This document shows, piece by piece, positions 1 to 64,000 of a DNA stretch of 64,000 nt. The stretch is from an uncultured Agathobaculum sp. (GTDB lineage: Bacteria; Bacillota; Clostridia; Oscillospirales; Butyricicoccaceae): the NCBI RefSeq assembly GCF_944380985.1, contig NZ_CALWJJ010000002.1, positions 186,001 to 250,000 of the forward strand, in the 5' to 3' direction. The notes under the pieces are model-generated. The model saw only the letters and a program-made list of their open reading frames with translations, made no database searches and was not told the DNA's origin. The position numbers and the translations under genes were made by a program. Each line of letters starts with the position of its first letter. Within the stretch, counting starts at the first letter, position 1.

Positions 1-186
1 ATAGTTGCCGATCAGCGGGTAGGTCATGGTGACGATCTGCCCGAAGTAGGAGGGGTCGGTCAGCACCTCCTGATAGCCGGCCATGCCGGTGTTGAAAACG
101 ACCTCGCCGGTGCTTTGCCCCTCGCAGCCGACCGAATACCCGGCAAACAGCGTGCCGTCCGCGAGCAGTAAATACGCTTTTTTCAA
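1..186 (-). CDS. carA: Carbamoyl-phosphate synthase small subunit, N-terminal part (cut by window edge)
   Basis: Only the first 62 codons are inside the window. The protein opens [20 protein letters not shown] and continues with [18 protein letters not shown], the conserved N-terminal domain of CarA, the glutaminase subunit that passes ammonia to CarB for carbamoyl phosphate synthesis (arginine and pyrimidine pathways). I chose the TTG at 186-184 because AGGAG lies about 9 nt upstream and there is no ATG in this frame nearby. It follows pyrF on the same strand after about 160 bp, so this copy is probably the pyrimidine one. A weak separate promoter (TATAAT in the gap) is possible. The glutaminase domain lies outside the window. 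Confidence 0.93.
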
Positions 187-346
187 TTTCCCACGCTCCT
201 ATATATGCAATTCACCGAATTTCTGTTTCAAAAGAACACAAGCTACGTTTGTGATTATAAAAATCAACACATGCGCCTGTCCTTTGATTCCTCGACCCAG
301 CGGCCTTGGGCCGCGTTCGGGGATATTGGATACCCTGTATAACGCC

Positions 347-1264
347 TCAGCGGATCGCGGCGACGATCTCATCCCGCATGCGAATGGCCTCTGCGCGGGC
401 GGCCTCCTTGTAGTCTCTGCCGTCCTTGCCGGTCTTTTTCCACGCGCACATGATACCGCGCGAGGAATTGACGATTGCGCCAAGTCCGTCATCGTTAAAG
501 GCGTTTGCGATGTCCTTTGCGGTCGCGCCCTGCGCGCCGTAACCCGGCACGAGAAAGTAGCTCTTGGGCAGCAGCGCGCGCACGGCTTTCTGCTCTTCCG
601 GCCAGGTCGCGCCGACAACCGCGCCGATTTGATTGTAGCCGCAGGGGGTATCAAGCCCCTCGCCCCATTTTGCGACCATTTCGGCCATGCGGGCATAGAG
701 CGGTTCGCCCTCCATATCGCGGTTTTGCAGCTCACCCGAAGACGGGTTGGAGGTCTTTACCAGCAAAAACAGGCTCTTATCACGCTCGCGGCACTCCTTG
801 AGAAAAGGCTCGACGCCATCCGTGCCCAGATAGCCGTTGACGGTCACGCTGTCGCAGCCGTAGGGCGCGATCTCAGTGTCGCCCACGCGGGTTTTGCCGA
901 GATAGGCTTCGGCATAGGCGGTCGCGGTTGTGCCGATGTCGCCTCGCTTGACGTCGCCGATCACATACATGCCCTTGGCGTGTGCATAGTCGATAGTCTC
1001 TTTGAGCGCCATCGCACCGTAGGAGCCGAGAAGCTCGTAATACGCGGCCTGCGGCTTGACCGCGGGAACGATGTCGCACAGCGCGTCGATCAGCCCGCAG
1101 TTAAACGCGACCACGCTTTCGGCCGCAGCCCGCAGCGTCTCGCCGTGCAGCATCATGTTGCGCCCGGAGATGTGCTGGGGAATGTACTCGAGGCGGGCGT
1201 CCAGTCCGGCGACGGTGGGATTGCCTTTTTCTTTGATCTTCTCTACCAGTGTTTGGATCGACAT
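347..1264 (-). CDS. pyrF: Orotidine 5'-phosphate decarboxylase, long (type 2) family
   Basis: This cytoplasmic enzyme decarboxylates OMP to UMP, the last step of de novo pyrimidine synthesis. The 305-residue length and the start MSIQTLVEKIKEKGNPTVAG fit the longer family-2 PyrF rather than the roughly 235-residue type. The catalytic charged motif DVKRGDIG is at residues 104-111, and VVAFNCGLID and PAVKPQAAYYELLG belong to the same TIM barrel. It sits 33 bp downstream of pyrR and upstream of carA on one strand. It is probably controlled by the PyrR attenuator ahead of pyrR. A GC hairpin with a TTG loop (300-314) follows the gene but lacks a T-run, so I do not call it a terminator. Confidence 0.96.
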   Translation of the reverse strand: MSIQTLVEKIKEKGNPTVAGLDARLEYIPQHISGRNMMLHGETLRAAAESVVAFNCGLIDALCDIVPAVKPQAAYYELLGSYGAMALKETIDYAHAKGMYVIGDVKRGDIGTTATAYAEAYLGKTRVGDTEIAPYGCDSVTVNGYLGTDGVEPFLKECRERDKSLFLLVKTSNPSSGELQNRDMEGEPLYARMAEMVAKWGEGLDTPCGYNQIGAVVGATWPEEQKAVRALLPKSYFLVPGYGAQGATAKDIANAFNDDGLGAIVNSSRGIMCAWKKTGKDGRDYKEAARAEAIRMRDEIVAAIR

Positions 1265-1297
1265 AGGTTCCTTCCTTTCTCGATGCGGGCGGTTGAT

Positions 1298-1867
<570 letters not shown>

Positions 1868-1962
1868 TCAGCCCTCCGCCGATAAAAAGCAGAAAGCCGT
1901 ACCAAAATTTACACCGGTCCTCCATCAGCTGGCAGACGGTGTGCGCACTGTTTTCTGCCTTG

Positions 1963-1978
1963 GCGGCTCACGGGCCGC
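1963..1978 (-). promoter_or_regulatory. Candidate PyrR-binding hairpin in the pyr leader
   Basis: Read on the minus strand, this is GCGGC-CCGTGA-GCCGC: a 5-bp stem closing a hexaloop that matches the known PyrR loop consensus CNGNGA. It lies between the promoter at 2041-2069 and the pyrR start. Just downstream, AAGGCAGAAA can pair with TTTCTGCTTT (about 10 bp, one G-U), which may form the competing antiterminator. I could not draw a clean terminator hairpin before the T-runs near 1860-1885. The loop match is seen; the attenuation role is inferred from the known family mechanism. Confidence 0.5.
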
Positions 1979-2040
1979 GGTTAAAGGCGGATGATTCGCA
2001 TAGCGCGCAGCGTCATATCGAGCGGTGCGCTGTTACCGAT

Positions 2041-2069
2041 ATTATAACGTATGCGGCGGACTTTGTAAA
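2041..2069 (-). promoter_or_regulatory. Sigma-A-type promoter for pyrR-pyrF-carA
   Basis: On the minus strand TTTACA, a 17-bp spacer, then TATAAT. It would start a leader of about 200 nt before pyrR, the size expected for PyrR attenuation. The rest of 1832-2210 holds this leader and the start region of the rightward small gene; I see nothing else there. Confidence 0.7.
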
Positions 2070-2210
2070 CAGCCGATTGCGCAAAATAAAACTGTTTTTT
2101 CATGCAATTTTTGTTGCCGCCGCACACATGCAAGTTCGGATGTAAAACCGGGCATGCTATATGTGCAGCACCCGATATAATTTAATTTTTTGAGAAAGGC
2201 GGCGGGAAAT

Positions 2211-2393
2211 ATGCATCTATCTCCTTTCGTTTCTGGCATCGCGACCGGCGCGATTGCCGGCGCGGTAGTCTCCATGATGGCGGCCGGGGCAATGATGAAT
2301 CCCTCGGTGCGGCGCAGCGCGCAGCATGTGGCAAGCAAGGCGGAGCACGCCATGCACAAGGCGGCGACGGGCGTCGGCCATTTTATGGGATAA
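2211..2393 (+). CDS. Small Gly/Ala-rich membrane-associated protein, function unknown
   Basis: A 60-residue protein begins MHLSPFVSGIATGAIAGAVV. One hydrophobic, glycine-zipper-like helix covers about residues 7-30, and a basic, His-rich tail follows (HVASKAEHAMHKAATGVGHF). This layout resembles small YtxH-like envelope proteins, but I cannot assign a family. A TTG seven codons upstream (2190) is in frame; I prefer the ATG at 2211 because GGCGGG lies just ahead. It stands alone between the divergent pyr promoter and a terminator. A weak promoter is possible around 2152-2180 (extended -10 TGCTATATG). Confidence 0.6.
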   Translation: MHLSPFVSGIATGAIAGAVVSMMAAGAMMNPSVRRSAQHVASKAEHAMHKAATGVGHFMG

Positions 2394-2413
2394 TAGCGAA
2401 AAGCCCATCCGGC

Positions 2414-2449
2414 AAAGGGGGAGGGGGAGTGATCCCTTTCCCCCTTTTT
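2414..2449 (+). terminator. Intrinsic terminator after the small membrane gene
   Basis: AAAGGGGG pairs with CCCCCTTT over an inner purine/pyrimidine mismatch region and ends in five Ts. Confidence 0.7.
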
Positions 2450-2577
2450 GCATGCCCGTGCGAAGTTTTACAAAGCAAAGGATAAAAGCGTTTGCAAATT
2501 TTAAAAATGAAACTTGCGTCCGGGCAAAGCATAATACGGAAAAACCCACATTATATGCGTACTGCCTCCTGCATGGT

Positions 2578-2606
2578 TTGACAGATTTGCAGGGGTACGG
2601 TAAAAT
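2578..2606 (+). promoter_or_regulatory. Promoter of the citrate synthase gene
   Basis: TTGACA, a 17-bp spacer, then TAAAAT, about 40 bp ahead of the citrate synthase start. This is a near-consensus housekeeping promoter. Confidence 0.85.
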
Positions 2607-2648
2607 AGATGCATAAAATAGAACGGGTTTTGGAAAGGAGAAGGTCGG

Positions 2649-4013
2649 ATGACAAATCAGCCTGGCTTTGCAAGCGAGGAAGTTCTGCGCGAGTTAAGCG
2701 ACAGCTTTCGCCGGCATAGCCGCGTTCCGTCCGAGCTGTATGCCCGTTTTGGCATCAAGCGCGGCCTGCGCAACGCGGATGGCACGGGCGTGCTGGTCGG
2801 GGCGAGCTATTTGGGCAACGTGCACGGCTACATACTCAACGAGGGCGAGCGAGAGCCGATCGAAGGCCGCCTGACCTATCGCGGGTATAACATTTACGAT
2901 CTGATCCATGGTCTTGAGCAGGAGAACCGCTTCGGCTTTGAGGAGGTGGGTTATCTGCTCATGTGCGGCGCGCTGCCCGACCGCCGCCAGCTGGCGGCAT
3001 TCCAGCATACAATCGGTCTGGAACGCGTCCTGCCGGACAATTTTACCGAGGATATGATTATGCGCGCGCCCAGCCGGGATATTATGAATAAGCTCGCCGG
3101 CGCAACGCTCGCGCTCTATTCCTATGACGCCAATCCGGACGAGACCACGATTGAGAACATCATGCGCCAGGGCATCAGTCTGATGGCGCGCTTTCCGGTT
3201 ATTATTTCGCACGCCTATCAGGCGAGGCGCCGGTATTTTGACGGTGACTCCATGTTCCTGCACGTGCCCGACCCGGACCGCTCGACTGCTGAGAACATCC
3301 TGCATCTGGTGCGGCCAAACGGCAAGTATGCCGACGACGAAGCCAAGCTGCTCGACCGCTGTCTTATTCTGCACGCCGAGCATGGCGGCGGCAACAACTC
3401 CTCGTTTACCGTGCGCGTCACCTCGTCTTCGGGCACTGATACCTACTCGGCGATTGCGGCAGCGGTGTCTGCGCTCAAGGGGCCAAGACACGGCGGCGCT
3501 AGTTTGCGCGTGGTGCGCCAGTTTGATGAAATGAAGCAGAATATAGCCGACTGGAAGGACGAGGACGAGGTTGCGGCCTATCTGCGCAAGATCCTCGACC
3601 GCGAGGCGGGCGACGGCTCGGGTCTTATCTATGGCATGGGTCACGCGATCTATACCTTGAGCGATCCGCGCGCGGTCGCGCTCAAGCGGTCGGCGCGGCC
3701 GCTGGCAGAAAAGAAGGGATTCTCTGAGGAAATGGATCTGATCGAGCTGGTCGAAAAGCTGACGCCGGCCGTCTTTCGGGAGAAAAAAGGCAGCGACAAG
3801 CCGATGTGCGCTAATGTGGATATGTATTCCGGTTTTGTGTATAAGATGCTCGGCCTGCCAAAGTCGCTTTATACACCGCTGTTCGCCACAGCGCGTATCG
3901 TCGGCTGGATAGCCCACCGGCTGGAGGAGGTGGCTGCGGGTGGAAAGATCATTCGTCCAGCCTACAAGCCGATGGCCAAAAGCGCGGCGTATATCAATTT
4001 GGAGGACCGGTGA
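2649..4013 (+). CDS. gltA: Citrate synthase
   Basis: This enzyme condenses acetyl-CoA and oxaloacetate to citrate; in fermenting Clostridia it feeds the short oxidative branch toward 2-oxoglutarate and glutamate. The protein has 454 residues. The two family histidines lie in LHAEHGGGNNSS (His245) and GMGHAIYTLSDPRA (His332), with the catalytic aspartate in CANVDMYSGF (Asp391). AGGAG precedes the ATG. It has its own promoter and no other TCA genes nearby. The sequence does not separate citrate synthase from 2-methylcitrate synthase with certainty, but no prp genes are present, so citrate is the likely product. Confidence 0.94.
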   Translation: MTNQPGFASEEVLRELSDSFRRHSRVPSELYARFGIKRGLRNADGTGVLVGASYLGNVHGYILNEGEREPIEGRLTYRGYNIYDLIHGLEQENRFGFEEVGYLLMCGALPDRRQLAAFQHTIGLERVLPDNFTEDMIMRAPSRDIMNKLAGATLALYSYDANPDETTIENIMRQGISLMARFPVIISHAYQARRRYFDGDSMFLHVPDPDRSTAENILHLVRPNGKYADDEAKLLDRCLILHAEHGGGNNSSFTVRVTSSSGTDTYSAIAAAVSALKGPRHGGASLRVVRQFDEMKQNIADWKDEDEVAAYLRKILDREAGDGSGLIYGMGHAIYTLSDPRAVALKRSARPLAEKKGFSEEMDLIELVEKLTPAVFREKKGSDKPMCANVDMYSGFVYKMLGLPKSLYTPLFATARIVGWIAHRLEEVAAGGKIIRPAYKPMAKSAAYINLEDR

Positions 4014-4082
4014 GAACGCACTGAGGCGGGGTAAAAAAGCCGCCGCGAGGGCGTGCCGGGTATTTTTCTTTTGGCGCGGCTG

Positions 4083-4091
4083 TGGTATACT
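4083..4091 (+). promoter_or_regulatory. Extended -10 promoter for rnhA
   Basis: TGGTATACT (extended -10) lies about 34 bp ahead of rnhA; no good -35 is visible, which is normal for this class. Confidence 0.5.
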
Positions 4092-4124
4092 ATATCAAAC
4101 GATCAAAGCAAAACGGGAGAGAGT

Positions 4125-4562
4125 ATGAAGAAAGTTACGATCTATACCGACGGCGCCTGCTCGGGCAACCCGGGACCGGGCGGCTGGGGCGCAATCCTCA
4201 AATACGGCGCGCATGAAAAAACGCTCTCGGGCGCCGAGCCGTCCACCACCAACAACCGCATGGAGCTGCTTGGTGTTATCACCGCGCTCGAGGCGCTCTC
4301 CGAGCCTTGCACGGTTGAGCTGTATTCGGACAGCAAGTATGTGGTAGACGGTATTACCAAGGGCTGGGCTAAGAGCTGGCGTGCCAAGGGCTGGATCAAG
4401 GCGGACAAGAAACCCGCCAAAAATCCTGAGCTGTGGGGGCGGCTGCTCGATCTTCTTGACAGGCATGAGGTACGCTTCCACTGGGTGAAGGGCCATGCGG
4501 ACAACCCATACAATAACCGCTGCGATGAACTCGCGGTCGGCGCCTACCAGAAGTATAAATAA
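4125..4562 (+). CDS. rnhA: Ribonuclease HI
   Basis: RNase HI cleaves the RNA strand of RNA-DNA hybrids, removing primers and R-loops. The 145-residue protein has all four metal-binding carboxylates: Asp9 ([17 protein letters not shown]), Glu47 (NNRMELLGV), Asp69 (YSDSKYVV) and Asp134 (NRCDELA), plus the [12 protein letters not shown] loop. The start at 4125 follows a GGGAGAG ribosome site; an upstream in-frame ATG at 4053 would add a hydrophobic non-family stretch. The next gene starts 12 bp downstream, so the two are probably co-transcribed. Confidence 0.96.
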
Positions 4563-4574
4563 AGGAGCCTATCT

Positions 4575-5231
4575 ATGGAACGAATGCGTCGTGCGCGAAA
4601 CGCCGTGCTGGTCTTTTATTATGGGTTTACGGCCTGCGGAGCGGTGTTCCGTCTGCGGCAGGACGCTTCGCTGTATAACATTTTGCTCGTGGCCGCAGCG
4701 ATTGCGCTGCCGCTTGCGCCATATGCGATCTACCGCATATGCCGTCTGCGCCCGGTTCTGCTGCTCGAGATCGTTTTTGACGGGTTTGCGCTCGCGGCGG
4801 TGCCGTTTGCCAGTCTGCTTGGTGGATATGACCTTGTGCCGTACTGGGATAAAATCCTGCATTTCCTCTCCGGCTTTCTGTTTGCGGCGCTGGGTACGGC
4901 GGTGTATTTTACCTGCAAGCCTGGGCACAGGCGAGAGCGGGCAGACGCGTGGAACGCCTCGCTTTACACCTGGATGTTCTCCTTGATGAGTGCAACGGTG
5001 TGGGAGATCTGGGAATACGCCGTGTCGCTTACCGGCGCCGACCCGCAGCAGGTCGCCTCGACCGGCGTGGGCGATACCATGCAGGACATGATCGTGTGCG
5101 CGATCGGCGGGCTGATCACCGCGTGCTCGTGCTGGAAGTACCTGCGGCATCTGGGCGAGGGTAGCCGCACCGGGCTGATGATGCGCCTGTTTGAAGCGTA
5201 TTACCGCGAGAACATCGGGCGGAAAAGGTAA
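4575..5231 (+). CDS. YjdF-like integral membrane protein (DUF2238)
   Basis: A 218-residue protein with about five hydrophobic segments. The conserved marks of the DUF2238/YjdF family are WDKILHFLSGFLFA, the acidic WEIWEY and GVGDTMQDMIVCAIGG, with charged residues inside or beside membrane helices. The molecular function of the family is not established. AAAGGAG precedes the ATG. It is coupled to rnhA (12-bp gap) and followed at once by a strong terminator, so rnhA and this gene form a small unit. Confidence 0.8.
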   Translation: MERMRRARNAVLVFYYGFTACGAVFRLRQDASLYNILLVAAAIALPLAPYAIYRICRLRPVLLLEIVFDGFALAAVPFASLLGGYDLVPYWDKILHFLSGFLFAALGTAVYFTCKPGHRRERADAWNASLYTWMFSLMSATVWEIWEYAVSLTGADPQQVASTGVGDTMQDMIVCAIGGLITACSCWKYLRHLGEGSRTGLMMRLFEAYYRENIGRKR

Positions 5232-5234
5232 GAG

Positions 5235-5271
5235 AAAACGGCCGCGCTTTGATAAGAAGCGCGGCCGTTTT
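5235..5271 (+). terminator. Terminator after the YjdF-like gene, probably bidirectional
   Basis: AAAACGGCCGCGCTT pairs with AAGCGCGGCCGTTTT around a short loop. A-run on one side and T-run on the other let it serve the leftward ferredoxin gene too. Confidence 0.9.
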
Positions 5272-5280
5272 CAGCTGATT

Positions 5281-5469
5281 TTACGCAGTGTGGATGACCG
5301 ACACCGGGCAGCCGTCTGCCGCAGTTTGCGCATCGGCTTGCTCTGCGGCATCCGCCGGCTGGTGGTACACCTCGGCAAGACCATCGTCCGCGATGCGGAA
5401 CACCGCCGGGCAGGTCGACTCGCACAGGCCGCACGAGATGCAGCCATCACGATCAATATGGATTTGCAT
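5281..5469 (-). CDS. Monocluster [4Fe-4S] ferredoxin
   Basis: A 62-residue electron carrier. CISCGLCESTCPAVF (Cys10, 13, 16 and 20) and a later GCPVSVI (Cys54) give the pattern of single-cluster ferredoxins, in which the first three cysteines and the last one hold the cluster. Cys20 normally forms a disulfide with a cysteine in the middle of the chain; that partner is missing here. The start at 5469 has GGGAGG upstream. It stands alone, leftward, with no obvious oxidoreductase partner beside it. Confidence 0.88.
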   Translation of the reverse strand: MQIHIDRDGCISCGLCESTCPAVFRIADDGLAEVYHQPADAAEQADAQTAADGCPVSVIHTA

Positions 5470-5793
5470 ACATAAGTCCTCCCTTCTATGCGAGAGTATG
5501 CACAGAAAATACAATTATTATAAGCGCTAGGCGCTCCGAATGGAATAGATCGCACCGCCGACCAGCACGCCGGAAAAGACCGTATGTCCATGGTCAGTAT
5601 TTGGGGCAGGCCGCGCAACCTGAGATTGGCAGAGATCCTTGAAGAAACGTGCTGCGCCGGTGGTTTCTGCTGTGGCTACCGGTTTCATCGCGTCCACCAC
5701 ACGTCTCTTCCCTATCTGCTTTGCTGCTTTCAGTATATAGAAAGTAGTGGGTGTGCGCCACATTTGACAAAAAACAAAATACGCCGCGCCGGC
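5470..5793 (-). other. 324-bp gap between ferredoxin and asparaginase genes
   Basis: It contains a TATAAT on the minus strand near the ferredoxin gene, which could belong to its promoter, and a short GC hairpin (5783-5793, minus strand) followed by a T-rich run just past the asparaginase stop, a weak terminator candidate. A 53-78 codon leftward open frame (5527-5763) shows no recognisable domain and no convincing ribosome site; I do not call it a gene. Confidence 0.4.
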
Positions 5794-6702
5794 TTAAATC
5801 TCGCCGCATAGCATGGCGGCGATTGCGTCCTCGATTGTACGCGCACCGAGCGAAATAGCGCCCATGGCTTCAGCTCGCCGGCCGACTGCATACCGGTGCA
5901 GGTCGACGCCGCCTGCGGGGCACTGTGTGGTAAGGTAGATCCGCGTGCCGCTTTCGATCAGCATGCGCACGGCAGGTTCCAGCCGGATGGGAATGCCGCC
6001 CGCACCATAAGCTGCCAGAATCACCCGTGGGCAGCCGCACAGCCGTTCCAAAAAGGCGGGCGGCAGGTCGGGCGTCAGCCGGATAACGGGCACGCCCATT
6101 TCCTCCGGTTCGATAAACACCGGCACGCCTGCGGGCCGCGGACGGCTGTGCCAGCAGATTCGTCCATCCGCGTCGATCTCTCCTGCGGGCGGCGCGCTGA
6201 CCGAATAGAAAGCGTCGATAGCGGTCGAGTGCCGCTTGGAAACGCACCAACCCAGCATGATGCTGCCGTGTAGCACGGCAAGCACCCCGGCGGCGTCCGC
6301 CGACGCGACGCGGAACGCATCGAGCAGGTTGCGCGGCGCGTCCGAGCCGGGTGCGCCCATAGGCAGCATCGAGCCTGTCAGCACGACCGGCCTGTCAAAA
6401 TTCCGCAGCACATGGTGCAGCAGCGCGGCGGTATAGGCGAGCGTATCCGTGCCGTGCGCGATGACAAAGCCGTCATAGCGCGCGCGGCTGTTCCATACTG
6501 TCCGGGCGATCGCCATTCGATCAGCAAGGGTGAGGTCGGTCGAGTCGAGGCGTATTAAATCGCACACGTTGGCCGCGCAGATATCGCCAAGCGCGGGCAG
6601 CAGACTGTGCAGCTCCTCGCCCGCCAGCATGGGGCAAAGGCCATTTTCGGTCTCTCGGCAGGCGATCGTGCCGCCGGTCGCGATCATTAAAATTGTTTTC
6701 AC
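5794..6702 (-). CDS. ansA: L-asparaginase
   Basis: This enzyme hydrolyses asparagine to aspartate and ammonia. The 302-residue protein carries the two active-site signatures: TGGTIACRE with nucleophile Thr12, and AHGTDTLAY with Thr85 and Asp86. LDSTD (52-56) is the substrate-binding segment. There is no signal peptide, so it is probably the cytoplasmic type. The start is GTG at 6702 with GGGG about 7 nt upstream. It follows the alcohol dehydrogenase gene after 35 bp on the same strand, so they probably share a transcript, although no metabolic link is obvious. Confidence 0.93.
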   Translation of the reverse strand: MKTILMIATGGTIACRETENGLCPMLAGEELHSLLPALGDICAANVCDLIRLDSTDLTLADRMAIARTVWNSRARYDGFVIAHGTDTLAYTAALLHHVLRNFDRPVVLTGSMLPMGAPGSDAPRNLLDAFRVASADAAGVLAVLHGSIMLGWCVSKRHSTAIDAFYSVSAPPAGEIDADGRICWHSRPRPAGVPVFIEPEEMGVPVIRLTPDLPPAFLERLCGCPRVILAAYGAGGIPIRLEPAVRMLIESGTRIYLTTQCPAGGVDLHRYAVGRRAEAMGAISLGARTIEDAIAAMLCGEI

Positions 6703-6737
6703 TCATACACCCCGCGATTTTGCGCTGCCACCCAGTA

Positions 6738-7895
6738 TTACCGATAGCTTTCCTCCAGAATACCGATTACATCCTCACGCGAGAGCGGATGCGGGTCGAC
6801 GCGGAACAGGCCGCCCATCGTGTCGGCCGCATTATCCGCGATTTTGCCAAAGTCCGCAGGCGTGACGCCGTAGTCCGACAAGCGCAGATCGTGCACGTTG
6901 CAGCGCTTTTGCAGATCGGTAAGCGCGTCAATAAAGTCCGCGGGCTTGTCCGCATCTTTGCGGCCGAGCGCGCGGGCGATGGCGATCAGACGGTCGCCCG
7001 CCGGCTTGGTAAACCGGCTCCAGTATGCTTTGGAAATTATGATAAGGCCCGCACCGTGCGGCAGCGAGGGATAGTACGCGCTTAGCGCATGCTCGATCGC
7101 GTGCTCGCCCGTGCAGCTTGACAGTGTTTCGACAAAGCCTGCCAATGTGTTGGCAAGCGCAACGTCGGCGCGTGCATCCGCGTTGCCACCCTCGCGCACC
7201 GCGGTAGCGAGCGAGCGGCCGATCAGCTCGATTGCCTTGAGCGAAAACATTTCGCTGATGGGTGTAGCGGACTTGGCAAGATAGCCCTCGGCCGCGTGGA
7301 AGAAGGCGTCAAAGCCCTGGTAGGCGGTCAGGTGCGGCGGCACGGACATCATAAAGTCCGGGTCGACAATCGAGATAGCCGGAAAGCACTTTTCACCGCC
7401 GCCGCCGATCTTTTCCTCGCCGTTGGTGATAACGGTGAAGGGATCGGCCTCGGTGCCTGTGCCTGCGGTGGTCGGGATGGCGATAACCGGCAGGCCGGCC
7501 TTTGCGATGCGCTTGCCTCCACCCGAGCCGCCGTGGATGTAATCCCACCAGTCGCCCTCGTTTGTCGCCATGATGGCGACCGCCTTTGCTGTATCGATCG
7601 ACGAGCCGCCGCCAAGGCCGACAACGAATGAAATACCCTCTGCACGACACAGCGCGGCGCACTCGCGCACGCCCTCGATGGTCGGGTTGGGCTGCACCTT
7701 ATCATATACAATGGTATCGTGCCCGGCCTCGGCCAGCGCATTTTGCACCTTGGCAACATAGCCGAGGCGCGTGGTTGACGTGCCGCCCGTAACGATCAGC
7801 CCGCGGCCCTCGGGCAGACGCGCCCGCGCAAGCTTTTGCACCGAGCCGTTGCCAAAATACAGGCGCGTGGGCATGTAAAAGTTGAAATTGTCCAT
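6738..7895 (-). CDS. Iron-containing alcohol dehydrogenase (butanol dehydrogenase type)
   Basis: A 385-residue group III alcohol dehydrogenase that would reduce aldehydes to alcohols (or the reverse) with NAD(P)H. The nucleotide site is VVGLGGGSSIDTAKAVA. Metal-ligand segments are GFDAFFHAAEGYLA and EHALSAYYPSLPHGAGL, which hold the expected Asp and His residues. The start at 7895 (MDNFNFYMPTRLYFGNGS) follows a GGAAGGAAG ribosome site; the longer upstream reading is leader. The leader contains a GGCCC...GGGCC hairpin (about 7921-7938) near the ribosome site. The exact substrate cannot be read from the sequence. Confidence 0.92.
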   Translation of the reverse strand: MDNFNFYMPTRLYFGNGSVQKLARARLPEGRGLIVTGGTSTTRLGYVAKVQNALAEAGHDTIVYDKVQPNPTIEGVRECAALCRAEGISFVVGLGGGSSIDTAKAVAIMATNEGDWWDYIHGGSGGGKRIAKAGLPVIAIPTTAGTGTEADPFTVITNGEEKIGGGGEKCFPAISIVDPDFMMSVPPHLTAYQGFDAFFHAAEGYLAKSATPISEMFSLKAIELIGRSLATAVREGGNADARADVALANTLAGFVETLSSCTGEHAIEHALSAYYPSLPHGAGLIIISKAYWSRFTKPAGDRLIAIARALGRKDADKPADFIDALTDLQKRCNVHDLRLSDYGVTPADFGKIADNAADTMGGLFRVDPHPLSREDVIGILEESYR

Positions 7896-7997
7896 ACTGA
7901 CTTCCTTCCTGGAATGAAAGAGGCCCACAAGCGGGCCCCGCAGATATCTTAAATCCATTGCGTATTGTTGGCGGGATAAAATGCGCCTAACAATATT

Positions 7998-8026
7998 ATT
8001 ATAGCAAATTCTTGCAATATTGGAAA
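7998..8026 (-). promoter_or_regulatory. Promoter of the alcohol dehydrogenase-asparaginase unit
   Basis: On the minus strand TTTCCA, a 17-bp spacer ending TGC, then TATAAT (an extended -10). It fires away from the large-RNA promoter at 8095. Confidence 0.65.
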
Positions 8027-8094
8027 TAGGAAAAGCGATAAAATACATGCGTATATTTTATATAATATAACCATGAAAAAACGAGAAATAACGT

Positions 8095-8123
8095 TTGACA
8101 TTGTGCAATTTTGATGATATTAT
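8095..8123 (+). promoter_or_regulatory. Consensus promoter of the large non-coding RNA
   Basis: TTGACA, a 17-bp spacer, then TATTAT. The -35 is perfect. A start at about 8130 is expected, roughly 20 nt ahead of the closing helix of the RNA. Confidence 0.8.
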
Positions 8124-8129
8124 TATGAC

Positions 8130-9104
8130 ACAGAAAAGAAAAGGGCGAACACCAGAAGGAAGTAAGGCAGGGGCCTTACGAAGACGGCGCAACCCTTTCC
8201 GATTCTGAAAGGGGTGGCAGAAAGCCAAATGACACCGCAGAAAGGGGTGAGTCCAATGGTAACAGAAGAGACATCCTATTCGTTCGCGGGACTCGCCGCG
8301 GCGCTGTAACCGAAACGATCAAGGTGATAGCTGTAAAATGTGCGAGTTCCACATCCAAAAAACGAACCGCCTGAAAAGTGCGATCGGCTTGTAAAGATCG
8401 TAAAGGAACGGTACCTTGGAGGAAGTTATCCTCACGAATATTCATCCGTCAAACAGTATCGATACATACAAGCGGATCGAGGCAGCAGGAAAGTAAGGTT
8501 CCAGATACAGTAAGAACCCTGAAGCAATGCGCCGGCGAATGAAAACAGTATCCGAGCGATGCCTGCCAAACGCCATAAATCGTGCGCACCCAATAGGCCG
8601 ATGGGCATACTGATGAGTATGGTGACGCAGAGGCGGACCAGAGCACAGGACAGAGATCATATCAAAACCTGCTGAAAATGGTTCGGGCGCGGCAGAACGG
8701 AATCAAAGCGATCACCCGCCGAGAAGTGACGCATTGAAATTGACATAGAGTTCCGAAACGCAGTAAAGACAACCAACCGGAAGTGTACGAACAAACATTG
8801 GCCGGGTGGGTTCCGTGAACATAGGATGGTCAAAGATTGGCTTGCAAGAAAAGCCGCGATTTATTCATAATTCGATCGTCATATGGGGTAGGGGACGATC
8901 ATTATCCACTAGAAACAATACAGATTAGAGCGCGCGCTGCGCAATCGCATGGAGCAAGCGGTATTGCAATGAAAGCGCAGAAGGCGCAGCGGCTCTATAA
9001 TAAATCTATAATAAAAAATACAGCGGCCTTGTTGCTGCTGAGAGAAGAGCGATTATGGAAATCTGGATGTAAAAGGCCTCGTCGTATGACGGGGCCTTTA
9101 TTTT
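8130..9104 (+). ncRNA. Large structured non-coding RNA, about 975 nt, family not identified
   Basis: A whole kilobase without a credible protein gene is bounded by a consensus promoter and a 12-bp-stem terminator. The ends close on each other: 8149-8156 pairs with 9062-9070 (8 bp, one bulged A), directly before the terminator. Inside I can draw many local helices: 8162-8168/8173-8179 (7 bp), 8190-8199/8207-8216 (9 bp, one mismatch), 8246-8254/8289-8297 (9 bp), 8419-8423/8429-8433, 8606-8611/8616-8621, 8874-8880/8894-8900 (7 bp), and 8927-8931 plus 8936-8942 with 8984-8990 and 8992-8996. Linkers are purine-rich (GAAA, GTAA), as in ornate RNAs such as OLE, ROOL and GOLLD. The size is nearest those classes, but I cannot show homology. 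OLE neighbours (isoprenoid genes, OapA) are absent, and there is no group II intron domain V, RNase P or tmRNA signature. Confidence 0.75.
9072..9104 (+). terminator. Terminator of the large RNA
   Basis: A 12-bp stem (AAAGGCCTCGTC with GACGGGGCCTTT, one G-T) closes a GTAT tetraloop and is followed by ATTTT. The closing helix of the RNA ends only 2 nt before it. Confidence 0.9.
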
Positions 9105-9150
9105 GTATCAGGTAAAAAGCTATGCGTTTCCCGCCAGGAGAAACGGTGTG

Positions 9151-9849
9151 TTATTTTGCATCCGTCTTTTCGCCGCGCTGCGCATCGATCATATCGTAGA
9201 GCGCACTAAGCGCGTCAGACAGCGTGCCGACCGCGTCGATCAGGCCGAGCGTGACCGCCTGCTTGCCTGAAATCACCGTGCCGACGTCTGCGGTGAGCTG
9301 GCCGGTCTCGCGCATGAGCTGCTGCAGCCGCGCAGCGGAGATAGAGGAGTGAGCAGTGATAAAGTCCACAATGCGCTCCTGGATCTTAGCGAGGTACTCA
9401 AACGCCTGCGGCACAGCAATGATTGTGCCGTTCATGCGCACAGGATGGATGGTCATGGCGGCAGAGGAGGCGATAAAGCTTTTTTTGGCGGCTACGGCAA
9501 GCGGCACGCCAATCGAATGCCCGCCGCCCAGCACAAGCGACACGGACGGCTTGCGCATGCCCGCAATCAGCTCAGCGATGGCAAGGCCGGCTTCCACGTC
9601 TCCGCCTACGGTATTGAGCAGTACCAGCAGGCCGTCGATCTCCTCTGCCTGCTCAACTGCGGTGATTTGCGGGATCAGATGTTCGTATTTGGTGGTTTTA
9701 TTCTGTGCGGGCAGCTCCATATGCCCCTCGATCTGCCCGACGATCGTAATACAGTGCACGGTGCCGCGCGCGGTTTTGGAAGTGATCGAGCCGGTCTCGG
9801 CGATGGTGTTTTCCTCGGGCGCCCGGATCGACATGGTTTCATCCTGCAT
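9151..9849 (-). CDS. tepA: ClpP-like serine protease, TepA/YmfB family
   Basis: A 232-residue cytoplasmic protein of the ClpP/crotonase fold. Catalytic-type residues are visible: Ser112 in [12 protein letters not shown] and His135 in TIHPVRM, with [20 protein letters not shown] giving the oxyanion-strand region. Bacillus TepA is linked to protein export and spore protein processing, but its substrates are not well defined. The start at 9849 has AAGGGAG 8 nt upstream. It stands alone, leftward, between the large RNA and the DnaA-box cluster. Confidence 0.85.
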
Positions 9850-10003
9850 GTTTATTCTCCCTTTTACACATAATCGGTTGCGTGGTACAGTCTTCCCGCA
9901 AAGCATGCAATTTATCCTGTCGCTCTAAGCTGCGGCGCGGATATTACAATCGGTAAACAGCAAAACCGCGCCCAAAGCCCCTTTGCAGGGATAATACGCC
10001 GAG

Positions 10004-10061
10004 TTATCCACGTTGTGCACAATGTTATCCACAAATAGCCTGTGGAGATCCTTGTGCATAA
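10004..10061. promoter_or_regulatory. Cluster of DnaA boxes
   Basis: Within 58 bp there are two exact TTATNCACA boxes (10025-10033 on plus; 10053-10061 on minus, as TTATGCACA), a one-mismatch box TTATCCACG (10004-10012), the palindrome TTGTGCACAA (10013-10022, one mismatch on each strand) and a weak box at 10041-10049. An AT-rich tract follows (10067-10083). The 337-bp gap between tepA and the cyclophilin gene holds this cluster and the cyclophilin promoter. There is no dnaA, dnaN or other origin gene in view, so a DnaA-titration or regulatory cluster is more likely than oriC. Confidence 0.7.
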
Positions 10062-10112
10062 GGTGGATTTTTTTGTAAATTAACGCGCAGAGTTTCATTA
10101 TGGTAACACCAC

Positions 10113-10141
10113 TTGCTGTGCGCGGTGAAATTTGGTACAAT
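10113..10141 (+). promoter_or_regulatory. Promoter of the cyclophilin gene
   Basis: TTGCTG, a 17-bp spacer ending TGG, then TACAAT (extended -10). It starts about 50 bp right of the DnaA-box cluster, so DnaA binding could affect it. Confidence 0.6.
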
Positions 10142-10186
10142 ATATATAAATATCCGCGTCTAAGCGGCAATAATGGAGTGATAGAA

Positions 10187-10705
10187 ATGAGCAATCCGAT
10201 CGTCACGATCAAAATGGAGCAGGGCGGCGTCATCCGGGCCGAGCTGTATCCCGAGGTAGCGCCCAATACGGTGCGCAATTTTATCGCGCTCATCCAGAAA
10301 GGGTTTTATAACGGCACAATTTTTCACCGCGTCATCCCTGGGTTTATGATCCAGGGTGGCGACCCGGAGGGCACCGGCATGGGCGGCCCCGGGTATGAGA
10401 TTCGCGGCGAGTTTACCGACAACGGCTTTCGCAACGATTTAAAGCATATCCGCGGCGTGCTTTCCATGGCGCGTACCGCAGTGCCGGATTCCGCAGGTAG
10501 CCAGTTTTTCATCATGACTGAGGACTCGCCTCATTTGGACGGGCAGTATGCCTCTTTCGGCAAGGTGACCGATGGAATGGACGTTGTAGACGCGATCGTC
10601 AACGCCCCGCGCGACTGGCATGATCGCCCCCGCCAGGAACAGCGCATGAAGACGGTAACTGTGGATACGATGGGCGTGGAATACGAGGCGCCCGAAACCC
10701 TGTAA
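10187..10705 (+). CDS. Peptidyl-prolyl cis-trans isomerase, cyclophilin type
   Basis: A 172-residue cytoplasmic cyclophilin that speeds proline isomerisation during folding. The core signature is intact: FHRVIPGFMIQGGDPEGTG, then SMARTAVPDSAGSQFFIMT and LDGQYASFGKVTDGMDVVD. There is no signal peptide. GGAG lies about 9 nt before the ATG at 10187; the longer upstream reading crosses the promoter. The next gene begins 22 bp downstream. Confidence 0.95.
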   Translation: MSNPIVTIKMEQGGVIRAELYPEVAPNTVRNFIALIQKGFYNGTIFHRVIPGFMIQGGDPEGTGMGGPGYEIRGEFTDNGFRNDLKHIRGVLSMARTAVPDSAGSQFFIMTEDSPHLDGQYASFGKVTDGMDVVDAIVNAPRDWHDRPRQEQRMKTVTVDTMGVEYEAPETL

Positions 10706-10727
10706 TTTAGAAAGAAGGGGACCGGCA

Positions 10728-11465
10728 TTGTATTATACCAATAAGGAGATTTTTATCCTGTCCGCCGTCGGCTGCATGGACACCGAGCGCGATGGGCTGG
10801 AATCCATTCTTGCCGGCAATGATGAGGGTGCAAAGGGCTGCTGTCTGTCGGTTGATATGACCGCGGACGGCATTGCTGTGCTTTCATCGGATGGATATTG
10901 CACTGCGACCGACGGCACGCAGATGAATATTGTAGATTACAGCTATGCCGAGTTGCATCAGGCGGCGCCCCAGCTCATTCCGGCTGGACAGGCCATCGAG
11001 CTTGCGCGCACCTGCCAGGCTAAAATCGCGATTACCGTGCATAATCAGACGCTGCTGCCGCAGCTGCGCATGACGTTGCGCCATGCGGGCCTGCTGGATG
11101 ACACGATCTTTGTCGGCCTGGGTCTGGTAGAGGCGGCGCGCATTGCGGTGGCCAATCCGGATCTGCATATCATGGGTGAGCTGCCCGCACTGCCGGATAA
11201 TATCGATGCGCTGGTGGGCGCGGCGCAAACAACCGGGCTATTCGGCCTGCGCGCAGCGCCGGCCGATCTGACGCCCAGGCTGCTCCGGGCATGCCGTCAG
11301 GCCGGCCTGTTTACCATGAGCCTGCAAACCAATAATGAAAAATCTTTGGCAATGCTGATCCAAAATGGGGTCAATTTTATCGAGACCGCGCGGCCGGATA
11401 TTGCCGCCATGCTGTTGCCCGAGGGCGAGGCTCAAGCACACCAGATTCCGCTGATGCGGTATTGA
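10728..11465 (+). CDS. Glycerophosphodiester phosphodiesterase-like protein with degenerate active site
   Basis: A 245-residue protein that lays out like a GDPD TIM barrel: an early glycine-containing strand, GAKGCCLSVDMTADGIAVLSS (the place of GAD-IE-DV-TKDG-V-HD), later barrel strands, and a C-terminal GLFTMSLQTNN and NGVNFIETARPDI. The family's catalytic HRG and HD histidines are replaced (SAVGC near residue 14 and LSSDG near residue 53), and the metal-binding Glu is Ser. It is therefore unlikely to hydrolyse phosphodiesters. The start is TTG with AAGAAGGGG upstream. It lies 22 bp after the cyclophilin gene and before a terminator. Confidence 0.6.
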   Translation: MYYTNKEIFILSAVGCMDTERDGLESILAGNDEGAKGCCLSVDMTADGIAVLSSDGYCTATDGTQMNIVDYSYAELHQAAPQLIPAGQAIELARTCQAKIAITVHNQTLLPQLRMTLRHAGLLDDTIFVGLGLVEAARIAVANPDLHIMGELPALPDNIDALVGAAQTTGLFGLRAAPADLTPRLLRACRQAGLFTMSLQTNNEKSLAMLIQNGVNFIETARPDIAAMLLPEGEAQAHQIPLMRY

Positions 11466-11527
11466 GCCGATCGCTTTCGACTGATTGGATCAATGATAAG
11501 TGCGGCCGTGCGCCGCAGGCATATAAG

Positions 11528-11560
11528 AGGGGAGAAACCGCAGTTTCTCCCCTTATTTTT
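11528..11560 (+). terminator. Terminator of the cyclophilin-GDPD unit
   Basis: AGGGGAGAAAC pairs with GTTTCTCCCCT around CGCA, followed by TATTTTT. Confidence 0.9.
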
Positions 11561-11632
11561 CACTATGGCCGTTTGACAGGCTCAAATGGCCGCTGTTGTC
11601 AGCCTTTTGGGCTTTTCCCTTGCGAAAAATTG

Positions 11633-11641
11633 TGCTATAAT
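11633..11641 (+). promoter_or_regulatory. Extended -10 promoter of the ABC-F gene
   Basis: TGCTATAAT lies 40 bp ahead of the GTG start; the -35 region (TTTTCC, 17-bp spacer) is weak. Confidence 0.55.
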
Positions 11642-11680
11642 ACTACTGATTACCAAAAATGCGAAAGGAGCTCGCCTCAC

Positions 11681-13603
11681 GTGGCCGACATCTCTGTACA
11701 AAACTTAACAAAATATTACGGAGACCGCCTGATCCTGCAAAACATTTCGTTTGACGTGCAGCAGGGGGAAAAGGTCGCCATTTTGGGCGCGAACGGCGCC
11801 GGAAAAACTACGCTGCTGCATATCCTGACCGGTCGTTTGCCGTATGACGGCGGGCATGTTTCTCTTGGATCGGGTAGAAATGCAGGTGTGATCGATCAAA
11901 TGCCGGATTTTCCGCCCGAGTCTACGGTTGAGGACGTGCTGCGTCTGGCCTTTCGCGCCTCGGACGAGGTTGTAGCGGCTATGGATGCGCTGACCGACGA
12001 GATGGAGCGCCGGCCGGACGATGTTTCGCTGCTCCGGCGCTACGCACAGCTTGAGACCCGGCTCGAAATTCTCGGCGGCTACAACCGTGATTTCGAGGTC
12101 GACCGCGTGTGCAACGGCCTGGATATTCCGCAGGCCATGCGCACGCAGCGGTTTGCGCTGCTCTCAGGCGGGGAAAAGACACGCATTAACCTGGCGCGCA
12201 TCATACTTGAGCAGACCGATATCTTGCTGCTTGACGAGCCGACCAACCATCTCGACATGGATGCGGTGGACTGGCTGGGCAAATACCTTGAAAGCTATCG
12301 CGGCACCGTGCTTATCATTTCACACGATCGGTGGTTCATCGATCAGTGCTGCGACCGCGTGATCGAGATTCACGATTGCACTTGCGATTTTTATAATGGC
12401 AACTATTCGTATTACGCGGTTGAGCGTGAGCGCCGGCGCGAGGAGCAGCGCAAACACCATGAGCACGAGTTAGCCGAAAAAAAACGGCTTGAGGCGGTCG
12501 CGCGCATCATGCACGAGCATGGCACCGAGCACCTGGCGAAGCGCGCGGCCTCGATCGAAAAGCGCATCGCGCGCATGACGGTGACCGACCGGCCCAAAAA
12601 GGATAAAAGGATGACCGTCACCTTTGGCGACCCAAACTACGAGACCGAAGAGGTATTAAAGGTTCGGAATATTACAAAGAGTTATCAAGGCCGACAAATA
12701 TTACGTGATGTTTCGTTTAACATCCGCAACCGAGAGCGCGTTGCGCTGCTGGGGGAGAACGGTGCCGGCAAGACCACGCTGCTGAAGATTCTGCTTGGTG
12801 AGGAGATGCCGGAGGAGGGCGTCATCCGCAGGGGCGTGGGGCTGCGGCCCGCCTACCTGCCGCAGCAAGTGTATTTTGCAAACCCGCACCGCAATCTGAT
12901 CGACACGCTGATCTATGATAAAAACGTGTCTATGCAGACGGCGCGGAGCCGGCTGGGTTCGTTCCAGTTCACAGGTGAGGAGCAGCTTAAAACCGTGGAT
13001 ATGCTCTCGGGCGGGGAAAAGAGCCGTCTGCGCCTATGTGAGCTAATGTATGACCCCTTAAATTTCCTAATTCTGGACGAGCCAACCAACCACCTCGATC
13101 TTGCCAGCCGTGAGTGGATTGAAGAGGCGGTTGAGGCGTTTGACGGCACGCTGCTTTTTGTCTCGCACGACCGGTATTTTGTCGAGCGGTTTGCAACCCG
13201 CGTGCTGTATCTGGAAAATGGCGCTCTGACCGATTTTACCGGCACATATTCGGATTTTCTGCAATACCGTCAGAGCGGGCGGCTGCCAGAGCACCCCGCG
13301 CCGCAGACGAAGCGAAAAAAGCCTACACCTCCGGCGCTGGACGATGTGCCCCGTCCGCCCGAAAAGCCGAAACGCACGGGCGGTACAAAAATCCTGCAAA
13401 AGCAGCTGAGCACGCTCGAGCGCGAGATCGCGCAGCTTGAGCAGCAGTCGGCCGAGCTTGAGCAGCAGATGATCCGCGCGTCCTCCGATTCAGTGCGTCT
13501 GCTCGAGCTGATGGGTGAAAAGGAGCAATGCGACGAGACGCTCGCCGCCAAGATGGACGAGTGGGAGGCGGTTGCGGCCAAGCTGGAGGAGATGCAGCAA
13601 TGA
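11681..13603 (+). CDS. ABC-F family ATPase (Uup/YdiF-like)
   Basis: A 640-residue soluble protein with two ABC ATPase domains and no membrane domain, the ABC-F plan; such proteins act on the ribosome. Domain 1 has GANGAGKTTLL and LLDEPTNHLDMD; domain 2 has GENGAGKTTLLK, LSGGEKSRLRL and LDEPTNHLDLAS. An Arg/Lys-rich linker separates them (about residues 240-320). The C-terminus is a coiled coil (LEREIAQLEQQSAELEQQM), as in Uup and YdiF. I do not see the long specific linker of antibiotic-resistance ABC-F types, so a housekeeping role is more likely. The GTG at 11681 follows GAAAGGAG; its stop overlaps the next ATG by 4 nt (ATGA). Confidence 0.93.
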   Translation: MADISVQNLTKYYGDRLILQNISFDVQQGEKVAILGANGAGKTTLLHILTGRLPYDGGHVSLGSGRNAGVIDQMPDFPPESTVEDVLRLAFRASDEVVAAMDALTDEMERRPDDVSLLRRYAQLETRLEILGGYNRDFEVDRVCNGLDIPQAMRTQRFALLSGGEKTRINLARIILEQTDILLLDEPTNHLDMDAVDWLGKYLESYRGTVLIISHDRWFIDQCCDRVIEIHDCTCDFYNGNYSYYAVERERRREEQRKHHEHELAEKKRLEAVARIMHEHGTEHLAKRAASIEKRIARMTVTDRPKKDKRMTVTFGDPNYETEEVLKVRNITKSYQGRQILRDVSFNIRNRERVALLGENGAGKTTLLKILLGEEMPEEGVIRRGVGLRPAYLPQQVYFANPHRNLIDTLIYDKNVSMQTARSRLGSFQFTGEEQLKTVDMLSGGEKSRLRLCELMYDPLNFLILDEPTNHLDLASREWIEEAVEAFDGTLLFVSHDRYFVERFATRVLYLENGALTDFTGTYSDFLQYRQSGRLPEHPAPQTKRKKPTPPALDDVPRPPEKPKRTGGTKILQKQLSTLEREIAQLEQQSAELEQQMIRASSDSVRLLELMGEKEQCDETLAAKMDEWEAVAAKLEEMQQ

Positions 13604-14349
13604 TTGAGAGAAGAGCGTGGTTAGCGCTGGCGGCGGTGTGCGCCTTAGGCGGCGTGATCCAGCTGCCGTGGGCGCCGTCACGATTCGGCGGGGTGTTTCT
13701 GCTCGCGCTGGCCGTGGGCTGCGCGGGCGAATGGCTCGTGCTGCGTCTACAGAAGCGATACAAAGCCTGCCGTATGCTGTCTGTCGCTGGCCGCGTGCTG
13801 TTTGGATTGTTTGTCGCGTCGTTTGTCGCGATACAGGGCGTGATCGCGCTTGGCATGCGCGCCGATCCTGCGGCCGCGCAGGCTGACTACCTACTTGTGC
13901 TTGGTGCGCGGGTCAATCCGGATGGACAGCCGTCCGCAGCGCTGGCGGCGCGGCTGGATACGGCGTATGACTTTATGCAGGCACATCCGGATGTGATAGC
14001 GATTCTTTGCGGTGGGCAAGGGGATAATGAGCCGCGCCCGGAAGCCGAGGCGATGTATGAATACCTGACAGACAAAGGGATGGACGGCAGCCGCCTGATG
14101 CTGGAGGATGAATCGAGTAACACCATACAAAACATTGCCAATGCCCGCACGCTGATTGGCGAGGGGCACAGGACGGCGGTCGTGACGAGCGACTACCACC
14201 TGGCTCGCGCCCGCATGTTGATGGAGCGCGGCGGACTGGATGCGTGCGGCATTCCTGCGCCGACACCCTATCCCGGGCAGTGGATCTCGGTGCGGTGCCG
14301 GGAGTATTGCTCGATTTTGGGGCTGATGCTGACCGGCAGATGGTCGTAA
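13600..14349 (+). CDS. DUF218 / YdcF-like membrane protein
   Basis: A 249-residue protein with three hydrophobic helices in the first 85 residues, then a soluble DUF218 domain. The family marks are LLVLGARVNPDGQPS, LCGGQGDNE, ESSNTIQNIANA and VTSDYHLARARMLM. Members (YdcF, SanA, ElyC) are linked to envelope polysaccharide or vancomycin sensitivity, but the reaction is unknown. It is translationally coupled to the ABC-F gene (ATGA overlap). Confidence 0.85.
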   Translation: MIERRAWLALAAVCALGGVIQLPWAPSRFGGVFLLALAVGCAGEWLVLRLQKRYKACRMLSVAGRVLFGLFVASFVAIQGVIALGMRADPAAAQADYLLVLGARVNPDGQPSAALAARLDTAYDFMQAHPDVIAILCGGQGDNEPRPEAEAMYEYLTDKGMDGSRLMLEDESSNTIQNIANARTLIGEGHRTAVVTSDYHLARARMLMERGGLDACGIPAPTPYPGQWISVRCREYCSILGLMLTGRWS

Positions 14350-14398
14350 CGCCATCCGCACCGCGCCAAAATGATGAAAAACGAGAAGTGATCGAAAT

Positions 14399-15463
14399 AT
14401 GTTTGAAAAAGTAAATGCACTATGCCAGCGTATGGACGAGCTGGAGGCGCGTTTGTCCGAGCCGGGGCTGTATGACGATCCTGACCGGGCGGCAAAGCTG
14501 CTGCGCGAGCGAAACGAGCTTGCGCCGATCGTCGAGGCGTTTCGCGCATATGAGCGGGCAAAGCAGGCACAGATGGATGCGCTGGATATGCTGTCCGACC
14601 CGGATATGAAAGAGCTAGCGCAGGAGGAGCTGCAGCAGGCTAAAGCAGATATGGCGCGGCTTGAGGACGAGCTCAAGATTCTGCTGCTGCCCAAAGACCC
14701 CAACGACGATAAGAATATCTTTGTCGAGATCCGCGGCGGTGCGGGCGGTGAGGAGAGCGCGCTGTTTGCTGCCGACCTGTACCGCATGTATACGATGTAT
14801 GCGGCTGCGCGCGGCTGGCAGACCGAGGTGATGAGCGTTTCGGAGACCGAGCTTGGCGGCTATAAGGAGATCGTGTTTCGTGTGGCGGGCGACAGAGTTT
14901 ATTCGCGCCTGAAGTTTGAAAGCGGCGTGCACCGCGTGCAGCGCGTGCCCGAGACCGAGAGCCAGGGCCGGGTGCACACTTCGACCACAACGGTCGCTGT
15001 GCTGCCCGAGGCCGAGGAGGTAGATTTCTACCTCGATCCGAACGATCTGCGCATTGATACCTTCCGATCATCCGGCGCGGGCGGTCAGCATATTAATAAA
15101 ACGTCGTCCGCTATCCGCATCACACACCTGCCGACCGGCACGGTCGTCGAGTGCCAGGACGAGCGCAGCCAACATAAAAACCGCGACAAAGCCATGCGCG
15201 TGCTGCGCGCGCGGCTGTATGAGGCGGAGGTGGCAAAGCAACAGGCCGCCATCGCTGCTGACCGCAAAAGCCAGGTTGGTACGGGCGATCGGTCTGAGCG
15301 CATTCGCACCTATAACTACCCGGAAAACCGCGTGTCCGACCACCGCATCAAGCTGACCATTTACAAGCTCGACCAGTTCTTAAACGGCGATATGGATGAG
15401 ATTTTGGACGCGCTTATAGCGGCTGACACCGCAGAAAAGCTCAAGATGCAAAGTGAGGCGTAA
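14399..15463 (+). CDS. prfA: Peptide chain release factor 1
   Basis: RF1 reads UAA and UAG stops and triggers release of the finished peptide. The 354-residue protein has the GGQ hydrolysis motif at residues 228-230 ([15 protein letters not shown]). The codon-recognition tripeptide is P-E-T at 184-186 within [16 protein letters not shown], where PAT or PVT is usual; the P-x-T form marks it as RF1 rather than RF2. GAGAAGTG precedes the ATG. The methyltransferase gene prmC, often beside prfA, is not here. Next comes a small membrane protein and the tRNA-modification gene ywlC. Confidence 0.97.
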
Positions 15464-15493
15464 CCCCTCTTTTTTGGAAAGGAGATTTTTAGC

Positions 15494-15700
15494 ATGAACG
15501 AACTTACCGCACTTTGGCAGGCTGCGCCCTGGCTGGTGGCCGGCGGCGCGCTGGTGATCATCAACATTGTGCTGCTGATTATGAATTTGACAAAAAAGCT
15601 GATCTTTTTGGCGATCGGCGCCATTTTGATCGCGCTTGGGATATACACTGGCCTTATCGAGCCGCCGGCGGTGCTGCTGGCGCTGCCGATGATGTCCTGA
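15494..15700 (+). CDS. Small two-helix membrane protein, function unknown
   Basis: 68 residues, almost all hydrophobic. Helix 1 spans about residues 12-32, a short basic turn TKK follows, and helix 2 spans about 36-62. A strong GGAAAGGAG ribosome site precedes the ATG, which supports translation. It lies 30 bp after prfA and 69 bp before the Sua5 gene on the same strand. I recognise no family. Confidence 0.75.
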   Translation: MNELTALWQAAPWLVAGGALVIINIVLLIMNLTKKLIFLAIGAILIALGIYTGLIEPPAVLLALPMMS

Positions 15701-15768
15701 TGATGCAATACATCGGATAAAACGGGCGCGATGGCAAAGAATAATATCTACTGACAGAAGTTTGATTT

Positions 15769-16794
15769 ATGAAGACGAATATTCTTTATCCACAGCAGGA
15801 TAAAAATGCGGTAAAAACCGCGGCCGAGCTGATTTTGCAGGGAGAAGTAGTGGGCATGCCCACAGAAACCGTGTATGGGCTGGCGGCCAATGCCCTCGAT
15901 GGGAGCGCGGTGGCAAAAATATTCCACGCAAAAGGGCGGCCGCAGGATAACCCGCTGATCGTCCATATTGCGGATTTTGATCAAATCTATGAGCTGTGCC
16001 CGGCCGTTCCGCCGCAGGCAAAAATGCTCGCCGAGGCGTTCTGGCCCGGACCGCTGACCATGATCGTGCCTAAGAACAGCCGCATTCCGGATGAGGTTTC
16101 GTGCGGGCTGGATACGGTCGGCATCCGCCTGCCTGCGCATCCGCTCGCGCGCGATTTGATCCGCGTAGCAGGCGTGCCGCTGGCAGCGCCCAGTGCGAAC
16201 ACTTCGGGCAGGCCGTCGACCACTACGGCCGAACATGTGCTGCGCGACATGGAGGGCAAAATCCCTGCGATTTTGGACGGCGGTCCGTGCGGCGTCGGGG
16301 TGGAGTCTACGGTTGTGACGCTCGCGCTCGATCCACCGCGCCTGCTGCGGCCGGGTGGCGTGACGCTCGAGCAGCTCCGTCGCGTGCTGGGCAAGGTTGA
16401 GGTCGACCGCGCGCTGTTTGAAGCGATCGGGGAGGACGCCAGGGTGTCTGCTCCGGGCATGAAGTACCGGCATTATGCGCCCAAAGCGCCGGTGACGGTC
16501 GTGTGCGGCAACCCGCAAAAGACGGCCGAATATATCAAGCAGCACGTCGGAAACGCCGACGGCGTGCTGTGTTTTGACGAATACCGGGCGTGTTTCCCGG
16601 GCTGTGTTGTCGAGTGCTTTGGCGCGCAGACCGATCTTGCTGCGCAGGCGCGCGAGGTGTTTGACCGTCTGCGCGCGTTTGACGATGCAGACGTTCGGTG
16701 GATTTGGGCGCAGTGCCCCTCGGACGAGGGGCTGGGGTTGGCAATAGCCAACCGGATCAAGAAAGCCGCCGGGTTTGCAGTGGTAGAGGTTTAA
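15769..16794 (+). CDS. ywlC: Threonylcarbamoyl-AMP synthase (Sua5/YwlC)
   Basis: It makes threonylcarbamoyl-AMP from threonine, bicarbonate and ATP, the first step toward the t6A base in ANN-reading tRNAs. The N-terminal YrdC domain shows PTETVYGLAANA, KGRPQDNPLIVHI, FWPGPLTMIV, GIRLPAHPLA and APSANTSGRPSTT. The 341-residue length and the C-terminal Rossmann-like part after KYRHYAPKAPV mark the long Sua5 type rather than the short TsaC. The ribosome site is weak (AGAAG well upstream of ATG). Confidence 0.95.
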   Translation: MKTNILYPQQDKNAVKTAAELILQGEVVGMPTETVYGLAANALDGSAVAKIFHAKGRPQDNPLIVHIADFDQIYELCPAVPPQAKMLAEAFWPGPLTMIVPKNSRIPDEVSCGLDTVGIRLPAHPLARDLIRVAGVPLAAPSANTSGRPSTTTAEHVLRDMEGKIPAILDGGPCGVGVESTVVTLALDPPRLLRPGGVTLEQLRRVLGKVEVDRALFEAIGEDARVSAPGMKYRHYAPKAPVTVVCGNPQKTAEYIKQHVGNADGVLCFDEYRACFPGCVVECFGAQTDLAAQAREVFDRLRAFDDADVRWIWAQCPSDEGLGLAIANRIKKAAGFAVVEV

Positions 16795-16921
16795 GCGAAG
16801 GGCGCGCACCGGACGGGGCAATCCTGGCGTCAAAGGAGAACTTCGCCTTCGGAAGTGGTGGGGCGAACAGGTGTTTCTTGCGCACAGGCGGCGGGAATAT
16901 CCGACCAAAGGATGTGGTACA

Positions 16922-17512
16922 ATGAAAATCATCGGCCTGACCGGTGGCAGCGGCACGGGTAAGGGAACGGTAGCTACGCGCATGCGCGAGCTTGGCGCGG
17001 GCTGGGTGGACGCCGACGCGGTGTACCACCGCCTGTGTACGGCAGACCACGGCATGCTCGCCGCGTTGGATGCGGCGTTTGGCGGCGTGATAGACCAAAC
17101 AGGCGCGCTCGACCGCCCAAAGCTCGCGGCGATTGTGTTCTCCGACCCGGACAAGCTCGCACAGCTAAACGAGATCACTCTTCCTTATATACGCGTCGCT
17201 TCGCTTTCGGCGATAGAGGCGCAGGCCGACCGGCCAATCGTGCTCTACGATGCGCCGACCCTGTTTGAAGTAGGGGCGGACGATTTGTGTGAAAAAACAA
17301 TCGGCGTGCTGGCGCATCCAGAGACCCGTGTGCGCCGCATAATGGCGCGGGATAAGCTGAGCGAGCAGGCGGCGCGCGCGCGCATTCTTGCTCAGCCAGA
17401 CGACACCTTTTACCGCGCCAAATGCGACTATATTCTCGAAAATAACGGCGATCTGGCCGCATTATGGCGGCAAACCGACGCCTTATATCATATTTTGAGC
17501 AAAGGGGAATGA
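16922..17512 (+). CDS. coaE: Dephospho-CoA kinase
   Basis: It phosphorylates dephospho-CoA to CoA, the last step of coenzyme A synthesis. The 196-residue protein starts MKIIGLTGGSGTGKGTVA, the P-loop of the family, with the DADAVYHRL strand and the lid region RVRRIMARDKLSEQAA. The start at 16922 follows AAAGGA; the upstream frame has no family sequence. Its TGA ends 2 nt before the next ATG. Confidence 0.94.
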   Translation: MKIIGLTGGSGTGKGTVATRMRELGAGWVDADAVYHRLCTADHGMLAALDAAFGGVIDQTGALDRPKLAAIVFSDPDKLAQLNEITLPYIRVASLSAIEAQADRPIVLYDAPTLFEVGADDLCEKTIGVLAHPETRVRRIMARDKLSEQAARARILAQPDDTFYRAKCDYILENNGDLAALWRQTDALYHILSKGE

Positions 17513-17514
17513 CA

Positions 17515-18909
17515 ATGACTTCGGAACAGTTGTTTTATGACAAGAAAACCGGTTTTGACAAGCTGACCGGCAGCGATAAGAAAAATATGCAGACTTATGC
17601 CGAAAGCTACAAGCAATTTCTTAATGAGGCTAAGACCGAGCGCGACGCAGTAAAGGAAATGGTACGCCTGGCCGAGAAAAAGGGTTTTCGCGCGTGGGCG
17701 CGGGGCGAAGCGCTCAAGCCAGGCGACAAGATCTACCAGGTCAACCGCGGCAAGGGCATCATGCTTGCGGTGATCGGCAAACAGCCGCTTGATAAAGGCA
17801 TCCGGCTGACAGCCGCCCATCTGGATGCGCCGCGTGTCGACATCCGCACCGTGCCGCTCTATGAGGACAGCGGTATGGCCTATTTTAAAACGCACTACTA
17901 CGGCGGTATTAAAAAATACCAATGGACTGCCATCCCGCTCGAGCTGCGCGGCGTAGTCTGCGTGTGCACGGGCGGACAGGTCAAGAAGGTTGAGGTGCGC
18001 GTCGGCGATAAGCCGGACGACCCCAAGTTCGTTATCACCGACCTGCTGCCGCACCTTGCCTCTGAGCAGATGGTCAAAAAAGCGACCGAGATCATCAAGG
18101 GCGAGGGCATGAACGTGCTGATCGGCTCGGTGCCGAGCGAAACGGAGGACGAAAAATGCAGCGAAAAGATTAAGCTCGCGGTAATGGAGCACCTGAACCG
18201 GAAATATGGCATGGTGGAGGCTGATTTCCTGTCCGCCGAGCTGTGCTGCGTGCCCGCTTTTCCGGCGTGCGACATCGGCTTTGACCGCTCATTTGTCGGT
18301 GCATACGGGCATGACGATCGCGTCTGCTCGTATACCGCGGCAACCGCACTGTTCGATTTGAGAGCCGCGCCCGCACACACCTGCGTCTGCCTGCTGGTGG
18401 ACAAGGAGGAGACCGGATCGGACGGCGTGACCGGCATGCAGTCGCGCGCGTTTGACACCTTTATGGCCGACCTGTGCCGTACACAGGATGTGCTGCCTGA
18501 GGCATGCTATGAGAACTCGGTATGCTTGTCTGCGGACGTGTGTAACGCCTTTGACCCCAACTTCCCCGAGGTATCTGAAAAACGCAACGACGCAAGGGTC
18601 AACTGCGGTTTTACGCTGGTCAAGTATACGGGTGCGCGCGGCAAGTCCGGCACCTCGGAGGCAACCGCCGAACTGATGGCGCGCATCCGCTGCATCTTTG
18701 ATAAGGCGGGCGTTGTCTGGCAGACCGGCCAGCTCGGCAAGGTAGATCAGGGCGGCGGCGGCACGGTGGCGATGTATCTTGCCAACCGCAATATCGACAC
18801 CGTGGATGCGGGCGTACCTGTGCTCTCGATGCACTCGCCGTTCGAGCTTATCGCCAAGCTTGATCTGTATATGGCATATAAGGGCTTTGGCGCGTTCTAT
18901 AAGGATTGA
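17515..18909 (+). CDS. M18 family zinc aminopeptidase
   Basis: A 464-residue dizinc aminopeptidase of the M18 (ApeA/ApeB, yeast aminopeptidase I) family that trims N-terminal residues from peptides in the cytoplasm. Family marks are TAAHLDAPRVDIR (first metal His and Asp), AYGHDDRVCSYTAA, VDKEETGSDGVTGMQS (catalytic Glu pair) and SMHSPFELIAKLD (last metal His). I chose the ATG at 17515 because AAAGGGG ends 7 nt upstream; the ATG at 17509 is too close to it. It nearly abuts coaE. Confidence 0.92.
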   Translation: MTSEQLFYDKKTGFDKLTGSDKKNMQTYAESYKQFLNEAKTERDAVKEMVRLAEKKGFRAWARGEALKPGDKIYQVNRGKGIMLAVIGKQPLDKGIRLTAAHLDAPRVDIRTVPLYEDSGMAYFKTHYYGGIKKYQWTAIPLELRGVVCVCTGGQVKKVEVRVGDKPDDPKFVITDLLPHLASEQMVKKATEIIKGEGMNVLIGSVPSETEDEKCSEKIKLAVMEHLNRKYGMVEADFLSAELCCVPAFPACDIGFDRSFVGAYGHDDRVCSYTAATALFDLRAAPAHTCVCLLVDKEETGSDGVTGMQSRAFDTFMADLCRTQDVLPEACYENSVCLSADVCNAFDPNFPEVSEKRNDARVNCGFTLVKYTGARGKSGTSEATAELMARIRCIFDKAGVVWQTGQLGKVDQGGGGTVAMYLANRNIDTVDAGVPVLSMHSPFELIAKLDLYMAYKGFGAFYKD

Positions 18910-18949
18910 CACCGGCCGACGCTCTGCTGGACATGATAAGAGCACACGA

Positions 18950-18980
18950 AAAAAAGACGCTTTTGAAAGCGTCCTTTTTG
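18950..18980. terminator. Bidirectional terminator between the aminopeptidase and sensor genes
   Basis: AAAAAGACGCTT pairs with AAGCGTCCTTTTT; it serves convergent genes on both sides. Confidence 0.8.
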
Positions 18981-18992
18981 GTTTTCTGCGGC

Positions 18993-20075
18993 TCACTCAA
19001 AAACCGAAAACTCAACCTCTTCAAGCGTATAGCCGTCCTCAAGGATCATTGGCGTGCACAGGTTGTGATCGGCAAGTGAATCGGGCAAATGGGCAAGGCT
19101 GAAATGCAGCGTGCTGCCGCCGCCCTCCCGCGGCGAGAGCAGCAGGCTGCCGCCGTGCAGCTGTGCGATGCGCTGAGCCAACGGCAGACCGAGCCCCAGG
19201 GGCGCGCCCTGTCGGGCAAGGGTGAGATAATCCTCCAGCGAGACAGTGCGCTGCCAGCCAGTTAGCAGCGATTCGAAGGTATCGGCGTCCAGCCCGGGGC
19301 CGCGGTCCGCGACCGAAATGGTGAAGAAAGCGCCGTCGTCGTGCAGTGCGACGGAAATGTCCCCGTCCACGGGCGTGACACGCTGCGCGTTAGACAGCAG
19401 ATTGTAAAGCGCGGTGCGGATGAGCTGCGGCTCGACCAGCGCCTCGCAGGGCGCGCACGCGGCAAATGTGATGGTTTTGGTGCCCCTTTGCGGCCCGTTT
19501 TCCAGCGCGGCCTGCACAGCGTCGCGGCAGATCACCGCGAGATCGACATGATGCAGGCGCAGCTGCTCGGTCAACGGGGGATCGTGCAGAAAATCCGAAT
19601 GGGTCAGCAGGCGGTACAGCCGCAGACACTGCCGCCGCAGGTGCGCGGCAAGCGCAGGATCGTCCACCTGCTCGGCATCCGCCAGTAGCGCGCCCAGATA
19701 CTGCACGCTTTTGGCGTGCAGTACACGCAGGCTGCCGTCATATGCAGCGTGGTCCTCGCGTACAAAGGCGATCAGCGCACCCTCCCGGTGGGGCACCATC
19801 TCGAGCCGGTAGCGCACGCCGTCAAGCTCCTCATAGACGGTACGCGCCTGCCGGTCAGCAATGCAGCCGCGCAATGCGGCGGCCGCCGCCTCGTCTAGCA
19901 GCTGATCGATACGCTCGAGCGGGCGCAGACGGATCAGCTGCCGGGCAGTGTCATTGCAGTTTTCAATATGCAGAGACGGCCCCACAGTAACCAGCGCCGC
20001 ATCCTGCAACGAGGAGCGCGCAAGCAGCTGACGCAGCGCGCCCTCCTCCAGGTGCTCGAAAAATGATTCGTTCAT
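18993..20075 (-). CDS. Soluble histidine-kinase-like sensor, orphan
   Basis: 360 residues and no membrane segment. The N-terminal half resembles a PAS-like sensor (SLHIENCNDTARQLI, MVPHREGALIAFVRED). A dimerisation-type helix contains LHAKSVQYLGALLADAEQ, where the His could be the phosphorylated residue but is not in a standard H-box. The C-terminal HATPase domain is clear: NLLSNAQRVTP (N box), SVADRGPGLDADTF (G1) and GAPLGLGLPLAQRIAQLHGG (G2). There is no response regulator beside it. GGAGG precedes the ATG at 20075. A protein-protein partner or distant regulator is likely. Confidence 0.75.
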   Translation of the reverse strand: MNESFFEHLEEGALRQLLARSSLQDAALVTVGPSLHIENCNDTARQLIRLRPLERIDQLLDEAAAAALRGCIADRQARTVYEELDGVRYRLEMVPHREGALIAFVREDHAAYDGSLRVLHAKSVQYLGALLADAEQVDDPALAAHLRRQCLRLYRLLTHSDFLHDPPLTEQLRLHHVDLAVICRDAVQAALENGPQRGTKTITFAACAPCEALVEPQLIRTALYNLLSNAQRVTPVDGDISVALHDDGAFFTISVADRGPGLDADTFESLLTGWQRTVSLEDYLTLARQGAPLGLGLPLAQRIAQLHGGSLLLSPREGGGSTLHFSLAHLPDSLADHNLCTPMILEDGYTLEEVEFSVFE

Positions 20076-20173
20076 CCCTATCCTCCAAAAATGCATGCCA
20101 GCGCCGGGCTTTCTGTCTTTGCAGGTATAACGCCTGCCCCGGGCTGAAATACTATATTTTGTGTGATGTGTTT

Positions 20174-20203
20174 ATTATACCACCAGAGGCAAAGGCATTG
20201 CAA
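20174..20203 (-). promoter_or_regulatory. Promoter of the orphan sensor gene
   Basis: On the minus strand TTGCAA, an 18-bp spacer ending TGG, then TATAAT. Confidence 0.65.
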
Positions 20204-20259
20204 AGAAAAATATACAAAAAGCCCAACGCTAGTGACAAAAAATTCACAGATATTACACC

Positions 20260-20289
20260 TTGCGGCAGCCCTGCCAAGTAGTGTATAAT
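20260..20289 (+). promoter_or_regulatory. Promoter of gapA
   Basis: TTGCGG, an 18-bp spacer ending GTG, then TATAAT, with a start about 50 nt ahead of the gene. Confidence 0.7.
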
Positions 20290-20346
20290 AAGACCATCGA
20301 CAGAGAACTTGATTAAACATTTAAGCACTGAGGAGGAAACTTGTAA

Positions 20347-21375
<1,029 letters not shown>

Positions 21376-21407
21376 GCTCTTTTCTGTGCTCTGAACGAGT
21401 GAAATCA

Positions 21408-21441
21408 CACCTCTTTCCGCAAAGCGGAAAGAGGTGTTTTT
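21408..21441 (+). terminator. Terminator of gapA
   Basis: A perfect 13-bp stem (CACCTCTTTCCGC with GCGGAAAGAGGTG) around AAA, followed by TTTTT. Confidence 0.95.
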
Positions 21442-21537
21442 ACATTCCGCGACCATCCGGCCTATCCGGCAGAGAGAGCGCCGGGGGCGAGCGCTGTTCC
21501 CGCTTGCATAAAAACACAGAAAGGGAGAATACTGCAA

Positions 21538-22401
21538 ATGCAACGAGCCAAAACGGTGCGCACGCTGCCAGTGCTGCTGCTTGTTCTGCTGCTGGCGGGC
21601 TGTGCACTGCTGCGACCGCAGCCATCCATATCGCTTAGCGAGGTGCCCGCGTTTGACGGCGCGGCCTATGTGGAAATTGACGGCAACCAGCCATCCTTTA
21701 CCGAGGAGGATTATTCCACCGACCCTTTTGAGCAATATGCGCCGCTCGATCTGCTCGGGCGGTGCGGCACGGCCTACGCCTGCATTTCCGCCGAGCTGAT
21801 GCCCGAAGAAGAGCGCGGCTCGATCGGGCAAGTCAAGCCGTCTGGCTGGCAGACGATCAGATACGACTTTGTCGACGGAAAATACCTGTACAACCGCTGC
21901 CATCTGATCGGTTACCAGTTGACCGGGGAGAATGCCAACGAACGCAATCTGATCACGGGCACACGGTATCTCAACACAGAGGGCATGCTGCCGTTTGAAA
22001 ACATGGTGGCGGATTATATCAGGCAAACCGGTAACCACGTGCTGTACCGTGTAACGCCGGTGTTTGAAGGGAATAATCTGGTTGCCTCTGGCGTACAGCT
22101 TGAGGGGTGGTCAGTCGAGGACGAGGGCGATGGGATCTGTTTTAACGTCTACTGCTACAATGTGCAGCCCGGCGTTGTAATTGATTATGCAACTGGAGAC
22201 AGCTGCGCCGAGACTGCTGCGGTGCAAGAAGATGCAGCGCAGGGCACAGCATATGTGCTTAACACCCGCTCGAAGAAGTTCCATGTACCGGACTGCGCCA
22301 GCGTCGACGACATCAGTCCGTCCAACCGGCAAAATTACACCGGCAGCCGCGCGGCTCTGCTCGAGCAGGGCTATACCGCCTGTGGCCAGTGCGGGGAATA
22401 A
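21538..22401 (+). CDS. Secreted lipoprotein nuclease of the DNA-entry (EndA/NucA) type
   Basis: 287 residues with a lipoprotein signal (LLVLLLAGCALL, lipid on Cys22 or so). The DNA/RNA non-specific endonuclease core reads YNRCHLIGYQLTGENANERN, then LITGTRYLNTEGMLPFE; the catalytic His is in RCHLIG where DRGH is usual. The C-terminal module YVLNTRSKKFHVPDCASVDD ... GYTACGQCGE is a small Cys-containing, possibly metal-binding domain that commonly trails these nucleases in Firmicutes. It likely degrades extracellular DNA or helps uptake. GGGAG precedes the ATG. Confidence 0.88.
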   Translation: MQRAKTVRTLPVLLLVLLLAGCALLRPQPSISLSEVPAFDGAAYVEIDGNQPSFTEEDYSTDPFEQYAPLDLLGRCGTAYACISAELMPEEERGSIGQVKPSGWQTIRYDFVDGKYLYNRCHLIGYQLTGENANERNLITGTRYLNTEGMLPFENMVADYIRQTGNHVLYRVTPVFEGNNLVASGVQLEGWSVEDEGDGICFNVYCYNVQPGVVIDYATGDSCAETAAVQEDAAQGTAYVLNTRSKKFHVPDCASVDDISPSNRQNYTGSRAALLEQGYTACGQCGE

Positions 22402-22443
22402 GCGCGCCTGCGGTGCGTGCTGATGTGTACGGTGGCCCGCCGC

Positions 22444-22472
22444 TTGACTTTTATCGGTAAGATTGCTATACT
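22444..22472 (+). promoter_or_regulatory. Promoter of the T-box/cysS transcript
   Basis: TTGACT, a 17-bp spacer ending TGC, then TATACT. Confidence 0.8.
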
Positions 22473-22478
22473 AAAGGC

Positions 22479-22712
22479 AAATTCACACTGCTATTTGTGC
22501 GATGACGTGGGAAGAGTAGCCGTTTTCCGGCGCGCTTAAGAGAGAAGCCCCTTGGCTGCAAGGGCTTTGCGTGTGGGACGGTGAAAGTGCGCCCGCCGAG
22601 CATTGGGGTCAAACATCCCGCGGGTGCGCCCGTTACCGCGTTTTTGAGCGAAAAACAGGAGTGGAACCGCGGCATCATACCGCCTCTTTGGGCAAAAGAG
22701 GCGGCTTTTTTA
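22479..22712 (+). promoter_or_regulatory. T-box riboswitch ahead of cysS
   Basis: The leader has a stem I with the GGGAAGAGTAG motif near 22508-22519, a distal hairpin (AGCCCCTTGGCTGCAAGGGCT region), a GGTGAAAG segment followed by TGC at 22588-22590 (a cysteine codon in the specifier position), the T-box GGAGTGGAACCGCGG at 22658-22672, and an intrinsic terminator (CCGCCTCTTT with AAAGAGGCGG, then six Ts) at 22680-22711. Uncharged tRNA-Cys would pair at the specifier and T-box and prevent termination. The T-box and terminator are certain; the exact specifier is inferred. Confidence 0.93.
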
Positions 22713-22745
22713 TGGCAAAACAAATCCAATAAAGGAGCAATCATA

Positions 22746-24164
22746 ATGAAGCTTTTCAACACCCTGACCCGCCAGAAAGAGGAGTTTGTTCCAATCACAC
22801 CGGGCGAGGTCAAAATGTATTCCTGCGGCCCGACGGTATATAATTATTTCCACGTCGGTAACGCGCGTCCGTTCATCGTGTTCGACCTGCTGCGCCGCTA
22901 TTTTGAGTATCGCGGCTATAAGGTGCAGTTCGTGCAGAATTTTACCGACATTGATGATAAGGTGATCGGCAAGGCAAACGAGGAGGGTGTCACCTATGAC
23001 GTGATTGCCGATCGCTATATCGAGGAGTACTTTGTCGACGCCGAAGGGCTTGGCATAGGCCGTGCCACCGTCCATCCCCGTGCAACCGAGACGATGGACG
23101 CGATCATCGACATCGTGCAGAAGCTGCTCTCAAGCGGCCATGCCTATGTTGCGCCAAACGGCGACGTATACTTCCGTACAGCGTCCGACCCGGACTACGG
23201 CAAGTTGTGCCACCAGCCGATGGAGGATCTGCAAGCTGGCGCACGCATCGCGGTTGGCGAGCAGAAAGAGGACCCGATGGACTTTGCTGTCTGGAAGGCT
23301 GCCAAGCCCGGCGAGCCTGCCTGGGATACGCCATGGGGATCAAAAGGCCGGCCTGGCTGGCACATCGAGTGCTCGGCCATGGTGAATAAATACCTTGGCC
23401 CGACGATCGATATTCACTCGGGCGGCCTCGACCTCATTTTCCCGCACCACGAAAATGAGATTGCTCAGTCCGAGTGCGCCAACGGCTGTGCGTTCGCGCA
23501 TTATTGGCTGCACAACGGGTTTTTGACAATTGACAACGAGAAGATGTCCAAGTCCAAGGGCAACTTCTTCATGGTGCGCGACGCGGCCAAGGAATTCGGG
23601 TACGAGACCATCCGCATGTTTATGCTGTCTGCGCATTATCGCACGCCGCTTAACTACTCGGCCGAGTCGCTTGAAATGAATAAGGCGGCGCTCGCCCGTC
23701 TGTACGAGGCGCGCGACAATATGGAGTTTCGAATCACCAAGGCCGCAGGCGAGACAATGACAGCCGAGGAGTCGGCCAAGATGGAGGCACTCGCAGCCTA
23801 TCGGCAGAAGTTCATCGACGCGATGGACGATGATCTCAACACCGCAGACGCGCTCTCTGCCATTTTCGAGCTGACACGCGAGATAAACGCCTATATTGGC
23901 GCGCATCAGGATGCGACAGGCGCGTTTTTGTCCGCAGCGCACGCGCTCTTTACCGAGCTGACCGGCGTGCTGAATATCGTGCAGAAGCATGAGGATGCCG
24001 CGGCCGACCCGGACGCAGACAAGATCGAGGCGCTGATCGCGCAGCGTGCGGCCGCTAAGAAAGAGAAAAACTTCGCCGAGGCAGACCGCATTCGCGATGA
24101 GCTTGCCGCGATGGGCGTGACGATCAAGGATACCCGTCAGGGCACCCAGTGGAGCCGTGCGTAA
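22746..24164 (+). CDS. cysS: Cysteinyl-tRNA synthetase
   Basis: It charges tRNA-Cys with cysteine. The 472-residue class I enzyme shows the Zn-ligand Cys and HIGH region YSCGPTVYNYFHVGNARPF, the WHIECSAM and LIFPHHENEIAQSE zinc site, and KMSKSKGNFF. The start at 22746 follows AAAGGAG; the upstream in-frame stretch is T-box leader. Regulation by the T-box directly ahead is strongly implied. Confidence 0.98.
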   Translation: MKLFNTLTRQKEEFVPITPGEVKMYSCGPTVYNYFHVGNARPFIVFDLLRRYFEYRGYKVQFVQNFTDIDDKVIGKANEEGVTYDVIADRYIEEYFVDAEGLGIGRATVHPRATETMDAIIDIVQKLLSSGHAYVAPNGDVYFRTASDPDYGKLCHQPMEDLQAGARIAVGEQKEDPMDFAVWKAAKPGEPAWDTPWGSKGRPGWHIECSAMVNKYLGPTIDIHSGGLDLIFPHHENEIAQSECANGCAFAHYWLHNGFLTIDNEKMSKSKGNFFMVRDAAKEFGYETIRMFMLSAHYRTPLNYSAESLEMNKAALARLYEARDNMEFRITKAAGETMTAEESAKMEALAAYRQKFIDAMDDDLNTADALSAIFELTREINAYIGAHQDATGAFLSAAHALFTELTGVLNIVQKHEDAAADPDADKIEALIAQRAAAKKEKNFAEADRIRDELAAMGVTIKDTRQGTQWSRA

Positions 24165-24231
24165 AACGGAACGCCGCTCGCGTGCCGGCGAACAGAGCCG
24201 AAACTCTGGCCTGGCGTCCGGCACAAATATA

Positions 24232-24264
24232 AAAAACAGCTGCCCACGGGCAGCTGTTTTTCTT
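24232..24264 (+). terminator. Terminator of cysS
   Basis: AAAAACAGCTGCCC pairs with GGGCAGCTGTTTTT across a short loop. Confidence 0.93.
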
Positions 24265-24344
24265 TGAAATGTCGCGTTGGGGGATGCAGGCAGAGCTGAT
24301 TGCTTTATTCAATCGGTCAAGGACAAGTCTGTTATCAAAATAAA

Positions 24345-24374
24345 AACAAGCGCGCCGGTTTTCCGGCGCGCTTG
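24345..24374 (-). terminator. Terminator of the M16 protease gene
   Basis: On the minus strand CAAGCGCGCCGG-AAAA-CCGGCGCGCTTG, followed by TTTTTATTTT. Only about 80 bp separate it from the cysS terminator; nothing else is visible between them. Confidence 0.93.
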
Positions 24375-24394
24375 TTTGATGCGGATATGGCGCA

Positions 24395-25642
24395 CTATCC
24401 CAGCAGCGCGCGATAGGACTCCTCACGCTCAGGCTGGCCGACCACAGCGAGCGACACTTTGGAAAAGTCAAACACGCGCCGCGCAAGGTGAAGTACATCG
24501 TCCGCTGTAACCCGGTCATAGGCTGCGAGCACCTGCTCGGTTGCCAACACTTTGCCGCGCAGTAGTTCGCTGCGGCCGATGGTCATCATGCGGGTACCTG
24601 TGCTCTCAAGCCCCATGAGCAGTGTGGTTTTGACCTGCTCACGGCAGCGGGAAAGCTCGTCTGGCGTGGGGCCATCTTCGCACAACGCGCGTAGCTCGTG
24701 CACGATCAGTTCGAGCGCGCGGCGTTCGGTCTCCGCGCCAAGGCCGGTGTAGACCGATAATAGGCCGGTGTCCAGGTGGGGCGTGGTGAAGGTGTAAATC
24801 GAGTAGCACAGGCCGTTTTGCTCACGCACGCTCTGGAATAGGCGGGAGGACATGCCGCCACCCAGAATCGAGCTTAAAAGGTTCATGGTGTAACGCTCCT
24901 CGGAGAGCAGCGACACGCCGGGGAAGGACAGGCATAGATGGTTTTGCTCGATGTCCTTTTCGCGCAGCATAAGGCTGGGCTGATAAAGAGCGGGTGTAAT
25001 CTGATTGCGGCCCTCGCCCTCCATCTGGGAGAACAGGTCGGCGATGTAGTCGAGGTCTTCCTCGGTGAAATGGCCTGATACAGCAACAACGGTGTCCTGC
25101 GGCCGGTAATAGCGGTTCATGTAGTCATGCAAGGCCTCAGAGTTAATGGTTTGCAGGGTTTCGGCCGTACCGAGAATCGGCCGGCCGAGAGACGAACCCT
25201 CGTAGCACTTTTCAAACAGCTTGTCGATCGCCACGTCCTCGGGCGAGTCCTCGTACATGTCGATCTCTTCGAGCACAACGCCGCGCTCAAGCTCGATGTC
25301 CTGCTGCGCAAAGCGGGAGTGCATAAACATGTCCGCCAGAATGGAAACGCCGGTTTGCAGACGCTTGTCCAGCACTTTCATATAATAGCAGGTGCATTCT
25401 TTATCGGTGAAGGCGTTGGCCTGGCCGCCAAGCGCGTCGATGGCAATAGCGATGTGCTGGGCGGTGCGTTTTTCCGTGCCCTTGAAAATCATGTGCTCAA
25501 TAAAATGTGAGATGCCGCCGAGCGCAGCAGGCTCGTACCGGCTGCCGTTGCCGACCCATATGCCGACCGACGCGGTGCGAACCGTATCCAGCTTTTCCGA
25601 GATTAGACGCACGCCGTTTGGAAGAACACGTTTGATATACAT
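24395..25642 (-). CDS. M16 family zinc peptidase (processing-peptidase-like)
   Basis: A 415-residue protein of the pitrilysin/MPP family. The inverted zinc motif HFIEH is at residues 46-50 (ISHFIEHMIFKGT), with the third ligand in ERGVVLEEIDMYEDSPED near residue 125. The C-terminal half has the inactive partner-type domain (SILGGGMSSRLFQSVREQ). Bacterial relatives such as YmxG sit near dipicolinate or pnp genes; the substrates are not known. GAGG precedes the ATG. It follows the pyk-LCP unit but a terminator lies between. Confidence 0.9.
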   Translation of the reverse strand: MYIKRVLPNGVRLISEKLDTVRTASVGIWVGNGSRYEPAALGGISHFIEHMIFKGTEKRTAQHIAIAIDALGGQANAFTDKECTCYYMKVLDKRLQTGVSILADMFMHSRFAQQDIELERGVVLEEIDMYEDSPEDVAIDKLFEKCYEGSSLGRPILGTAETLQTINSEALHDYMNRYYRPQDTVVAVSGHFTEEDLDYIADLFSQMEGEGRNQITPALYQPSLMLREKDIEQNHLCLSFPGVSLLSEERYTMNLLSSILGGGMSSRLFQSVREQNGLCYSIYTFTTPHLDTGLLSVYTGLGAETERRALELIVHELRALCEDGPTPDELSRCREQVKTTLLMGLESTGTRMMTIGRSELLRGKVLATEQVLAAYDRVTADDVLHLARRVFDFSKVSLAVVGQPEREESYRALLG

Positions 25643-25669
25643 AGTGAGCCTCTTTCTTTGGTGGAATGG

Positions 25670-25696
25670 AAAAGGGGTATGATGCGGTCATACCCC
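25670..25696 (-). terminator. Terminator of the pyk-LCP operon
   Basis: On the minus strand GGGGTATGA-CCGCA-TCATACCCC followed by TTTT. Confidence 0.8.
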
Positions 25697-25718
25697 CTCT
25701 AACCGATCCGCCGGGGTT

Positions 25719-26885
25719 TTAATAGTATACCCGGTCGCCGTATTCATCAAGATAGTACCGGTCGCCGTCTGAATCGTAGTAGTCGCCGGTTTCAGGATCG
25801 TACCAGCCGCCCTCCTCGGCAAGCGAGGCGGGGTCGACTGTCTCGTCATCAGTTGTCATCGGGCCGGTGGGCGGCTCGTCAAAATCGACGCCGCCGAGCG
25901 GCTCGCCGCTGGAATCGGAAATCTGCTCGCCTGGATAAATGTCATCATAGATGTATGCGCGGATATGCTCTGCGGCAGTGTCTAGATCATATTCAATGTA
26001 AGTATTGGAAGGACCGGAATAATACCACTCATTATCCAGCGGAACGCGCGCATGCTCAAGTTCGGGCACGCCGTGCTGCAACGCGCCCACGATCAGAGGC
26101 GCGATTTCGCCGGCAGAGAGCGAGGTGGTTACATAGGGGATGAGATCGCGCATCAGGCCGATCAGACCACTGGCGTTCATCGACTGCACCTTGGTAAACA
26201 TCGCCTGCAGCACGACGCTCTGCCGTTCAACGCGCGCCCAGTCGTCGCCCGTGCCCTTGCGGATGCGCCCATAGCACAGCGCCTGCACACCGTCAAGCGT
26301 TTGCAGGCCGGTGCGCTCGACACTGCGGAAAGTTTGGCCCTGCTCGATGCCATAATCGCGGATGACGCGGTTGAGCTCGTCAAGCTCTTCCTGGGTCTCC
26401 ACATTAATTTCAACGCCGTCCAGCGCGTTGATGATCTCAACCAGCTGCTCAAAATTGACCGCGATGTATTCGGTAATATCCGTGCCGAAGTTCTCGTTGA
26501 TCGTTCGGATGGCAAGACTCGGTCCGCCAGCCCAGTAGGCGGCGTTGAGCTTATCCATGCCGTAGCCATCGATTGCGACAAGCGAATCGCGCATCAGGCT
26601 GATCAGCCGGATCTTGCCGCGGGTGTTATCGACAGAGACGATCATCATGCAGTCTGAATGGCTCTGGGTGTCACCCTGGCGGGTGTCAAGGCCAAACAGC
26701 GCGATATTCGTGATGTTTTCGTTCGCCTGGATACCCGCGGCGAGATCCTCCTCAAAGAGAGTAGAATCATAGTTGTAGCCGAGGAAGCTGCGATAGACGT
26801 ACAGTCCGGCGCAGAACACGGCGGAGAGCAGCACAAGCACGGTCAGCATGCGGACAAGCCTGCGCTGGAAGCGTTTAAAAGACAT
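25719..26885 (-). CDS. LytR-CpsA-Psr (LCP) family envelope protein
   Basis: 388 residues: a short basic cytoplasmic start, one membrane helix (about residues 13-33), then an extracellular LCP domain. LCP enzymes transfer anionic glycopolymers from lipid carriers to peptidoglycan. Conserved points are NIALFGLDTR, HSDCMMIVSVD, LISLMRDSLV, KLNAAYWAGGPSLAIRTIN and GRIRKGTGDDWARVERQ, with the Arg and Asp residues that hold the pyrophosphate. The C-terminus is an unusual Asp/Tyr-rich tail (YDPETGDYYDSDGDRYY). It starts 4 nt after the pyk stop with AGGA upstream, so it is cotranscribed with pyk. Confidence 0.92.
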   Translation of the reverse strand: MSFKRFQRRLVRMLTVLVLLSAVFCAGLYVYRSFLGYNYDSTLFEEDLAAGIQANENITNIALFGLDTRQGDTQSHSDCMMIVSVDNTRGKIRLISLMRDSLVAIDGYGMDKLNAAYWAGGPSLAIRTINENFGTDITEYIAVNFEQLVEIINALDGVEINVETQEELDELNRVIRDYGIEQGQTFRSVERTGLQTLDGVQALCYGRIRKGTGDDWARVERQSVVLQAMFTKVQSMNASGLIGLMRDLIPYVTTSLSAGEIAPLIVGALQHGVPELEHARVPLDNEWYYSGPSNTYIEYDLDTAAEHIRAYIYDDIYPGEQISDSSGEPLGGVDFDEPPTGPMTTDDETVDPASLAEEGGWYDPETGDYYDSDGDRYYLDEYGDRVYY

Positions 26886-26889
26886 AAGA

Positions 26890-28353
26890 TCAGTCCTGCG
26901 TGATGTGTGCGAAAGAGCGCTCTGTCAGCTGGTGCACACGCAGCGTGTTGGTGTAGTTGACGTGCCCGACCGGCATGCCTGCGGTGATGGTGATAATATC
27001 ACCGACGCGCAGGCCGAGCGCGGCAATGGCAGCCTGCTCGGAAAGGTCATAGAGCTCGGTGCCCGACTTAGGATGACGGGAAACCAGCACCGGGGCGACA
27101 CCCCAGGACATGGTCAAGCGGTGAAAGGTTTTTTCGCTCGGGGTGGCGGCGATGATCGGCGCGCCCGGACGATAGGTCGATACCGCGCGGGCGGTCGAGC
27201 CTGCCTCGGTGAACGCAACGATGCACTTTGCGCCAAGGTCGGCGGTGGTCGAGCAGGTAGCGTGCGAGATGGCGAGCGTCTTGAGGTCGCCGGCGATGTT
27301 CATATTCTGGAACTCAAGGCGCGTTGCGCGGCGGCGATCATAGTGGATGGTGCGCTCGGCATTTTCCGCGATGCGGCTCATGGTCCGCACGGTCTCGACC
27401 GGGTACTTGCCCACCGATGTCTCGCCAGACAGCATGATAGCGCTTGTGCCGTCATACACCGCGTTGGCAACATCTGAAACCTCGGCGCGGGTCGGACGCG
27501 GATTTTTGGCCATCGACTCGAGCATCTGGGTAGCGGTTACGACACGTTTGCCGCGCGAAATGCAGGTCTTGATGATGCTTTTCTGAATTTCGGGCAGCTC
27601 TTCAAAGGGTACCTCGACGCCCAAGTCGCCGCGAGCGACCATGACGCCGTTGGCTTCGTCCAGGATCTCTTGAATATTGCGCACACCCTCCATGTTTTCG
27701 ATCTTGGCAATGATCTCAACATCTTCCTGTCCGTGCTCCTTGAGGATGGCCTTGATGTCGCGCACATCCTGCGCCGAGCGGGTGAACGAAGCGGCGATAA
27801 AATCAATGCCCTGTGAAAGGCCGAACTCGATGTCCTCGCGGTCGCGCGGCGAGACGAAAGGCATGTTCAGGCTGATGCCGGGAACGTTAATCGACTTGCG
27901 GTTGGACAGCGGGCCGCCGTTGAGGGCCCTGCAAACGATGTCTGTGCCGTCGCGCACCTCGGTAACTTCGAAGGCAACCAGTCCGTCGTCGATCAGGATG
28001 CGGGTGCCGATCTGCACATCTGCGGGCAGACCGTCGTAAGTGATGGAGACGATGTGCTCATCACCCTCAACCTCGCGGGTGGTGAGGATAAACTCCTGCC
28101 CTTCGACAATCTCGATCCTGCCGTCTTTATAGGTCTTGGTGCGGATCTCGGGGCCTTTGGTGTCTAGCATGATACCAACCGGCAAGCCAAGCTCACGGCG
28201 CGCAGCCTTGACTGCGTCCATGCGGCCCTTGTGCTCCTCGTGCGAGCCATGGCTGAAGTTCATGCGGGCAACATTCATGCCGGCCTTGATGATCTCGGGA
28301 AGGACAGGGTCGGTCGCCGGACCCAGGGTGCAAATGATTTTCGTTTTGCGCAT
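26890..28353 (-). CDS. pyk: Pyruvate kinase
   Basis: It converts phosphoenolpyruvate and ADP to pyruvate and ATP, the last step of glycolysis. The 487-residue protein shows RMNFSHGSHEEH, IMLDTKGPEIRT, the catalytic-lysine segment IIAKIENMEG, and MVARGDLGVEVP with TATQMLESM. The length covers the A, B and C domains; the extra PEP-utiliser domain of Bacillus-type enzymes is absent. The start at 28353 follows GAGAGGA at about 11 nt. It leads a two-gene operon with the LCP gene. Confidence 0.97.
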   Translation of the reverse strand: MRKTKIICTLGPATDPVLPEIIKAGMNVARMNFSHGSHEEHKGRMDAVKAARRELGLPVGIMLDTKGPEIRTKTYKDGRIEIVEGQEFILTTREVEGDEHIVSITYDGLPADVQIGTRILIDDGLVAFEVTEVRDGTDIVCRALNGGPLSNRKSINVPGISLNMPFVSPRDREDIEFGLSQGIDFIAASFTRSAQDVRDIKAILKEHGQEDVEIIAKIENMEGVRNIQEILDEANGVMVARGDLGVEVPFEELPEIQKSIIKTCISRGKRVVTATQMLESMAKNPRPTRAEVSDVANAVYDGTSAIMLSGETSVGKYPVETVRTMSRIAENAERTIHYDRRRATRLEFQNMNIAGDLKTLAISHATCSTTADLGAKCIVAFTEAGSTARAVSTYRPGAPIIAATPSEKTFHRLTMSWGVAPVLVSRHPKSGTELYDLSEQAAIAALGLRVGDIITITAGMPVGHVNYTNTLRVHQLTERSFAHITQD

Positions 28354-28411
28354 CAAAACATATTCCTCTCTGCATATTCGATTGACAACTCGATATAATT
28401 TTAACAGTAAT

Positions 28412-28440
28412 ATTTTAGCAGTTTTTTTGTTGTTTTGCAA
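28412..28440 (-). promoter_or_regulatory. Promoter of pyk
   Basis: On the minus strand TTGCAA, a 17-bp spacer ending TGC, then TAAAAT. The 315-bp gap 28354-28668 holds this and the divergent promoter at 28509; nothing else is apparent. Confidence 0.7.
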
Positions 28441-28508
28441 TCATCCGCCTACAAACGTCCGGATTTTCATGTTTTTTGACAAAAAAAGGTGCGTCTTGTG
28501 CAAACATC

Positions 28509-28537
28509 TTGTGTTTTCTGATACGGTCTTGTATAAT
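28509..28537 (+). promoter_or_regulatory. Promoter of the nucleotidyltransferase unit
   Basis: TTGTGT, a 17-bp spacer, then TATAAT. It would leave a leader of about 125 nt. Confidence 0.65.
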
Positions 28538-28668
28538 AATAAAGTATGCCAAGCTGGGCAGTGGATTAAACATAAAATTGCGCGGCCGGTCGGGTGCGCC
28601 GCCGCGCCGAAATAGCAAAATGGTAGACGAATAAGGCGGTCTGCCGCGCAAAAGGAGACGGAGAGCAT

Positions 28669-29589
28669 ATGGCAAAGCCGGTGTTGGTGATTATGGCTGC
28701 GGGCATGGGCTCGCGCTACGGCGGGCTAAAGCAGATCGACCCGGTCGGCCCGCAGGGGCAGATTATTCTGGACTATTCGGTTTACGATGCATATAGGGCG
28801 GGCTTTGAGCGGGTGGTGTTTATCATCCGGCCCGAGCTGGAGCAGGCGTTTGAGCATGCAATCGGCTGCAAGGCGCGCCGTCTGATGCAGGCGGACTATG
28901 CCTATCAGACGCTTGACCGTCTGCCGGCGGGTCTGCACGCGCCGGCGGGCCGCGAAAAGCCGCTTGGCACAGCGCACGCAGTCTGGTGTGCAAAGGCGCT
29001 TACCGGAGGCGCGCCGATCGCAGTGATCAATGCCGATGATTTCTATGGCGCCGATGCGTTCCAGCAAGTTTACGACTATCTGAAGGACGCGCAGGATGAC
29101 GATAAATACCGCTACTGCATGGTGGGCTACCGGGTGGAAAACACATTGACCGCAAACGGCACGGTATCGCGCGGCGTGTGCACAGTAGATGAAAACGGAC
29201 TGCTGGCCGGTATTGTCGAGCGCACGGCGATCGCGCGCGCAGAGGACGGGCGCATCTTCTATCAGGCGGATGGCGGTGTGCCGGCAGGTGAGATCGCAGC
29301 GGGCACGCCGGTATCGCTCAATTTATGGGGGTTTACGCCCTCATTTATGGACGCGCTGGATGACGGCCTGCGCCGCTTTTTTGACCAGTCTTTGCCGGGC
29401 AACCCGATGAAAGGTGAGTATTATCTGCCCTCTGCGGTCGATGAGCTGATCCGGGCAGGACGGGCGACCGCCCGTGTGCTGACCACGTCGGCGCGTTGGT
29501 TCGGCGTTACCTATCGTGAGGACAAACCTGCGGTCATCTCGGCGATCGCCGAGATGACCGCGCGCGGAGACTACCCGCAAGACCTGTGA
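28669..29589 (+). CDS. Sugar-phosphate nucleotidyltransferase-like protein
   Basis: 306 residues with the NTP-transferase signature at the start: LVIMAAGMGSRYGGLKQIDP, where the glycine/Arg loop and Lys bind the nucleotide, and AVINADDFYGADAF holding the metal-binding Asp. The rest follows the GT-A fold (EYYLPSAVDELI). The sugar substrate is unclear; no sugar-pathway genes adjoin. AAAGGAGACGGAGAG precedes the ATG. The unknown gene at 29603 starts 13 bp after it. Confidence 0.85.
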   Translation: MAKPVLVIMAAGMGSRYGGLKQIDPVGPQGQIILDYSVYDAYRAGFERVVFIIRPELEQAFEHAIGCKARRLMQADYAYQTLDRLPAGLHAPAGREKPLGTAHAVWCAKALTGGAPIAVINADDFYGADAFQQVYDYLKDAQDDDKYRYCMVGYRVENTLTANGTVSRGVCTVDENGLLAGIVERTAIARAEDGRIFYQADGGVPAGEIAAGTPVSLNLWGFTPSFMDALDDGLRRFFDQSLPGNPMKGEYYLPSAVDELIRAGRATARVLTTSARWFGVTYREDKPAVISAIAEMTARGDYPQDL

Positions 29590-29602
29590 AGAGGGATGTA
29601 AA

Positions 29603-30112
29603 ATGGATTTTTCGACCGAGTTTGTCGCCTTCCGCGACCGCCTGCTGGCGTCGCAGGATAAGGCGTTCATCACGAGTCTGAACGCGCGGGTGGCCGGCCG
29701 GGCTGTGGCGGCGCTCAGCAGCTTTGGGCTGGACAGTGAGCGCAAGCTTCTGGGCGTGGTGCCGCTTGGAGGCAAGAGCCATGCGCACGAATACCGCCTG
29801 CTTTTCGCCGTGCCCGTGCTGAGCGAGCCGCTGCTGCAGGATTGGTGGCAGTATACCGAAGCGGCTGAGCACGAACTTGTACAGCCCGACGAAAACCACG
29901 AGTTTTCGATCCTTTCCATCATCATCGCGTCCGAAACGATCGACCCCGGCGTACCCAAAAAGCTGCGCCGGCTGGCAGGCGGGCGGGATTTTACAAATGT
30001 CGGTCGTGGCTGGTCCACCATCCGTCTGGCGGCGGTCGACCTTGCAGGGCGCAGGATATACACAAACCGGATGGGAAGCTCGCTGAAAAACATTTTAAAT
30101 CCGGTTTTGTAA
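29603..30112 (+). CDS. Conserved-looking protein of unknown function
   Basis: 169 residues, soluble, mixed alpha/beta. It opens MDFSTEFVAFRDRLLASQDK and ends RIYTNRMGSSLKNILNPVL. No signal, membrane segment or cysteine motif is visible. Good codon use and a GAAGAGGGATG ribosome site directly after the nucleotidyltransferase stop suggest a real gene in the same unit. I do not recognise the family. Confidence 0.7.
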   Translation: MDFSTEFVAFRDRLLASQDKAFITSLNARVAGRAVAALSSFGLDSERKLLGVVPLGGKSHAHEYRLLFAVPVLSEPLLQDWWQYTEAAEHELVQPDENHEFSILSIIIASETIDPGVPKKLRRLAGGRDFTNVGRGWSTIRLAAVDLAGRRIYTNRMGSSLKNILNPVL

Positions 30113-30239
30113 AAAATACTTGAAAAACCATCTGTATCATGGTAAACTGTTATGTACGAAAATATGCGCGCCACGGTATCCGGCGCGAAATGAAAAGATG
30201 AAAAACGCTCAAATGATTTAAGTGGAGGAATTGATAACC

Positions 30240-30476
30240 ATGACTACCGCACAAATCGCCCTTTCGATTGTAATGATCGTTGCCAGCTTATTTCTAATTG
30301 TCGTTGTGCTGCTACAAAACGGCGCGCAGCAGGGCCTGGGTGCGATCTCCGGCGGCGCGGAGACTTTCTTTGGCGCCGGCAAGGCGACCGCTGCCGACAA
30401 GGTGTTCGCCCGTCTGACCTCGGTGGTTGGCGTGGTGTTCGTCATCGTGGCGCTCGTGCTTAACCTGGTTCACTAA
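30240..30476 (+). CDS. secG: Preprotein translocase subunit SecG
   Basis: 78 residues with two membrane helices (about 6-26 and 54-76) joined by a glycine-rich loop, LLQNGAQQGLGAISGGAETF, the mark of SecG, which assists SecYE in export. GTGGAGG ends 10 nt before the ATG at 30240; the GTG at 30222 is part of the ribosome-site region. The small membrane gene at 30478 starts right after the stop. Confidence 0.92.
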   Translation: MTTAQIALSIVMIVASLFLIVVVLLQNGAQQGLGAISGGAETFFGAGKATAADKVFARLTSVVGVVFVIVALVLNLVH

Positions 30477-30477
30477 G

Positions 30478-30705
30478 ATGGCGGCGGTGCAGCGCGGGCT
30501 GCTGATTGCGTTTGCGCTGTTCGCAGTGCTGACCGTTTTCCAGCAGGTGCGGTACGGCATGATCTGCGGTCGTGCTGAGGGGGAGGATAAACAGGCCGAT
30601 CCTAAAGCGGCAGCGTGCCGGCGGACCGGCGTGCTTTACGCGGTTGCCGCGGGCATATGTCTTGTGGCCAATATCGCGCTTGGCGCAATCGGAAAATTGT
30701 TATAA
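30478..30705 (+). CDS. Small two-helix membrane protein coupled to secG
   Basis: 75 residues: helix 1 about 8-22, a polar loop with GRAEGEDKQADPKAAACRR, helix 2 about 50-72. Its ATG starts 1 nt after the secG stop and has no own ribosome site, so it is probably translated by coupling. The terminator follows directly. Function unknown. Confidence 0.6.
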   Translation: MAAVQRGLLIAFALFAVLTVFQQVRYGMICGRAEGEDKQADPKAAACRRTGVLYAVAAGICLVANIALGAIGKLL

Positions 30706-30738
30706 AAAAGGCGCATCCCGCGGGATGCGCCTTTTTTA
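30704..30738. terminator. Bidirectional terminator after secG unit
   Basis: An 11-bp stem, GGCGCATCCCG with CGGGATGCGCC, with A-run before and TTTTTT after; the GIY-YIG/NUDIX gene ends against it from the other side. Confidence 0.9.
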
Positions 30739-30759
30739 TATCGGCGGGGCGGCTGTGTG

Positions 30760-31602
30760 TCAGGCGAGCAGCCGCGCGATCTGCTCGCGCACGCCAGTCC
30801 ACTCGTCCGGATGCAGGCAGCACAGGCTGGCATGCGGAATGGTGATTGTTCTACCGTCTGTACAGCGGCCGATAAGATCGCAGACGCGCTCGTGCGCGGC
30901 GGCAAAGTCCGCAAGCGGTACGAACGCCATGTCCGCAACCTCGCTGCCTGGACAGAAGGGCGGCACACCGTCCATCCTTGTCAACCAGGCGAAGGCCAGC
31001 TCGTCGTCAAACCCCATCCTCTTGCCGCGGTCATATTGCTGGCGGTAGCTTTCGCCGTCAAGCAGCGCATCGGGGGAAAGCGCAAGACCGATCTCCTCGT
31101 GCGCTTCGCGTAGCACAGCTTCCCGTGGGGTCTCGCCCGGGTCAATGTGTCCGGTCGCGGACAGGTCAAACCCGCCCGGATAGAGCGGACGGTCAAACTG
31201 CCGCTGCTGCAGCCAAATGCCGGGCGCGCCGTTTCGCACACCCACTGCCCACAGGTGGCAGACGTGATGAAACAGCCCCTGCGCATGTACGATCGCTCGG
31301 GGCCTATCGCCGCAGGGCCGCCCGTCCGCATCATAGACCGTGAGCGGCTCGGCTCCGGCCTGCGTATCAATCAGCGCCTGCTTTTGCGCGCGCGTCATCC
31401 GCTTGATCTCAGCCTCACGGCGCATGGCCTCGCTCTGGCTTTCAAAAAGCTCGCTGTATACGAGTGTAACCGGGCCGCGCCCGCGGGTGTACTTCGCGCC
31501 GTGGCCGCTGTTGTGCGCGGCGAGACGGGCGGTCAGGTTGTTGGTCCAGCCGCAGTATAACGTGCCGTCCGCGCAGCGCAGCAGATAGGTGTAGCCGGTC
31601 AT
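30760..31602 (-). CDS. GIY-YIG nuclease domain fused to a NUDIX hydrolase
   Basis: 280 residues in two parts. Residues 1-78 are a compact YhbQ/UPF0213-type GIY-YIG domain: YTYLLRCADGTLYCGWT, then HNSGHGAKYTRGRGPVTLVY and the conserved Glu region. Residues 85-280 are a NUDIX hydrolase with an exact box, G151-x5-E157-x7-R165-E166-A-H-E169-E170-I-G172-L, in a setting (LQQRQFDRPLYPGGFDLSATG) like isopentenyl-isomerase-type NUDIX proteins. The frame runs through both without a break. The start overlaps the flavodoxin stop by 4 nt (ATGA). Function is inferred only by domain: nucleic-acid cleavage plus nucleoside-diphosphate hydrolysis. Confidence 0.88.
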   Translation of the reverse strand: MTGYTYLLRCADGTLYCGWTNNLTARLAAHNSGHGAKYTRGRGPVTLVYSELFESQSEAMRREAEIKRMTRAQKQALIDTQAGAEPLTVYDADGRPCGDRPRAIVHAQGLFHHVCHLWAVGVRNGAPGIWLQQRQFDRPLYPGGFDLSATGHIDPGETPREAVLREAHEEIGLALSPDALLDGESYRQQYDRGKRMGFDDELAFAWLTRMDGVPPFCPGSEVADMAFVPLADFAAAHERVCDLIGRCTDGRTITIPHASLCCLHPDEWTGVREQIARLLA

Positions 31603-32012
31603 CGGTGTGGGCGAACGTCACGCACGTCGGCCACTTTGCAGCCCTGCTGCTCGATCAATGCCCGCACCTTGCCGTGCGTGCTGCTTTTTCCGCCGCCTGA
31701 AAGCAGCACGGCCTCCACTTCGGCGCCCGCAGGCAGAAGTGCGGCGGCGCTGTTGAAAGGCGGGGCAGGATGATCCGCCCATATGGGAGCCATCAGCACG
31801 ATGTGGTCGTACCCGGACAGGTCGGGTCTGTTCGCAAGCGGTACGGTCTGCTGGCGGATAGCGGCGGGGCAGCCGCGCACAAAGGCGGTCAGCAGACGAT
31901 ATGGCTTGGCGGGTTTCAGTTCAATCAGATCAGCGTTTCGCGCTTGCGCCTCAGCGCGGGCGAACGAGCGCGTCGAGCCGCCGAGCGAATAGTAGACGAC
32001 AGCGGTTTTCAT
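31599..32012 (-). CDS. Flavodoxin-like protein
   Basis: 137 residues with the flavodoxin fold: the FMN phosphate loop YYSLGGSTRSFA (residues 6-17), DHIVLMAPIWADHPAPPFNS, and VLLSGGGKSSTHGKV. It would carry electrons or act as a small quinone/flavin reductase. AAGGAGG lies 11 nt before the ATG at 32012. It is translationally coupled to the downstream GIY-YIG/NUDIX gene. Confidence 0.85.
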   Translation of the reverse strand: MKTAVVYYSLGGSTRSFARAEAQARNADLIELKPAKPYRLLTAFVRGCPAAIRQQTVPLANRPDLSGYDHIVLMAPIWADHPAPPFNSAAALLPAGAEVEAVLLSGGGKSSTHGKVRALIEQQGCKVADVRDVRPHR

Positions 32013-32076
32013 AAAAAGCGATTCCTCCTTTGCAGGTTCTGGCGTTATTGTATCATGGCGGTGGGGCGCGGTAAAG

Positions 32077-32112
32077 AAAAAACGGCGGATGCTGCACATC
32101 CGCCGTTTTTTT
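32077..32112. terminator. Bidirectional terminator between two leftward units
   Basis: ACGGCGGATG pairs with CATCCGCCGT around a short loop, A-run on the left and TTTTTTT on the right. It ends the PadR-operon side genes on the minus strand. Confidence 0.88.
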
Positions 32113-32114
32113 CT

Positions 32115-32534
32115 TTATGGCTCGGGGGTGTCGTCTGCTGCCTCTGCGGCCTTTTGCGCGGCAAGGCGCTTTTTGTGCAACTGCCTGCCGATCAGGTAGC
32201 CGATCGCCGCGCCAATGACTGAGCAGACTGCGGCGCCCGGCACTTTGGCGGCCAGCGCGCCAATCGGCGTGCCTGCGGTTTGTTCGGCCAGCAGCTCAAT
32301 CAGGCCGCAGGCGATATAGCCGCCTGCTACACCGAACGCGGCGCCGTGAAAACACACGCGCGGCATGCCGAAAATGCGCACGTCCGCCGGGTCGATGTCG
32401 GGCATCTGCTCCTCGTCCTGCACGGGCACGGCGGACCCGTCCGCACCGGCAGCGGGCATGCCGTTTTCCGCCGCGGCGGTCTCATCCGGCGGCGCGGCCT
32501 GCTCCTCTGACGACGGCTGCTGATTTTCGCTCAT
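32115..32534 (-). CDS. Membrane protein with acidic, Pro/Ala-rich N-terminus, unknown function
   Basis: 139 residues. The first 55 are acidic and low-complexity (EEQAAPPDETAAAENGMPAA). Two glycine-rich hydrophobic segments follow (GVAGGYIACGLIELLA and AAVCSVIGAAIGYLIG), then a basic tail (QLHKKRLAAQKAA). It is the last gene of the run that starts with padR, after pspC, so it may belong to the same envelope module. The ATG at 32534 has GAGAGG about 12 nt upstream; an ATG at 32546 is too near that site. Confidence 0.65.
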   Translation of the reverse strand: MSENQQPSSEEQAAPPDETAAAENGMPAAGADGSAVPVQDEEQMPDIDPADVRIFGMPRVCFHGAAFGVAGGYIACGLIELLAEQTAGTPIGALAAKVPGAAVCSVIGAAIGYLIGRQLHKKRLAAQKAAEAADDTPEP

Positions 32535-32562
32535 AACTGGGCACATCCTCTCGTTTGCGGGA

Positions 32563-32763
32563 TTACTGAACGGCGTTCTCCGACGGTATGATGACCGCGG
32601 CGGCGATATAGGCGATCACTGCGGGGAATATGCCAAAACAGCAGCATAACACCCATGCAAGGCGGATCAGTGTGGGATCGAGTTGAAAATACTCGGCAAT
32701 GCCTGCGCATACACCGCACAGCATGCGGTTGGACTCACTGCGGTACAGTCTCTTGCCATTCAT
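32563..32763 (-). CDS. PspC-domain protein
   Basis: 66 residues: KRLYRSESNRMLCGVCAGIAE, then YFQLDPTLIRLAWVLCC and a second hydrophobic half. This is the minimal PspC domain, a membrane-inserted helix pair that senses or transmits envelope stress. AAAAGGAG precedes the ATG at 32763. It lies 65 bp after the DUF4097 gene on the same strand; the gap has no strong terminator. Confidence 0.92.
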   Translation of the reverse strand: MNGKRLYRSESNRMLCGVCAGIAEYFQLDPTLIRLAWVLCCCFGIFPAVIAYIAAAVIIPSENAVQ

Positions 32764-32828
32764 AGTAAAAGCTCCTTTTTCACTATCATACGTTGTTTTG
32801 GCAGGTTCGTCAAGGGGCAACGCACGGC

Positions 32829-33716
32829 TCACTGGATGGTATGCAGCTCGACCGAGCCCGCGCCGACCTCGAGGTAAAGTTCACGGGAAGTATCTATGGC
32901 GGCATTGCGGTTATTGAAGCGGTGCGTACCGAGCACGCCACCGGCGAGCTGCTCGCCGTTAAACAGGATGCTGCCCATGGCGGCCTTGCCCTGGATGTAG
33001 TATGTGTCGGCTGCGCCGTCGAGTTGCGCATGGACTGCGCCCGCGCCAACGGTCAGATCCATTGTTTGTGCGCCGAGCAGGTCGGCATCCAGCGAGCCGG
33101 CGGCTACCGTTATGTCCATCTCATTACACAGCAGCGGGTTATTTGCGGTGACGGCGGCGTCCGCGACCGTGAGGCTGACCTCCCGGTAGGAGCCAACGCT
33201 GTCCGGCAGAGTAATCGCCGCGCCGTTACGCCCGGCAGTCAGTGTCAGCGCCCAAGTGTTGCCGTCGCACTCGCTCCGCGAGACGGTAAAATCGCCCGAC
33301 AGATCAAAGTCGCTGCCGGCCTCGATTGCAATATCGCCGCCTGAGAGTGTAAAGTCAAGGCTGTGGATTTCGTCTATGTGTTGAGCCGGAATAAGCGGTG
33401 CGTCGATCGCTTGCTGCCTGCTGTCCAGCCAGCCGTCCACCCAATCGGTGTCAAAGCCGTACAGCGTACCATCTATGGCACTGTTGACCGTCTCGTCGAT
33501 CAATGCGTCAAGGCTGTCGCTCTCCAGCACGTGCTCCACAAAGCCGGCGCCAATGCCTTTTAACACGCGCGATGCATCGCGTATACCGTCGCTGACCGGA
33601 TGCAGCGCGCCGTTGTAATACATGCCGTAGAGCTGCCCGCCGGCGGCCCAGCCGCCGGCCATCATGCATAGACCGAGCGCGAGCACGGCGCTGCAAATGA
33701 TAACGAGTTTTTTCAT
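32829..33716 (-). CDS. DUF4097-type beta-repeat envelope protein
   Basis: 295 residues with an N-terminal membrane/signal helix (about 2-27). The second half (residues 120-295) is a repetitive beta structure: LDFTLSGGDIAIEAGSDFDL, VSLTVADAAVTANN, MDITVAAGSLDADLLGAQ, MDLTVGAGAVHAQLDGA and LYLEVGAGSVELHTIQ, as in DUF4097 putative adhesin repeats. Such proteins regularly follow PadR and DUF1700 genes in Firmicutes. Its ATG overlaps the DUF1700 stop by 4 nt. Confidence 0.87.
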   Translation of the reverse strand: MKKLVIICSAVLALGLCMMAGGWAAGGQLYGMYYNGALHPVSDGIRDASRVLKGIGAGFVEHVLESDSLDALIDETVNSAIDGTLYGFDTDWVDGWLDSRQQAIDAPLIPAQHIDEIHSLDFTLSGGDIAIEAGSDFDLSGDFTVSRSECDGNTWALTLTAGRNGAAITLPDSVGSYREVSLTVADAAVTANNPLLCNEMDITVAAGSLDADLLGAQTMDLTVGAGAVHAQLDGAADTYYIQGKAAMGSILFNGEQLAGGVLGTHRFNNRNAAIDTSRELYLEVGAGSVELHTIQ

Positions 33717-34372
33717 GATGCTTCACCTCCACCCCGGCGGGCGCGGCCGCATAGCTTGTCAAACGGCCAACGGATAAGAGCGGCAAGACCGCGAAAAAGC
33801 GGCGGCACAGCCAGCATGCACAGACGAACCATCAGCACACAGAGCAGGATGCCGAGCGCAAACAGCGCAAGGCCACAGCCGCATGTGACGAGCGCGCTGG
33901 CGGGCGCGCCCCACAGCGCAAACGAAAACCCGCACAGCACCAGACCTGAAATAGTAAGCGCGAGCGGCACCACAACGGTAAGGCAGAACACCACGGCCGC
34001 CGCGGCGACCAGCAGGCCGAACACAGTCGCGATCGCGCCGATGAGTATGCCGGCCAGCGGGATAGCGACCGGAATCGCCAGCAGCGCCAGCACGATCAGC
34101 AGTCCGGGACTGATGCCGCGTGTGCGGCCTGGTGCGCCGCTCTGCGCGCCACCTGCTGCCTGCTGCGGCGCAGCGGATACTTCGCGGTAGTCCGCCAGAA
34201 TCTGCGCGGCCACTTTTTCGGGCGCGCCGAGGCCATCGATGGCCTGCTGCTCGCCTGCCGGCCCAGCGTCGTCAAAATACTCCTCATAGTAGCGCAGCGC
34301 GTTTGCCTGCTCTTCCTCGGGCAGGGCGGAGAGCGCATGCCTGAGCGCCGCCATGTATTCGCTTCTGTTCAT
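33713..34372 (-). CDS. DUF1700 (HAAS-type) membrane protein
   Basis: 219 residues. The N-terminal signalling domain MNRSEYMAALRHALSALPEE ... ALRYYEEYFDDAG ... LGAPEKVAAQILADYRE is the DUF1700/HAAS signature. After a Gly/Ala linker come four or five hydrophobic segments and a basic C-terminus. The domain is paired with PadR regulators and is thought to act in envelope-stress signalling. It begins 5 nt after padR. Confidence 0.9.
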   Translation of the reverse strand: MNRSEYMAALRHALSALPEEEQANALRYYEEYFDDAGPAGEQQAIDGLGAPEKVAAQILADYREVSAAPQQAAGGAQSGAPGRTRGISPGLLIVLALLAIPVAIPLAGILIGAIATVFGLLVAAAAVVFCLTVVVPLALTISGLVLCGFSFALWGAPASALVTCGCGLALFALGILLCVLMVRLCMLAVPPLFRGLAALIRWPFDKLCGRARRGGGEAS

Positions 34373-34377
34373 CTCGC

Positions 34378-34686
34378 TTATCCTCCAAAAAAGATCGAGT
34401 CGATCCCGCTTTTATAGTTTTGCCAGTCGATACGGTGCTGGCATAGCTGCGCGCGGCCGTGCTCGGTGATGCTGTAATAACGGCGGTTGCGCCCGGCATA
34501 GGCTTCATCATAGGTTTTCAGACAGCCGTCCTTTTGCAGGCGGCGCAGCACCGGGTACAGCGTCGATTCCGAGATATCCAGCACCTTCTGCACATCCTGC
34601 GTGATGCGGTAGCCGTAGGTACTCTCCCGCTCGACCACTGCAAGCACAATTCCGTCGAGCAGGGCGGAGGCGATGGGATAAGGCAT
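34378..34686 (-). CDS. PadR family transcriptional repressor
   Basis: 102 residues with the PadR winged helix: YGYRITQDVQ, ISESTLYPVLRRLQKDGCL and GRNRRYYSITEHGRAQL. The C-terminal dimer helix is short, typical of small PadR subfamily 2 proteins. It heads the operon padR-DUF1700-DUF4097, probably continuing to pspC and the gene at 32115. A perfect palindrome inside its own promoter (34716-34736) strongly suggests autorepression. AGAGGTGG precedes the ATG. Confidence 0.94.
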   Translation of the reverse strand: MPYPIASALLDGIVLAVVERESTYGYRITQDVQKVLDISESTLYPVLRRLQKDGCLKTYDEAYAGRNRRYYSITEHGRAQLCQHRIDWQNYKSGIDSIFFGG

Positions 34687-34715
34687 AGAGCCACCTCTTT
34701 TCTGCGTTTGCAATA

Positions 34716-34736
34716 ATATTATATGAAATATAATAT
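34716..34736. promoter_or_regulatory. Operator palindrome in the padR promoter
   Basis: ATATTATAT-GAA-ATATAATAT, a perfect 9-3-9 inverted repeat. It covers the -10 and most of the -35/-10 spacer, the right place for repression by PadR. It is AT-only, unlike the ATGT/ACAT sites known for some PadR proteins. Confidence 0.7.
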
Positions 34737-34746
34737 AGTTTGTCAA
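34718..34746 (-). promoter_or_regulatory. Consensus promoter of the padR operon
   Basis: On the minus strand a perfect TTGACA, a 17-bp spacer and a perfect TATAAT. Such a strong promoter fits a repressed operon. Confidence 0.9.
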
Positions 34747-34820
34747 CATGCATTTCAAAAAAAGTCATGAAAGAATTGTAAATTTTGTAGGAACAGTGCG
34801 TGGAAAAGCGCATTTTCGCA

Positions 34821-34849
34821 TTGTATTTGCGGAGTCAATGGCGTATAAT
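34821..34849 (+). promoter_or_regulatory. Promoter of the ddl-murI operon
   Basis: TTGTAT, a 17-bp spacer, then TATAAT, about 45 bp before ddl. Confidence 0.75.
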
Positions 34850-34892
34850 GTTATCCGTATAACCAGATAGCAGAAAGGGCGAGTGAGGGAGA

Positions 34893-35963
34893 ATGAAACT
34901 GGCAGTGGTATTCGGCGGCATATCGAGCGAGCACGATATTTCGTGTCTGTCCGCCGCGTCTATACTGCGCAACCTGGACAGAACCCGATATGAGATATAC
35001 CCGGTCGGCATCACACAGGAGGGGCGGTGGTATTACTGCCCTTCGTGTACAGCAGACATTGTGGAAAACGGCGAGTGGGAGCGCATGACGGACAAAGTGC
35101 CCGCGTTTTTCCCGCCCGATCGCAGCGTGCATGGGCTTGTGCTGCTGCGGCAGGGCGCCGTCGAGACTGTCCGGCTGGACTGTGTGTTCCCCGTGCTGCA
35201 CGGCATGGGCGGCGAGGACGGCACGATACAGGGTCTGCTGGAGCTGGCGGGCATCCCGTATGTCGGCTGCGGCGTGGCGGCAAGCGCCAACTCGATGGAT
35301 AAGTCGATCACCAAGGTGCTGGTGGACGCGGCCGGCGTGCGCCAAGCAAGGTATTATCTTGCTTTGCGTCATGATTTTGAGCGGGGCGCCGAGGGCGTTA
35401 TCCGCACGGCGGCCGAGCGGCTGGGCAAATTCCCGGTGTTCGTCAAACCATGCTCGCAGGGATCGAGCGTGGGTGTTGCCAAGGCAAATGATATGCTTGA
35501 GCTTGCCGCAGGGCTGACCGAGGCTTTCACGTTTGATGACAAGGTGCTGGTCGAAGAGTATATTGACGGTCACGAAGTTGAGTGCGCGGTGCTTGGCAAC
35601 TACCAGCCGATCGCCTCGACTGTGGGTGAGGTCGCGCCCACGCAGGCGTTTTATACATTTGACGCAAAATATAAGGATGACAGCTCGCAGCTTTACATCC
35701 CGGCGCATATCACGCCGCAGCAGATCGAGGCTGTGCGCCAGTGCGCGCTGCGCGTATATGCGGCGCTTGGCTGCCGCGGACTGTCGCGCGTCGACTTTTT
35801 CGTTACGCGTGAGGGTGGCGAGGTCGTGTTCAATGAGCTGAACTCCATCCCGGGCTTTACCTCGATCAGCATGTATCCAAAGCTGTTCGATCACGAGGGC
35901 CTGCGTTATCCCGCGCTGCTCGACCGTCTGATCTCGCTTGCGCTGGAGGAGCGCCATGGATAA
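34893..35963 (+). CDS. ddl: D-alanine--D-alanine ligase
   Basis: It joins two D-alanines with ATP for the peptidoglycan stem. The 356-residue ATP-grasp protein shows VVFGGISSEHDIS, VLHGMGGEDGTIQGLLEL, FVKPCSQGSSVGVAKA, VEEYIDGHEVECAVLG, the omega-loop FDAKYKDDSSQ of true D-Ala-D-Ala ligases (not the VanA/D-Lac form) and NELNSIPGFTSISMYPKL. Vancomycin resistance is therefore not implied. It leads ddl-murI-DUF1934-argS; its stop overlaps murI by 8 nt. Confidence 0.96.
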   Translation: MKLAVVFGGISSEHDISCLSAASILRNLDRTRYEIYPVGITQEGRWYYCPSCTADIVENGEWERMTDKVPAFFPPDRSVHGLVLLRQGAVETVRLDCVFPVLHGMGGEDGTIQGLLELAGIPYVGCGVAASANSMDKSITKVLVDAAGVRQARYYLALRHDFERGAEGVIRTAAERLGKFPVFVKPCSQGSSVGVAKANDMLELAAGLTEAFTFDDKVLVEEYIDGHEVECAVLGNYQPIASTVGEVAPTQAFYTFDAKYKDDSSQLYIPAHITPQQIEAVRQCALRVYAALGCRGLSRVDFFVTREGGEVVFNELNSIPGFTSISMYPKLFDHEGLRYPALLDRLISLALEERHG

Positions 35964-36753
35964 TCGTGCGATTGGCGTGTTTGATTCCGGTCTTGGCGGA
36001 TTAACGGCAGTGCGCCGCCTACATGCGCTCATGCCGCAGGAGAATATTATTTATTTCGGAGACACTGGCCGCGTGCCCTACGGCACGCGCGGCCGCGATA
36101 CCATTATCAAATATGCCCGGCAGGATGTGGCCTTCCTGAGACAATTTGACCTTAAGGCGATCATCATCGCCTGCAATACGGTTTCAGCCGTCGCGCTTGA
36201 GCTGCTCGAGCAGGAGAACGACATCCCGATCATCGGCACGGTCGAGCCTGCGTGCCGCCGCGCGCTGACCATGACGCAAAACGGTAAGGTTGGTGTGATC
36301 GGCACGGCGGCAACCGTGCGCTCGGGTGCATACGAGCGCTATCTGCACCAGGCGGACGGTAGCCTTCAGCTTTATGCCGAGGCCTGCCCGCTGTTTGTGC
36401 CGCTGGTCGAAAACGGCCGCGTGCACCGCGGCGACGTAGTGATCGAGACCGTCGTGGCCGAATACCTCTCGCCACTCAAAACAGCGGGTGTTGACACGCT
36501 CATCCTGGGCTGTACGCACTATCCGCTGCTGTGGGAGGTGATCGGCGACTACATGGGTGCAGGCGTTACGCTGATCGACTCGGGCGCCGAGGCGGCAAAT
36601 CTCGCTTCAACCCGGTTTGATCCGGGCAGCGCGCCGGGCGAGACGCGCTACTTTGTCTCGGATGATCCGGGCGCGTTCGACCAGCTCGCAGAGCTGTTTT
36701 TGCAGGAGCAGGTCGGCGCCGGCGCGGATCTGGTGGACATTTCAAGCTACTGA
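35956..36753 (+). CDS. murI: Glutamate racemase
   Basis: It makes D-glutamate for peptidoglycan. The 265-residue protein has the two catalytic cysteines, Cys73 (IIACNTVSAVA) and Cys186 (LILGCTHYPLL), and the substrate loops GVFDSGLGGLTAVR (Asp10, Ser11) and YFGDTGRVPYGTR. The ATG lies inside the end of ddl, so the two wall-precursor enzymes are translationally coupled. Confidence 0.96.
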   Translation: MDNRAIGVFDSGLGGLTAVRRLHALMPQENIIYFGDTGRVPYGTRGRDTIIKYARQDVAFLRQFDLKAIIIACNTVSAVALELLEQENDIPIIGTVEPACRRALTMTQNGKVGVIGTAATVRSGAYERYLHQADGSLQLYAEACPLFVPLVENGRVHRGDVVIETVVAEYLSPLKTAGVDTLILGCTHYPLLWEVIGDYMGAGVTLIDSGAEAANLASTRFDPGSAPGETRYFVSDDPGAFDQLAELFLQEQVGAGADLVDISSY

Positions 36754-36774
36754 ATAAAACGGAGCGGTAATTTT

Positions 36775-37212
36775 ATGAAAAAGGACGTTTGGCTATCGAT
36801 CTCGTCTAAGCAGCAGTTTGCCGACTGCGATGAGGAAAAGATCGATCTGATGACCGCAGCGACACTGTACGAGCGCGGCGGCAAATATTACATTGCATAT
36901 GAAGAGAGCGAGCTGACCGGGCTTGAGGGCACCCGCACAACGGTTAAGCTGGACGGCAAATCGGTTACACTCATCCGCACGGGCGCTTTTCCCTCGCACA
37001 TACTGTTTTCCGAGGATGAGCGGCACGTCGGCCTGTATCAGACGCCATACGGCGCGGGGATGACGGTGGCCACTCATACCTCGCGCGTGCGCAACACGGT
37101 CGGCAGCAACGGCGGTGAGCTGGTGATTGACTACACAGTCGAGGTGGATAACTCGCTCATGGGTGAGCACCATTTTGAAATGGTGGTCTCAACCCGGCCG
37201 GTCCGGATGTAA
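36775..37212 (+). CDS. DUF1934 (YwiB-like) beta-barrel protein
   Basis: 145 residues, no signal. It reads as repeated beta strands: KDVWLSISSKQQF, KYYIAYEESELTGLEGTRTT, VTLIRTGAFPSHILF and VIDYTVEVDNSLMGEHHFEM. This is the DUF1934/YwiB family, calycin-like barrels of unknown function that sit beside argS in many Firmicutes, as here. GGAG lies 10 nt before the ATG. Confidence 0.88.
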   Translation: MKKDVWLSISSKQQFADCDEEKIDLMTAATLYERGGKYYIAYEESELTGLEGTRTTVKLDGKSVTLIRTGAFPSHILFSEDERHVGLYQTPYGAGMTVATHTSRVRNTVGSNGGELVIDYTVEVDNSLMGEHHFEMVVSTRPVRM

Positions 37213-37273
37213 AAATCGGAAAAATGCGGCATATCGCGCCGCTATCACAAAATAACGGAGTGTGAACCAATCA

Positions 37274-38971
37274 ATGAACGCATATGAATTTGCGCGTGCC
37301 GAGGCGACGCGCGTTGTCGAGGCGGCATACCACAGGGCGGTAAAGGCAAGCGCACTGCCCGCGGGCGATATTCCTCCCGTCGCGGTCGAGACCCCGAAGG
37401 ACGCTGCAAACGGCGACTGGGCCTCTACCTTTGCTATGCAGTGCGCCAAGCCGCTGCGCGTGGCGCCCCGCCAGATCGCGGAGGCGATCGTGCAAAACCT
37501 CGATCTTGCGGGCAGCTGCTTTGACACGGTGGACATCGCCGGCCCGGGCTTTATGAACTTCACCTTAAACCAGAGCTGGTATGAAAAAGCCGTTCAGAAC
37601 GTATTCCAGATGGGCGAAAACTACGGCCGCACCCAGACCAGCACCCCGGAAAAGGTGATGGTTGAGTTCGTATCTGCCAATCCCACCGGCCCAATGCACA
37701 TGGGCAACGCGCGCGGCGGCGTGCTGGGCGACTGCCTCGCTGCCGTGCTCGACTGGTCAGGCAATAGCGTCACGCGCGAGTTCTATATCAATGACGCGGG
37801 CAACCAGGTGGACAAGTTCGCCCACTCGGTCGAGGGCCGCTATATCCAGCAGGTGCGCGGCGAGGATGCGATCGCGTTTGACCCCTCCTGGTACCAGGGC
37901 GATGACATCAAGGCGCTCGCGCACGACCTCGTCGAGCAGTATGGCGACAGCCTGATGGAAAAAACGCCCGAGGAGCGTTTTGCTATCATCGAGGGCTACG
38001 GCCTGCCGACCAACATCGCGCGCATGGAGCGCGACCTCAAACGCTATAAGATTGACTATGACGTGTGGTTCCGCGAAAGCGAGCTGCATAAGAGCGGCTA
38101 TGTGCGGGAGACCATCGACCTGCTGACCGAAAAGGGCGTGACCTACGAGAGCGAGGACGGCGCGCTCTGGCTGCGTTCGACCGACTTCGGCTGCGATAAG
38201 GACGATGTGCTGCGCCGCGCGAACGGGTTTTACACTTACTTTGCAGCGGATATTGCCTATCATCGCAACAAGTTTGAAAAGCGCGGATTTGACCGCGTTA
38301 TCAATATCTGGGGCGCCGACCACCACGGCCATGTCAAGCGTCTGCAATGCGCGCTCGACGCGCTGGGGCTGGACGGCTCGCATCGCCTTGAGATCGTGCT
38401 CATGCAGCTGGTGCGCATGATGCAGGGCGGCGAAGTGGTGCGCATGTCCAAGCGCACGGGCAAGAGCCTGACCCTGACCGACCTGCTCGACGAGATTCCG
38501 GTTGATGCAGCGCGCTTTTTCTTTAACTCACGCGCGGCCGAGACCCAGATGGAGTTTGACCTTGACCTTGCGGTCAAGCAGGATTCGGACAACCCGCTCT
38601 ATTATGTGCAGTACGCGCACGCGCGTATCTGCTCGGTGATCAAAAACTGCGTTGAGGACGGCGTGCCGCTGCCGGATACGGCAAGCGTCGATCTGGCCGT
38701 GCTAAATGGCGCAGACGAGCGGCGGCTCATCAAGGCCATCGCGCTGCTGCCCGAGGAGATCGTGCAGGCGGCGGCCAGCCGCGATCCCTCGCGTCTGAAC
38801 AAGTACGCGGTCGCGCTCGCGCAGCAGTTCCACCATTTCTATAACGCCTGCCGCATCAAGTGCGAGGACCAAAAGCTGTGTGCGGCTCGTCTGGCGCTAT
38901 GTCTTGCCGCACGGCAGACCATTGCCAACGCGCTCAGGCTGATCGGTGTAGATGCGCCGGAGGCTATGTAA
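37274..38971 (+). CDS. argS: Arginyl-tRNA synthetase
   Basis: It charges tRNA-Arg. The 565-residue class I enzyme has the N-terminal additional domain, the HIGH-type SANPTGPMHMGNARGGVLGD, the central GADHHGHVKRL, KRTGKSLTLTDLLDE (KMSKS region, here MSKRTGKS) and a C-terminal anticodon-binding DALR domain ending LRLIGVDAPEAM. I chose ATG at 37274; GGAG lies 13 nt upstream, and the in-frame GTG at 37262 is too close to it. No T-box is visible; it is expressed with ddl-murI-DUF1934. Confidence 0.96.
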   Translation: MNAYEFARAEATRVVEAAYHRAVKASALPAGDIPPVAVETPKDAANGDWASTFAMQCAKPLRVAPRQIAEAIVQNLDLAGSCFDTVDIAGPGFMNFTLNQSWYEKAVQNVFQMGENYGRTQTSTPEKVMVEFVSANPTGPMHMGNARGGVLGDCLAAVLDWSGNSVTREFYINDAGNQVDKFAHSVEGRYIQQVRGEDAIAFDPSWYQGDDIKALAHDLVEQYGDSLMEKTPEERFAIIEGYGLPTNIARMERDLKRYKIDYDVWFRESELHKSGYVRETIDLLTEKGVTYESEDGALWLRSTDFGCDKDDVLRRANGFYTYFAADIAYHRNKFEKRGFDRVINIWGADHHGHVKRLQCALDALGLDGSHRLEIVLMQLVRMMQGGEVVRMSKRTGKSLTLTDLLDEIPVDAARFFFNSRAAETQMEFDLDLAVKQDSDNPLYYVQYAHARICSVIKNCVEDGVPLPDTASVDLAVLNGADERRLIKAIALLPEEIVQAAASRDPSRLNKYAVALAQQFHHFYNACRIKCEDQKLCAARLALCLAARQTIANALRLIGVDAPEAM

Positions 38972-38986
38972 AAAACGCGCTACTTT

Positions 38987-39013
38987 TATAGGGGAAAACT
39001 CATGTCCCCTATA
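38987..39013. repeat. 9-bp inverted repeat after argS
   Basis: TATAGGGGA and TCCCCTATA flank a 9-nt loop. It follows the argS stop by 15 nt but has no T-run, so it is not a standard terminator; it may be an mRNA 3' structure or a protein site. The rest of 38972-39141 shows no gene. Confidence 0.6.
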
Positions 39014-39141
39014 TACAAAACCGCGTGTTTGGACGGAAACGGCAGCGCCGGTACCGGATGGCATGATCGCGTGATGCGCGCACGGGCTGCGTAGATGTTC
39101 TATTTCTCTATGATGACAACACAGTGCAGAGGAGATTTGCT

Positions 39142-40629
39142 ATGAAAAAGTTGGCAAAACGGCTGACGGCGCTCGCGCTCGCCGCGGCAACGCTCATTAC
39201 ACCGGCGGGCGCGATAACGCAGTCTGGCCAGAGCGAAACCTGGTTTGACGGCGTTTGGGCGCTGATTGAAGCCTATGGCCTGGAAGCTGAAAACAATCCA
39301 TTTGTGCTGCAAAATTATATCAATAAGTATCTGGCCGAGCACCCGGAGGAGCTGTACAATGTCTTAAACGACATCCTCTCGCTGCTCGATACCCACTCGA
39401 TGTATCTGTCCAGCGAGGCATACTCGCAGGGCTTTCCGACGATCGAAGGCTTTGTCGGCATCGGCATTGGTATGGAGGAGACCGAAAGCGGCGTGCAGAT
39501 CAGCGAGGTGATGCGCTATTCCGCGGCGGAAGAGGCCGGTCTTGCGGTCGGCGACATCATCACCGCGGTGGATGGTATCGACGCGGCGCAGATGACGAGC
39601 GTTGAAATCGCTGAGCTGCTGCGCGGCGTGGAGGGCACGCCGGTTCAGATCACGGTGCGCCGGCAGGGGCGCGAGATAACGCTCACCTGCACGCGCAGCC
39701 CGGTCAACCAGGTCTATGTTTCAAATAGCACGATGGCCGACGGTGTGGAGTACATCAAGGTCGGCGCCATGGGCTCGGAAAACGACTGGACGGCCTTTTC
39801 AGACATCTGGCAGGGGCTGGATGAAAAGAACACGCGCGCGGTCATCCTCGATCTGCGCGGCAACAGCGGCGGCGTGATCGACGTGGCGCTTAAAATGGCC
39901 GACGCCATGGTACAGGATGAGGGCGTTTACCTTGCCGGCATCCGCTGGCGCAGGGATATGGGCGGCCGTGAGCCGCATTATTCCACCGGCGGTGGGCTGC
40001 CGCTCAACGAAATTGTTGTGCTGGTAGACGGCGGTACCGCCTCGGCGGCCGAGCTGCTTGCCGGCAGCTTGCAGGACACCAACACCGCGCTGCTGTTGGG
40101 TGAGACGACCTACGGCAAAGGACAGGGCCAGTACCATATTGAGCTGATTAACGGCGATAAGCTGGTCATTACCACGCTCGAGCTTGAGCTGCCGCAGCAG
40201 GGCGGCTATGAGGGCGTGGGACTGACGCCCGACGTCATGCTTGAAAACCGCACAGTGACGGTTGACGCCGCGGCGCTGACGCCGCTCAATACCGACGCTG
40301 TGATGCGGTTTGGCGAGCGCTCGGACAACGTATATGCCATGACCGAGCGGCTTGCTCTGTTCGGCCTGATCGAAGAGGCGACATATGTCTTTGACGCCGG
40401 CGTAGCCCAGGCTGTGTCCGCTTTCCGCAAAAGCCACGAGATGGACTCGTCGCTGCTTTATGCCTCGCCCGACATGTTGCAGGCGCTTGACAGCGCAGTG
40501 CAATTGCTCGACGGCGAGACCTATGTGCTGGACGATCAGCTGCAAACCGCGCTTGCAATCTGCCAACTGGCGGCGGCCGAGCCGCAGCAGTACACCGCGC
40601 TGCCCGATGGCAGCTGGATAGCAAACTAA
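39142..40629 (+). CDS. C-terminal processing peptidase (S41, CtpA-like)
   Basis: 495 residues, exported: signal peptide LTALALAAATLITPAGA. A PDZ domain follows (FVGIGIGMEETESGVQISEV, GLAVGDIITAVDG), then the S41 protease core with Ser301 (GGTASAAELLAGS) and Lys326 (TTYGKGQGQ), the Ser/Lys dyad at the usual 25-residue spacing. The C-terminal part (NTDAVMRFGERSDNVYAMTE, FDAGVAQAVSAFRKSHEMD) looks like a peptidoglycan-binding-1 domain, as in Firmicute CtpB-like proteases. It degrades or matures envelope proteins. GAGGAG precedes the ATG. Confidence 0.93.
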   Translation: MKKLAKRLTALALAAATLITPAGAITQSGQSETWFDGVWALIEAYGLEAENNPFVLQNYINKYLAEHPEELYNVLNDILSLLDTHSMYLSSEAYSQGFPTIEGFVGIGIGMEETESGVQISEVMRYSAAEEAGLAVGDIITAVDGIDAAQMTSVEIAELLRGVEGTPVQITVRRQGREITLTCTRSPVNQVYVSNSTMADGVEYIKVGAMGSENDWTAFSDIWQGLDEKNTRAVILDLRGNSGGVIDVALKMADAMVQDEGVYLAGIRWRRDMGGREPHYSTGGGLPLNEIVVLVDGGTASAAELLAGSLQDTNTALLLGETTYGKGQGQYHIELINGDKLVITTLELELPQQGGYEGVGLTPDVMLENRTVTVDAAALTPLNTDAVMRFGERSDNVYAMTERLALFGLIEEATYVFDAGVAQAVSAFRKSHEMDSSLLYASPDMLQALDSAVQLLDGETYVLDDQLQTALAICQLAAAEPQQYTALPDGSWIAN

Positions 40630-40661
40630 CCGCCCACCGTTTATCATTAGGGGGAAAAGCT

Positions 40662-41702
40662 TTGGATACTCCGTTGTGCCAGCTAAATCACACGCCGCAG
40701 ATCCTGCTCAACGAAGCGGAGGATCTGCCGTACTACCGGCAGACGCCTGCGCGCTTTGCCGGCGCGGTTGCGCCGGACGGCGAGAGCTGCGCGCAGTGGG
40801 CAAACAGCTTGGCGCCGCTGCCGGTCGGACGTATGCTTGACTGTCCGCCGTGGCCGGAGGAGGACAGCTGCGAACGCCCGGTGACCGTGCGGTACATCAA
40901 CCGATGCAAGCGTCTTTTTCGCCCGCAGCTAAAGGAGGAGGCCGCGTTTTACTATCTGCGTAGCGCACCGGGCTTTGCCGCATTGCGCGCGGCCGTGTTG
41001 GCGATAGGTGAGCTGACCGGCCGTGCGGTGATTGCTGAGGTCGCCATCGAGGATGACGAGGGCCGCATGGCGGACGGTACCGATGTGCGCGCTGCGCTCG
41101 GCGTACTACAGTGCATCGGTGTGACCACGATCGTGCTGACCGCGCACGATCCAGAGTCCATGACCGCAGCGCTCGATCTTGCAGCGCCCTATGCCCGCAT
41201 GGCGCTTGGCGCGTGCGTGCACTCTGCGTGGCTACGCGCCCAGACCAAGCTCTATAACATTGAACTTGTCCTGCCTGCCGATCATGACGACACCGCCCGG
41301 CTGCTCAAGGCGTTGGACGATCACACGGGCGGTGAGACCATACCGCGTGACCATGATGATTTTATCCTCGCGCCGGACGGAAAAAATGCGCACTTTATTG
41401 ATGCGACAATTGATATTTCGGACGAGATCGAGTGCGGGCCGCGGCTTGAGGAGGCATTGATCGAAGCGGAGGACGACGCGGGCGCGCTCAAGCTGGTGCT
41501 CGAAACCGAGGACGATGTGATAAAGCTCGAGGAATTCCGTTACATGATCTCTCGGCCGCTGTGCCTGTGCGCGGCATCGGCCGAGCTGCTCGAGCAGGGG
41601 CTGCGCGTGTTCCCGGGTCTCGCGCTGTATGATGGCACTTGGGAGCAGCCCGAGGACGTGCTGCATTATCTGGAGAAAAAATACGGGCTGATTCGGTTAT
41701 AA
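40662..41702 (+). CDS. Protein with weak likeness to homocysteine S-methyltransferases, unknown function
   Basis: 346 residues, no signal. The middle (GRMADGTDVRAALGVLQCIG, then VTTIVLTAHDPESMTAAL) has the layout of the MmuM/MetH homocysteine-binding barrel strand '..G..dGt....a...l...g...i.lnc..p..m', but the zinc-ligand cysteines of that family are not visible here (VLTA replaces the GLNC place). An acidic second half (IDATIDISDEIECGPRLEEA, DVIKLEEFRYM) matches nothing I know. The start is TTG with AGGGGG upstream. It lies 33 bp after the CtpA-like gene and 82 bp before prmA. Confidence 0.6.
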   Translation: MDTPLCQLNHTPQILLNEAEDLPYYRQTPARFAGAVAPDGESCAQWANSLAPLPVGRMLDCPPWPEEDSCERPVTVRYINRCKRLFRPQLKEEAAFYYLRSAPGFAALRAAVLAIGELTGRAVIAEVAIEDDEGRMADGTDVRAALGVLQCIGVTTIVLTAHDPESMTAALDLAAPYARMALGACVHSAWLRAQTKLYNIELVLPADHDDTARLLKALDDHTGGETIPRDHDDFILAPDGKNAHFIDATIDISDEIECGPRLEEALIEAEDDAGALKLVLETEDDVIKLEEFRYMISRPLCLCAASAELLEQGLRVFPGLALYDGTWEQPEDVLHYLEKKYGLIRL

Positions 41703-41783
41703 AACAAGCGGGCCTTACGGCAAAACACACAAACCCGTTAAAAAGCATGCCCTGTGGTGCGGGAGAAAGGATGAATATGCGGG

Positions 41784-42746
41784 ATGGACTGGCAGGAGGT
41801 TGCGATTTATACCACGACCGCCGGCATCGGGCCGGTCGTGGCGGTGCTGGAGGATAATGGCATCGAAGGCTATGTGCTTGAGGACGCAGCGGACTTTGAG
41901 GAGTTTCTCAAGGATACCGAGATTTATTGGGATTATGTGGATGAGGAGCTTAAGCGGCAAAAGCGCGCGCAGGAGACCTGCATTAAAATCTATCTGCCAG
42001 GAGACGAGCAGGGCGCAGAGCAGTATAGGGCGCTCACCCGTGCGCTCGAGAACCTTAAGGCGTGTGACACCGGGCATGCATGGGGCCGTCTATGTACAGA
42101 GACCACGCTGACCCGGCAGGAGGACTGGGAGTGGGGATGGAAGCAGTATTTTAAGCCATTTCCGGTCGGCAGCACCTTTCTGATCAAACCCTCGTGGGAG
42201 GCCGTGGACGATGCGCAGGGGCGGCGTATTCTGGAGATTGACCCCGCCTCGAGCTTTGGCACGGGGAGCCATGACACCACCAAGCTGTGCATCGCCGCGC
42301 TCGAACAGTATGTCCGGCCGGGCTGCCGGTTGCTTGATATGGGCACAGGTTCGGGCATTCTGGCGATTGCCGCGGCCATGCTGGGCGCGGATGTGCAGAC
42401 AGTCGTTGATATTGACGAAAATTGCCTGAAAACCGCGCGTGAAAACGCCGAAAAAAACCGGGTGCAGATCGGTCGCGGTCTGTGCGGCGATGCACTGCGC
42501 GATAGCAGACTTGCCGCTGAGATCGGCGCAGGGTATCAGATCATCGTCGCCAACATCGTAGCCGACGTCATCATCGGCATGGCGCCGATGTTTTATGATA
42601 AGCTGATCACCGGCGGCATACTGATCTGCTCGGGCATCCTAAATGAACGTGCACAAGAGGTGCATGCGGCGCTCGCTGAGGCCGGATTTACCATCCTATC
42701 CCATGCGGCCAGCGAAGACTGGAGTGCCTTTTCGGCGAAAAAATGA
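41784..42746 (+). CDS. prmA: Ribosomal protein L11 methyltransferase
   Basis: It methylates ribosomal protein L11 with SAM. The 320-residue protein has the N-terminal substrate domain (MDWQEVAIYTTTAGIGPVVA), the DPASSFGTGSHDTTKLC segment and the SAM motif RLLDMGTGSGILAIAAAMLG, followed by IVANIVADVI. No in-frame start lies upstream of 41784 before a stop; AAAGGA is about 13 nt away, so initiation may be weak. It forms a natural pair with rsmE, as in many Firmicutes. Confidence 0.94.
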   Translation: MDWQEVAIYTTTAGIGPVVAVLEDNGIEGYVLEDAADFEEFLKDTEIYWDYVDEELKRQKRAQETCIKIYLPGDEQGAEQYRALTRALENLKACDTGHAWGRLCTETTLTRQEDWEWGWKQYFKPFPVGSTFLIKPSWEAVDDAQGRRILEIDPASSFGTGSHDTTKLCIAALEQYVRPGCRLLDMGTGSGILAIAAAMLGADVQTVVDIDENCLKTARENAEKNRVQIGRGLCGDALRDSRLAAEIGAGYQIIVANIVADVIIGMAPMFYDKLITGGILICSGILNERAQEVHAALAEAGFTILSHAASEDWSAFSAKK

Positions 42747-42762
42747 ATTGCCGAATGGTTAC

Positions 42763-42791
42763 TTGCCAAACCGTATTTTTTTTGATAGAAT
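42763..42791 (+). promoter_or_regulatory. Promoter of rsmE
   Basis: TTGCCA, a 17-bp spacer, then TAGAAT, lying in the short gap after prmA. Confidence 0.6.
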
Positions 42792-42812
42792 AGGAAAGGT
42801 TATTTTATCGTA

Positions 42813-43538
42813 ATGCCAAGGTTTTTTGTAGAGCAGCCGCCGCAAGACGGCGTACTGACGCTCGAGGGTGAAAGTGCGCACCACGCGGCGCGCGTGCTGC
42901 GGCTGCGGCCGGGCGAAGCGGTTACGCTGTGCGACGGCCGGGGGATGGACTTTGACTGCATCGTTGAAAGCGTCGACCGGCAGACGGTTGTCTGCCGGGT
43001 GCAGAACAGCCACCCGGCGCTCACTGAGCCTGCGCAGCGTATTACGTTGTTTATGGCTCTGCCCAAGGGCGATAAGATGGAATGGATCGTGCAGAAGGCG
43101 GTCGAGCTTGGCGCAAGCGAAATCGTGCCGTATCTCTCCAAAAACTGCGTATCCCGTCCGGACAGAACGGAAAGCAAGGTCGAGCGGTGGCGCAGGATTG
43201 CCGTAGAAGCGGCTAAGCAGTGCGGCAGAGGCGTTTTGCCGTTCGTTCAGCCGGTGATTCCGTTTGCGCAGGCGGCAGCGCGCGCGGCGCAGGATGAAAC
43301 CGCGCTGTTTCTTTATGAAAACGAAAGGCAGACCGGTCTGCGGCAGGCGCTTGCAGGCGGTTTGGGAGACACGGTTTCACTGCTGGTCGGCCCGGAGGGT
43401 GGCTTTGCCCCGGAGGAGGCCGAAGCGGCGAGACGGGCAGGACTGAAAAGCGTATCCCTGGGTACGCGCATCCTGCGGTGTGAAACGGCGCCGATTGCGG
43501 CGCTCGCCGCTATTTTGTATGCAGGCGGCAATATGTAA
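42813..43538 (+). CDS. rsmE: 16S rRNA m3U1498 methyltransferase
   Basis: It methylates U1498 of 16S rRNA. The 241-residue SPOUT protein has the RNA-binding start MPRFFVEQPPQDGVLTLEGE with HHAARVLRLRPGEAV, then FMALPKGDKMEWIVQKAVELG, and the knot motifs LLVGPEGGFAPEEAEAA and VSLGTRILRCETAPIAALA. The next gene begins 22 bp later. Confidence 0.96.
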   Translation: MPRFFVEQPPQDGVLTLEGESAHHAARVLRLRPGEAVTLCDGRGMDFDCIVESVDRQTVVCRVQNSHPALTEPAQRITLFMALPKGDKMEWIVQKAVELGASEIVPYLSKNCVSRPDRTESKVERWRRIAVEAAKQCGRGVLPFVQPVIPFAQAAARAAQDETALFLYENERQTGLRQALAGGLGDTVSLLVGPEGGFAPEEAEAARRAGLKSVSLGTRILRCETAPIAALAAILYAGGNM

Positions 43539-43560
43539 GCATATAGAGGGAGTGTAGGCA

Positions 43561-44343
43561 TTGTCGAAAAGCAATGTGGAAAAAAAGATGATCAGCAAGG
43601 AAGAGTATACCACCAACAAGGTGCTGGCGGTGTTCAGCGTGTGTCTGCTGGGCGTATTGCTGCTTATGGTGGTGCAGCGCCTGCTCGATTATGGCAACAC
43701 ATGGGCGACCGGTATGGTCGTCATCCGCGTGCTGATGGGCATTGGTGCGGTTGGCGTGATTTGGGGCGCGGCTTTGCTGGGGCTTGAGCTTTCCGGCAGG
43801 CGTGAGCGCGCACGCCGCATCATCTGCGGACGCAATGTACTGATCGTAAGCATTTTCACCTTGCTTTGTATGGCGATGATTGGCTATCTGGGCGCGCAGT
43901 CAATCAAGCTGCTATATGTGCTGCTGCCGGTGCTGGCGGTATATTATCTGGTCTATCATTCATACGCGCCCGAGTTTTTCATCATCGCGGCGGACAGCGG
44001 TGTGGCGATCGGCCTGATGTGGCTTGTGCACCGTGCGGCCGCTGCGGCGCGTTTTGGTTGGATGGCGCCGGCAGCGGTGATCGCGGCGGTTGTGCTGACC
44101 ATTATTCAGCTGTTCTGCGTATACAAGCTGCGCGCCAAAGGCGGTAAATTTGACTTGGGCGGCAAAAAGATTGATTCGCGCTTTAGCCGGAACGCCTATA
44201 CGATGCTGACGATCACACCGCTCGTGATGACTGTGCTTGTGGCGGCTGTCTGGTTCCAGCCCTCGTGGATGATGATCGCAATAGGCTGCGCGGCGGCATA
44301 TCTCTTCATCACCGCGGTATACTATACTGTTAAGCTGATGTGA
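43561..44343 (+). CDS. Integral membrane protein, unknown function
   Basis: 260 residues, about seven hydrophobic helices, with short charged loops (GRRERARRIICGRN, RAKGGKFDLGGKKIDSR). No transporter signature is visible. The start is TTG with GGGAG upstream, 22 bp after rsmE on the same strand. A terminator follows. Confidence 0.75.
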   Translation: MSKSNVEKKMISKEEYTTNKVLAVFSVCLLGVLLLMVVQRLLDYGNTWATGMVVIRVLMGIGAVGVIWGAALLGLELSGRRERARRIICGRNVLIVSIFTLLCMAMIGYLGAQSIKLLYVLLPVLAVYYLVYHSYAPEFFIIAADSGVAIGLMWLVHRAAAAARFGWMAPAAVIAAVVLTIIQLFCVYKLRAKGGKFDLGGKKIDSRFSRNAYTMLTITPLVMTVLVAAVWFQPSWMMIAIGCAAAYLFITAVYYTVKLM

Positions 44344-44358
44344 CTGACAGCGGAAAAC

Positions 44359-44386
44359 AGGCGGATGGCTTAGCCGTCCGCCTTTT
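44359..44386 (+). terminator. Terminator after the membrane gene
   Basis: AGGCGGATGGC pairs with GCCGTCCGCCT around TTA, followed by TTTCTTT. The next gene starts 20 bp on. Confidence 0.8.
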
Positions 44387-44405
44387 CTTTCTGGAGGGAT
44401 GAAAC

Positions 44406-45203
44406 ATGAAATGGAAAGCTGCCTTGCTGGCATTTTTGCTGCTGGCGGGAGGTGCGATCGCGCACTGGTATCCGCGTGCGGCGGCGCCTGATGTGCAAAG
44501 CGCGTTCGAGGCCGCGGCGCTTCTTGAGCAGGAGGTGCGGGCCGGCGGGGAGAGCGTGACTTTTCGTAGCGAGCAGATCGATCCGGACGAGGTATACCGC
44601 GCGCTCGAGGCGCGTTATCCTTACGCCTTTGCGCTGCATGCGACCGAGCGGTCCGACCGTACCATAGCACTGCGCGTCGAGGTGCCGCGCGCGGCGCGTC
44701 AGGCGCAGGCGCAGGAGTATGCGGCCGCCCTCGCATCGGACAGCGTAAAAGAGGGCATGAGCGATGTGCAGAAGCTGCGCGCACTGCACGATGCACTCAT
44801 TCGTCTGTGTGCTTACGATGAGGAGACGGCGGCCACATCTGCACCGGACGGCGCGGCGGCTCCGTTCGCGGCTGACGGCGCGCTGCTCGACCACAGCGCT
44901 GTATGCGCGGGCTATGGGCGCGCGTTTGGCATGCTGTGCGAAGCGGTCGGGATACAGACGATCTACATCGCTTCGGATGAAATGAACCATGGCTGGAACG
45001 CAGTTCGCCTTGCCGGGCAGACCTACTACATCGACTGCACCTTTGACGATCCGGTGCCCGACCGGGGAGATTATGTATCCGCACAGTATTTTCTGCTGAC
45101 CGAGGAGCAGCTTGCCCGCACACATACCTGGGATGTGGATTTTTATGAGCGTCTGCTCGATAGCATGGAAAAAGAAAACCAAACTCAACAGTCAAGCGAA
45201 TAA
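44406..45203 (+). CDS. Exported transglutaminase-like protein
   Basis: 265 residues with an N-terminal hydrophobic signal or anchor (AALLAFLLLAGGAIAHW). The transglutaminase/protease-like core has the three expected residues: Cys167 (AVCAGYGRAFGMLCEAVG), His195 (MNHGWNAVRL) and Asp210 (YYIDCTFDDP). Such domains in Clostridia may cleave or cross-link peptides at the cell surface. GGAGGG precedes the ATG. Confidence 0.88.
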   Translation: MKWKAALLAFLLLAGGAIAHWYPRAAAPDVQSAFEAAALLEQEVRAGGESVTFRSEQIDPDEVYRALEARYPYAFALHATERSDRTIALRVEVPRAARQAQAQEYAAALASDSVKEGMSDVQKLRALHDALIRLCAYDEETAATSAPDGAAAPFAADGALLDHSAVCAGYGRAFGMLCEAVGIQTIYIASDEMNHGWNAVRLAGQTYYIDCTFDDPVPDRGDYVSAQYFLLTEEQLARTHTWDVDFYERLLDSMEKENQTQQSSE

Positions 45204-45210
45204 AAAGTGC

Positions 45211-45239
45211 TTGACAGGGCGGAATGGATGAGGTATAAT
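45211..45239 (+). promoter_or_regulatory. Consensus promoter of the tRNA cluster
   Basis: Perfect TTGACA, 17-bp spacer, perfect TATAAT. A 7-bp hairpin (CGTCGCC with GGCGACG, about 45247-45266) lies in the short leader. Confidence 0.93.
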
Positions 45240-45279
45240 ATCTATCGTCGCCACAAACGGGCGACGTGGGAATGTGTAT

Positions 45280-45356
45280 GGCGGTATAGCTTAGTTGGCT
45301 AGAGCGTTCGGTTCATACCCGAAAGGTCATTGGTTCAAGTCCAATTACCGCTACCA
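45280..45356 (+). tRNA. tRNA-Met (CAU), elongator type
   Basis: Cloverleaf with acceptor GGCGGTA/TACCGCT, D-arm AGCTTAGTTGGCTAGAGC, anticodon arm TTCGG-TTCATAC-CCGAA, TTCAAGT T-loop and encoded CCA. G1 pairs with T72, so this is not an initiator tRNA (which has a C1-A72 mismatch). Lysidine-type tRNA-Ile2 is a lesser alternative. Confidence 0.93.
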
Positions 45357-45365
45357 TTTTCCCTT

Positions 45366-45440
45366 GGCCCGTTGGTCAAGCGGTTAAGACACCGCCCTTT
45401 CACGGCGGTAACGCGGGTTCGATTCCCGCACGGGTCACCA
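45366..45440 (+). tRNA. tRNA-Glu (UUC)
   Basis: Acceptor GGCCCGT/ACGGGTC, anticodon arm CCGCC-CTTTCAC-GGCGG with anticodon TTC, GGTTCGATTCC T-arm, encoded CCA. Confidence 0.96.
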
Positions 45441-45442
45441 TA

Positions 45443-45519
45443 GGGAAGTTTAGCTCAGCTGGGAGAGCATCTGCCTTACAAGCAGAGGGTCAGCGGTTCG
45501 AGCCCGTTAACTTCCACCA
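45443..45519 (+). tRNA. tRNA-Val (UAC)
   Basis: Acceptor GGGAAGT/ACTTCC, anticodon arm TCTGC-CTTACAA-GCAGA with anticodon TAC, GGTTCGAGCC T-arm, encoded CCA. It follows tRNA-Glu by only 2 nt. Confidence 0.96.
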
Positions 45520-45524
45520 TTAAA

Positions 45525-45558
45525 GAAGCCTTGGATCGAGTAGATCTGGGGCTTTTTT
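45525..45558 (+). terminator. Terminator of the tRNA cluster
   Basis: AAGCC and GATC pair with GATC and GGCTT, followed by TTTTTTG. Confidence 0.8.
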
Positions 45559-45658
45559 GTTTAGATTACAAAAAATAAAAAGAGACGCATCATTTATGCA
45601 ATGTTTTTGCTTTCCGCGTGTTATACTGAACAGCAGAACGCAGAAAGAAGGAACGCGC

Positions 45659-47242
45659 ATGAAAACACTGTATTACGGCGGCACCATCCGCACGCTGGAG
45701 GAGACGGACACGCAACAGGCACTGCTGGTGGAAAACGGCGTGATCGCAGCCACGGGCGAGCTGGAAAGCATGCAGGCGCGCGCGCGGGATGCGGCGATGA
45801 TCGACCTGGAGGGCCGCGCGCTTTTGCCGGGCTTTATCGACGCGCACAGCCATTTTTCCGGCGCGGCCTATGCGCTGTTGCAGGCGCCGTTAGATGAGGC
45901 CGCGTGCTTTGCCGACATTGTGGATGCGCTAACACAGTTTATCGCGCAGCGCCATGTGCCCGTAGGGCAGTGGGTGGTTGGGCGCGGCTATGATCAGAAC
46001 GCCTTGGCGGAGGGACGGCACCCGGATCGGACGCTGCTCGACCGCGTTTCGGCGGGGCATCCGATCATGGTTGTGCATCAGTCCGGCCATATGGGCGTGT
46101 TCAACACAGTGGCGCTCGAGCGGCTGGGCGTGGCGTATGATACGGCCGCACCCGCGGGCGGCTCGATCGCACGGTCGGGCGGTCAACTGACCGGCTACAT
46201 GGAGGAAAATGCCTTTGTGCACTACCAGCAGCAGGTGCCGGCGCCAGATATGGACGATCTACTCGATGCCTGCCGCTGCGCGCAGCAGATGTATGCCTCC
46301 TACGGCGTTACGACCGTGCAGGAAGGTATGCTGACAGAGGGTTTGATTCCACTGTATGAGGCGTTGCAGGCGCACCGCGTGCTCGAGCTGGATATTGTTG
46401 CCTATCCGGGGGTGGACGCGCTCGAGGCGGCCTGCACGGCCTTTCCAGACGCAGTGCGGCGGTATGTGGGTCACTTCAAAATAGGCGGATGCAAGCTGTT
46501 TCTGGACGGCTCGCCGCAAGGGCGCACAGCCTGGATGCGCACGCCCTATCAGGGCGCGTCGGATGGCTATCGCGGCTGCGGCACGATGACGGACAGCGCG
46601 CTCGAAGACGCGTTGATGGACGCCTGCCACGCCGGCATGCAACCGCTGGTGCACTGCAACGGCGACGCTGCAGCAGCGCAGCTGCTGTCGGTCGCAGCCG
46701 CGATCGAGCAGACGTACCCTGACCTGCGGGCGCTGCGACCGGTGATGGTTCACGCGCAGCTGCTGGACGTCGATCAGATGGACGAGGTAAAGCGTCTGGG
46801 CATATTGCCGTCCTTTTTTGTGGCGCATGTATACCGATGGGGCGACACACATATCAAAAATTTCGGCCTTGCGCGGGCGAGCCGCATCAGCGCGGCCAAA
46901 GCCGCGCTCGACCGGGGTATTCGGTTTACGCTCCATCAGGATACGCCCGTGCTACCGCCCGATATGCTGAATACGATCTGGTGCGCGGCAAACCGCGTGA
47001 CACGCAGCGGCGTGACACTTGGCGCAGAGCAGCGCATTCCGGTCGAGGCCGCGCTGCGTGCAGTGACCGAAAACGCTGCCTATCAATATTTTGAGGAGAC
47101 GCGTCTCGGCACGCTGCACCCGGGTAAAGCGGCCGATTTTGTACTGTTGGACGCCGACCCGTTCTCTGTGCCACTTGATAAGCTGCGCGGCATCCGCGTG
47201 CTCGAGACGATCAAGGCTGGTGAGACGGTCTGGCGCGCGTGA
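45659..47242 (+). CDS. Metal-dependent amidohydrolase (YtcJ-like, family 3)
   Basis: 527 residues. N-terminal beta-domain with LLVENGVIAATGELE and LEGRALLPGFIDAHSHF (first metal pair), then barrel motifs VVHQSGHMGVFN, LVHCNGDAAAAQLL, VMVHAQLLDVDQM and FTLHQDTPVLPPDML, and the closing GTLHPGKAADFVLLDADPF. This is the YtcJ/NfdA-like amidohydrolase group, which hydrolyses N-formyl or cyclic amides; the substrate is unknown. The start at 45659 has AAGGA upstream; the longer reading covers non-family sequence. Confidence 0.9.
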   Translation: MKTLYYGGTIRTLEETDTQQALLVENGVIAATGELESMQARARDAAMIDLEGRALLPGFIDAHSHFSGAAYALLQAPLDEAACFADIVDALTQFIAQRHVPVGQWVVGRGYDQNALAEGRHPDRTLLDRVSAGHPIMVVHQSGHMGVFNTVALERLGVAYDTAAPAGGSIARSGGQLTGYMEENAFVHYQQQVPAPDMDDLLDACRCAQQMYASYGVTTVQEGMLTEGLIPLYEALQAHRVLELDIVAYPGVDALEAACTAFPDAVRRYVGHFKIGGCKLFLDGSPQGRTAWMRTPYQGASDGYRGCGTMTDSALEDALMDACHAGMQPLVHCNGDAAAAQLLSVAAAIEQTYPDLRALRPVMVHAQLLDVDQMDEVKRLGILPSFFVAHVYRWGDTHIKNFGLARASRISAAKAALDRGIRFTLHQDTPVLPPDMLNTIWCAANRVTRSGVTLGAEQRIPVEAALRAVTENAAYQYFEETRLGTLHPGKAADFVLLDADPFSVPLDKLRGIRVLETIKAGETVWRA

Positions 47243-47277
47243 AAGGGCGGATAGCGCGGCCTGCGCGCAAATCCCCC

Positions 47278-47306
47278 TTGGCTTTTTGCCGCCGATGCCT
47301 TATACT
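47278..47306 (+). promoter_or_regulatory. Promoter of the DUF4317 gene
   Basis: TTGGCT, a 17-bp spacer, then TATACT, about 90 bp before the gene. Confidence 0.6.
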
Positions 47307-47400
47307 GAATAAGGAACCGATCGCTGTCGGCATCCGGTGCGCGCCCTGACCTGCGCGCGTATTTTTGCCGGTGCGCCGGATGGAGCAAAGGAGAATAGAT

Positions 47401-48660
47401 ATGAACATCACCAAGGGCGACGTGCTCGAACTACGCCGCCGTTTGAAAAAGAATGAGTGCACCTTTGATAGTGTGTGTGGCTGCTATGTCAACAGCGGCA
47501 AGCAGATAGTCCTTAAATTTCGGGAGCCATTTTCCGCGCTTGGAGAGGATGAATTTTACAAGTACCTAGAGATCGCCCAAAAGGCGCTTTCTGGCACGAT
47601 CGGCAGCAATCTGCTTGAGCTGGATTTCGACCGGGGTGAAGCGTCGGAGGAGCGGCAAAAGTATCTGTTGTTGTTGCGCTCAAGCAAGCTTGCAAACGAT
47701 CAGTTGCTCGACCGGCTGTATGAACAGATCGTCGAGCAGTATGCCTATCCAGGCAACTACCTGATTTTGATCTACCATGATGTTTATGATGTGCCTGCCA
47801 GGGCAAGCTCGGGAGAGGAGCAGGACGAATCCGAGGAGGTATACGAATACATACTGTGCGCAATCTGCCCGGTTGATCTGGCCAAGCCCGCGCTTGGCTA
47901 CCGTGAGGACGAAAACCGCATCGGTGCACGGCGGCGCGACTGGGTGGTCGGCCTGCCCGACCTCGGCTTTGTCTATCCGGCGTTCAGCGGGCGCGCAAGC
48001 GATGTCAACGCGATGATGTATTATGTAAAGCCTGGCAAAAGCTCACAGCCGGACTTTGTACAAAATGTGCTCGGCTGCGTATCCCAGCGCACAGCGGCGG
48101 AGGACAAGCAGGTGTTTGAGCGCGTGGTCAAAGGCGCGTTCGGCGAGGATGGGGAGCAGGCGGACGCGGCGTTTTTCCAGATCCAGCAGACCATCAGCGG
48201 TATGGTGTCCGAGCGCGAGCAGGATGAATCTCTGCCGCCGGTCAGATTGACAGCCGAGACGGTCGCAGACCTGGCGGCAGAGGCCGAAGTGCCCAATAAA
48301 GTGCGCGAGCGGATCGAAAAATCCTACGCAGATCTGTTTGGCAGCACGCCGCCCGTAGCGCACAACGTGCTTGACAGCAAACTGGTCGAGGAAGGTGCGC
48401 GGCGCGCGCATACTGCCCGGCTGGAGCAGAAAGTAGCCGCCTTGCAGCAGCAGCTCGCCGCGCAGGGAACAGCCGGCGCGGACGAAGAGGACGCGCCGCC
48501 GTGGGAAGAGGAGGAGCCGGCCGCGCCGATCGAGCTGCGTGTGCCCGTAGAAAAGGCCACGCGCATTCACGCCGGCATCGTGGAGGGGCAGAAGTGCCTG
48601 CTCATCCCACTGGACGAGGGGGAGTCTGCCTGCATCAACGGCAAAAATACACCGTTTTAA
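47401..48660 (+). CDS. DUF4317 family protein
   Basis: 419 residues, cytoplasmic. It matches the layout of DUF4317, a Clostridia-wide family without known role: MNITKGDVLELRRRLKKNEC, GCYVNSGKQIVLKFREPF, LLLLRSSKLANDQLLDRLYE, YPGNYLILIYHDVYDVP and GFVYPAFSGRASDVNAMMYY. A coiled coil (ARLEQKVAALQQQLAAQ) and an acidic stretch (EEDAPPWEEEE) precede the conserved end. AAAGGAG precedes the ATG. Confidence 0.85.
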   Translation: MNITKGDVLELRRRLKKNECTFDSVCGCYVNSGKQIVLKFREPFSALGEDEFYKYLEIAQKALSGTIGSNLLELDFDRGEASEERQKYLLLLRSSKLANDQLLDRLYEQIVEQYAYPGNYLILIYHDVYDVPARASSGEEQDESEEVYEYILCAICPVDLAKPALGYREDENRIGARRRDWVVGLPDLGFVYPAFSGRASDVNAMMYYVKPGKSSQPDFVQNVLGCVSQRTAAEDKQVFERVVKGAFGEDGEQADAAFFQIQQTISGMVSEREQDESLPPVRLTAETVADLAAEAEVPNKVRERIEKSYADLFGSTPPVAHNVLDSKLVEEGARRAHTARLEQKVAALQQQLAAQGTAGADEEDAPPWEEEEPAAPIELRVPVEKATRIHAGIVEGQKCLLIPLDEGESACINGKNTPF

Positions 48661-48666
48661 CAGCGA

Positions 48667-48701
48667 AGGAACCGCAAGAAAAGGCGGTTCTTTTCTTTTT
48701 T
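48667..48701 (+). terminator. Terminator of the DUF4317 gene
   Basis: GAACCGC pairs with GCGGTTC across an A-rich loop, followed by TTTTCTTTTTT. Confidence 0.85.
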
Positions 48702-48816
48702 GGTAGGTTTGCGTTCTGTATCCATATTTTTACTATAATCTTGGAGTTTTTTTCATAAAATACAGATGTGAAACCGGTGGGAAACCGTAAAAAATCATGT
48801 TTTCCGACGTATAGCG

Positions 48817-48846
48817 TTGAAAACAGGGGGGAAAGTGTGCTATACT
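48817..48846 (+). promoter_or_regulatory. Promoter of rlmB
   Basis: TTGAAA, an 18-bp spacer ending TGC, then TATACT. Confidence 0.65.
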
Positions 48847-48879
48847 ACGAATATCTGAAATCCTTTGGAGCGTAATACA

Positions 48880-49653
48880 ATGGCTTATGAAAAGAACAGA
48901 CGCCGTCCGCCGCGGGAGGATGACGGTACGCTGATCGAGGGGCGCAACGCCGTGCTGGAGATGCTGCGCGCGGGTCGTGCAGTGGACAAGGTCTTTTTGG
49001 CTGAGGGAGCGCGCATCGGCGATGTGGCCGCCGAAGCGCGCCGGTATGGCGTGCCGGTCGTTACCTGCGACCGGCGAAAGCTTGACCACATGAGCCCGAC
49101 CGGCAATCATCAGGGCGTAATCGCGCAGGCGGCCGCGCAGCAATACGTCTCGCTGGAGGATATTTTTCTTGTGGCGCAGGAGCGGAATGAGCCGCCGCTG
49201 ATCGTGGTGTGTGACGGCATCGAGGATCCGCATAACTTGGGTGCGATTATTCGCTCGGCCGAAACCGCCGGCGCGCACGGGGTTATCATTCCGAAGCGGC
49301 GCGCGGTCGGATTGACGGCGGCGGTCGCACGCGCGGCAGCTGGTGCGCTGTCATACATTGGCGTGCACAGGGCGAACAACCTCGCTGCGACGCTTGATGC
49401 GCTCAAGGAGCGCGGTGTGTGGCTGTTCGGCGCGGAGGCGGGCGGCAGTGTTTCTTTGTATGAAGCTGCGCTTGATCGCCCGGCCGCGATTATCATCGGC
49501 TCAGAGGGGCGGGGTCTCGCCCGGCTGACAGAGGATAAGTGCGACTATATCATTAGCATTCCGCTGCGTGGCAGGGTCAATTCGCTCAATGCGTCAAATG
49601 CTGCGGCTGTGTTGCTGTTTGAAACCGTGCGCCGCCGCACGCAAGCCGACTAA
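48880..49653 (+). CDS. rlmB: 23S rRNA 2'-O-methyltransferase, TrmH/RlmB family
   Basis: 257 residues. An N-terminal RNA-binding part (LIEGRNAVLEMLRAGRAVDKV) is followed by the SPOUT domain with the three TrmH motifs: VVCDGIEDPHNLGAIIRSAE, IIIGSEGRGLARLTEDKCDY and ISIPLRGRVNSLNASNAAAV. It methylates a ribose in 23S rRNA (G2251 in RlmB). The start at 48880 has TTGGAG 10 nt upstream. The P-type-ATPase-like gene follows after 20 bp. Confidence 0.93.
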   Translation: MAYEKNRRRPPREDDGTLIEGRNAVLEMLRAGRAVDKVFLAEGARIGDVAAEARRYGVPVVTCDRRKLDHMSPTGNHQGVIAQAAAQQYVSLEDIFLVAQERNEPPLIVVCDGIEDPHNLGAIIRSAETAGAHGVIIPKRRAVGLTAAVARAAAGALSYIGVHRANNLAATLDALKERGVWLFGAEAGGSVSLYEAALDRPAAIIIGSEGRGLARLTEDKCDYIISIPLRGRVNSLNASNAAAVLLFETVRRRTQAD

Positions 49654-49673
49654 AGGAGGCAACGGATAAAGCT

Positions 49674-51944
49674 ATGGACAGAAGAGACGATACCATGAAT
49701 CTGGATGCGCTGAAAGAGATGCTCAGCGATGTGCCGGACGGTGGAGAGTTCGATCTGGACGCAATCATCGCCGAGGTATCGGGCGGCGCGCCCGCCGTAC
49801 CCCGGCAAAGTGAGCGACCCGCGCCCGCGCCCGCACCCGAACCGCGCCGCACAGCGTCTGCACCCGAACCGCGCCGCGCAGCGTCTGCACCCGCGCCCGC
49901 ATCCGAACCACGCCGTAAGGCACCCGTGCAAGAACAGCGGAAAGTGCAGGCCGTGCGCTGGGAGGAGCAGGTGAAACATTTCCCAGACCCGGCTGCGTTT
50001 GAGGACGAGCCGGATGAGGCGGCATCCGATCCGCGCCTTGCGCGCATTGCAGCACGCGAGGCCAAAGCGGCCGAAAGGCGTAAAAGGGCTGCGGACAGAG
50101 AGGCGCGCCGTGCTGCGCGTCAGGCAGGGCGCGAGGCGCACGAGGAAGAAGACTATGACGATGCGCCGTCGGCTATGGCGGAGGACATGGAATGGAACGC
50201 GTCAACGCACGCGCCACGTGCGCATATGACGCGCAAGGAGGCGCGTGCTGCACGCATTGCCGCTGCACAAGCGGAGGAAGAGGAAGAAATCAAGCTGCGC
50301 GATCCAGCGCAAGCGGCAAAGGAGTGCAAACGGCGTGCCCGGAGTCTGTCCACGCGCGCGACGATCGTGCTGATTTTGGCCGTTGCCGCGGCTTATTTGA
50401 GCCTTGCGCCCGGGATCGATGCGTTGCCGCTGCCAATCGTTCTGGACGCGGTGGAAAACCCAGCCATGGGCATCGGCGCGCTGATGCTTTTACAGTTTAT
50501 TGCGCTGTTTGTCGGCGTGGATGTATTCGGCATGGGATTTTACAGCTTGCTGCATGGCATGCCCGACCGCAGCTCGCTGGCATCCTTTGCGGTGCTGGCG
50601 GCGCTATTGCACGGCGCTTCCATCATCGTGTTTGACAACCAGGCGGGCGTTAATATTCCCTATCTGGCGGTAACTATTTTGCTGCTATACGCGGCGATGC
50701 GCGAGGAACGCGGCCGGTGCGCCGCGCAGGCGCGCGGCTATCAGTCGATCTGCTCGGCGGAGCGGCCCGTCGCGGTGTACAGCCACTATGACGCGGAGAA
50801 CGACGCCTGCCGCGCGGTCAAAGGGCCGCTGTTTGACAACAAGGATTTTCTCATCGAGATGGAGCGGCCGGACACCGCTGACCGCTTTTCAATGATCTAT
50901 GTGCCGATCGCGCTTGCCGCATCAATCATCCTGGCACTGGTCGCGTCGGTCGGCTGCGGCGAGCCGGCGCGGTTTTTCTGGGCATTTTCGGCGTTGCTGT
51001 CGGTCTCTGCGCCGCTCGGACTGCTCTGCGCTTCCGGTGCAAGCTATAAGAATACATCGCGGCGTCTGCTTGCCCTGGGTGCAGCGATCGCCGGCGCGCG
51101 GCAGGCCAATCTTCTGCGCGGCACGGAGGAGGTTGTGCTCGCTGAGGACGATCTGTTCCCGCCCGGTTCGATCAGTCTGGAGTCGCTTCAAAACATAGGC
51201 CGCCTGTCTGACGACAGAATTCTGGCCTGCGCGGCGGCGGTTGCCGACGCTGCCGGGCTTGAGCTGGGGCGTGTGTTAACCGAGGTGGCGCGCGAGCGGT
51301 ACGGCGTAACGGTTTCGGCACGCAAGGTGCAGATGGTCGAGGGCGGCGTAGCCGGACAGATTGGCACAAGTCGCGTTGTGCTGGGCACGGCGGCGCTCAT
51401 GGTCAAGATGGGCGTGCGCATTCATGCCGGACGGGGTACGCAAACCTGCGCCTACCTGGTGGTTGACGATGCGCTCGCCGGTGTACTTACGCTGCGCTAT
51501 CAGCCGACCAAGCACACCTATCAGGCCATGCGCTTGATGCGCCGCATGCACATGAGTGCGCTGCTCGCGGTGCGCGATTTTAATATTTCACCTGCCATGG
51601 TTGAGGCGGAGTTTGATCTGCGCCGCGGCTTTGCCGACCAGCCCGATCCTGCGGAGGTGAGCCGTCTGCTTGACCCAAACTATGCGGCGGGCGATGCACC
51701 TGCGGCCATGCTGACACGCCAGGGCGCGGGTCCGTACATGCAGGTGCTGCGAAGCGCGGACAAGCTGGCCGGAGCAGTGCGCGCATCACTCACGCTGGGC
51801 ACCTTTGCAGGTGTGTGCGGTATGCTGATCGTGTTCTATCTGGTGTTTCAAAACGCGGTCGACGCACTGCCGGTTGTGAACCTGCTGTTGTACCTGCTGC
51901 TCTGGTATGCGCCGGTATTCATCATTACATTACAAACACATTAA
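49674..51944 (+). CDS. P-type-ATPase-like membrane protein lacking the phosphorylation motif
   Basis: 756 residues. The first 215 are charged and disordered, with a repeated Ala/Pro/Glu/Arg block (APEPRRTASAPEPRRAASAP) and a later Arg/Lys/Glu coiled stretch. Membrane helices follow (about 225-330, 410-455 and 705-750). Between them is a soluble part that lines up by eye with the N and P domains of a P-type ATPase: EEVVLAEDDLFPPG (490-503) stands where DKTGTLT should be, VEGGVAGQIGTS near 555 resembles the nucleotide-domain loop, and LAGVLTLRYQPTKHTYQAM resembles the hinge and P domain. The phosphorylated Asp motif is gone, so ion pumping is unlikely. It lies 20 bp after rlmB. Confidence 0.65.
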   Translation: MDRRDDTMNLDALKEMLSDVPDGGEFDLDAIIAEVSGGAPAVPRQSERPAPAPAPEPRRTASAPEPRRAASAPAPASEPRRKAPVQEQRKVQAVRWEEQVKHFPDPAAFEDEPDEAASDPRLARIAAREAKAAERRKRAADREARRAARQAGREAHEEEDYDDAPSAMAEDMEWNASTHAPRAHMTRKEARAARIAAAQAEEEEEIKLRDPAQAAKECKRRARSLSTRATIVLILAVAAAYLSLAPGIDALPLPIVLDAVENPAMGIGALMLLQFIALFVGVDVFGMGFYSLLHGMPDRSSLASFAVLAALLHGASIIVFDNQAGVNIPYLAVTILLLYAAMREERGRCAAQARGYQSICSAERPVAVYSHYDAENDACRAVKGPLFDNKDFLIEMERPDTADRFSMIYVPIALAASIILALVASVGCGEPARFFWAFSALLSVSAPLGLLCASGASYKNTSRRLLALGAAIAGARQANLLRGTEEVVLAEDDLFPPGSISLESLQNIGRLSDDRILACAAAVADAAGLELGRVLTEVARERYGVTVSARKVQMVEGGVAGQIGTSRVVLGTAALMVKMGVRIHAGRGTQTCAYLVVDDALAGVLTLRYQPTKHTYQAMRLMRRMHMSALLAVRDFNISPAMVEAEFDLRRGFADQPDPAEVSRLLDPNYAAGDAPAAMLTRQGAGPYMQVLRSADKLAGAVRASLTLGTFAGVCGMLIVFYLVFQNAVDALPVVNLLLYLLLWYAPVFIITLQTH

Positions 51945-52012
51945 ATATCCAATGTGCAGCCCGGATCGGGAGATGGTGTCGCCGGAATAAAGACGGCAAT
52001 GTCCATTACATT

Positions 52013-52050
52013 AAAAGGCTTGGGAACGATTCGTTCCCAAGCCTTTTTTC
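52013..52050 (+). terminator. Terminator of the rlmB unit
   Basis: AAAAGGCTTGGGAACG pairs with CGTTCCCAAGCCTTTT around ATT, followed by TT; a near-perfect 16-bp stem. The rest of 51945-52318 holds the next promoter and a leader without other visible elements. Confidence 0.95.
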
Positions 52051-52216
52051 ATAAAAAACCGTGGCAGATGCCGTCAAGCTTTTTCATACAGAAGCACAGC
52101 CCCCATGTGTAGATGGACTTGTGCAGCTAGCAGGAAAGATAGTAAAATCCTTTTTCCATCTTGTGTTTTACAGGTGTGTTTGCAAAAGATTACAGAAAAA
52201 GTGCACAAAAAACAGC

Positions 52217-52245
52217 TTGCATATGCGCAAATAATAGTGTATAAT
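52217..52245 (+). promoter_or_regulatory. Promoter of the EF-G-like gene
   Basis: TTGCAT, a 17-bp spacer ending GTG, then TATAAT. Confidence 0.75.
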
Positions 52246-52318
52246 AACAAATAAGGGAATGGATTCCCAGTAACAAAGCGCCCGCACATATGTGCGAGTA
52301 GGGGAGTGTATATCAACT

Positions 52319-54403
52319 ATGGCCAATTACCCGGTTAACAAGATCCGCAATGTATGTTTGATGGGCCACGGAGGAGACGGCAAAACCTCGCTTGTTGAGA
52401 GCCTGCTCAATATCGCCGGCGTGACTGACCGTGTCGGCAAAATCACAGATGGCAACACGGTGTGTGACTTCGATCCTGAGGAGATCCGGCGCAAGTTTTC
52501 GATTTCGACGGCGGTCGCACCGATCGAGTGGGGTGGCTGCAAGATCAACTTGCTTGATACTCCAGGCTTTTTTGATTTTGAAAGCGAGGTCAACTGCGCG
52601 CTACGTGTAGCCGAGTCCGCGCTGATCGTCGCTACCGGAAAGTCCGGCCCGGGCGTCGGCACGGAAAAAGCGTGGGAGCGCTGTGTCGAGCGCTCAATGC
52701 CGCGCATGTTCTATATCTCTAAGATAGATGAGGAAAACTCGGATTATTACACTGCGCTGCACAAACTGCAAAAGCAGTTTGGCGTATCGGTGGCGCCGGT
52801 GGTCGTGCCGATCTTTGAAGGCAACCGCGATACAGTAGGCGTTGTCGACTGCGTTGTGCGCAAGGCCTACCGCATGGACGGCAACAAGCGCGTCGAGATT
52901 CCGATCCCAGACGAGATGAAAGACCGCATCGACCAGCACCGTGCGGCACTGTGCGAAAATGTAGCCGAGCTTTCCGAGGAACTGATGGATCGCTATTTTG
53001 CGGGCGAAGAATTTTCAGATGATGAGCTGATCGCGGGTATTCGCCAGGGCGTTAAGGATCTGGTCATCGCGCCGGTGTTCTGCGGCACCGCAGCGACCGG
53101 TATCGGTTCGTACGCGCTGCTCAAGGGCATTGCTGACTATATGCCTTCGCCGGATGAAAAGCCGGTCGAGATCTGCGAGGATGAGAAAGGCGAGCTGATC
53201 GAGATTAACTGCACGCCAAACGGCTCGACCTGTGTGTTTGTATTCAAAACCGTTGCCGATCAATACGGCAGGTTCTCTTATTTCAAGGTGATGAGCGGCG
53301 AGGTTAAGCAGGATATGACGCTTGTCAACAAGCGTGCGGATGCAAACGAAAAGATGAGCCATATCTATTCGGTCTGTGGCAAAAAGACAACCCAGGTAGA
53401 TATGGTCGGCTGCGGCGACATCGGCGCGGTCTCCAAGCTTGTCACCACCAAGACGGGTGACACGCTCTCGATGAGCGTGCGCAAGGTTGAGCTTGAGCCG
53501 ATTGAATTTGCACCGCCGTGCTACACGCAGGGCATTCAGCCCAAGGTTAAGGGCGCCGAGGAAAAAATCTCGAGCGGCCTGGCCCGTTTGCACGATGAGG
53601 ACCCGTCCTTCGAGACTGAATTTAACCCCGAAACCAAGCAACATACCATTTCGGGCGCGGGCGACATCCATCTAGATGTTCTATGCTCAAAACTTAAGGA
53701 TAAGTTCGGCGTTGAAGTTGAGCTGACCCCGCCGATCGTGCCCTACCGGGAAAAGATCCGCAAAGCGGTCACGGTCGAGGGCAAGCACAAGAAGCAGTCG
53801 GGCGGTCACGGGCAATATGGCCATGTCAAGATGGAGTTTGCACCCTACTCCGAGGGCGACTATCTGTTCGAGGAGAAGATCTTCGGTGGTTCGGTGCCTA
53901 AGAACTTCCATCCGGCGGTCGACAAGGGGATCCGCGAGGCGATGGAGCACGGTGTGCTCGCCGGCTACCCGATGGTCGGTCTGCGCGCGACGTTGCTGGA
54001 CGGATCGTATCACGATGTCGATTCCAACGAGCTATCCTTCAAGATGGCGGCGCGGCTGGCATATAAGGCGGGTATCCCGCAGGCAGACCCCGTGCTGCTT
54101 GAGCCGGTGTGCTCGATGCGGGTGATCGTACCCGACTCTCATATGGGTGATGTAATCGGCGACCTTAACAAACGCCGCGGTCGTATTATGGGTATGAATC
54201 CGCTCGAGGGCGGTAGGCAGGAGATTCTGGCCGAGTGTCCAATGGCTGAGCTTGCCGACTACGCGATCACATTGCGCTCGATGACACAAGGGCGTGGCTC
54301 GTTTGTATCCAAGTTTGAGCGGTATGATGAGGCACCTGCACAGGTGCAGGAAAAGGTCATTGCCGAGAACAAGGCGCGGCTGGAAGCACTTAACAGAGAA
54401 TAA
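52319..54403 (+). CDS. EF-G-like translational GTPase with altered GTPase motifs
   Basis: 694 residues with all EF-G domains (G, II, III, IV, V; for example KKQSGGHGQYGHVKMEF and GDVIGDLNKRRGRIMGMNP). It is not ordinary EF-G: the P-loop is GHGGDGKTS (16-24), switch I lacks RGIT (RKFSIS near 59-64), the catalytic His of DTPGH is Phe84 (DTPGFFDF), and NKxD is SKID (134-137). It resembles the second, EF-G2/TetM-like paralogue of many Firmicutes, whose role on the ribosome is not settled. The ATG at 52319 has GGGGAG 13 nt upstream. It is monocistronic. Confidence 0.88.
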   Translation: MANYPVNKIRNVCLMGHGGDGKTSLVESLLNIAGVTDRVGKITDGNTVCDFDPEEIRRKFSISTAVAPIEWGGCKINLLDTPGFFDFESEVNCALRVAESALIVATGKSGPGVGTEKAWERCVERSMPRMFYISKIDEENSDYYTALHKLQKQFGVSVAPVVVPIFEGNRDTVGVVDCVVRKAYRMDGNKRVEIPIPDEMKDRIDQHRAALCENVAELSEELMDRYFAGEEFSDDELIAGIRQGVKDLVIAPVFCGTAATGIGSYALLKGIADYMPSPDEKPVEICEDEKGELIEINCTPNGSTCVFVFKTVADQYGRFSYFKVMSGEVKQDMTLVNKRADANEKMSHIYSVCGKKTTQVDMVGCGDIGAVSKLVTTKTGDTLSMSVRKVELEPIEFAPPCYTQGIQPKVKGAEEKISSGLARLHDEDPSFETEFNPETKQHTISGAGDIHLDVLCSKLKDKFGVEVELTPPIVPYREKIRKAVTVEGKHKKQSGGHGQYGHVKMEFAPYSEGDYLFEEKIFGGSVPKNFHPAVDKGIREAMEHGVLAGYPMVGLRATLLDGSYHDVDSNELSFKMAARLAYKAGIPQADPVLLEPVCSMRVIVPDSHMGDVIGDLNKRRGRIMGMNPLEGGRQEILAECPMAELADYAITLRSMTQGRGSFVSKFERYDEAPAQVQEKVIAENKARLEALNRE

Positions 54404-54426
54404 TGCAGAAAACATCATAAAACATC

Positions 54427-54456
54427 AAAAACCGGCTGTTTTTCAGCCGGTTTTTT
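54427..54456 (+). terminator. Terminator of the EF-G-like gene
   Basis: AAAACCGGCTG pairs with CAGCCGGTTTT around TTTTT, followed by TT. Confidence 0.93.
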
Positions 54457-54500
54457 GTCATGACAGGCGACTTGTCCGGGTAGACGAATTAGTCGGAGTA

Positions 54501-54509
54501 TGTTATAAT
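54501..54509 (+). promoter_or_regulatory. Extended -10 promoter of the flavodiiron gene
   Basis: TGTTATAAT inside an AT palindrome (TTATAATTATAA); no clear -35. Confidence 0.5.
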
Positions 54510-54542
54510 TATAACATAAAATCACTGCGGAGGTGTCGTGCG

Positions 54543-55745
54543 ATGCACTGTACCAGAAAGGTCACAGATGACCTGATTTATGTTGGCGGAAGCGACCGCC
54601 GTCTGAGCCGGTTTGAAAACCTATTTCCCGTTCCGCACGGGGTGTCTTATAACAGCTATCTGCTGCTGGATGAAAAAACTGTGCTGATGGATACGGCGGA
54701 TGATGCGATCTCCCGTCAATTTCTCGATAACGTCACTACTGAGCTTGGCGGGCGCGCGCTCGACTACCTGGTTGTTCAGCATATGGAGCCTGACCACTGC
54801 GGCATGGTTGATGACATATTGCACCGTTATCCGGACTGCAAACTGGTGTGCAGCGCAAAGGCGCTGAACATGTTGGGACAGTTTTGTGGCATGGATGCCA
54901 AGGAGCGCGCGCTGGTCGTTGCCGAGGGGGACAAGCTTTCCACCGGCCGCCACACACTGCACTTTATCATGGCGCCCATGGTGCATTGGCCCGAGGTGAT
55001 GGTCACCTATGACGAGGTGTCCAAGGTGTTGTTTTCTGCGGACGCTTTCGGAACATTTGGCGCGCTGCCGGGCAATATTTTTGATGATGAGTTGTGCTTT
55101 GACAGCGTGTGGATGAACGACACCCGCCGGTATTACGCCAACATTGTCGGCAAATATGGCGCACAGGTGCAGGCGTTGCTTAAAAAGATTGCTGCGCTTG
55201 ATGTTGAGATGGTCTGCTCGCTGCACGGGCCAGTTTGGCGCGGCAACCTCAAGATGCTGATCGAAAAATACCATATCTGGAGCACTTACGAGCCGGAGGA
55301 AAAGGCGGTTATGATCGCCTATGCGAGCATGTACGGCAATACCGAAAATGCGGTCAATGTGCTCGCCTCGCTGCTGGGCGAGCGCGGCGTGCGCGGCATT
55401 GCGATGTATGACGTGTCCGATGTCGATGTATCCGTTCTGGTGTCGGAAAGCTTTCGGTGCAGCCACATGGTGCTGGCCGCGCCGACCTATAACGGTGGCC
55501 TGTATCCGCGCATGGAGTTCTTTTTGCGGGATATTAAGGCGCTCGGTCTGCAAAAGCGCACGGTCGCCCTGCTGGAAAACGGTACTTGGGCGCCGGTTGC
55601 GGCCAAACACATGCGCACCGCGCTTGAGGGTATGAAGGGAATGACTGTGCTGGACAGTTCGGTCGCGGTCAAATCTGTGCTGGTCAACACCCAGCTGTCT
55701 TCCCTCGAGGCGCTGGCGGATGAGCTTGCCCTGCAGCTTAGGTAA
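54543..55745 (+). CDS. fprA: A-type flavodiiron protein (FprA)
   Basis: 400 residues. The N-terminal metallo-beta-lactamase-like domain holds the diiron ligands (VVQHMEPDHCGMVD, MVHWPEVMVTYDE, LFSADAFGTFG, VCSLHGPVWRG), and the C-terminal flavodoxin domain has the FMN loop IAYASMYGNTENA and LAAPTYNGGLYPRMEF. These proteins reduce O2 to water or NO to N2O and protect anaerobes. GGAGGTG precedes the ATG. The ferredoxin at 5281 or the flavodoxin at 31599 could donate electrons, but no link is shown. Confidence 0.95.
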   Translation: MHCTRKVTDDLIYVGGSDRRLSRFENLFPVPHGVSYNSYLLLDEKTVLMDTADDAISRQFLDNVTTELGGRALDYLVVQHMEPDHCGMVDDILHRYPDCKLVCSAKALNMLGQFCGMDAKERALVVAEGDKLSTGRHTLHFIMAPMVHWPEVMVTYDEVSKVLFSADAFGTFGALPGNIFDDELCFDSVWMNDTRRYYANIVGKYGAQVQALLKKIAALDVEMVCSLHGPVWRGNLKMLIEKYHIWSTYEPEEKAVMIAYASMYGNTENAVNVLASLLGERGVRGIAMYDVSDVDVSVLVSESFRCSHMVLAAPTYNGGLYPRMEFFLRDIKALGLQKRTVALLENGTWAPVAAKHMRTALEGMKGMTVLDSSVAVKSVLVNTQLSSLEALADELALQLR

Positions 55746-55759
55746 GATAGCAAAACTGC

Positions 55760-55791
55760 AATATACCGCCGCATTGCGGCGGTATATTTTT
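55760..55791 (+). terminator. Terminator of the flavodiiron gene
   Basis: ATATACCGCCGC pairs with GCGGCGGTATAT around ATT, followed by TTTT. Confidence 0.93.
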
Positions 55792-55896
55792 ACGTCAGAT
55801 GTCGCTCTTGCCGGCAGCCTTATTTTTTACATGCTATCGGTTCTGCCTGGCCTGCCCGATGCATAGGATAGAGCAAACGCAGGAGGGAACAGTGCT

Positions 55897-56484
55897 ATGA
55901 TCGTTTTTGCAGCCAAGGTATCGGTCAAAAAAGTGGTGGCGGGCGTGCTCGCGGTCGGCGCGGTTGCGTTGGGTGTGGCCATGCTGGCGCCGGCGGCAGC
56001 GGAGACGGTGCAGGTATCGGCTGCCGAAGGGGAGCTTGATCTGGATAGCAAGCTCAAAACCAACGAGCAGCGGGTGGCATTGCTCGAAAGCTATGGTTGG
56101 AAAGTGGACCCCGAACCGCGCAGCGAGCGTGAAGTTCAGATTCCGAAAACCTTTGATGACACTTATCAGGCGTACAATGACATCCAGCGCGAACAGGGGC
56201 TTGATCTGGCGCCGTATCAGGGCAAACGCGCCATGCTGTATACCTACGAACTGACCGAGTACCCAACCGGCGCGCAAGGGGTAACGGCAAATCTACTCAT
56301 CCGCCGCAACCGCCTGATCGCAGCGGACATCAGTGCAGCGGAAGCAGATGGCTTTGTGCATGGCATCACCGAATATCCCGAGAGCATCGAGACACCGCAG
56401 CAGAATTCGGCCAGCCAGATACCGGAGAGCAGCGAGACACCGCAGCAGGATTCGGCCAGCCAGATACCGGAGAGCACACCCTGA
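55897..56484 (+). CDS. Exported DUF4830 protein with a repeat tail
   Basis: 195 residues. A membrane/signal helix spans about 10-36 (VVAGVLAVGAVALGVAMLAPAAA). The DUF4830 domain follows: KTNEQRVALLESYGWKVDPE, VQIPKTFDDTYQAYNDIQRE, PYQGKRAMLYTYELTEYP and LLIRRNRLIAADISAAEADGF. The end is two copies of a 15-residue repeat, ESIETPQQNSASQIP and ESSETPQQDSASQIP. The function of the family is unknown; it is common in Clostridia beside sporulation or wall genes. Confidence 0.82.
   Translation: MIVFAAKVSVKKVVAGVLAVGAVALGVAMLAPAAAETVQVSAAEGELDLDSKLKTNEQRVALLESYGWKVDPEPRSEREVQIPKTFDDTYQAYNDIQREQGLDLAPYQGKRAMLYTYELTEYPTGAQGVTANLLIRRNRLIAADISAAEADGFVHGITEYPESIETPQQNSASQIPESSETPQQDSASQIPESTP
56380..56469 (+). 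repeat. Tandem 45-bp repeat, two copies, in the DUF4830 gene
   Basis: Copies 56380-56424 and 56425-56469 differ at three or four bases and keep the reading frame. A short third partial copy follows (GAGAGC). Copy number could vary between strains. Confidence 0.9.
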
Positions 56485-56536
56485 CAGCGCGCGGCGGCAT
56501 TTCATATAGCAGGTAAATATACCTGTGGCATGGGAG

Positions 56537-56571
56537 AAAATCCCCGGCTGATAAAAGCCGGGGATTTTTTT
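56537..56571 (+). terminator. Terminator of the DUF4830 gene
   Basis: AAAATCCCCGGCT pairs with AGCCGGGGATTTT, followed by TTTT. Confidence 0.93.
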
Positions 56572-56617
56572 GCGTTCTGACGGTTTGTGGTGCAGGAAAA
56601 AAATTTGCCGGGATGGG

Positions 56618-56646
56618 TTGACAAAAATGTATATATGTATTATTAT
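56618..56646 (+). promoter_or_regulatory. Promoter of the GntR/ABC cassette
   Basis: Perfect TTGACA, 17-bp spacer, then TATTAT. Confidence 0.85.
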
Positions 56647-56654
56647 CATAATAC
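56637..56654. promoter_or_regulatory. Candidate operator of the YtrA-like regulator
   Basis: GTATTAT-TATC-ATAATAC, a perfect 7-4-7 inverted repeat over the -10. Autorepression by the GntR protein is inferred from its position. Confidence 0.6.
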
Positions 56655-56680
56655 AACATAACACAGAAAGGAGAAAGCCT

Positions 56681-57067
56681 ATGCAATGGCAACTGCGGGG
56701 CGACCGTCCGATTTATCAGCAGCTGATGGAGCAGCTGATAGAGCAGATCGTAAGCGGCCAACTCGGTGCGGGCGCAAGGGTGCCGCCCGTGCGCGAGCTG
56801 GCGGCCGAGGCAGGGGTCAACCCCAACACGATGCAGCGCGCGCTGGCCGATCTTGAGCGCGAGGGGCTGATGTACACCAACCGCACCAGTGGACGATATG
56901 TTACGGAGGATAAAATGATGATTGATAAAGTTCGGGAGCAGATCGCAAGCGAGCGCATTGCAGAGTTTTTGGCCGGCATGAGTCAGCTCGGCTTTTCCGA
57001 GCAGGAGATCGTCGCGCTGTTGGAAAAACGCAGAAAGGAGGCGCGCGACAATGGAGCAGAAAAATGA
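56681..57067 (+). CDS. GntR family regulator, YtrA type
   Basis: 128 residues. The winged helix is plain: RPIYQQLMEQLIEQIVSGQL, PVRELAAEAGVNPNTMQRAL, then LEREGLMYTNRTSGRYVTED; a short C-terminal dimer helix follows instead of a large effector domain, as in the YtrA subfamily, which controls ABC transporters responding to cell-wall antibiotics. AGAAAGGAG precedes the ATG. Its end overlaps the ABC ATPase gene by 17 nt. Confidence 0.94.
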   Translation: MQWQLRGDRPIYQQLMEQLIEQIVSGQLGAGARVPPVRELAAEAGVNPNTMQRALADLEREGLMYTNRTSGRYVTEDKMMIDKVREQIASERIAEFLAGMSQLGFSEQEIVALLEKRRKEARDNGAEK

Positions 57068-57758
57068 ACTGGTCGTCTGCCAGGGTCTGACCAAGGTTTA
57101 TGGCGGCACCCGGGCGCTGGATAATCTGAACCTGAATTTGGAGCGGGGTCGCTTCATCGGCCTACTGGGCCCGAACGGCTCGGGCAAGACGACGGCGATC
57201 AAACTGCTGTGCGGCCTTATTCAGCCGACCGGTGGCATGGTCACCATCGATGGTGCACAGCCCGGTATTCACACGCACAGCGTGGTCAGCTATTTGCCCG
57301 ACCGCGCCTACCTAAGCGACTGGATGAAGGTGTGTGACCTGATCGCGTTCTTTGCCGATTTTTACACGGATTTTGACAGGGTAAAGGCCAACGACATGCT
57401 CAGTGCGCTGGACATCAGTCCGCTCGCCCGGCTGAAGACGCTGTCCAAAGGCACGAAGGAAAAGGTGCAGCTCATTTTGACCATGAGCCGCAAGGCGCAG
57501 CTGTTTCTGCTTGATGAGCCGATCGGCGGCGTCGATCCCGCAGCGCGTGACTATATCCTCAATACCATCCTGTCAAATTACAGCGAGGATGCCTCGGTCA
57601 TACTATCCACCCATCTAATCGCGGACATTGAGCGCGTGCTCGACGAGGTGGTATTCCTCAAAAACGGCGTGATGACCCTGCACGAGAGCGTGGATGCCAT
57701 CCGCGAGGAGCATGGTAAGTCAGTCGATATGTTATTCAGGGAGGTATTCGCATGCTGA
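57051..57758 (+). CDS. ABC transporter ATP-binding protein
   Basis: 235 residues. Walker A LLGPNGSGKTTAIKL, signature LSKGTKEKVQ (a relaxed LSGGQ), Walker B LFLLDEPIGGVDPAARDY and the switch His in STHLIADIERV. It partners the permease that overlaps its end by 7 nt and is under the GntR/YtrA-like regulator. The transported substrate is unknown; a role in envelope-antibiotic response is inferred from the YtrA context. Confidence 0.94.
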   Translation: MEQKNELVVCQGLTKVYGGTRALDNLNLNLERGRFIGLLGPNGSGKTTAIKLLCGLIQPTGGMVTIDGAQPGIHTHSVVSYLPDRAYLSDWMKVCDLIAFFADFYTDFDRVKANDMLSALDISPLARLKTLSKGTKEKVQLILTMSRKAQLFLLDEPIGGVDPAARDYILNTILSNYSEDASVILSTHLIADIERVLDEVVFLKNGVMTLHESVDAIREEHGKSVDMLFREVFAC

Positions 57759-58558
57759 AGCTGCTAAAGTACGAGTGGAAGGCGTGCGCGCGCATCTGCT
57801 TGCCGCTCTGTGGGCTCCTGTTGCTGCTAAGCGCCGTCACACGTGTGATGATGGTCGACCGGATGCAGGAGCTGATGTACGGTATTCCAACCGTGCTAAT
57901 CTCTATGCTCTACTTTGCCATGATCGTGACGGTGTTCGTCGTGACCACGGTCATCCTGATCCAGCGGTTTTACAAAAACCTGCTCGGCGACGAGGGGTAC
58001 CTGATGTTTACACTGCCGGTAACGGTTTCGCAGCACATCTGGAGCAAGACCATCATTGCGCTTGCCATGAGCATTATCAGTATGATTGCGCTGTTTTTAA
58101 GCATCGGTATCCTGGGTATGGGCACCGAGCTGCTTGGCGAGCTGGCGTCTATCGTGCCCAACCTATTGCAAGGCATTTACGAGCGGCCGAGCGAGTTTGT
58201 GGTCGCGCTGGAAGCGCTGCTCTGGCTGCTCATCCTGAGCGCGGTTGGTATGCTGTTTATTTACCTGTGCATCGCGCTTGGTCATCTGGCCAAAAAGCAC
58301 CGCGTGCTCATGGCAGTGGTATGGTATTTTGTGCTGACGACCGTATTTGAGTTTCTGCTGATGTTCCTGATTATGGGCGTTGGCACGCTGCCGCTGGGCG
58401 GCTTTTGGATGGCATTGCAAAACTTCTTTGTGCGCATCGGCCCGGCGGCGACCATCCACGTCTGCATGATCGGCCTGTGCATTATCACGGCAGCGGTGGG
58501 CGCAGCGTTCTTCCTTGGAACACGGTATATCCTGAAGAACAAGCTCAACCTTGAATAA
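57752..58558 (+). CDS. ABC transporter permease
   Basis: 268 residues, six membrane helices in the ABC-2 style. It starts MLKLLKYEWKACARICLPL, and the conserved loop LLGDEGYLMFTLPVTVSQHI precedes the second helix pair, as in lantibiotic/YtrC-like permeases. It overlaps the ATPase gene and completes a GntR-ATPase-permease cassette. Confidence 0.9.
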   Translation: MLKLLKYEWKACARICLPLCGLLLLLSAVTRVMMVDRMQELMYGIPTVLISMLYFAMIVTVFVVTTVILIQRFYKNLLGDEGYLMFTLPVTVSQHIWSKTIIALAMSIISMIALFLSIGILGMGTELLGELASIVPNLLQGIYERPSEFVVALEALLWLLILSAVGMLFIYLCIALGHLAKKHRVLMAVVWYFVLTTVFEFLLMFLIMGVGTLPLGGFWMALQNFFVRIGPAATIHVCMIGLCIITAAVGAAFFLGTRYILKNKLNLE

Positions 58559-58580
58559 GTCTGCTGCTGCTTTTACCACG

Positions 58581-58609
58581 GGGACGCGCCAGCCCGCGCG
58601 TCCCTTTTT
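58581..58609 (+). terminator. Terminator of the GntR/ABC cassette
   Basis: GGGACGCG pairs with CGCGTCCC, followed by TTTTT. Confidence 0.88.
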
Positions 58610-58784
58610 GTTCCCATAAAATAGGCTGACGCGCCGCAGTTTGCGATCTGGCAGTCTGCACGGGCGGTATGGCGGGCGCAATACAGATAGAAAAAGTACG
58701 TATTCTTTGCAAATCTTAAGAATTTTATGCAGTCGATCAAAAGAAATACCATGTAAAATAAAAAGAAAAAAGGAGGAGAGAAAT

Positions 58785-59426
58785 ATGACGGCGGCAGTAC
58801 AGCGATATGTGGGAAAGTGCAGGCAGCGCGCTGCCAGACGGTATACGGCGGGCGAACTTACCGGGCTGTTTTTCGCTTTTTCGGTGATCGGCTGGCTATG
58901 GGAGGTTGGCCTGCATATTGCGCTGGACGGCGAGTTGGTCAACCGGGGTGTTATGCTTGGTCCCTGGCTGCCGATCTACGGCGTAGGCGGGGTGCTCGCG
59001 CTTTGGCTGCTGCGCCGCACGGCACAAAATCCACTGCATGTGTTTGCGCTTGGCACGCTGCTGTGCACGACGATCGAATACGCCGCGGGTAAATGTCTGC
59101 TGGCGGTATATGGCCTGCGTTGGTGGGATTACAGTATGTATCCGCTCAATCTGGACGGGCTGGTAAGCCCGCTAACCTCGATGCTGTTTGGTCTGGGTTG
59201 CTGCGCGGCGGTATATGCGGCAGGACCTGTGCTCGCCGCATATTTTGCGCGCCTTTCGCAGCAGCGGATGCGCGCGCTCGGCGTGCTGCTGGCGGTGTTA
59301 TTCGCGCTTGATCTCGCGTGGTCGGTTATACATCCAAATATGGGTGTAGGTGTTACAATATGGCCGGACGGGCTGATCGTCATCGAGCCGGACAAGTTGT
59401 CCGGCTTTGTACTAAACTTGTTGTGA
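58785..59426 (+). CDS. Putative ABC-transporter type IV membrane protein (CmpB-like)
   Basis: 213 residues, five or six helices. The family marks are VIGWLWEVGLHIALDGELVN, NRGVMLGPWLPIYGVGGVLA and CTTIEYAAGKCLLAVYGLRW with WDYSMYPLNLDG. This fits the ABC_trans_CmpB family, membrane proteins common in Clostridia whose transport role is only presumed. AAAGGAGGAGAG precedes the ATG. Confidence 0.83.
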   Translation: MTAAVQRYVGKCRQRAARRYTAGELTGLFFAFSVIGWLWEVGLHIALDGELVNRGVMLGPWLPIYGVGGVLALWLLRRTAQNPLHVFALGTLLCTTIEYAAGKCLLAVYGLRWWDYSMYPLNLDGLVSPLTSMLFGLGCCAAVYAAGPVLAAYFARLSQQRMRALGVLLAVLFALDLAWSVIHPNMGVGVTIWPDGLIVIEPDKLSGFVLNLL

Positions 59427-59431
59427 TCTTC

Positions 59432-59460
59432 TTGCATGCGCTTTCATTCTCTGCTATTAT
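59432..59460 (+). promoter_or_regulatory. Promoter of the zinc-ribbon gene
   Basis: TTGCAT, a 17-bp spacer ending TGC, then TATTAT. Confidence 0.65.
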
Positions 59461-59489
59461 AAAATGCAAAGGAAGGGGAGAGCATCGCA

Positions 59490-59786
59490 TTGAAATGCCA
59501 ACATTGCGGAATCAATTTTGACGAGAGTGAACGCGAATGCCCGGTATGCGGCGCAAGGGCGGGCAGCCGCGGCCGTCTGGGAGGGGCGAAAGAACAGGTA
59601 AAGAACGTTTCACCTGCCCCTGTAAACGCGCGGGTGACCGCGCGCCGGGCGCGCGCCAGCGCAAGGCCTATCCGGGAGAATAAAAAGAGGAGCATGGGCC
59701 GCGCGGTCATTGTGGTCATCCTTCTTGTTGTGCTGCTTAATCTGCTGCCCGTGCTGGCCAGGCTGGCCTCTGGTGTGTGGGAATAG
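59490..59786 (+). CDS. Zinc-ribbon protein with one membrane helix
   Basis: 98 residues. Two CxxC pairs (KCQHCG at 2-7 and ECPVCGA at 16-22) form a zinc ribbon, a basic linker rich in Ala/Arg follows, and one helix (AVIVVILLVVLLNLLPVLA) ends the protein. TTG start with GGAAGGGGAG upstream. The +1 frame stays open past this stop up to 59934 and looks coding, so the gene may be frameshifted (see next entry). Confidence 0.75.
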   Translation: MKCQHCGINFDESERECPVCGARAGSRGRLGGAKEQVKNVSPAPVNARVTARRARASARPIRENKKRSMGRAVIVVILLVVLLNLLPVLARLASGVWE

Positions 59787-59934
59787 CATCGGACGTTGGT
59801 TTACCGTGTATTATGATCGGGAAAGCGGCGAGATCACGCTGCAGGATCAGATTGGAACCGACCTACTCGGCGCGAAAGAGAATGTGGCCTTTTTCCGACA
59901 GAGCAGGGATAACATGAAAAAAGGAAGCCGGTAG
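59787..59934 (+). other. Possible frame-shifted C-terminal extension of the zinc-ribbon gene
   Basis: In the +1 frame relative to the zinc-ribbon gene the sequence reads SIGRWFTVYYDRESGEITLQ, then a further 29 residues to KKGSR and a TAG that sits inside the terminator hairpin. No start codon with a ribosome site precedes it. It resembles the outer part expected after the membrane helix. A single-base indel (real or a sequencing error) or programmed shift near 59770-59786 would join the two. It may also be non-coding. Confidence 0.4.
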
Positions 59935-59946
59935 GGCTTCCTTTTT
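59920..59946. terminator. Bidirectional terminator after the zinc-ribbon gene
   Basis: A 10-bp stem, AAAGGAAGCC with GGCTTCCTTT, around GGTAG, with Ts on one side and As on the other. Confidence 0.88.
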
Positions 59947-59967
59947 GTTTTGCAGCAACGGGGATGG

Positions 59968-60675
59968 TCAGGTCGCTTCTTCGTCCTTTTTGACCTGCGA
60001 GAGATAGCGGTATACGCTTGCCTGGGAGCAGTGCAGCGCATCTGCCACGTCCTTGACTGCGCCCTTGAGCAGAAAGATGCCGCCGGCCTCGAGCGAGGCG
60101 ATGATGTGGATGCGCTCGTCCGGGGTCAGGCGGTCGGCGGTTACGCCGAGATGCGCAAGCTCGCGGTTTACCGCGTCGCCCGCAACGGCGTCGATCGAGT
60201 TGTGAAAGCTCTCGATCGTTTGTGAAAGTGGAGACGGGATGGCTGCATGCTCATCCTGCGGCACAGCAAGGTGCATCAGCTCCTCGGCAAAGCTGTCCGG
60301 GTGGCACAGTTGCAACAGGCTTCGGCTGACCGCCTGGTAGCGGCTGTCGTCAAAATTGATGCACAGCATGCCGATCAGCCTATCATTCTGCTTGATAAAC
60401 AGAGTCGAGGAGCGCAGCGGCTTGCCATCGGCGGAGATGCCACAATAATGCAGCCGGTAATCCTGCGTCTCATAGCTCTTATCCATCAGAATCTGCAATG
60501 CGACGTTGGTCAGCGGGGCGCCGATCTTGCGCCCGCTAACATGGCTGTTCGCAATCGCTATGATCGAGCGGTTTTTGTCGGTCAGGTCGTGCAGGGCGAC
60601 CTCGTAGTCAGGCCCTAGCGCCTGCCCCAAAAACTCTGTCAGCTTGATATATTGCTGCAGCAGAGAACTTGCCAT
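59968..60675 (-). CDS. YheO-like PAS and helix-turn-helix regulator
   Basis: 235 residues. The N-terminal YheO-type PAS domain is clear (YEVALHDLTDKNRSIIAIAN and SGRKIGAPLT, with FIKQNDRLIGMLCINFDD), and the C-terminal HTH reads GAVKDVADALHCSQASVYRYL. The group includes DauR, which controls D-amino-acid use. It is divergent from the symporter operon across an AT-rich 430-bp gap, so it may regulate that operon in response to an amino acid. GAGGTG precedes the ATG. Confidence 0.9.
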   Translation of the reverse strand: MASSLLQQYIKLTEFLGQALGPDYEVALHDLTDKNRSIIAIANSHVSGRKIGAPLTNVALQILMDKSYETQDYRLHYCGISADGKPLRSSTLFIKQNDRLIGMLCINFDDSRYQAVSRSLLQLCHPDSFAEELMHLAVPQDEHAAIPSPLSQTIESFHNSIDAVAGDAVNRELAHLGVTADRLTPDERIHIIASLEAGGIFLLKGAVKDVADALHCSQASVYRYLSQVKKDEEAT

Positions 60676-60881
60676 GCGCGCACCTCGTTTCTCTTTATTA
60701 AAAGCGGGATAGATTTGTATATAATTTATTATAGTACAAAAAAATATATCCTGTCAAAGCGATTTTCAAAAATTTTATCATAATAAAAATAAAATCTATT
60801 ATATAGTATATATAAATATACAAAAAATAAACAAATAAGTGAAATATAAGTGAATAATCATATAAAATAGATAAAAATATA

Positions 60882-60910
60882 TTGACAAAATATTATTTAG
60901 ATGATAAATT
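60882..60910 (+). promoter_or_regulatory. Promoter of the symporter operon
   Basis: Perfect TTGACA, 17-bp spacer, then TAAATT, in a very AT-rich stretch (60720-60920) unlike the rest of the window. A candidate binding region for the divergent YheO-like regulator. Confidence 0.75.
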
Positions 60911-60979
60911 TATTTCAGATAAACAGATCAATGTAAAGCTGAAAACGATTTTCATAGACGGAACAGGAAGGGGGCCTCG

Positions 60980-61105
60980 ATGCCCAGTTTCCGCTCTTTG
61001 TGTGACAGACCCGTGCCGCCTACGCTGCGCATCATGCGCGCACAAATGGGAATCATAGACGCGGCTGCGGTGTCTAAACAGTATATATCAAACGGAGGAA
61101 ACTGA
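60980..61105 (+). CDS. 41-residue small ORF coupled to the symporter gene
   Basis: It begins MPSFRSLCDRPVPPTLRIMR and ends SKQYISNGGN. GGAAGGGGG lies 8 nt before the ATG, and its TGA overlaps the symporter ATG (TGATG). The symporter ribosome site (GGAGGAA) falls inside its last codons. It lies wholly in the leader of about 190 nt. No family is recognised. It could be a leader peptide that tunes translation of the symporter, or a small partner protein. Confidence 0.5.
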   Translation: MPSFRSLCDRPVPPTLRIMRAQMGIIDAAAVSKQYISNGGN

Positions 61106-62499
61106 TGGAGCATACGAATGCCATAAAAAAGCAGGATGGTTTTCGCTCGCAATGGGGCTTTATCATGTCGGCCGTCGGCTCATGCGTGGGCATGGCAAAC
61201 GTCTGGCGCTTTCCAATGCTGGTTTCGCGCTACGGCGGCTTGACCTTTCTAATTCCATATTTTATCTTTGCTTTTATCATCAGCCAGTCCGGCATGATGG
61301 AGGAATTTTCGCTTGGCCGCTGGTCGGGCGCCGGTCCGGCCGGCGCATTTGGCAAGACGATGGAAAACGGCGGCAGGCGGCGAAGGATTGGCGAGCTACT
61401 CGGTGGCATTCCAATCCTCGGCGCACTGTGCCTTGCGATTGGCTACTCGGTCATCATGGGCTGGGTGTTCTACTATACCAAAATGGCTTTTACCGGCGAG
61501 CTGACCGCGATGGGCGGCAATATGGATCTCATCAGACGAACGTTTGGTGCGGTCGCGCCCGAGGCGGACAGCCTGATCGAAGCTGTCCGTATGACTCTTG
61601 CAACCGGCGGCGCCAATAATTTTTGGATTATCGTCGGCATTGCCGTCTCGTTTGTCATTATGATACTCGGCGTGTCGCGCGGTATTGAGAAGTCCTGCAA
61701 GATTATGATTCCCGCGCTCTATGTTCTCTTCATCGCACTGGCGGTCGTTATGGTCTTCACCCCAGGCACCGGCAGCGGCTATCGGTATATCTTCTCGATC
61801 AACCCCGTGGGTCTGCTCAATCCCGAGGTGTGGATCTTCGCTTTCGGGCAGTGTTTCTTCTCGCTTTCGGTTGCGGGATCAGGCTCGATCGTATACGGTT
61901 CTTATCTCGGTAAGGATGTTAAGATTCGTCAATCGGCCGTGACATGCGCGATATTCGATACCTCGGCCGCGCTGCTGGCCATGCTGATTATCATCCCGGC
62001 GATGGCGACTGCTGGAGCCGACCTTGGCGACGGCGGCCCCGGCCTTATGTTCATTTTTGTGCTACCTGTGTTCAATACCATGGGTACGGCCGCCCGGCTG
62101 ATCGTTATTTTCTTTTACCTGGCGATCCTCTTTGCCGGACTTTCCTCGGTCATCAACTTGTTTGAGACGCCAATCAACTTTTTGCAGGAGCAGCTGCACA
62201 TGAAGCGTCCTGTGGCGACCATCCTCATCCATGTGATCGGAGCGGGCGCAGCACTGATGATTCAGCCGTGGACCTCCCAATGGATGGATACTGTGTCCAT
62301 CTATGTGCTGCCGCTTGGCGCGCTGACCGCCGGTATCATGTATTTCTGGGTGATGCGAAAGGATACTGCGCTTGAGGCGGCGCAGCTTGGCTCGGATAAG
62401 CCGCTGATGAAATGGTTTTATCCGTTTGGCCGGTATATTTTTGTTCCGTTATGCGCCTTGTGCTTTGTGCTGGGTATCGCGTTGGGCGGTATTGGCTGA
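61105..62499 (+). CDS. Neurotransmitter:sodium symporter (SNF) family transporter
   Basis: 464 residues, about 11 membrane helices. The family's start is intact: RSQWGFIMSAVGSCVGMANV, then WRFPMLVSRYGGLTFLIPY, with the unwound helix 1 that binds sodium and substrate. NSS proteins import amino acids or related amines with Na+. Specificity cannot be read; the divergent YheO/DauR-like regulator suggests an amino acid. The psiE gene begins 72 bp later. Confidence 0.95.
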   Translation: MEHTNAIKKQDGFRSQWGFIMSAVGSCVGMANVWRFPMLVSRYGGLTFLIPYFIFAFIISQSGMMEEFSLGRWSGAGPAGAFGKTMENGGRRRRIGELLGGIPILGALCLAIGYSVIMGWVFYYTKMAFTGELTAMGGNMDLIRRTFGAVAPEADSLIEAVRMTLATGGANNFWIIVGIAVSFVIMILGVSRGIEKSCKIMIPALYVLFIALAVVMVFTPGTGSGYRYIFSINPVGLLNPEVWIFAFGQCFFSLSVAGSGSIVYGSYLGKDVKIRQSAVTCAIFDTSAALLAMLIIIPAMATAGADLGDGGPGLMFIFVLPVFNTMGTAARLIVIFFYLAILFAGLSSVINLFETPINFLQEQLHMKRPVATILIHVIGAGAALMIQPWTSQWMDTVSIYVLPLGALTAGIMYFWVMRKDTALEAAQLGSDKPLMKWFYPFGRYIFVPLCALCFVLGIALGGIG

Positions 62500-62570
62500 T
62501 CAGAAAAGCAAACGGCTTTGTTATATTGGTAAAAACGGCGCGGTTTACACTTGGGAAATGAGGAAAAAAT

Positions 62571-63038
62571 ATGAACTCTGACGTACGCGATAAGATCTCT
62601 ACCGCCTCTACTGCGATCGAGGTCACACTCGGCGCGGTCATCCTGATCGCCTGCATCGTTGCAAGCCTTGGCATGGTGTTCACAACGGATACGCAGCAGC
62701 TTTTTATATCGCCAGACTATCTGCAGGCGCGTCTGAGCGACGCATGCCTGATTATTATCGGCATTGAGCTGATTAAGATGATCACCAGTTACACGATTGA
62801 TTCGGTGGTCGACGTGATGCTTCTCGCTATTGCCCGCCAGATGGTCGTAGAGCACACTACGCCCGTGGAAAACCTGATGATGGTAGTAGCGGTCGGCATA
62901 TTATTTGTCATTCGCAAGTATCTGTATGTTTCCTATCTGGACAGCCGCCGCCGCAAACGGGAGGCGCGGGTCGCCGCCGCCATCCGTGAGGAAGTATTCG
63001 GCAGCGTGCGCGCTAAACCAGCCGAAGAAGAGGACTGA
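62571..63038 (+). CDS. PsiE-like phosphate-starvation-type membrane protein
   Basis: 155 residues, four membrane helices. The layout LGAVILIACIVASLGMVFTT, LSDACLIIIGIELIKMITSY, DVMLLAIARQMVVEHTTPVE and VVAVGILFVIRKYLYVSYLD fits the PsiE family, whose role is unknown. A Lys/Arg/Glu-rich tail ends it. It is probably read with the symporter. A strong terminator follows the stop. Confidence 0.8.
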   Translation: MNSDVRDKISTASTAIEVTLGAVILIACIVASLGMVFTTDTQQLFISPDYLQARLSDACLIIIGIELIKMITSYTIDSVVDVMLLAIARQMVVEHTTPVENLMMVVAVGILFVIRKYLYVSYLDSRRRKREARVAAAIREEVFGSVRAKPAEEED

Positions 63039-63066
63039 AAAAGCTGCCCCAAAGGGGCAGCTTTTT
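63038..63066 (+). terminator. Terminator after the PsiE-like gene, bidirectional
   Basis: AAAAAGCTGCCCC pairs with GGGGCAGCTTTTT around AAA. Confidence 0.95.
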
Positions 63067-63110
63067 CTTTGCCGCACGCGGCGGCTTTTTCGTCTTGCAG
63101 AGCGGTGAGG

Positions 63111-63911
63111 TTATCCCTTGGGCGGGATTTCCGCCACGCTGTTTAAGATATGGTGCGGCCGGTAGGCGTAGTTTTCTACGTCCTGTACGGTGGTGCAGCC
63201 GGACAGCACAAGTACGGTGTCCAAACCGGTTTCTATACCTGCGATGATGTCGGTATCCATGCGGTCGCCAATCATGACGGCCTCGTGCGAATGCACGCCG
63301 AGCAGACGTAGGCCGGTGCGCATCATCAGCGGGTTGGGCTTGCCGACATAGTAGGCCGATTTGCCGGTAGCCAGCTCGATCGGTGCGACCAGCGCGCGGC
63401 ACGAGGGAATAGCGCCATGATCAGACGGCGCGATCAGATCGGAGTTGGTTGCGATCAGCCGTGCACCCTTGTTGATCAGATCAACTGCCTTGAGAATGGT
63501 TTGATAGTTGTAGGTATTGGTCTCGCCTGAGATAACATAGTCCGGGTCGACGTCGTTCATCACGATGCCCGCCTCATACAGCGCGCCTACCAGTCCGGGG
63601 GCGCCGATGACATACGCAGAGGCACCCGGTTTTTGGCTAGCGATAAATTTTGCGGTCGCCAGCGCAGAGGTATAGAAGTGTTCTTCGCCGATATGTAGGC
63701 CCATGCGCGCCAGTTTTTGCTGCAGTTCAAGCGGAGAGCGCTCGGAGGAATTTGTCAGAAACAAAAAGCGTTTGTTTTCCTTTTGCAGCCACTCGACAAA
63801 TGCGGATACGCCCTCGATCAGATGATTGCCGTGGTAAATAACACCGTCCATATCGCAGATGAAGCCCTTTTTGGAACGGAGCAGCTCCATCGTATCGGTC
63901 ATTTGGTCCAT
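63111..63911 (-). CDS. HAD-IIA phosphatase, NagD-like
   Basis: 266 residues. The nucleophile motif FICDMDGVIYHGNHL has Asp20 and Asp22; motif II is LFLTNSSERSP; motif III and IV are YYVGKPNPLMMRTGL and AVMIGDRMDTDIIAGIETGL. Subfamily IIA (NagD/AraL) proteins dephosphorylate nucleotides or sugar phosphates; the substrate is unknown. The start at 63911 has AAAGGGG about 12 nt upstream; the longer reading is leader. Confidence 0.93.
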   Translation of the reverse strand: MDQMTDTMELLRSKKGFICDMDGVIYHGNHLIEGVSAFVEWLQKENKRFLFLTNSSERSPLELQQKLARMGLHIGEEHFYTSALATAKFIASQKPGASAYVIGAPGLVGALYEAGIVMNDVDPDYVISGETNTYNYQTILKAVDLINKGARLIATNSDLIAPSDHGAIPSCRALVAPIELATGKSAYYVGKPNPLMMRTGLRLLGVHSHEAVMIGDRMDTDIIAGIETGLDTVLVLSGCTTVQDVENYAYRPHHILNSVAEIPPKG

Positions 63912-63957
63912 GATACAAAGCCCCTTTCTGTTTAGTTGATAAGGATTGATATGTTCT

Positions 63958-63986
63958 ATTATGCGGATAAATATGGGCGCAGTCAA
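63958..63986 (-). promoter_or_regulatory. Promoter of the NagD-like gene
   Basis: On the minus strand TTGACT, a 17-bp spacer, then CATAAT. Confidence 0.7.
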
Positions 63987-64000
63987 GGAAAAAAAGATTT

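Follow-up and report, generated by a model that had tools for sequence, protein, structure and literature searches.

A large structured RNA with a conserved translation-initiation module in Agathobaculum and other Butyricicoccaceae

What is made from nearly a kilobase of bacterial DNA that lies between a promoter and a terminator and holds no long reading frame kept among its relatives? The locus belongs to an uncultured Agathobaculum sp. and sits in a stretch of 64,000 nucleotides, which was analysed as a whole and is called the window below. Very few known bacterial RNA families besides rRNA reach such a size, and most of them are functionally obscure. The reading I favour, at a probability of about one half, is a large structured RNA outside Rfam that has been inherited vertically within the Butyricicoccaceae, would act in trans, and would have its fold gated by ribosomes.

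A transcription unit with a covarying fold

The unit and its neighbours upstream are laid out as follows.

5794-6702, minus strand: L-asparaginase gene, syntenic neighbour beyond the alcohol dehydrogenase gene, named from its ORF sequence
6738-7895, minus strand: iron-type alcohol dehydrogenase (ADH) gene, divergent syntenic neighbour, named from its ORF sequence
8095-8123, plus strand: promoter TTGACA-17-TATTAT, read directly from the sequence; TTGAC and TATNAT are kept genus-wide and in other genera
8130-9104, plus strand: the RNA, a predicted transcript from the 3' side of the promoter to the T-run of the terminator
8830-9010, plus strand: lineage-variable insert, whose length varies widely between species
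9040-9071, plus strand: conserved 3' element 5' of the terminator, consensus TATGGAnATnTGGAAGTAAAA
9072-9104, plus strand: intrinsic terminator, a 12-bp stem and T-run, from sequence reading and relatives

A preliminary description of the window had proposed a structured RNA running from this promoter to this terminator, and that proposal holds with two corrections, to the closing helix and to an ORF that it missed. The -35 box (TTGACA, 8095-8100), the 17-nt spacer and the -10 box (TATTAT, 8118-8123) are all exact in the sequence and kept in relatives. The terminator stem pairs 9072-9083 with 9088-9099, including one G-U pair, and is followed by ATTTT; it too is retained in relatives, one of which (L019) carries the compensatory change from GGCC/GGCC to GCCC/GGGC. 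The region is presumably transcribed as one unit, and a converging ClpP-like protease gene (named from its ORF sequence) flanks it on the 3' side. Across Agathobaculum, conservation extends past the two boxes into the promoter spacer (8101-8117, TTGTGCAATNTTGATGA), which suggests a candidate regulator site.

No long ORF is conserved in any of the six frames: the window has twenty frames of at least 35 codons here; at most 11 of 21 relatives keep any one of them intact, and for most the number is 0-4. Two candidate frames were considered and rejected. ORF B (from 8338, MCEFHIQKTNRLKSAIGL and a stop) looked coding in the window, and its start codon reads AAG in L004, L007, L012 and L013; ORF D (MGILMSM..., 8601) meets TGA stops in L009, L011, L014 and L015 while helix P9 of the RNA persists. 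A decayed protein-coding gene or mobile element would fit the length of about 1 kb and the many short ORFs on both strands, but the frames are not conserved, the sequence covaries as RNA, the phage and plasmid collections searched hold no match to the locus, and its synteny is conserved. I give this explanation almost no weight.

The fold was assessed on an alignment (A1) of 22 Agathobaculum sequences, whose consensus has 124 pairs, 37 of them with at least one double-sided compensatory change. All-pairs covariation analysis (GT statistic with APC, stringent) has almost no power with 22 sequences and returned one pair at E=0.1. A whole-structure test against tree-preserving nulls, meant to be free of bias, was used instead, with 40 alignments simulated by redistributing the substitutions of each column over the tree and then folded identically. 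The consensus energy was -134.9, against -72.7 +/- 5.4 in the nulls (best null -89.5); the 37 pairs with double-sided changes compare with 6.9 +/- 2.9 (maximum 14), and the 110 cells with such changes compare with 16.6 +/- 7.8 (maximum 41). Real internal helices are thus present, far beyond chance, and the comparative data strongly support a structured RNA. Covariation beyond phylogeny and the lack of a conserved long ORF, two marks of a structured RNA, occur together here. A short frame described below, ORF A, gave no signal in a codon test. The consensus contains these helices:

8143-8254, plus strand: P1, GGGC/CACC (8143-8146, 8150-8153) with GGUG/GUCC (8246-8249, 8251-8254), from the RNAalifold consensus
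8162-8179, plus strand: P1a, hairpin GUAAGGC/GCCUUAC, with several compensatory changes (UA to CG in 9 sequences, AU to GC in 8)
8273-8302, plus strand: 5' strand of P2, within ORF A, pairing with 8801-8827
8371-8488, plus strand: P5 domain, hairpins P5a and P5b, with variation at pair 278/373 (GC:14 AU:6 UA:1) and others
8526-8735, plus strand: P7-P9 core domain, with variation at P9 pair 573/617 (CG:11 UA:7) and pair 571/621 (AU:9 GC:7)
8586-8625, plus strand: P8, two GAUG-loop hairpins (GCC-GAUG-GGC and AUACU-GAUG-AGUAU) inside a closing stem
8801-8827, plus strand: 3' strand of P2, pairing with 8273-8302

The sequence of P8 (GCCGAUGGGCAUACUGAUGAGUAU) is invariant in 22 of 22 aligned Agathobaculum sequences, and a pair of its closing stem reads UA:11 CG:10. 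Compensatory forms occur in other genera (CACAC/GUGUG, CAUGC/GCAUG, and C-G for the loop-closing U-A). P1 would cover the Shine-Dalgarno (SD) site; most of its pairs never vary, and because they are nearly invariant P1 gains no support from covariation. The preliminary description had closed the whole RNA by pairing 8149-8156 with 9062-9070. The window sequence allows such a helix (ACACCAGA / UCUGGAUGU, with one bulge), and some relatives keep it as CCAGA/UCUGG or CCAAA/UUUGG, but it is mispaired in L007, L013 and L015, and it competes with the CACC/GGUG pairing of 8150-8153 with 8246-8249. Changes on both sides at several pairs instead support P2 as the predicted main closing helix.

An initiation module and a short frame within the fold

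Three further features lie near the 5' end.

8240-8258, plus strand: initiation module GAAAGGGGTGAGTCC-A-ATG, an extended Shine-Dalgarno match with start codon
8256-8309, plus strand: ORF A, 17 codons, MVTEETSYSFAGLAAAL and a stop, open and gapless in the 22 aligned Agathobaculum sequences
8292-8297, plus strand: CUCGCC element within ORF A, part of P2 here, conserved across genera

The earlier statement that the RNA has no credible ORF is right for long frames but passed over the 17 codons of ORF A and their very strong SD. The predicted duplex of GAAAGGGGTGAGTCC with a standard 16S 3' tail has an energy of -17.2 kcal/mol, stronger than for all 68 long ORFs of the window; the values in other lineages are -9.9 to -16.5 kcal/mol. 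Every one of the 22 aligned Agathobaculum sequences retains the SD site and start codon, which recur in other genera. No gap interrupts the 54 aligned positions between ATG and stop in any of the 22; in 21 of them the stop (TAA or TGA) falls at codon 18, L020 being three codons longer. Within Agathobaculum 25 of 66 changes are synonymous, against 23.4 expected. Because this is no excess and codons offer no evidence, the case for translation is built on SD, AUG and stop.

The frame has 16-18 codons in most lineages and often begins M-V-x-E. Its peptide is not conserved between genera, and a GGCUCGC-like stretch that is conserved across them falls in different reading frames by lineage; therefore the conserved thing is the initiation site together with an RNA element, not the peptide, which is probably not itself the product. 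A dual-function RNA resembling RNAIII or SgrS, with the 17-aa peptide as its functional product, would account for the steady length, the M-V-x-E start and the retention of SD, AUG and stop by 22 of 22 sequences, but not for peptides that differ between genera, an element in shifting frames and the missing synonymous excess, and I consider it distinctly improbable.

What the frame does share between lineages is a predicted partner downstream. ORF A codons 6-16 are the 5' strand of P2 in Agathobaculum (g1). In Butyricicoccus (g5/g37) the predicted partner of the final ORF codons (GUGCCC) is GGGCAC close to the 3' end, and G085 shows compensatory changes. In genus g9 (g9a) ORF positions +19 to +51 are predicted to form about 26 pairs with +169 to +201; in one genus of family f26 the prediction is 13 pairs between +29 to +42 and +155 to +167, there with no double-sided change. 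The predictions outside g1 each draw on 5-6 sequences, and with them the ORF is predicted to pair over a long range downstream in four lineages. At the 5' end, CUCGCC (8292-8297) is complementary to GGUGAG of the SD site and the start codon lies within a small CC-RAU-GG hairpin; as alternatives, these modelled pairings could constitute a switch.

The ribosome-gated reading would work as follows. Without initiation, P2 would close the core and the double-GAUG P8 domain would be presented. A ribosome that bound the SD site and traversed ORF A would have to melt P2 and hold the core open. In this way the RNA would act as a reporter or buffer of free ribosomes or of translation capacity. This layout would couple the fold of the RNA directly to ribosome entry, which makes for an unusually clear first experiment on a large orphan RNA.

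A structural or scaffold RNA in the style of OLE, ROOL and GOLLD, whose fold would be its function and whose small ORF would be incidental or would only tune RNA stability, is a possibility that I hold to be real but doubtful. It fits the strong structure, which spans about 700 nt, the near-invariant primary sequence of P8, which resembles a binding site, and the lack of codon-level selection on ORF A. It does not explain why the SD-AUG module is among the most conserved parts across genera whose RNAs are otherwise unalignable, why the module is multiplied in genus g10 and in f26, or why its match to 16S rRNA is extended, for which a pure scaffold has no evident need. An intricate fold that matches no catalogued family, with a very strong SD before a frame whose bases build one side of P2, suggests a new RNA class that ribosomes may switch between shapes.

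Inheritance, setting and known RNAs

A DNA similarity search found homologues in 23 of 24 other Agathobaculum genomes, with synteny largely conserved. Typically, a block of about 700-770 nt (67-88% identity) is followed by a variable insert and then by a conserved 3' block with the terminator. A motif scan of named genomes added Butyricicoccus-type species and Intestinibacillus as carriers. The RNA measures about 345-565 nt in g5, g9 and g37, about 900 nt in Intestinibacillus and about 890 nt in g10; since Butyricicoccus RNAs as short as about 350 nt have the same core, the size of about 975 nt given in the preliminary description is no fixed property of the family. A GAUG-hairpin pattern was also tried: outside the Butyricicoccaceae most of its matches in named genomes, when inspected by eye, look like coding sequence (PMGTPMS-like), both matches in viral contigs are without the module, and all of these were set aside. 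Separately, the draft genome G012 holds two different copies of the RNA, on contigs C3 and C21 (L002, L026), that are 88% and 83% identical to the window, from either a duplication or a mixed bin.

In most Butyricicoccaceae loci examined the RNA is divergent from the asparaginase gene and, where present, ADH. Asparaginase adjoins the RNA in most g1 loci, in g5, g9, part of g10, g37 and Intestinibacillus, and ADH neighbours it in g1, g5, g9b and Intestinibacillus; some g10 loci have other neighbours, and some examined stretches are too short to show the asparaginase gene. As a prospective check of synteny, a search guided by asparaginase orthologues alone, in genomes without a prior match, arrived at the promoter and module in two genomes that earlier scans had passed over, G084 and G064. 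Such a constant neighbourhood might point to a cis regulator of the divergent asparaginase and ADH genes. This I regard as very unlikely, for transcription of the RNA runs away from these genes and stops at a terminator of its own, g9a and g37 lack ADH next to the RNA, and its probable relatives in other families adjoin a DUF1292 gene. The RNA, which by the preferred reading would act in trans, keeps a fixed locus across a gut-bacterial family and apparently has relatives elsewhere in the order.

Does it belong to any RNA family already described? Rfam 15 contains models for OLE, ROOL, GOLLD, HEARO, raiA and group I/II introns. At gathering score the 64-kb window yielded three tRNAs and no other family, and cmscan of positions 7800-9400 (1.6 kb) with permissive filters and E up to 10 gave no credible Rfam 15 match; no covariance model of the families just listed matched in 7800-9400 to E=10, and neither the window nor seven related loci scored above gathering with any of them. 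Sub-threshold matches to RsmY (E=0.0044), STnc340 and Phe_leader lie at the terminator end, far under their gathering scores, and were discarded. The hallmarks of tmRNA are a tRNA-like domain and a tag ORF without an SD; no tmRNA was found at the locus by ARAGORN or by cmscan to E=10, and ORF A in contrast has a strong SD and AUG. By covariance model the same genome has RNase P RNA on contig C6 (275.9 bits) and 6S RNA on contig C16 (69.6 bits), with no match to either at the locus, and the RNA is therefore not a disguised copy of either. Identity with OLE, ROOL, GOLLD, HEARO, tmRNA, RNase P or 6S is not supported. As an observation on the genome as a whole (G000, 97% complete), no tmRNA exceeded the Rfam cut-off and only weak tRNA-like matches were seen; its tmRNA may be divergent or belong to the part that the assembly lacks.

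The preliminary description had left two options, a divergent member of a known ornate class or a new class. The first is not supported; the second is, by the missing Rfam match, the strong covariation and the chromosomal, syntenic setting. The initiation module, the real closing helix and the core shared with shorter RNAs had escaped that description. Its remark that neither phage nor tRNA array is near agrees with the missing phage match and with the tRNA scan, in which the nearest tRNAs in the window are at 45280, about 36 kb from the RNA.

Comparison with individual systems points the same way. Like OLE, the Agathobaculum RNA is large, chromosomal, structured and stand-alone, without a large ORF, and the link of OLE to the ribosomal protein RpsU (PMC12286853) parallels its ribosome theme. 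Unlike OLE, which is marked by neighbouring genes for OLE-associated proteins (OapA), it has as its immediate neighbours genes that by their ORF sequences encode an asparaginase, an alcohol dehydrogenase and a ClpP-like protease; it also has an SD-AUG module and a closing helix within an ORF, besides lacking an Rfam match. Large, ornate RNAs whose role in bacteria is unknown also make up the ROOL and GOLLD classes; many of the GOLLD RNAs exceed 800 nt, and both classes occur in phages or prophages, often near tRNA islands (PMC12286853), whereas the present RNA is chromosomal, syntenic with asparaginase and ADH, without phage or plasmid match and far from the window's tRNAs. The raiA-motif RNA (ModT) is described as a conserved structured RNA in Bacillota in PMC11706538; the Agathobaculum RNA differs in its neighbourhood and again in having no Rfam match. 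RNAIII and SgrS are regulatory RNAs with a small ORF inside a folded transcript. VcdRP, too, is a regulatory RNA with a small ORF inside its transcript (PMC8672173). Like this dual-function group, the present RNA is structured and holds a small ORF, complete with start, SD and stop, but here the initiation site is conserved and the peptide is not, and in several lineages the ORF itself supplies one side of the closing helix. A literature search on structured RNAs of Agathobaculum, Butyricicoccus or Oscillospirales found nothing relevant in the papers covered; the main text of a large human-microbiome screen for candidate structured RNAs (PMC8040213) names neither genus, and its supplementary tables may hold an unnamed entry.

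Repeated modules and probable relatives in the order

In several species of g10 the RNA carries the module GAAAGNNGGUGAGUCC[A/G]AUGG three or four times in tandem, with ORFs that include MGRSFC-stop and MGSDKLE-stop. Among lineages other than Agathobaculum, multi-module RNAs come with tiny ORFs, MGRSFC-stop, MG-stop and AUG-UAA among them; MA-stop and MGR-stop are further examples of tiny ORFs. Across 11 RNAs there are 35 strong SD-AUG modules against 8.6 +/- 2.7 in dinucleotide shuffles, and 25 are left after removal of one search-seed module per non-window RNA; the window RNA by itself has 4 modules, no significant enrichment given that its shuffles average 1.35 and reach 6. Two g10 loci (L184, L187) hold RNAs with repeated SD-AUG modules and tiny ORFs (MG-stop, MGSETTQTI-stop and MGQEAVTVGFEAENCI-stop), that of L184 upstream of an RNase R-like gene, and these are probably paralogues of the element.

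The module pattern also led to loci in f23 and f26, two further families that GTDB places in the same order, the Oscillospirales. Their RNAs are about 0.55-1.0 kb long, with the same module, tiny ORFs including AUG-UAA, and a terminator. Most also have a 3' ACAAYUGAAUA element that is found in Butyricicoccus as well and lies outside the search pattern. A DUF1292 gene is divergent from the RNA in 5 of 7 f23/f26 loci tested (L202, L209, L224, L225, L227). In one f26 genus 24 of 25 genomes searched show similarity, some over short segments only. Judged by module, locus and the 3' ACAAYTGAATA element rather than by full alignment, the f23/f26 RNAs are probable relatives of the Agathobaculum RNA.

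6S RNA mimics a promoter for RNA polymerase, and by analogy the RNAs could be ribosome decoys, mRNA mimics whose strong SD-AUG sites, each followed by a tiny ORF, would capture 30S subunits or idle ribosomes. The extended SD, the minimal ORFs, the up to four modules in g10 and the enrichment over shuffles would suit a decoy, which is nonetheless unlikely, given that the RNAs of Agathobaculum and Butyricicoccus have one good conserved module only and that their conserved mass is mostly folded core. The ribosome-gated reading extends, more tentatively, to an order-wide class with one to several SD-AUG modules and throw-away ORFs, in which ribosome loading would switch a long-range helix containing the ORF and the RNA would serve as free-ribosome sensor or decoy. 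If this were true, these ribosome-responsive RNAs would be a counterpart of 6S RNA for the translation machinery. The likeness to 6S is limited to the notion of imitating a substrate on which the expression machinery acts. In L202 and L209 a 6S gene lies beyond or next to the DUF1292 gene, about 1 kb from the RNA; the Agathobaculum genome has its own 6S on another contig.

Several matches of the module pattern precede ordinary genes and were discarded: genes for an HD-domain protein (L174, L178, L218), an Asp23-like protein (L220), lipoproteins or secreted proteins (L204-L206, L208) and a small membrane protein (L215). In family f19 (L204-L206, L216, L217) the same extended SD precedes a small ORF (MGSTETEITEQATFCGCMPVGH or similar) situated directly upstream of a lipoprotein-like gene, an arrangement present in two copies in some genomes. 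Finally, G316, G439, G442 and G444 each contain many dispersed copies of an element about 60 bp long (query 678-741) that lies just beyond the f26 RNA.
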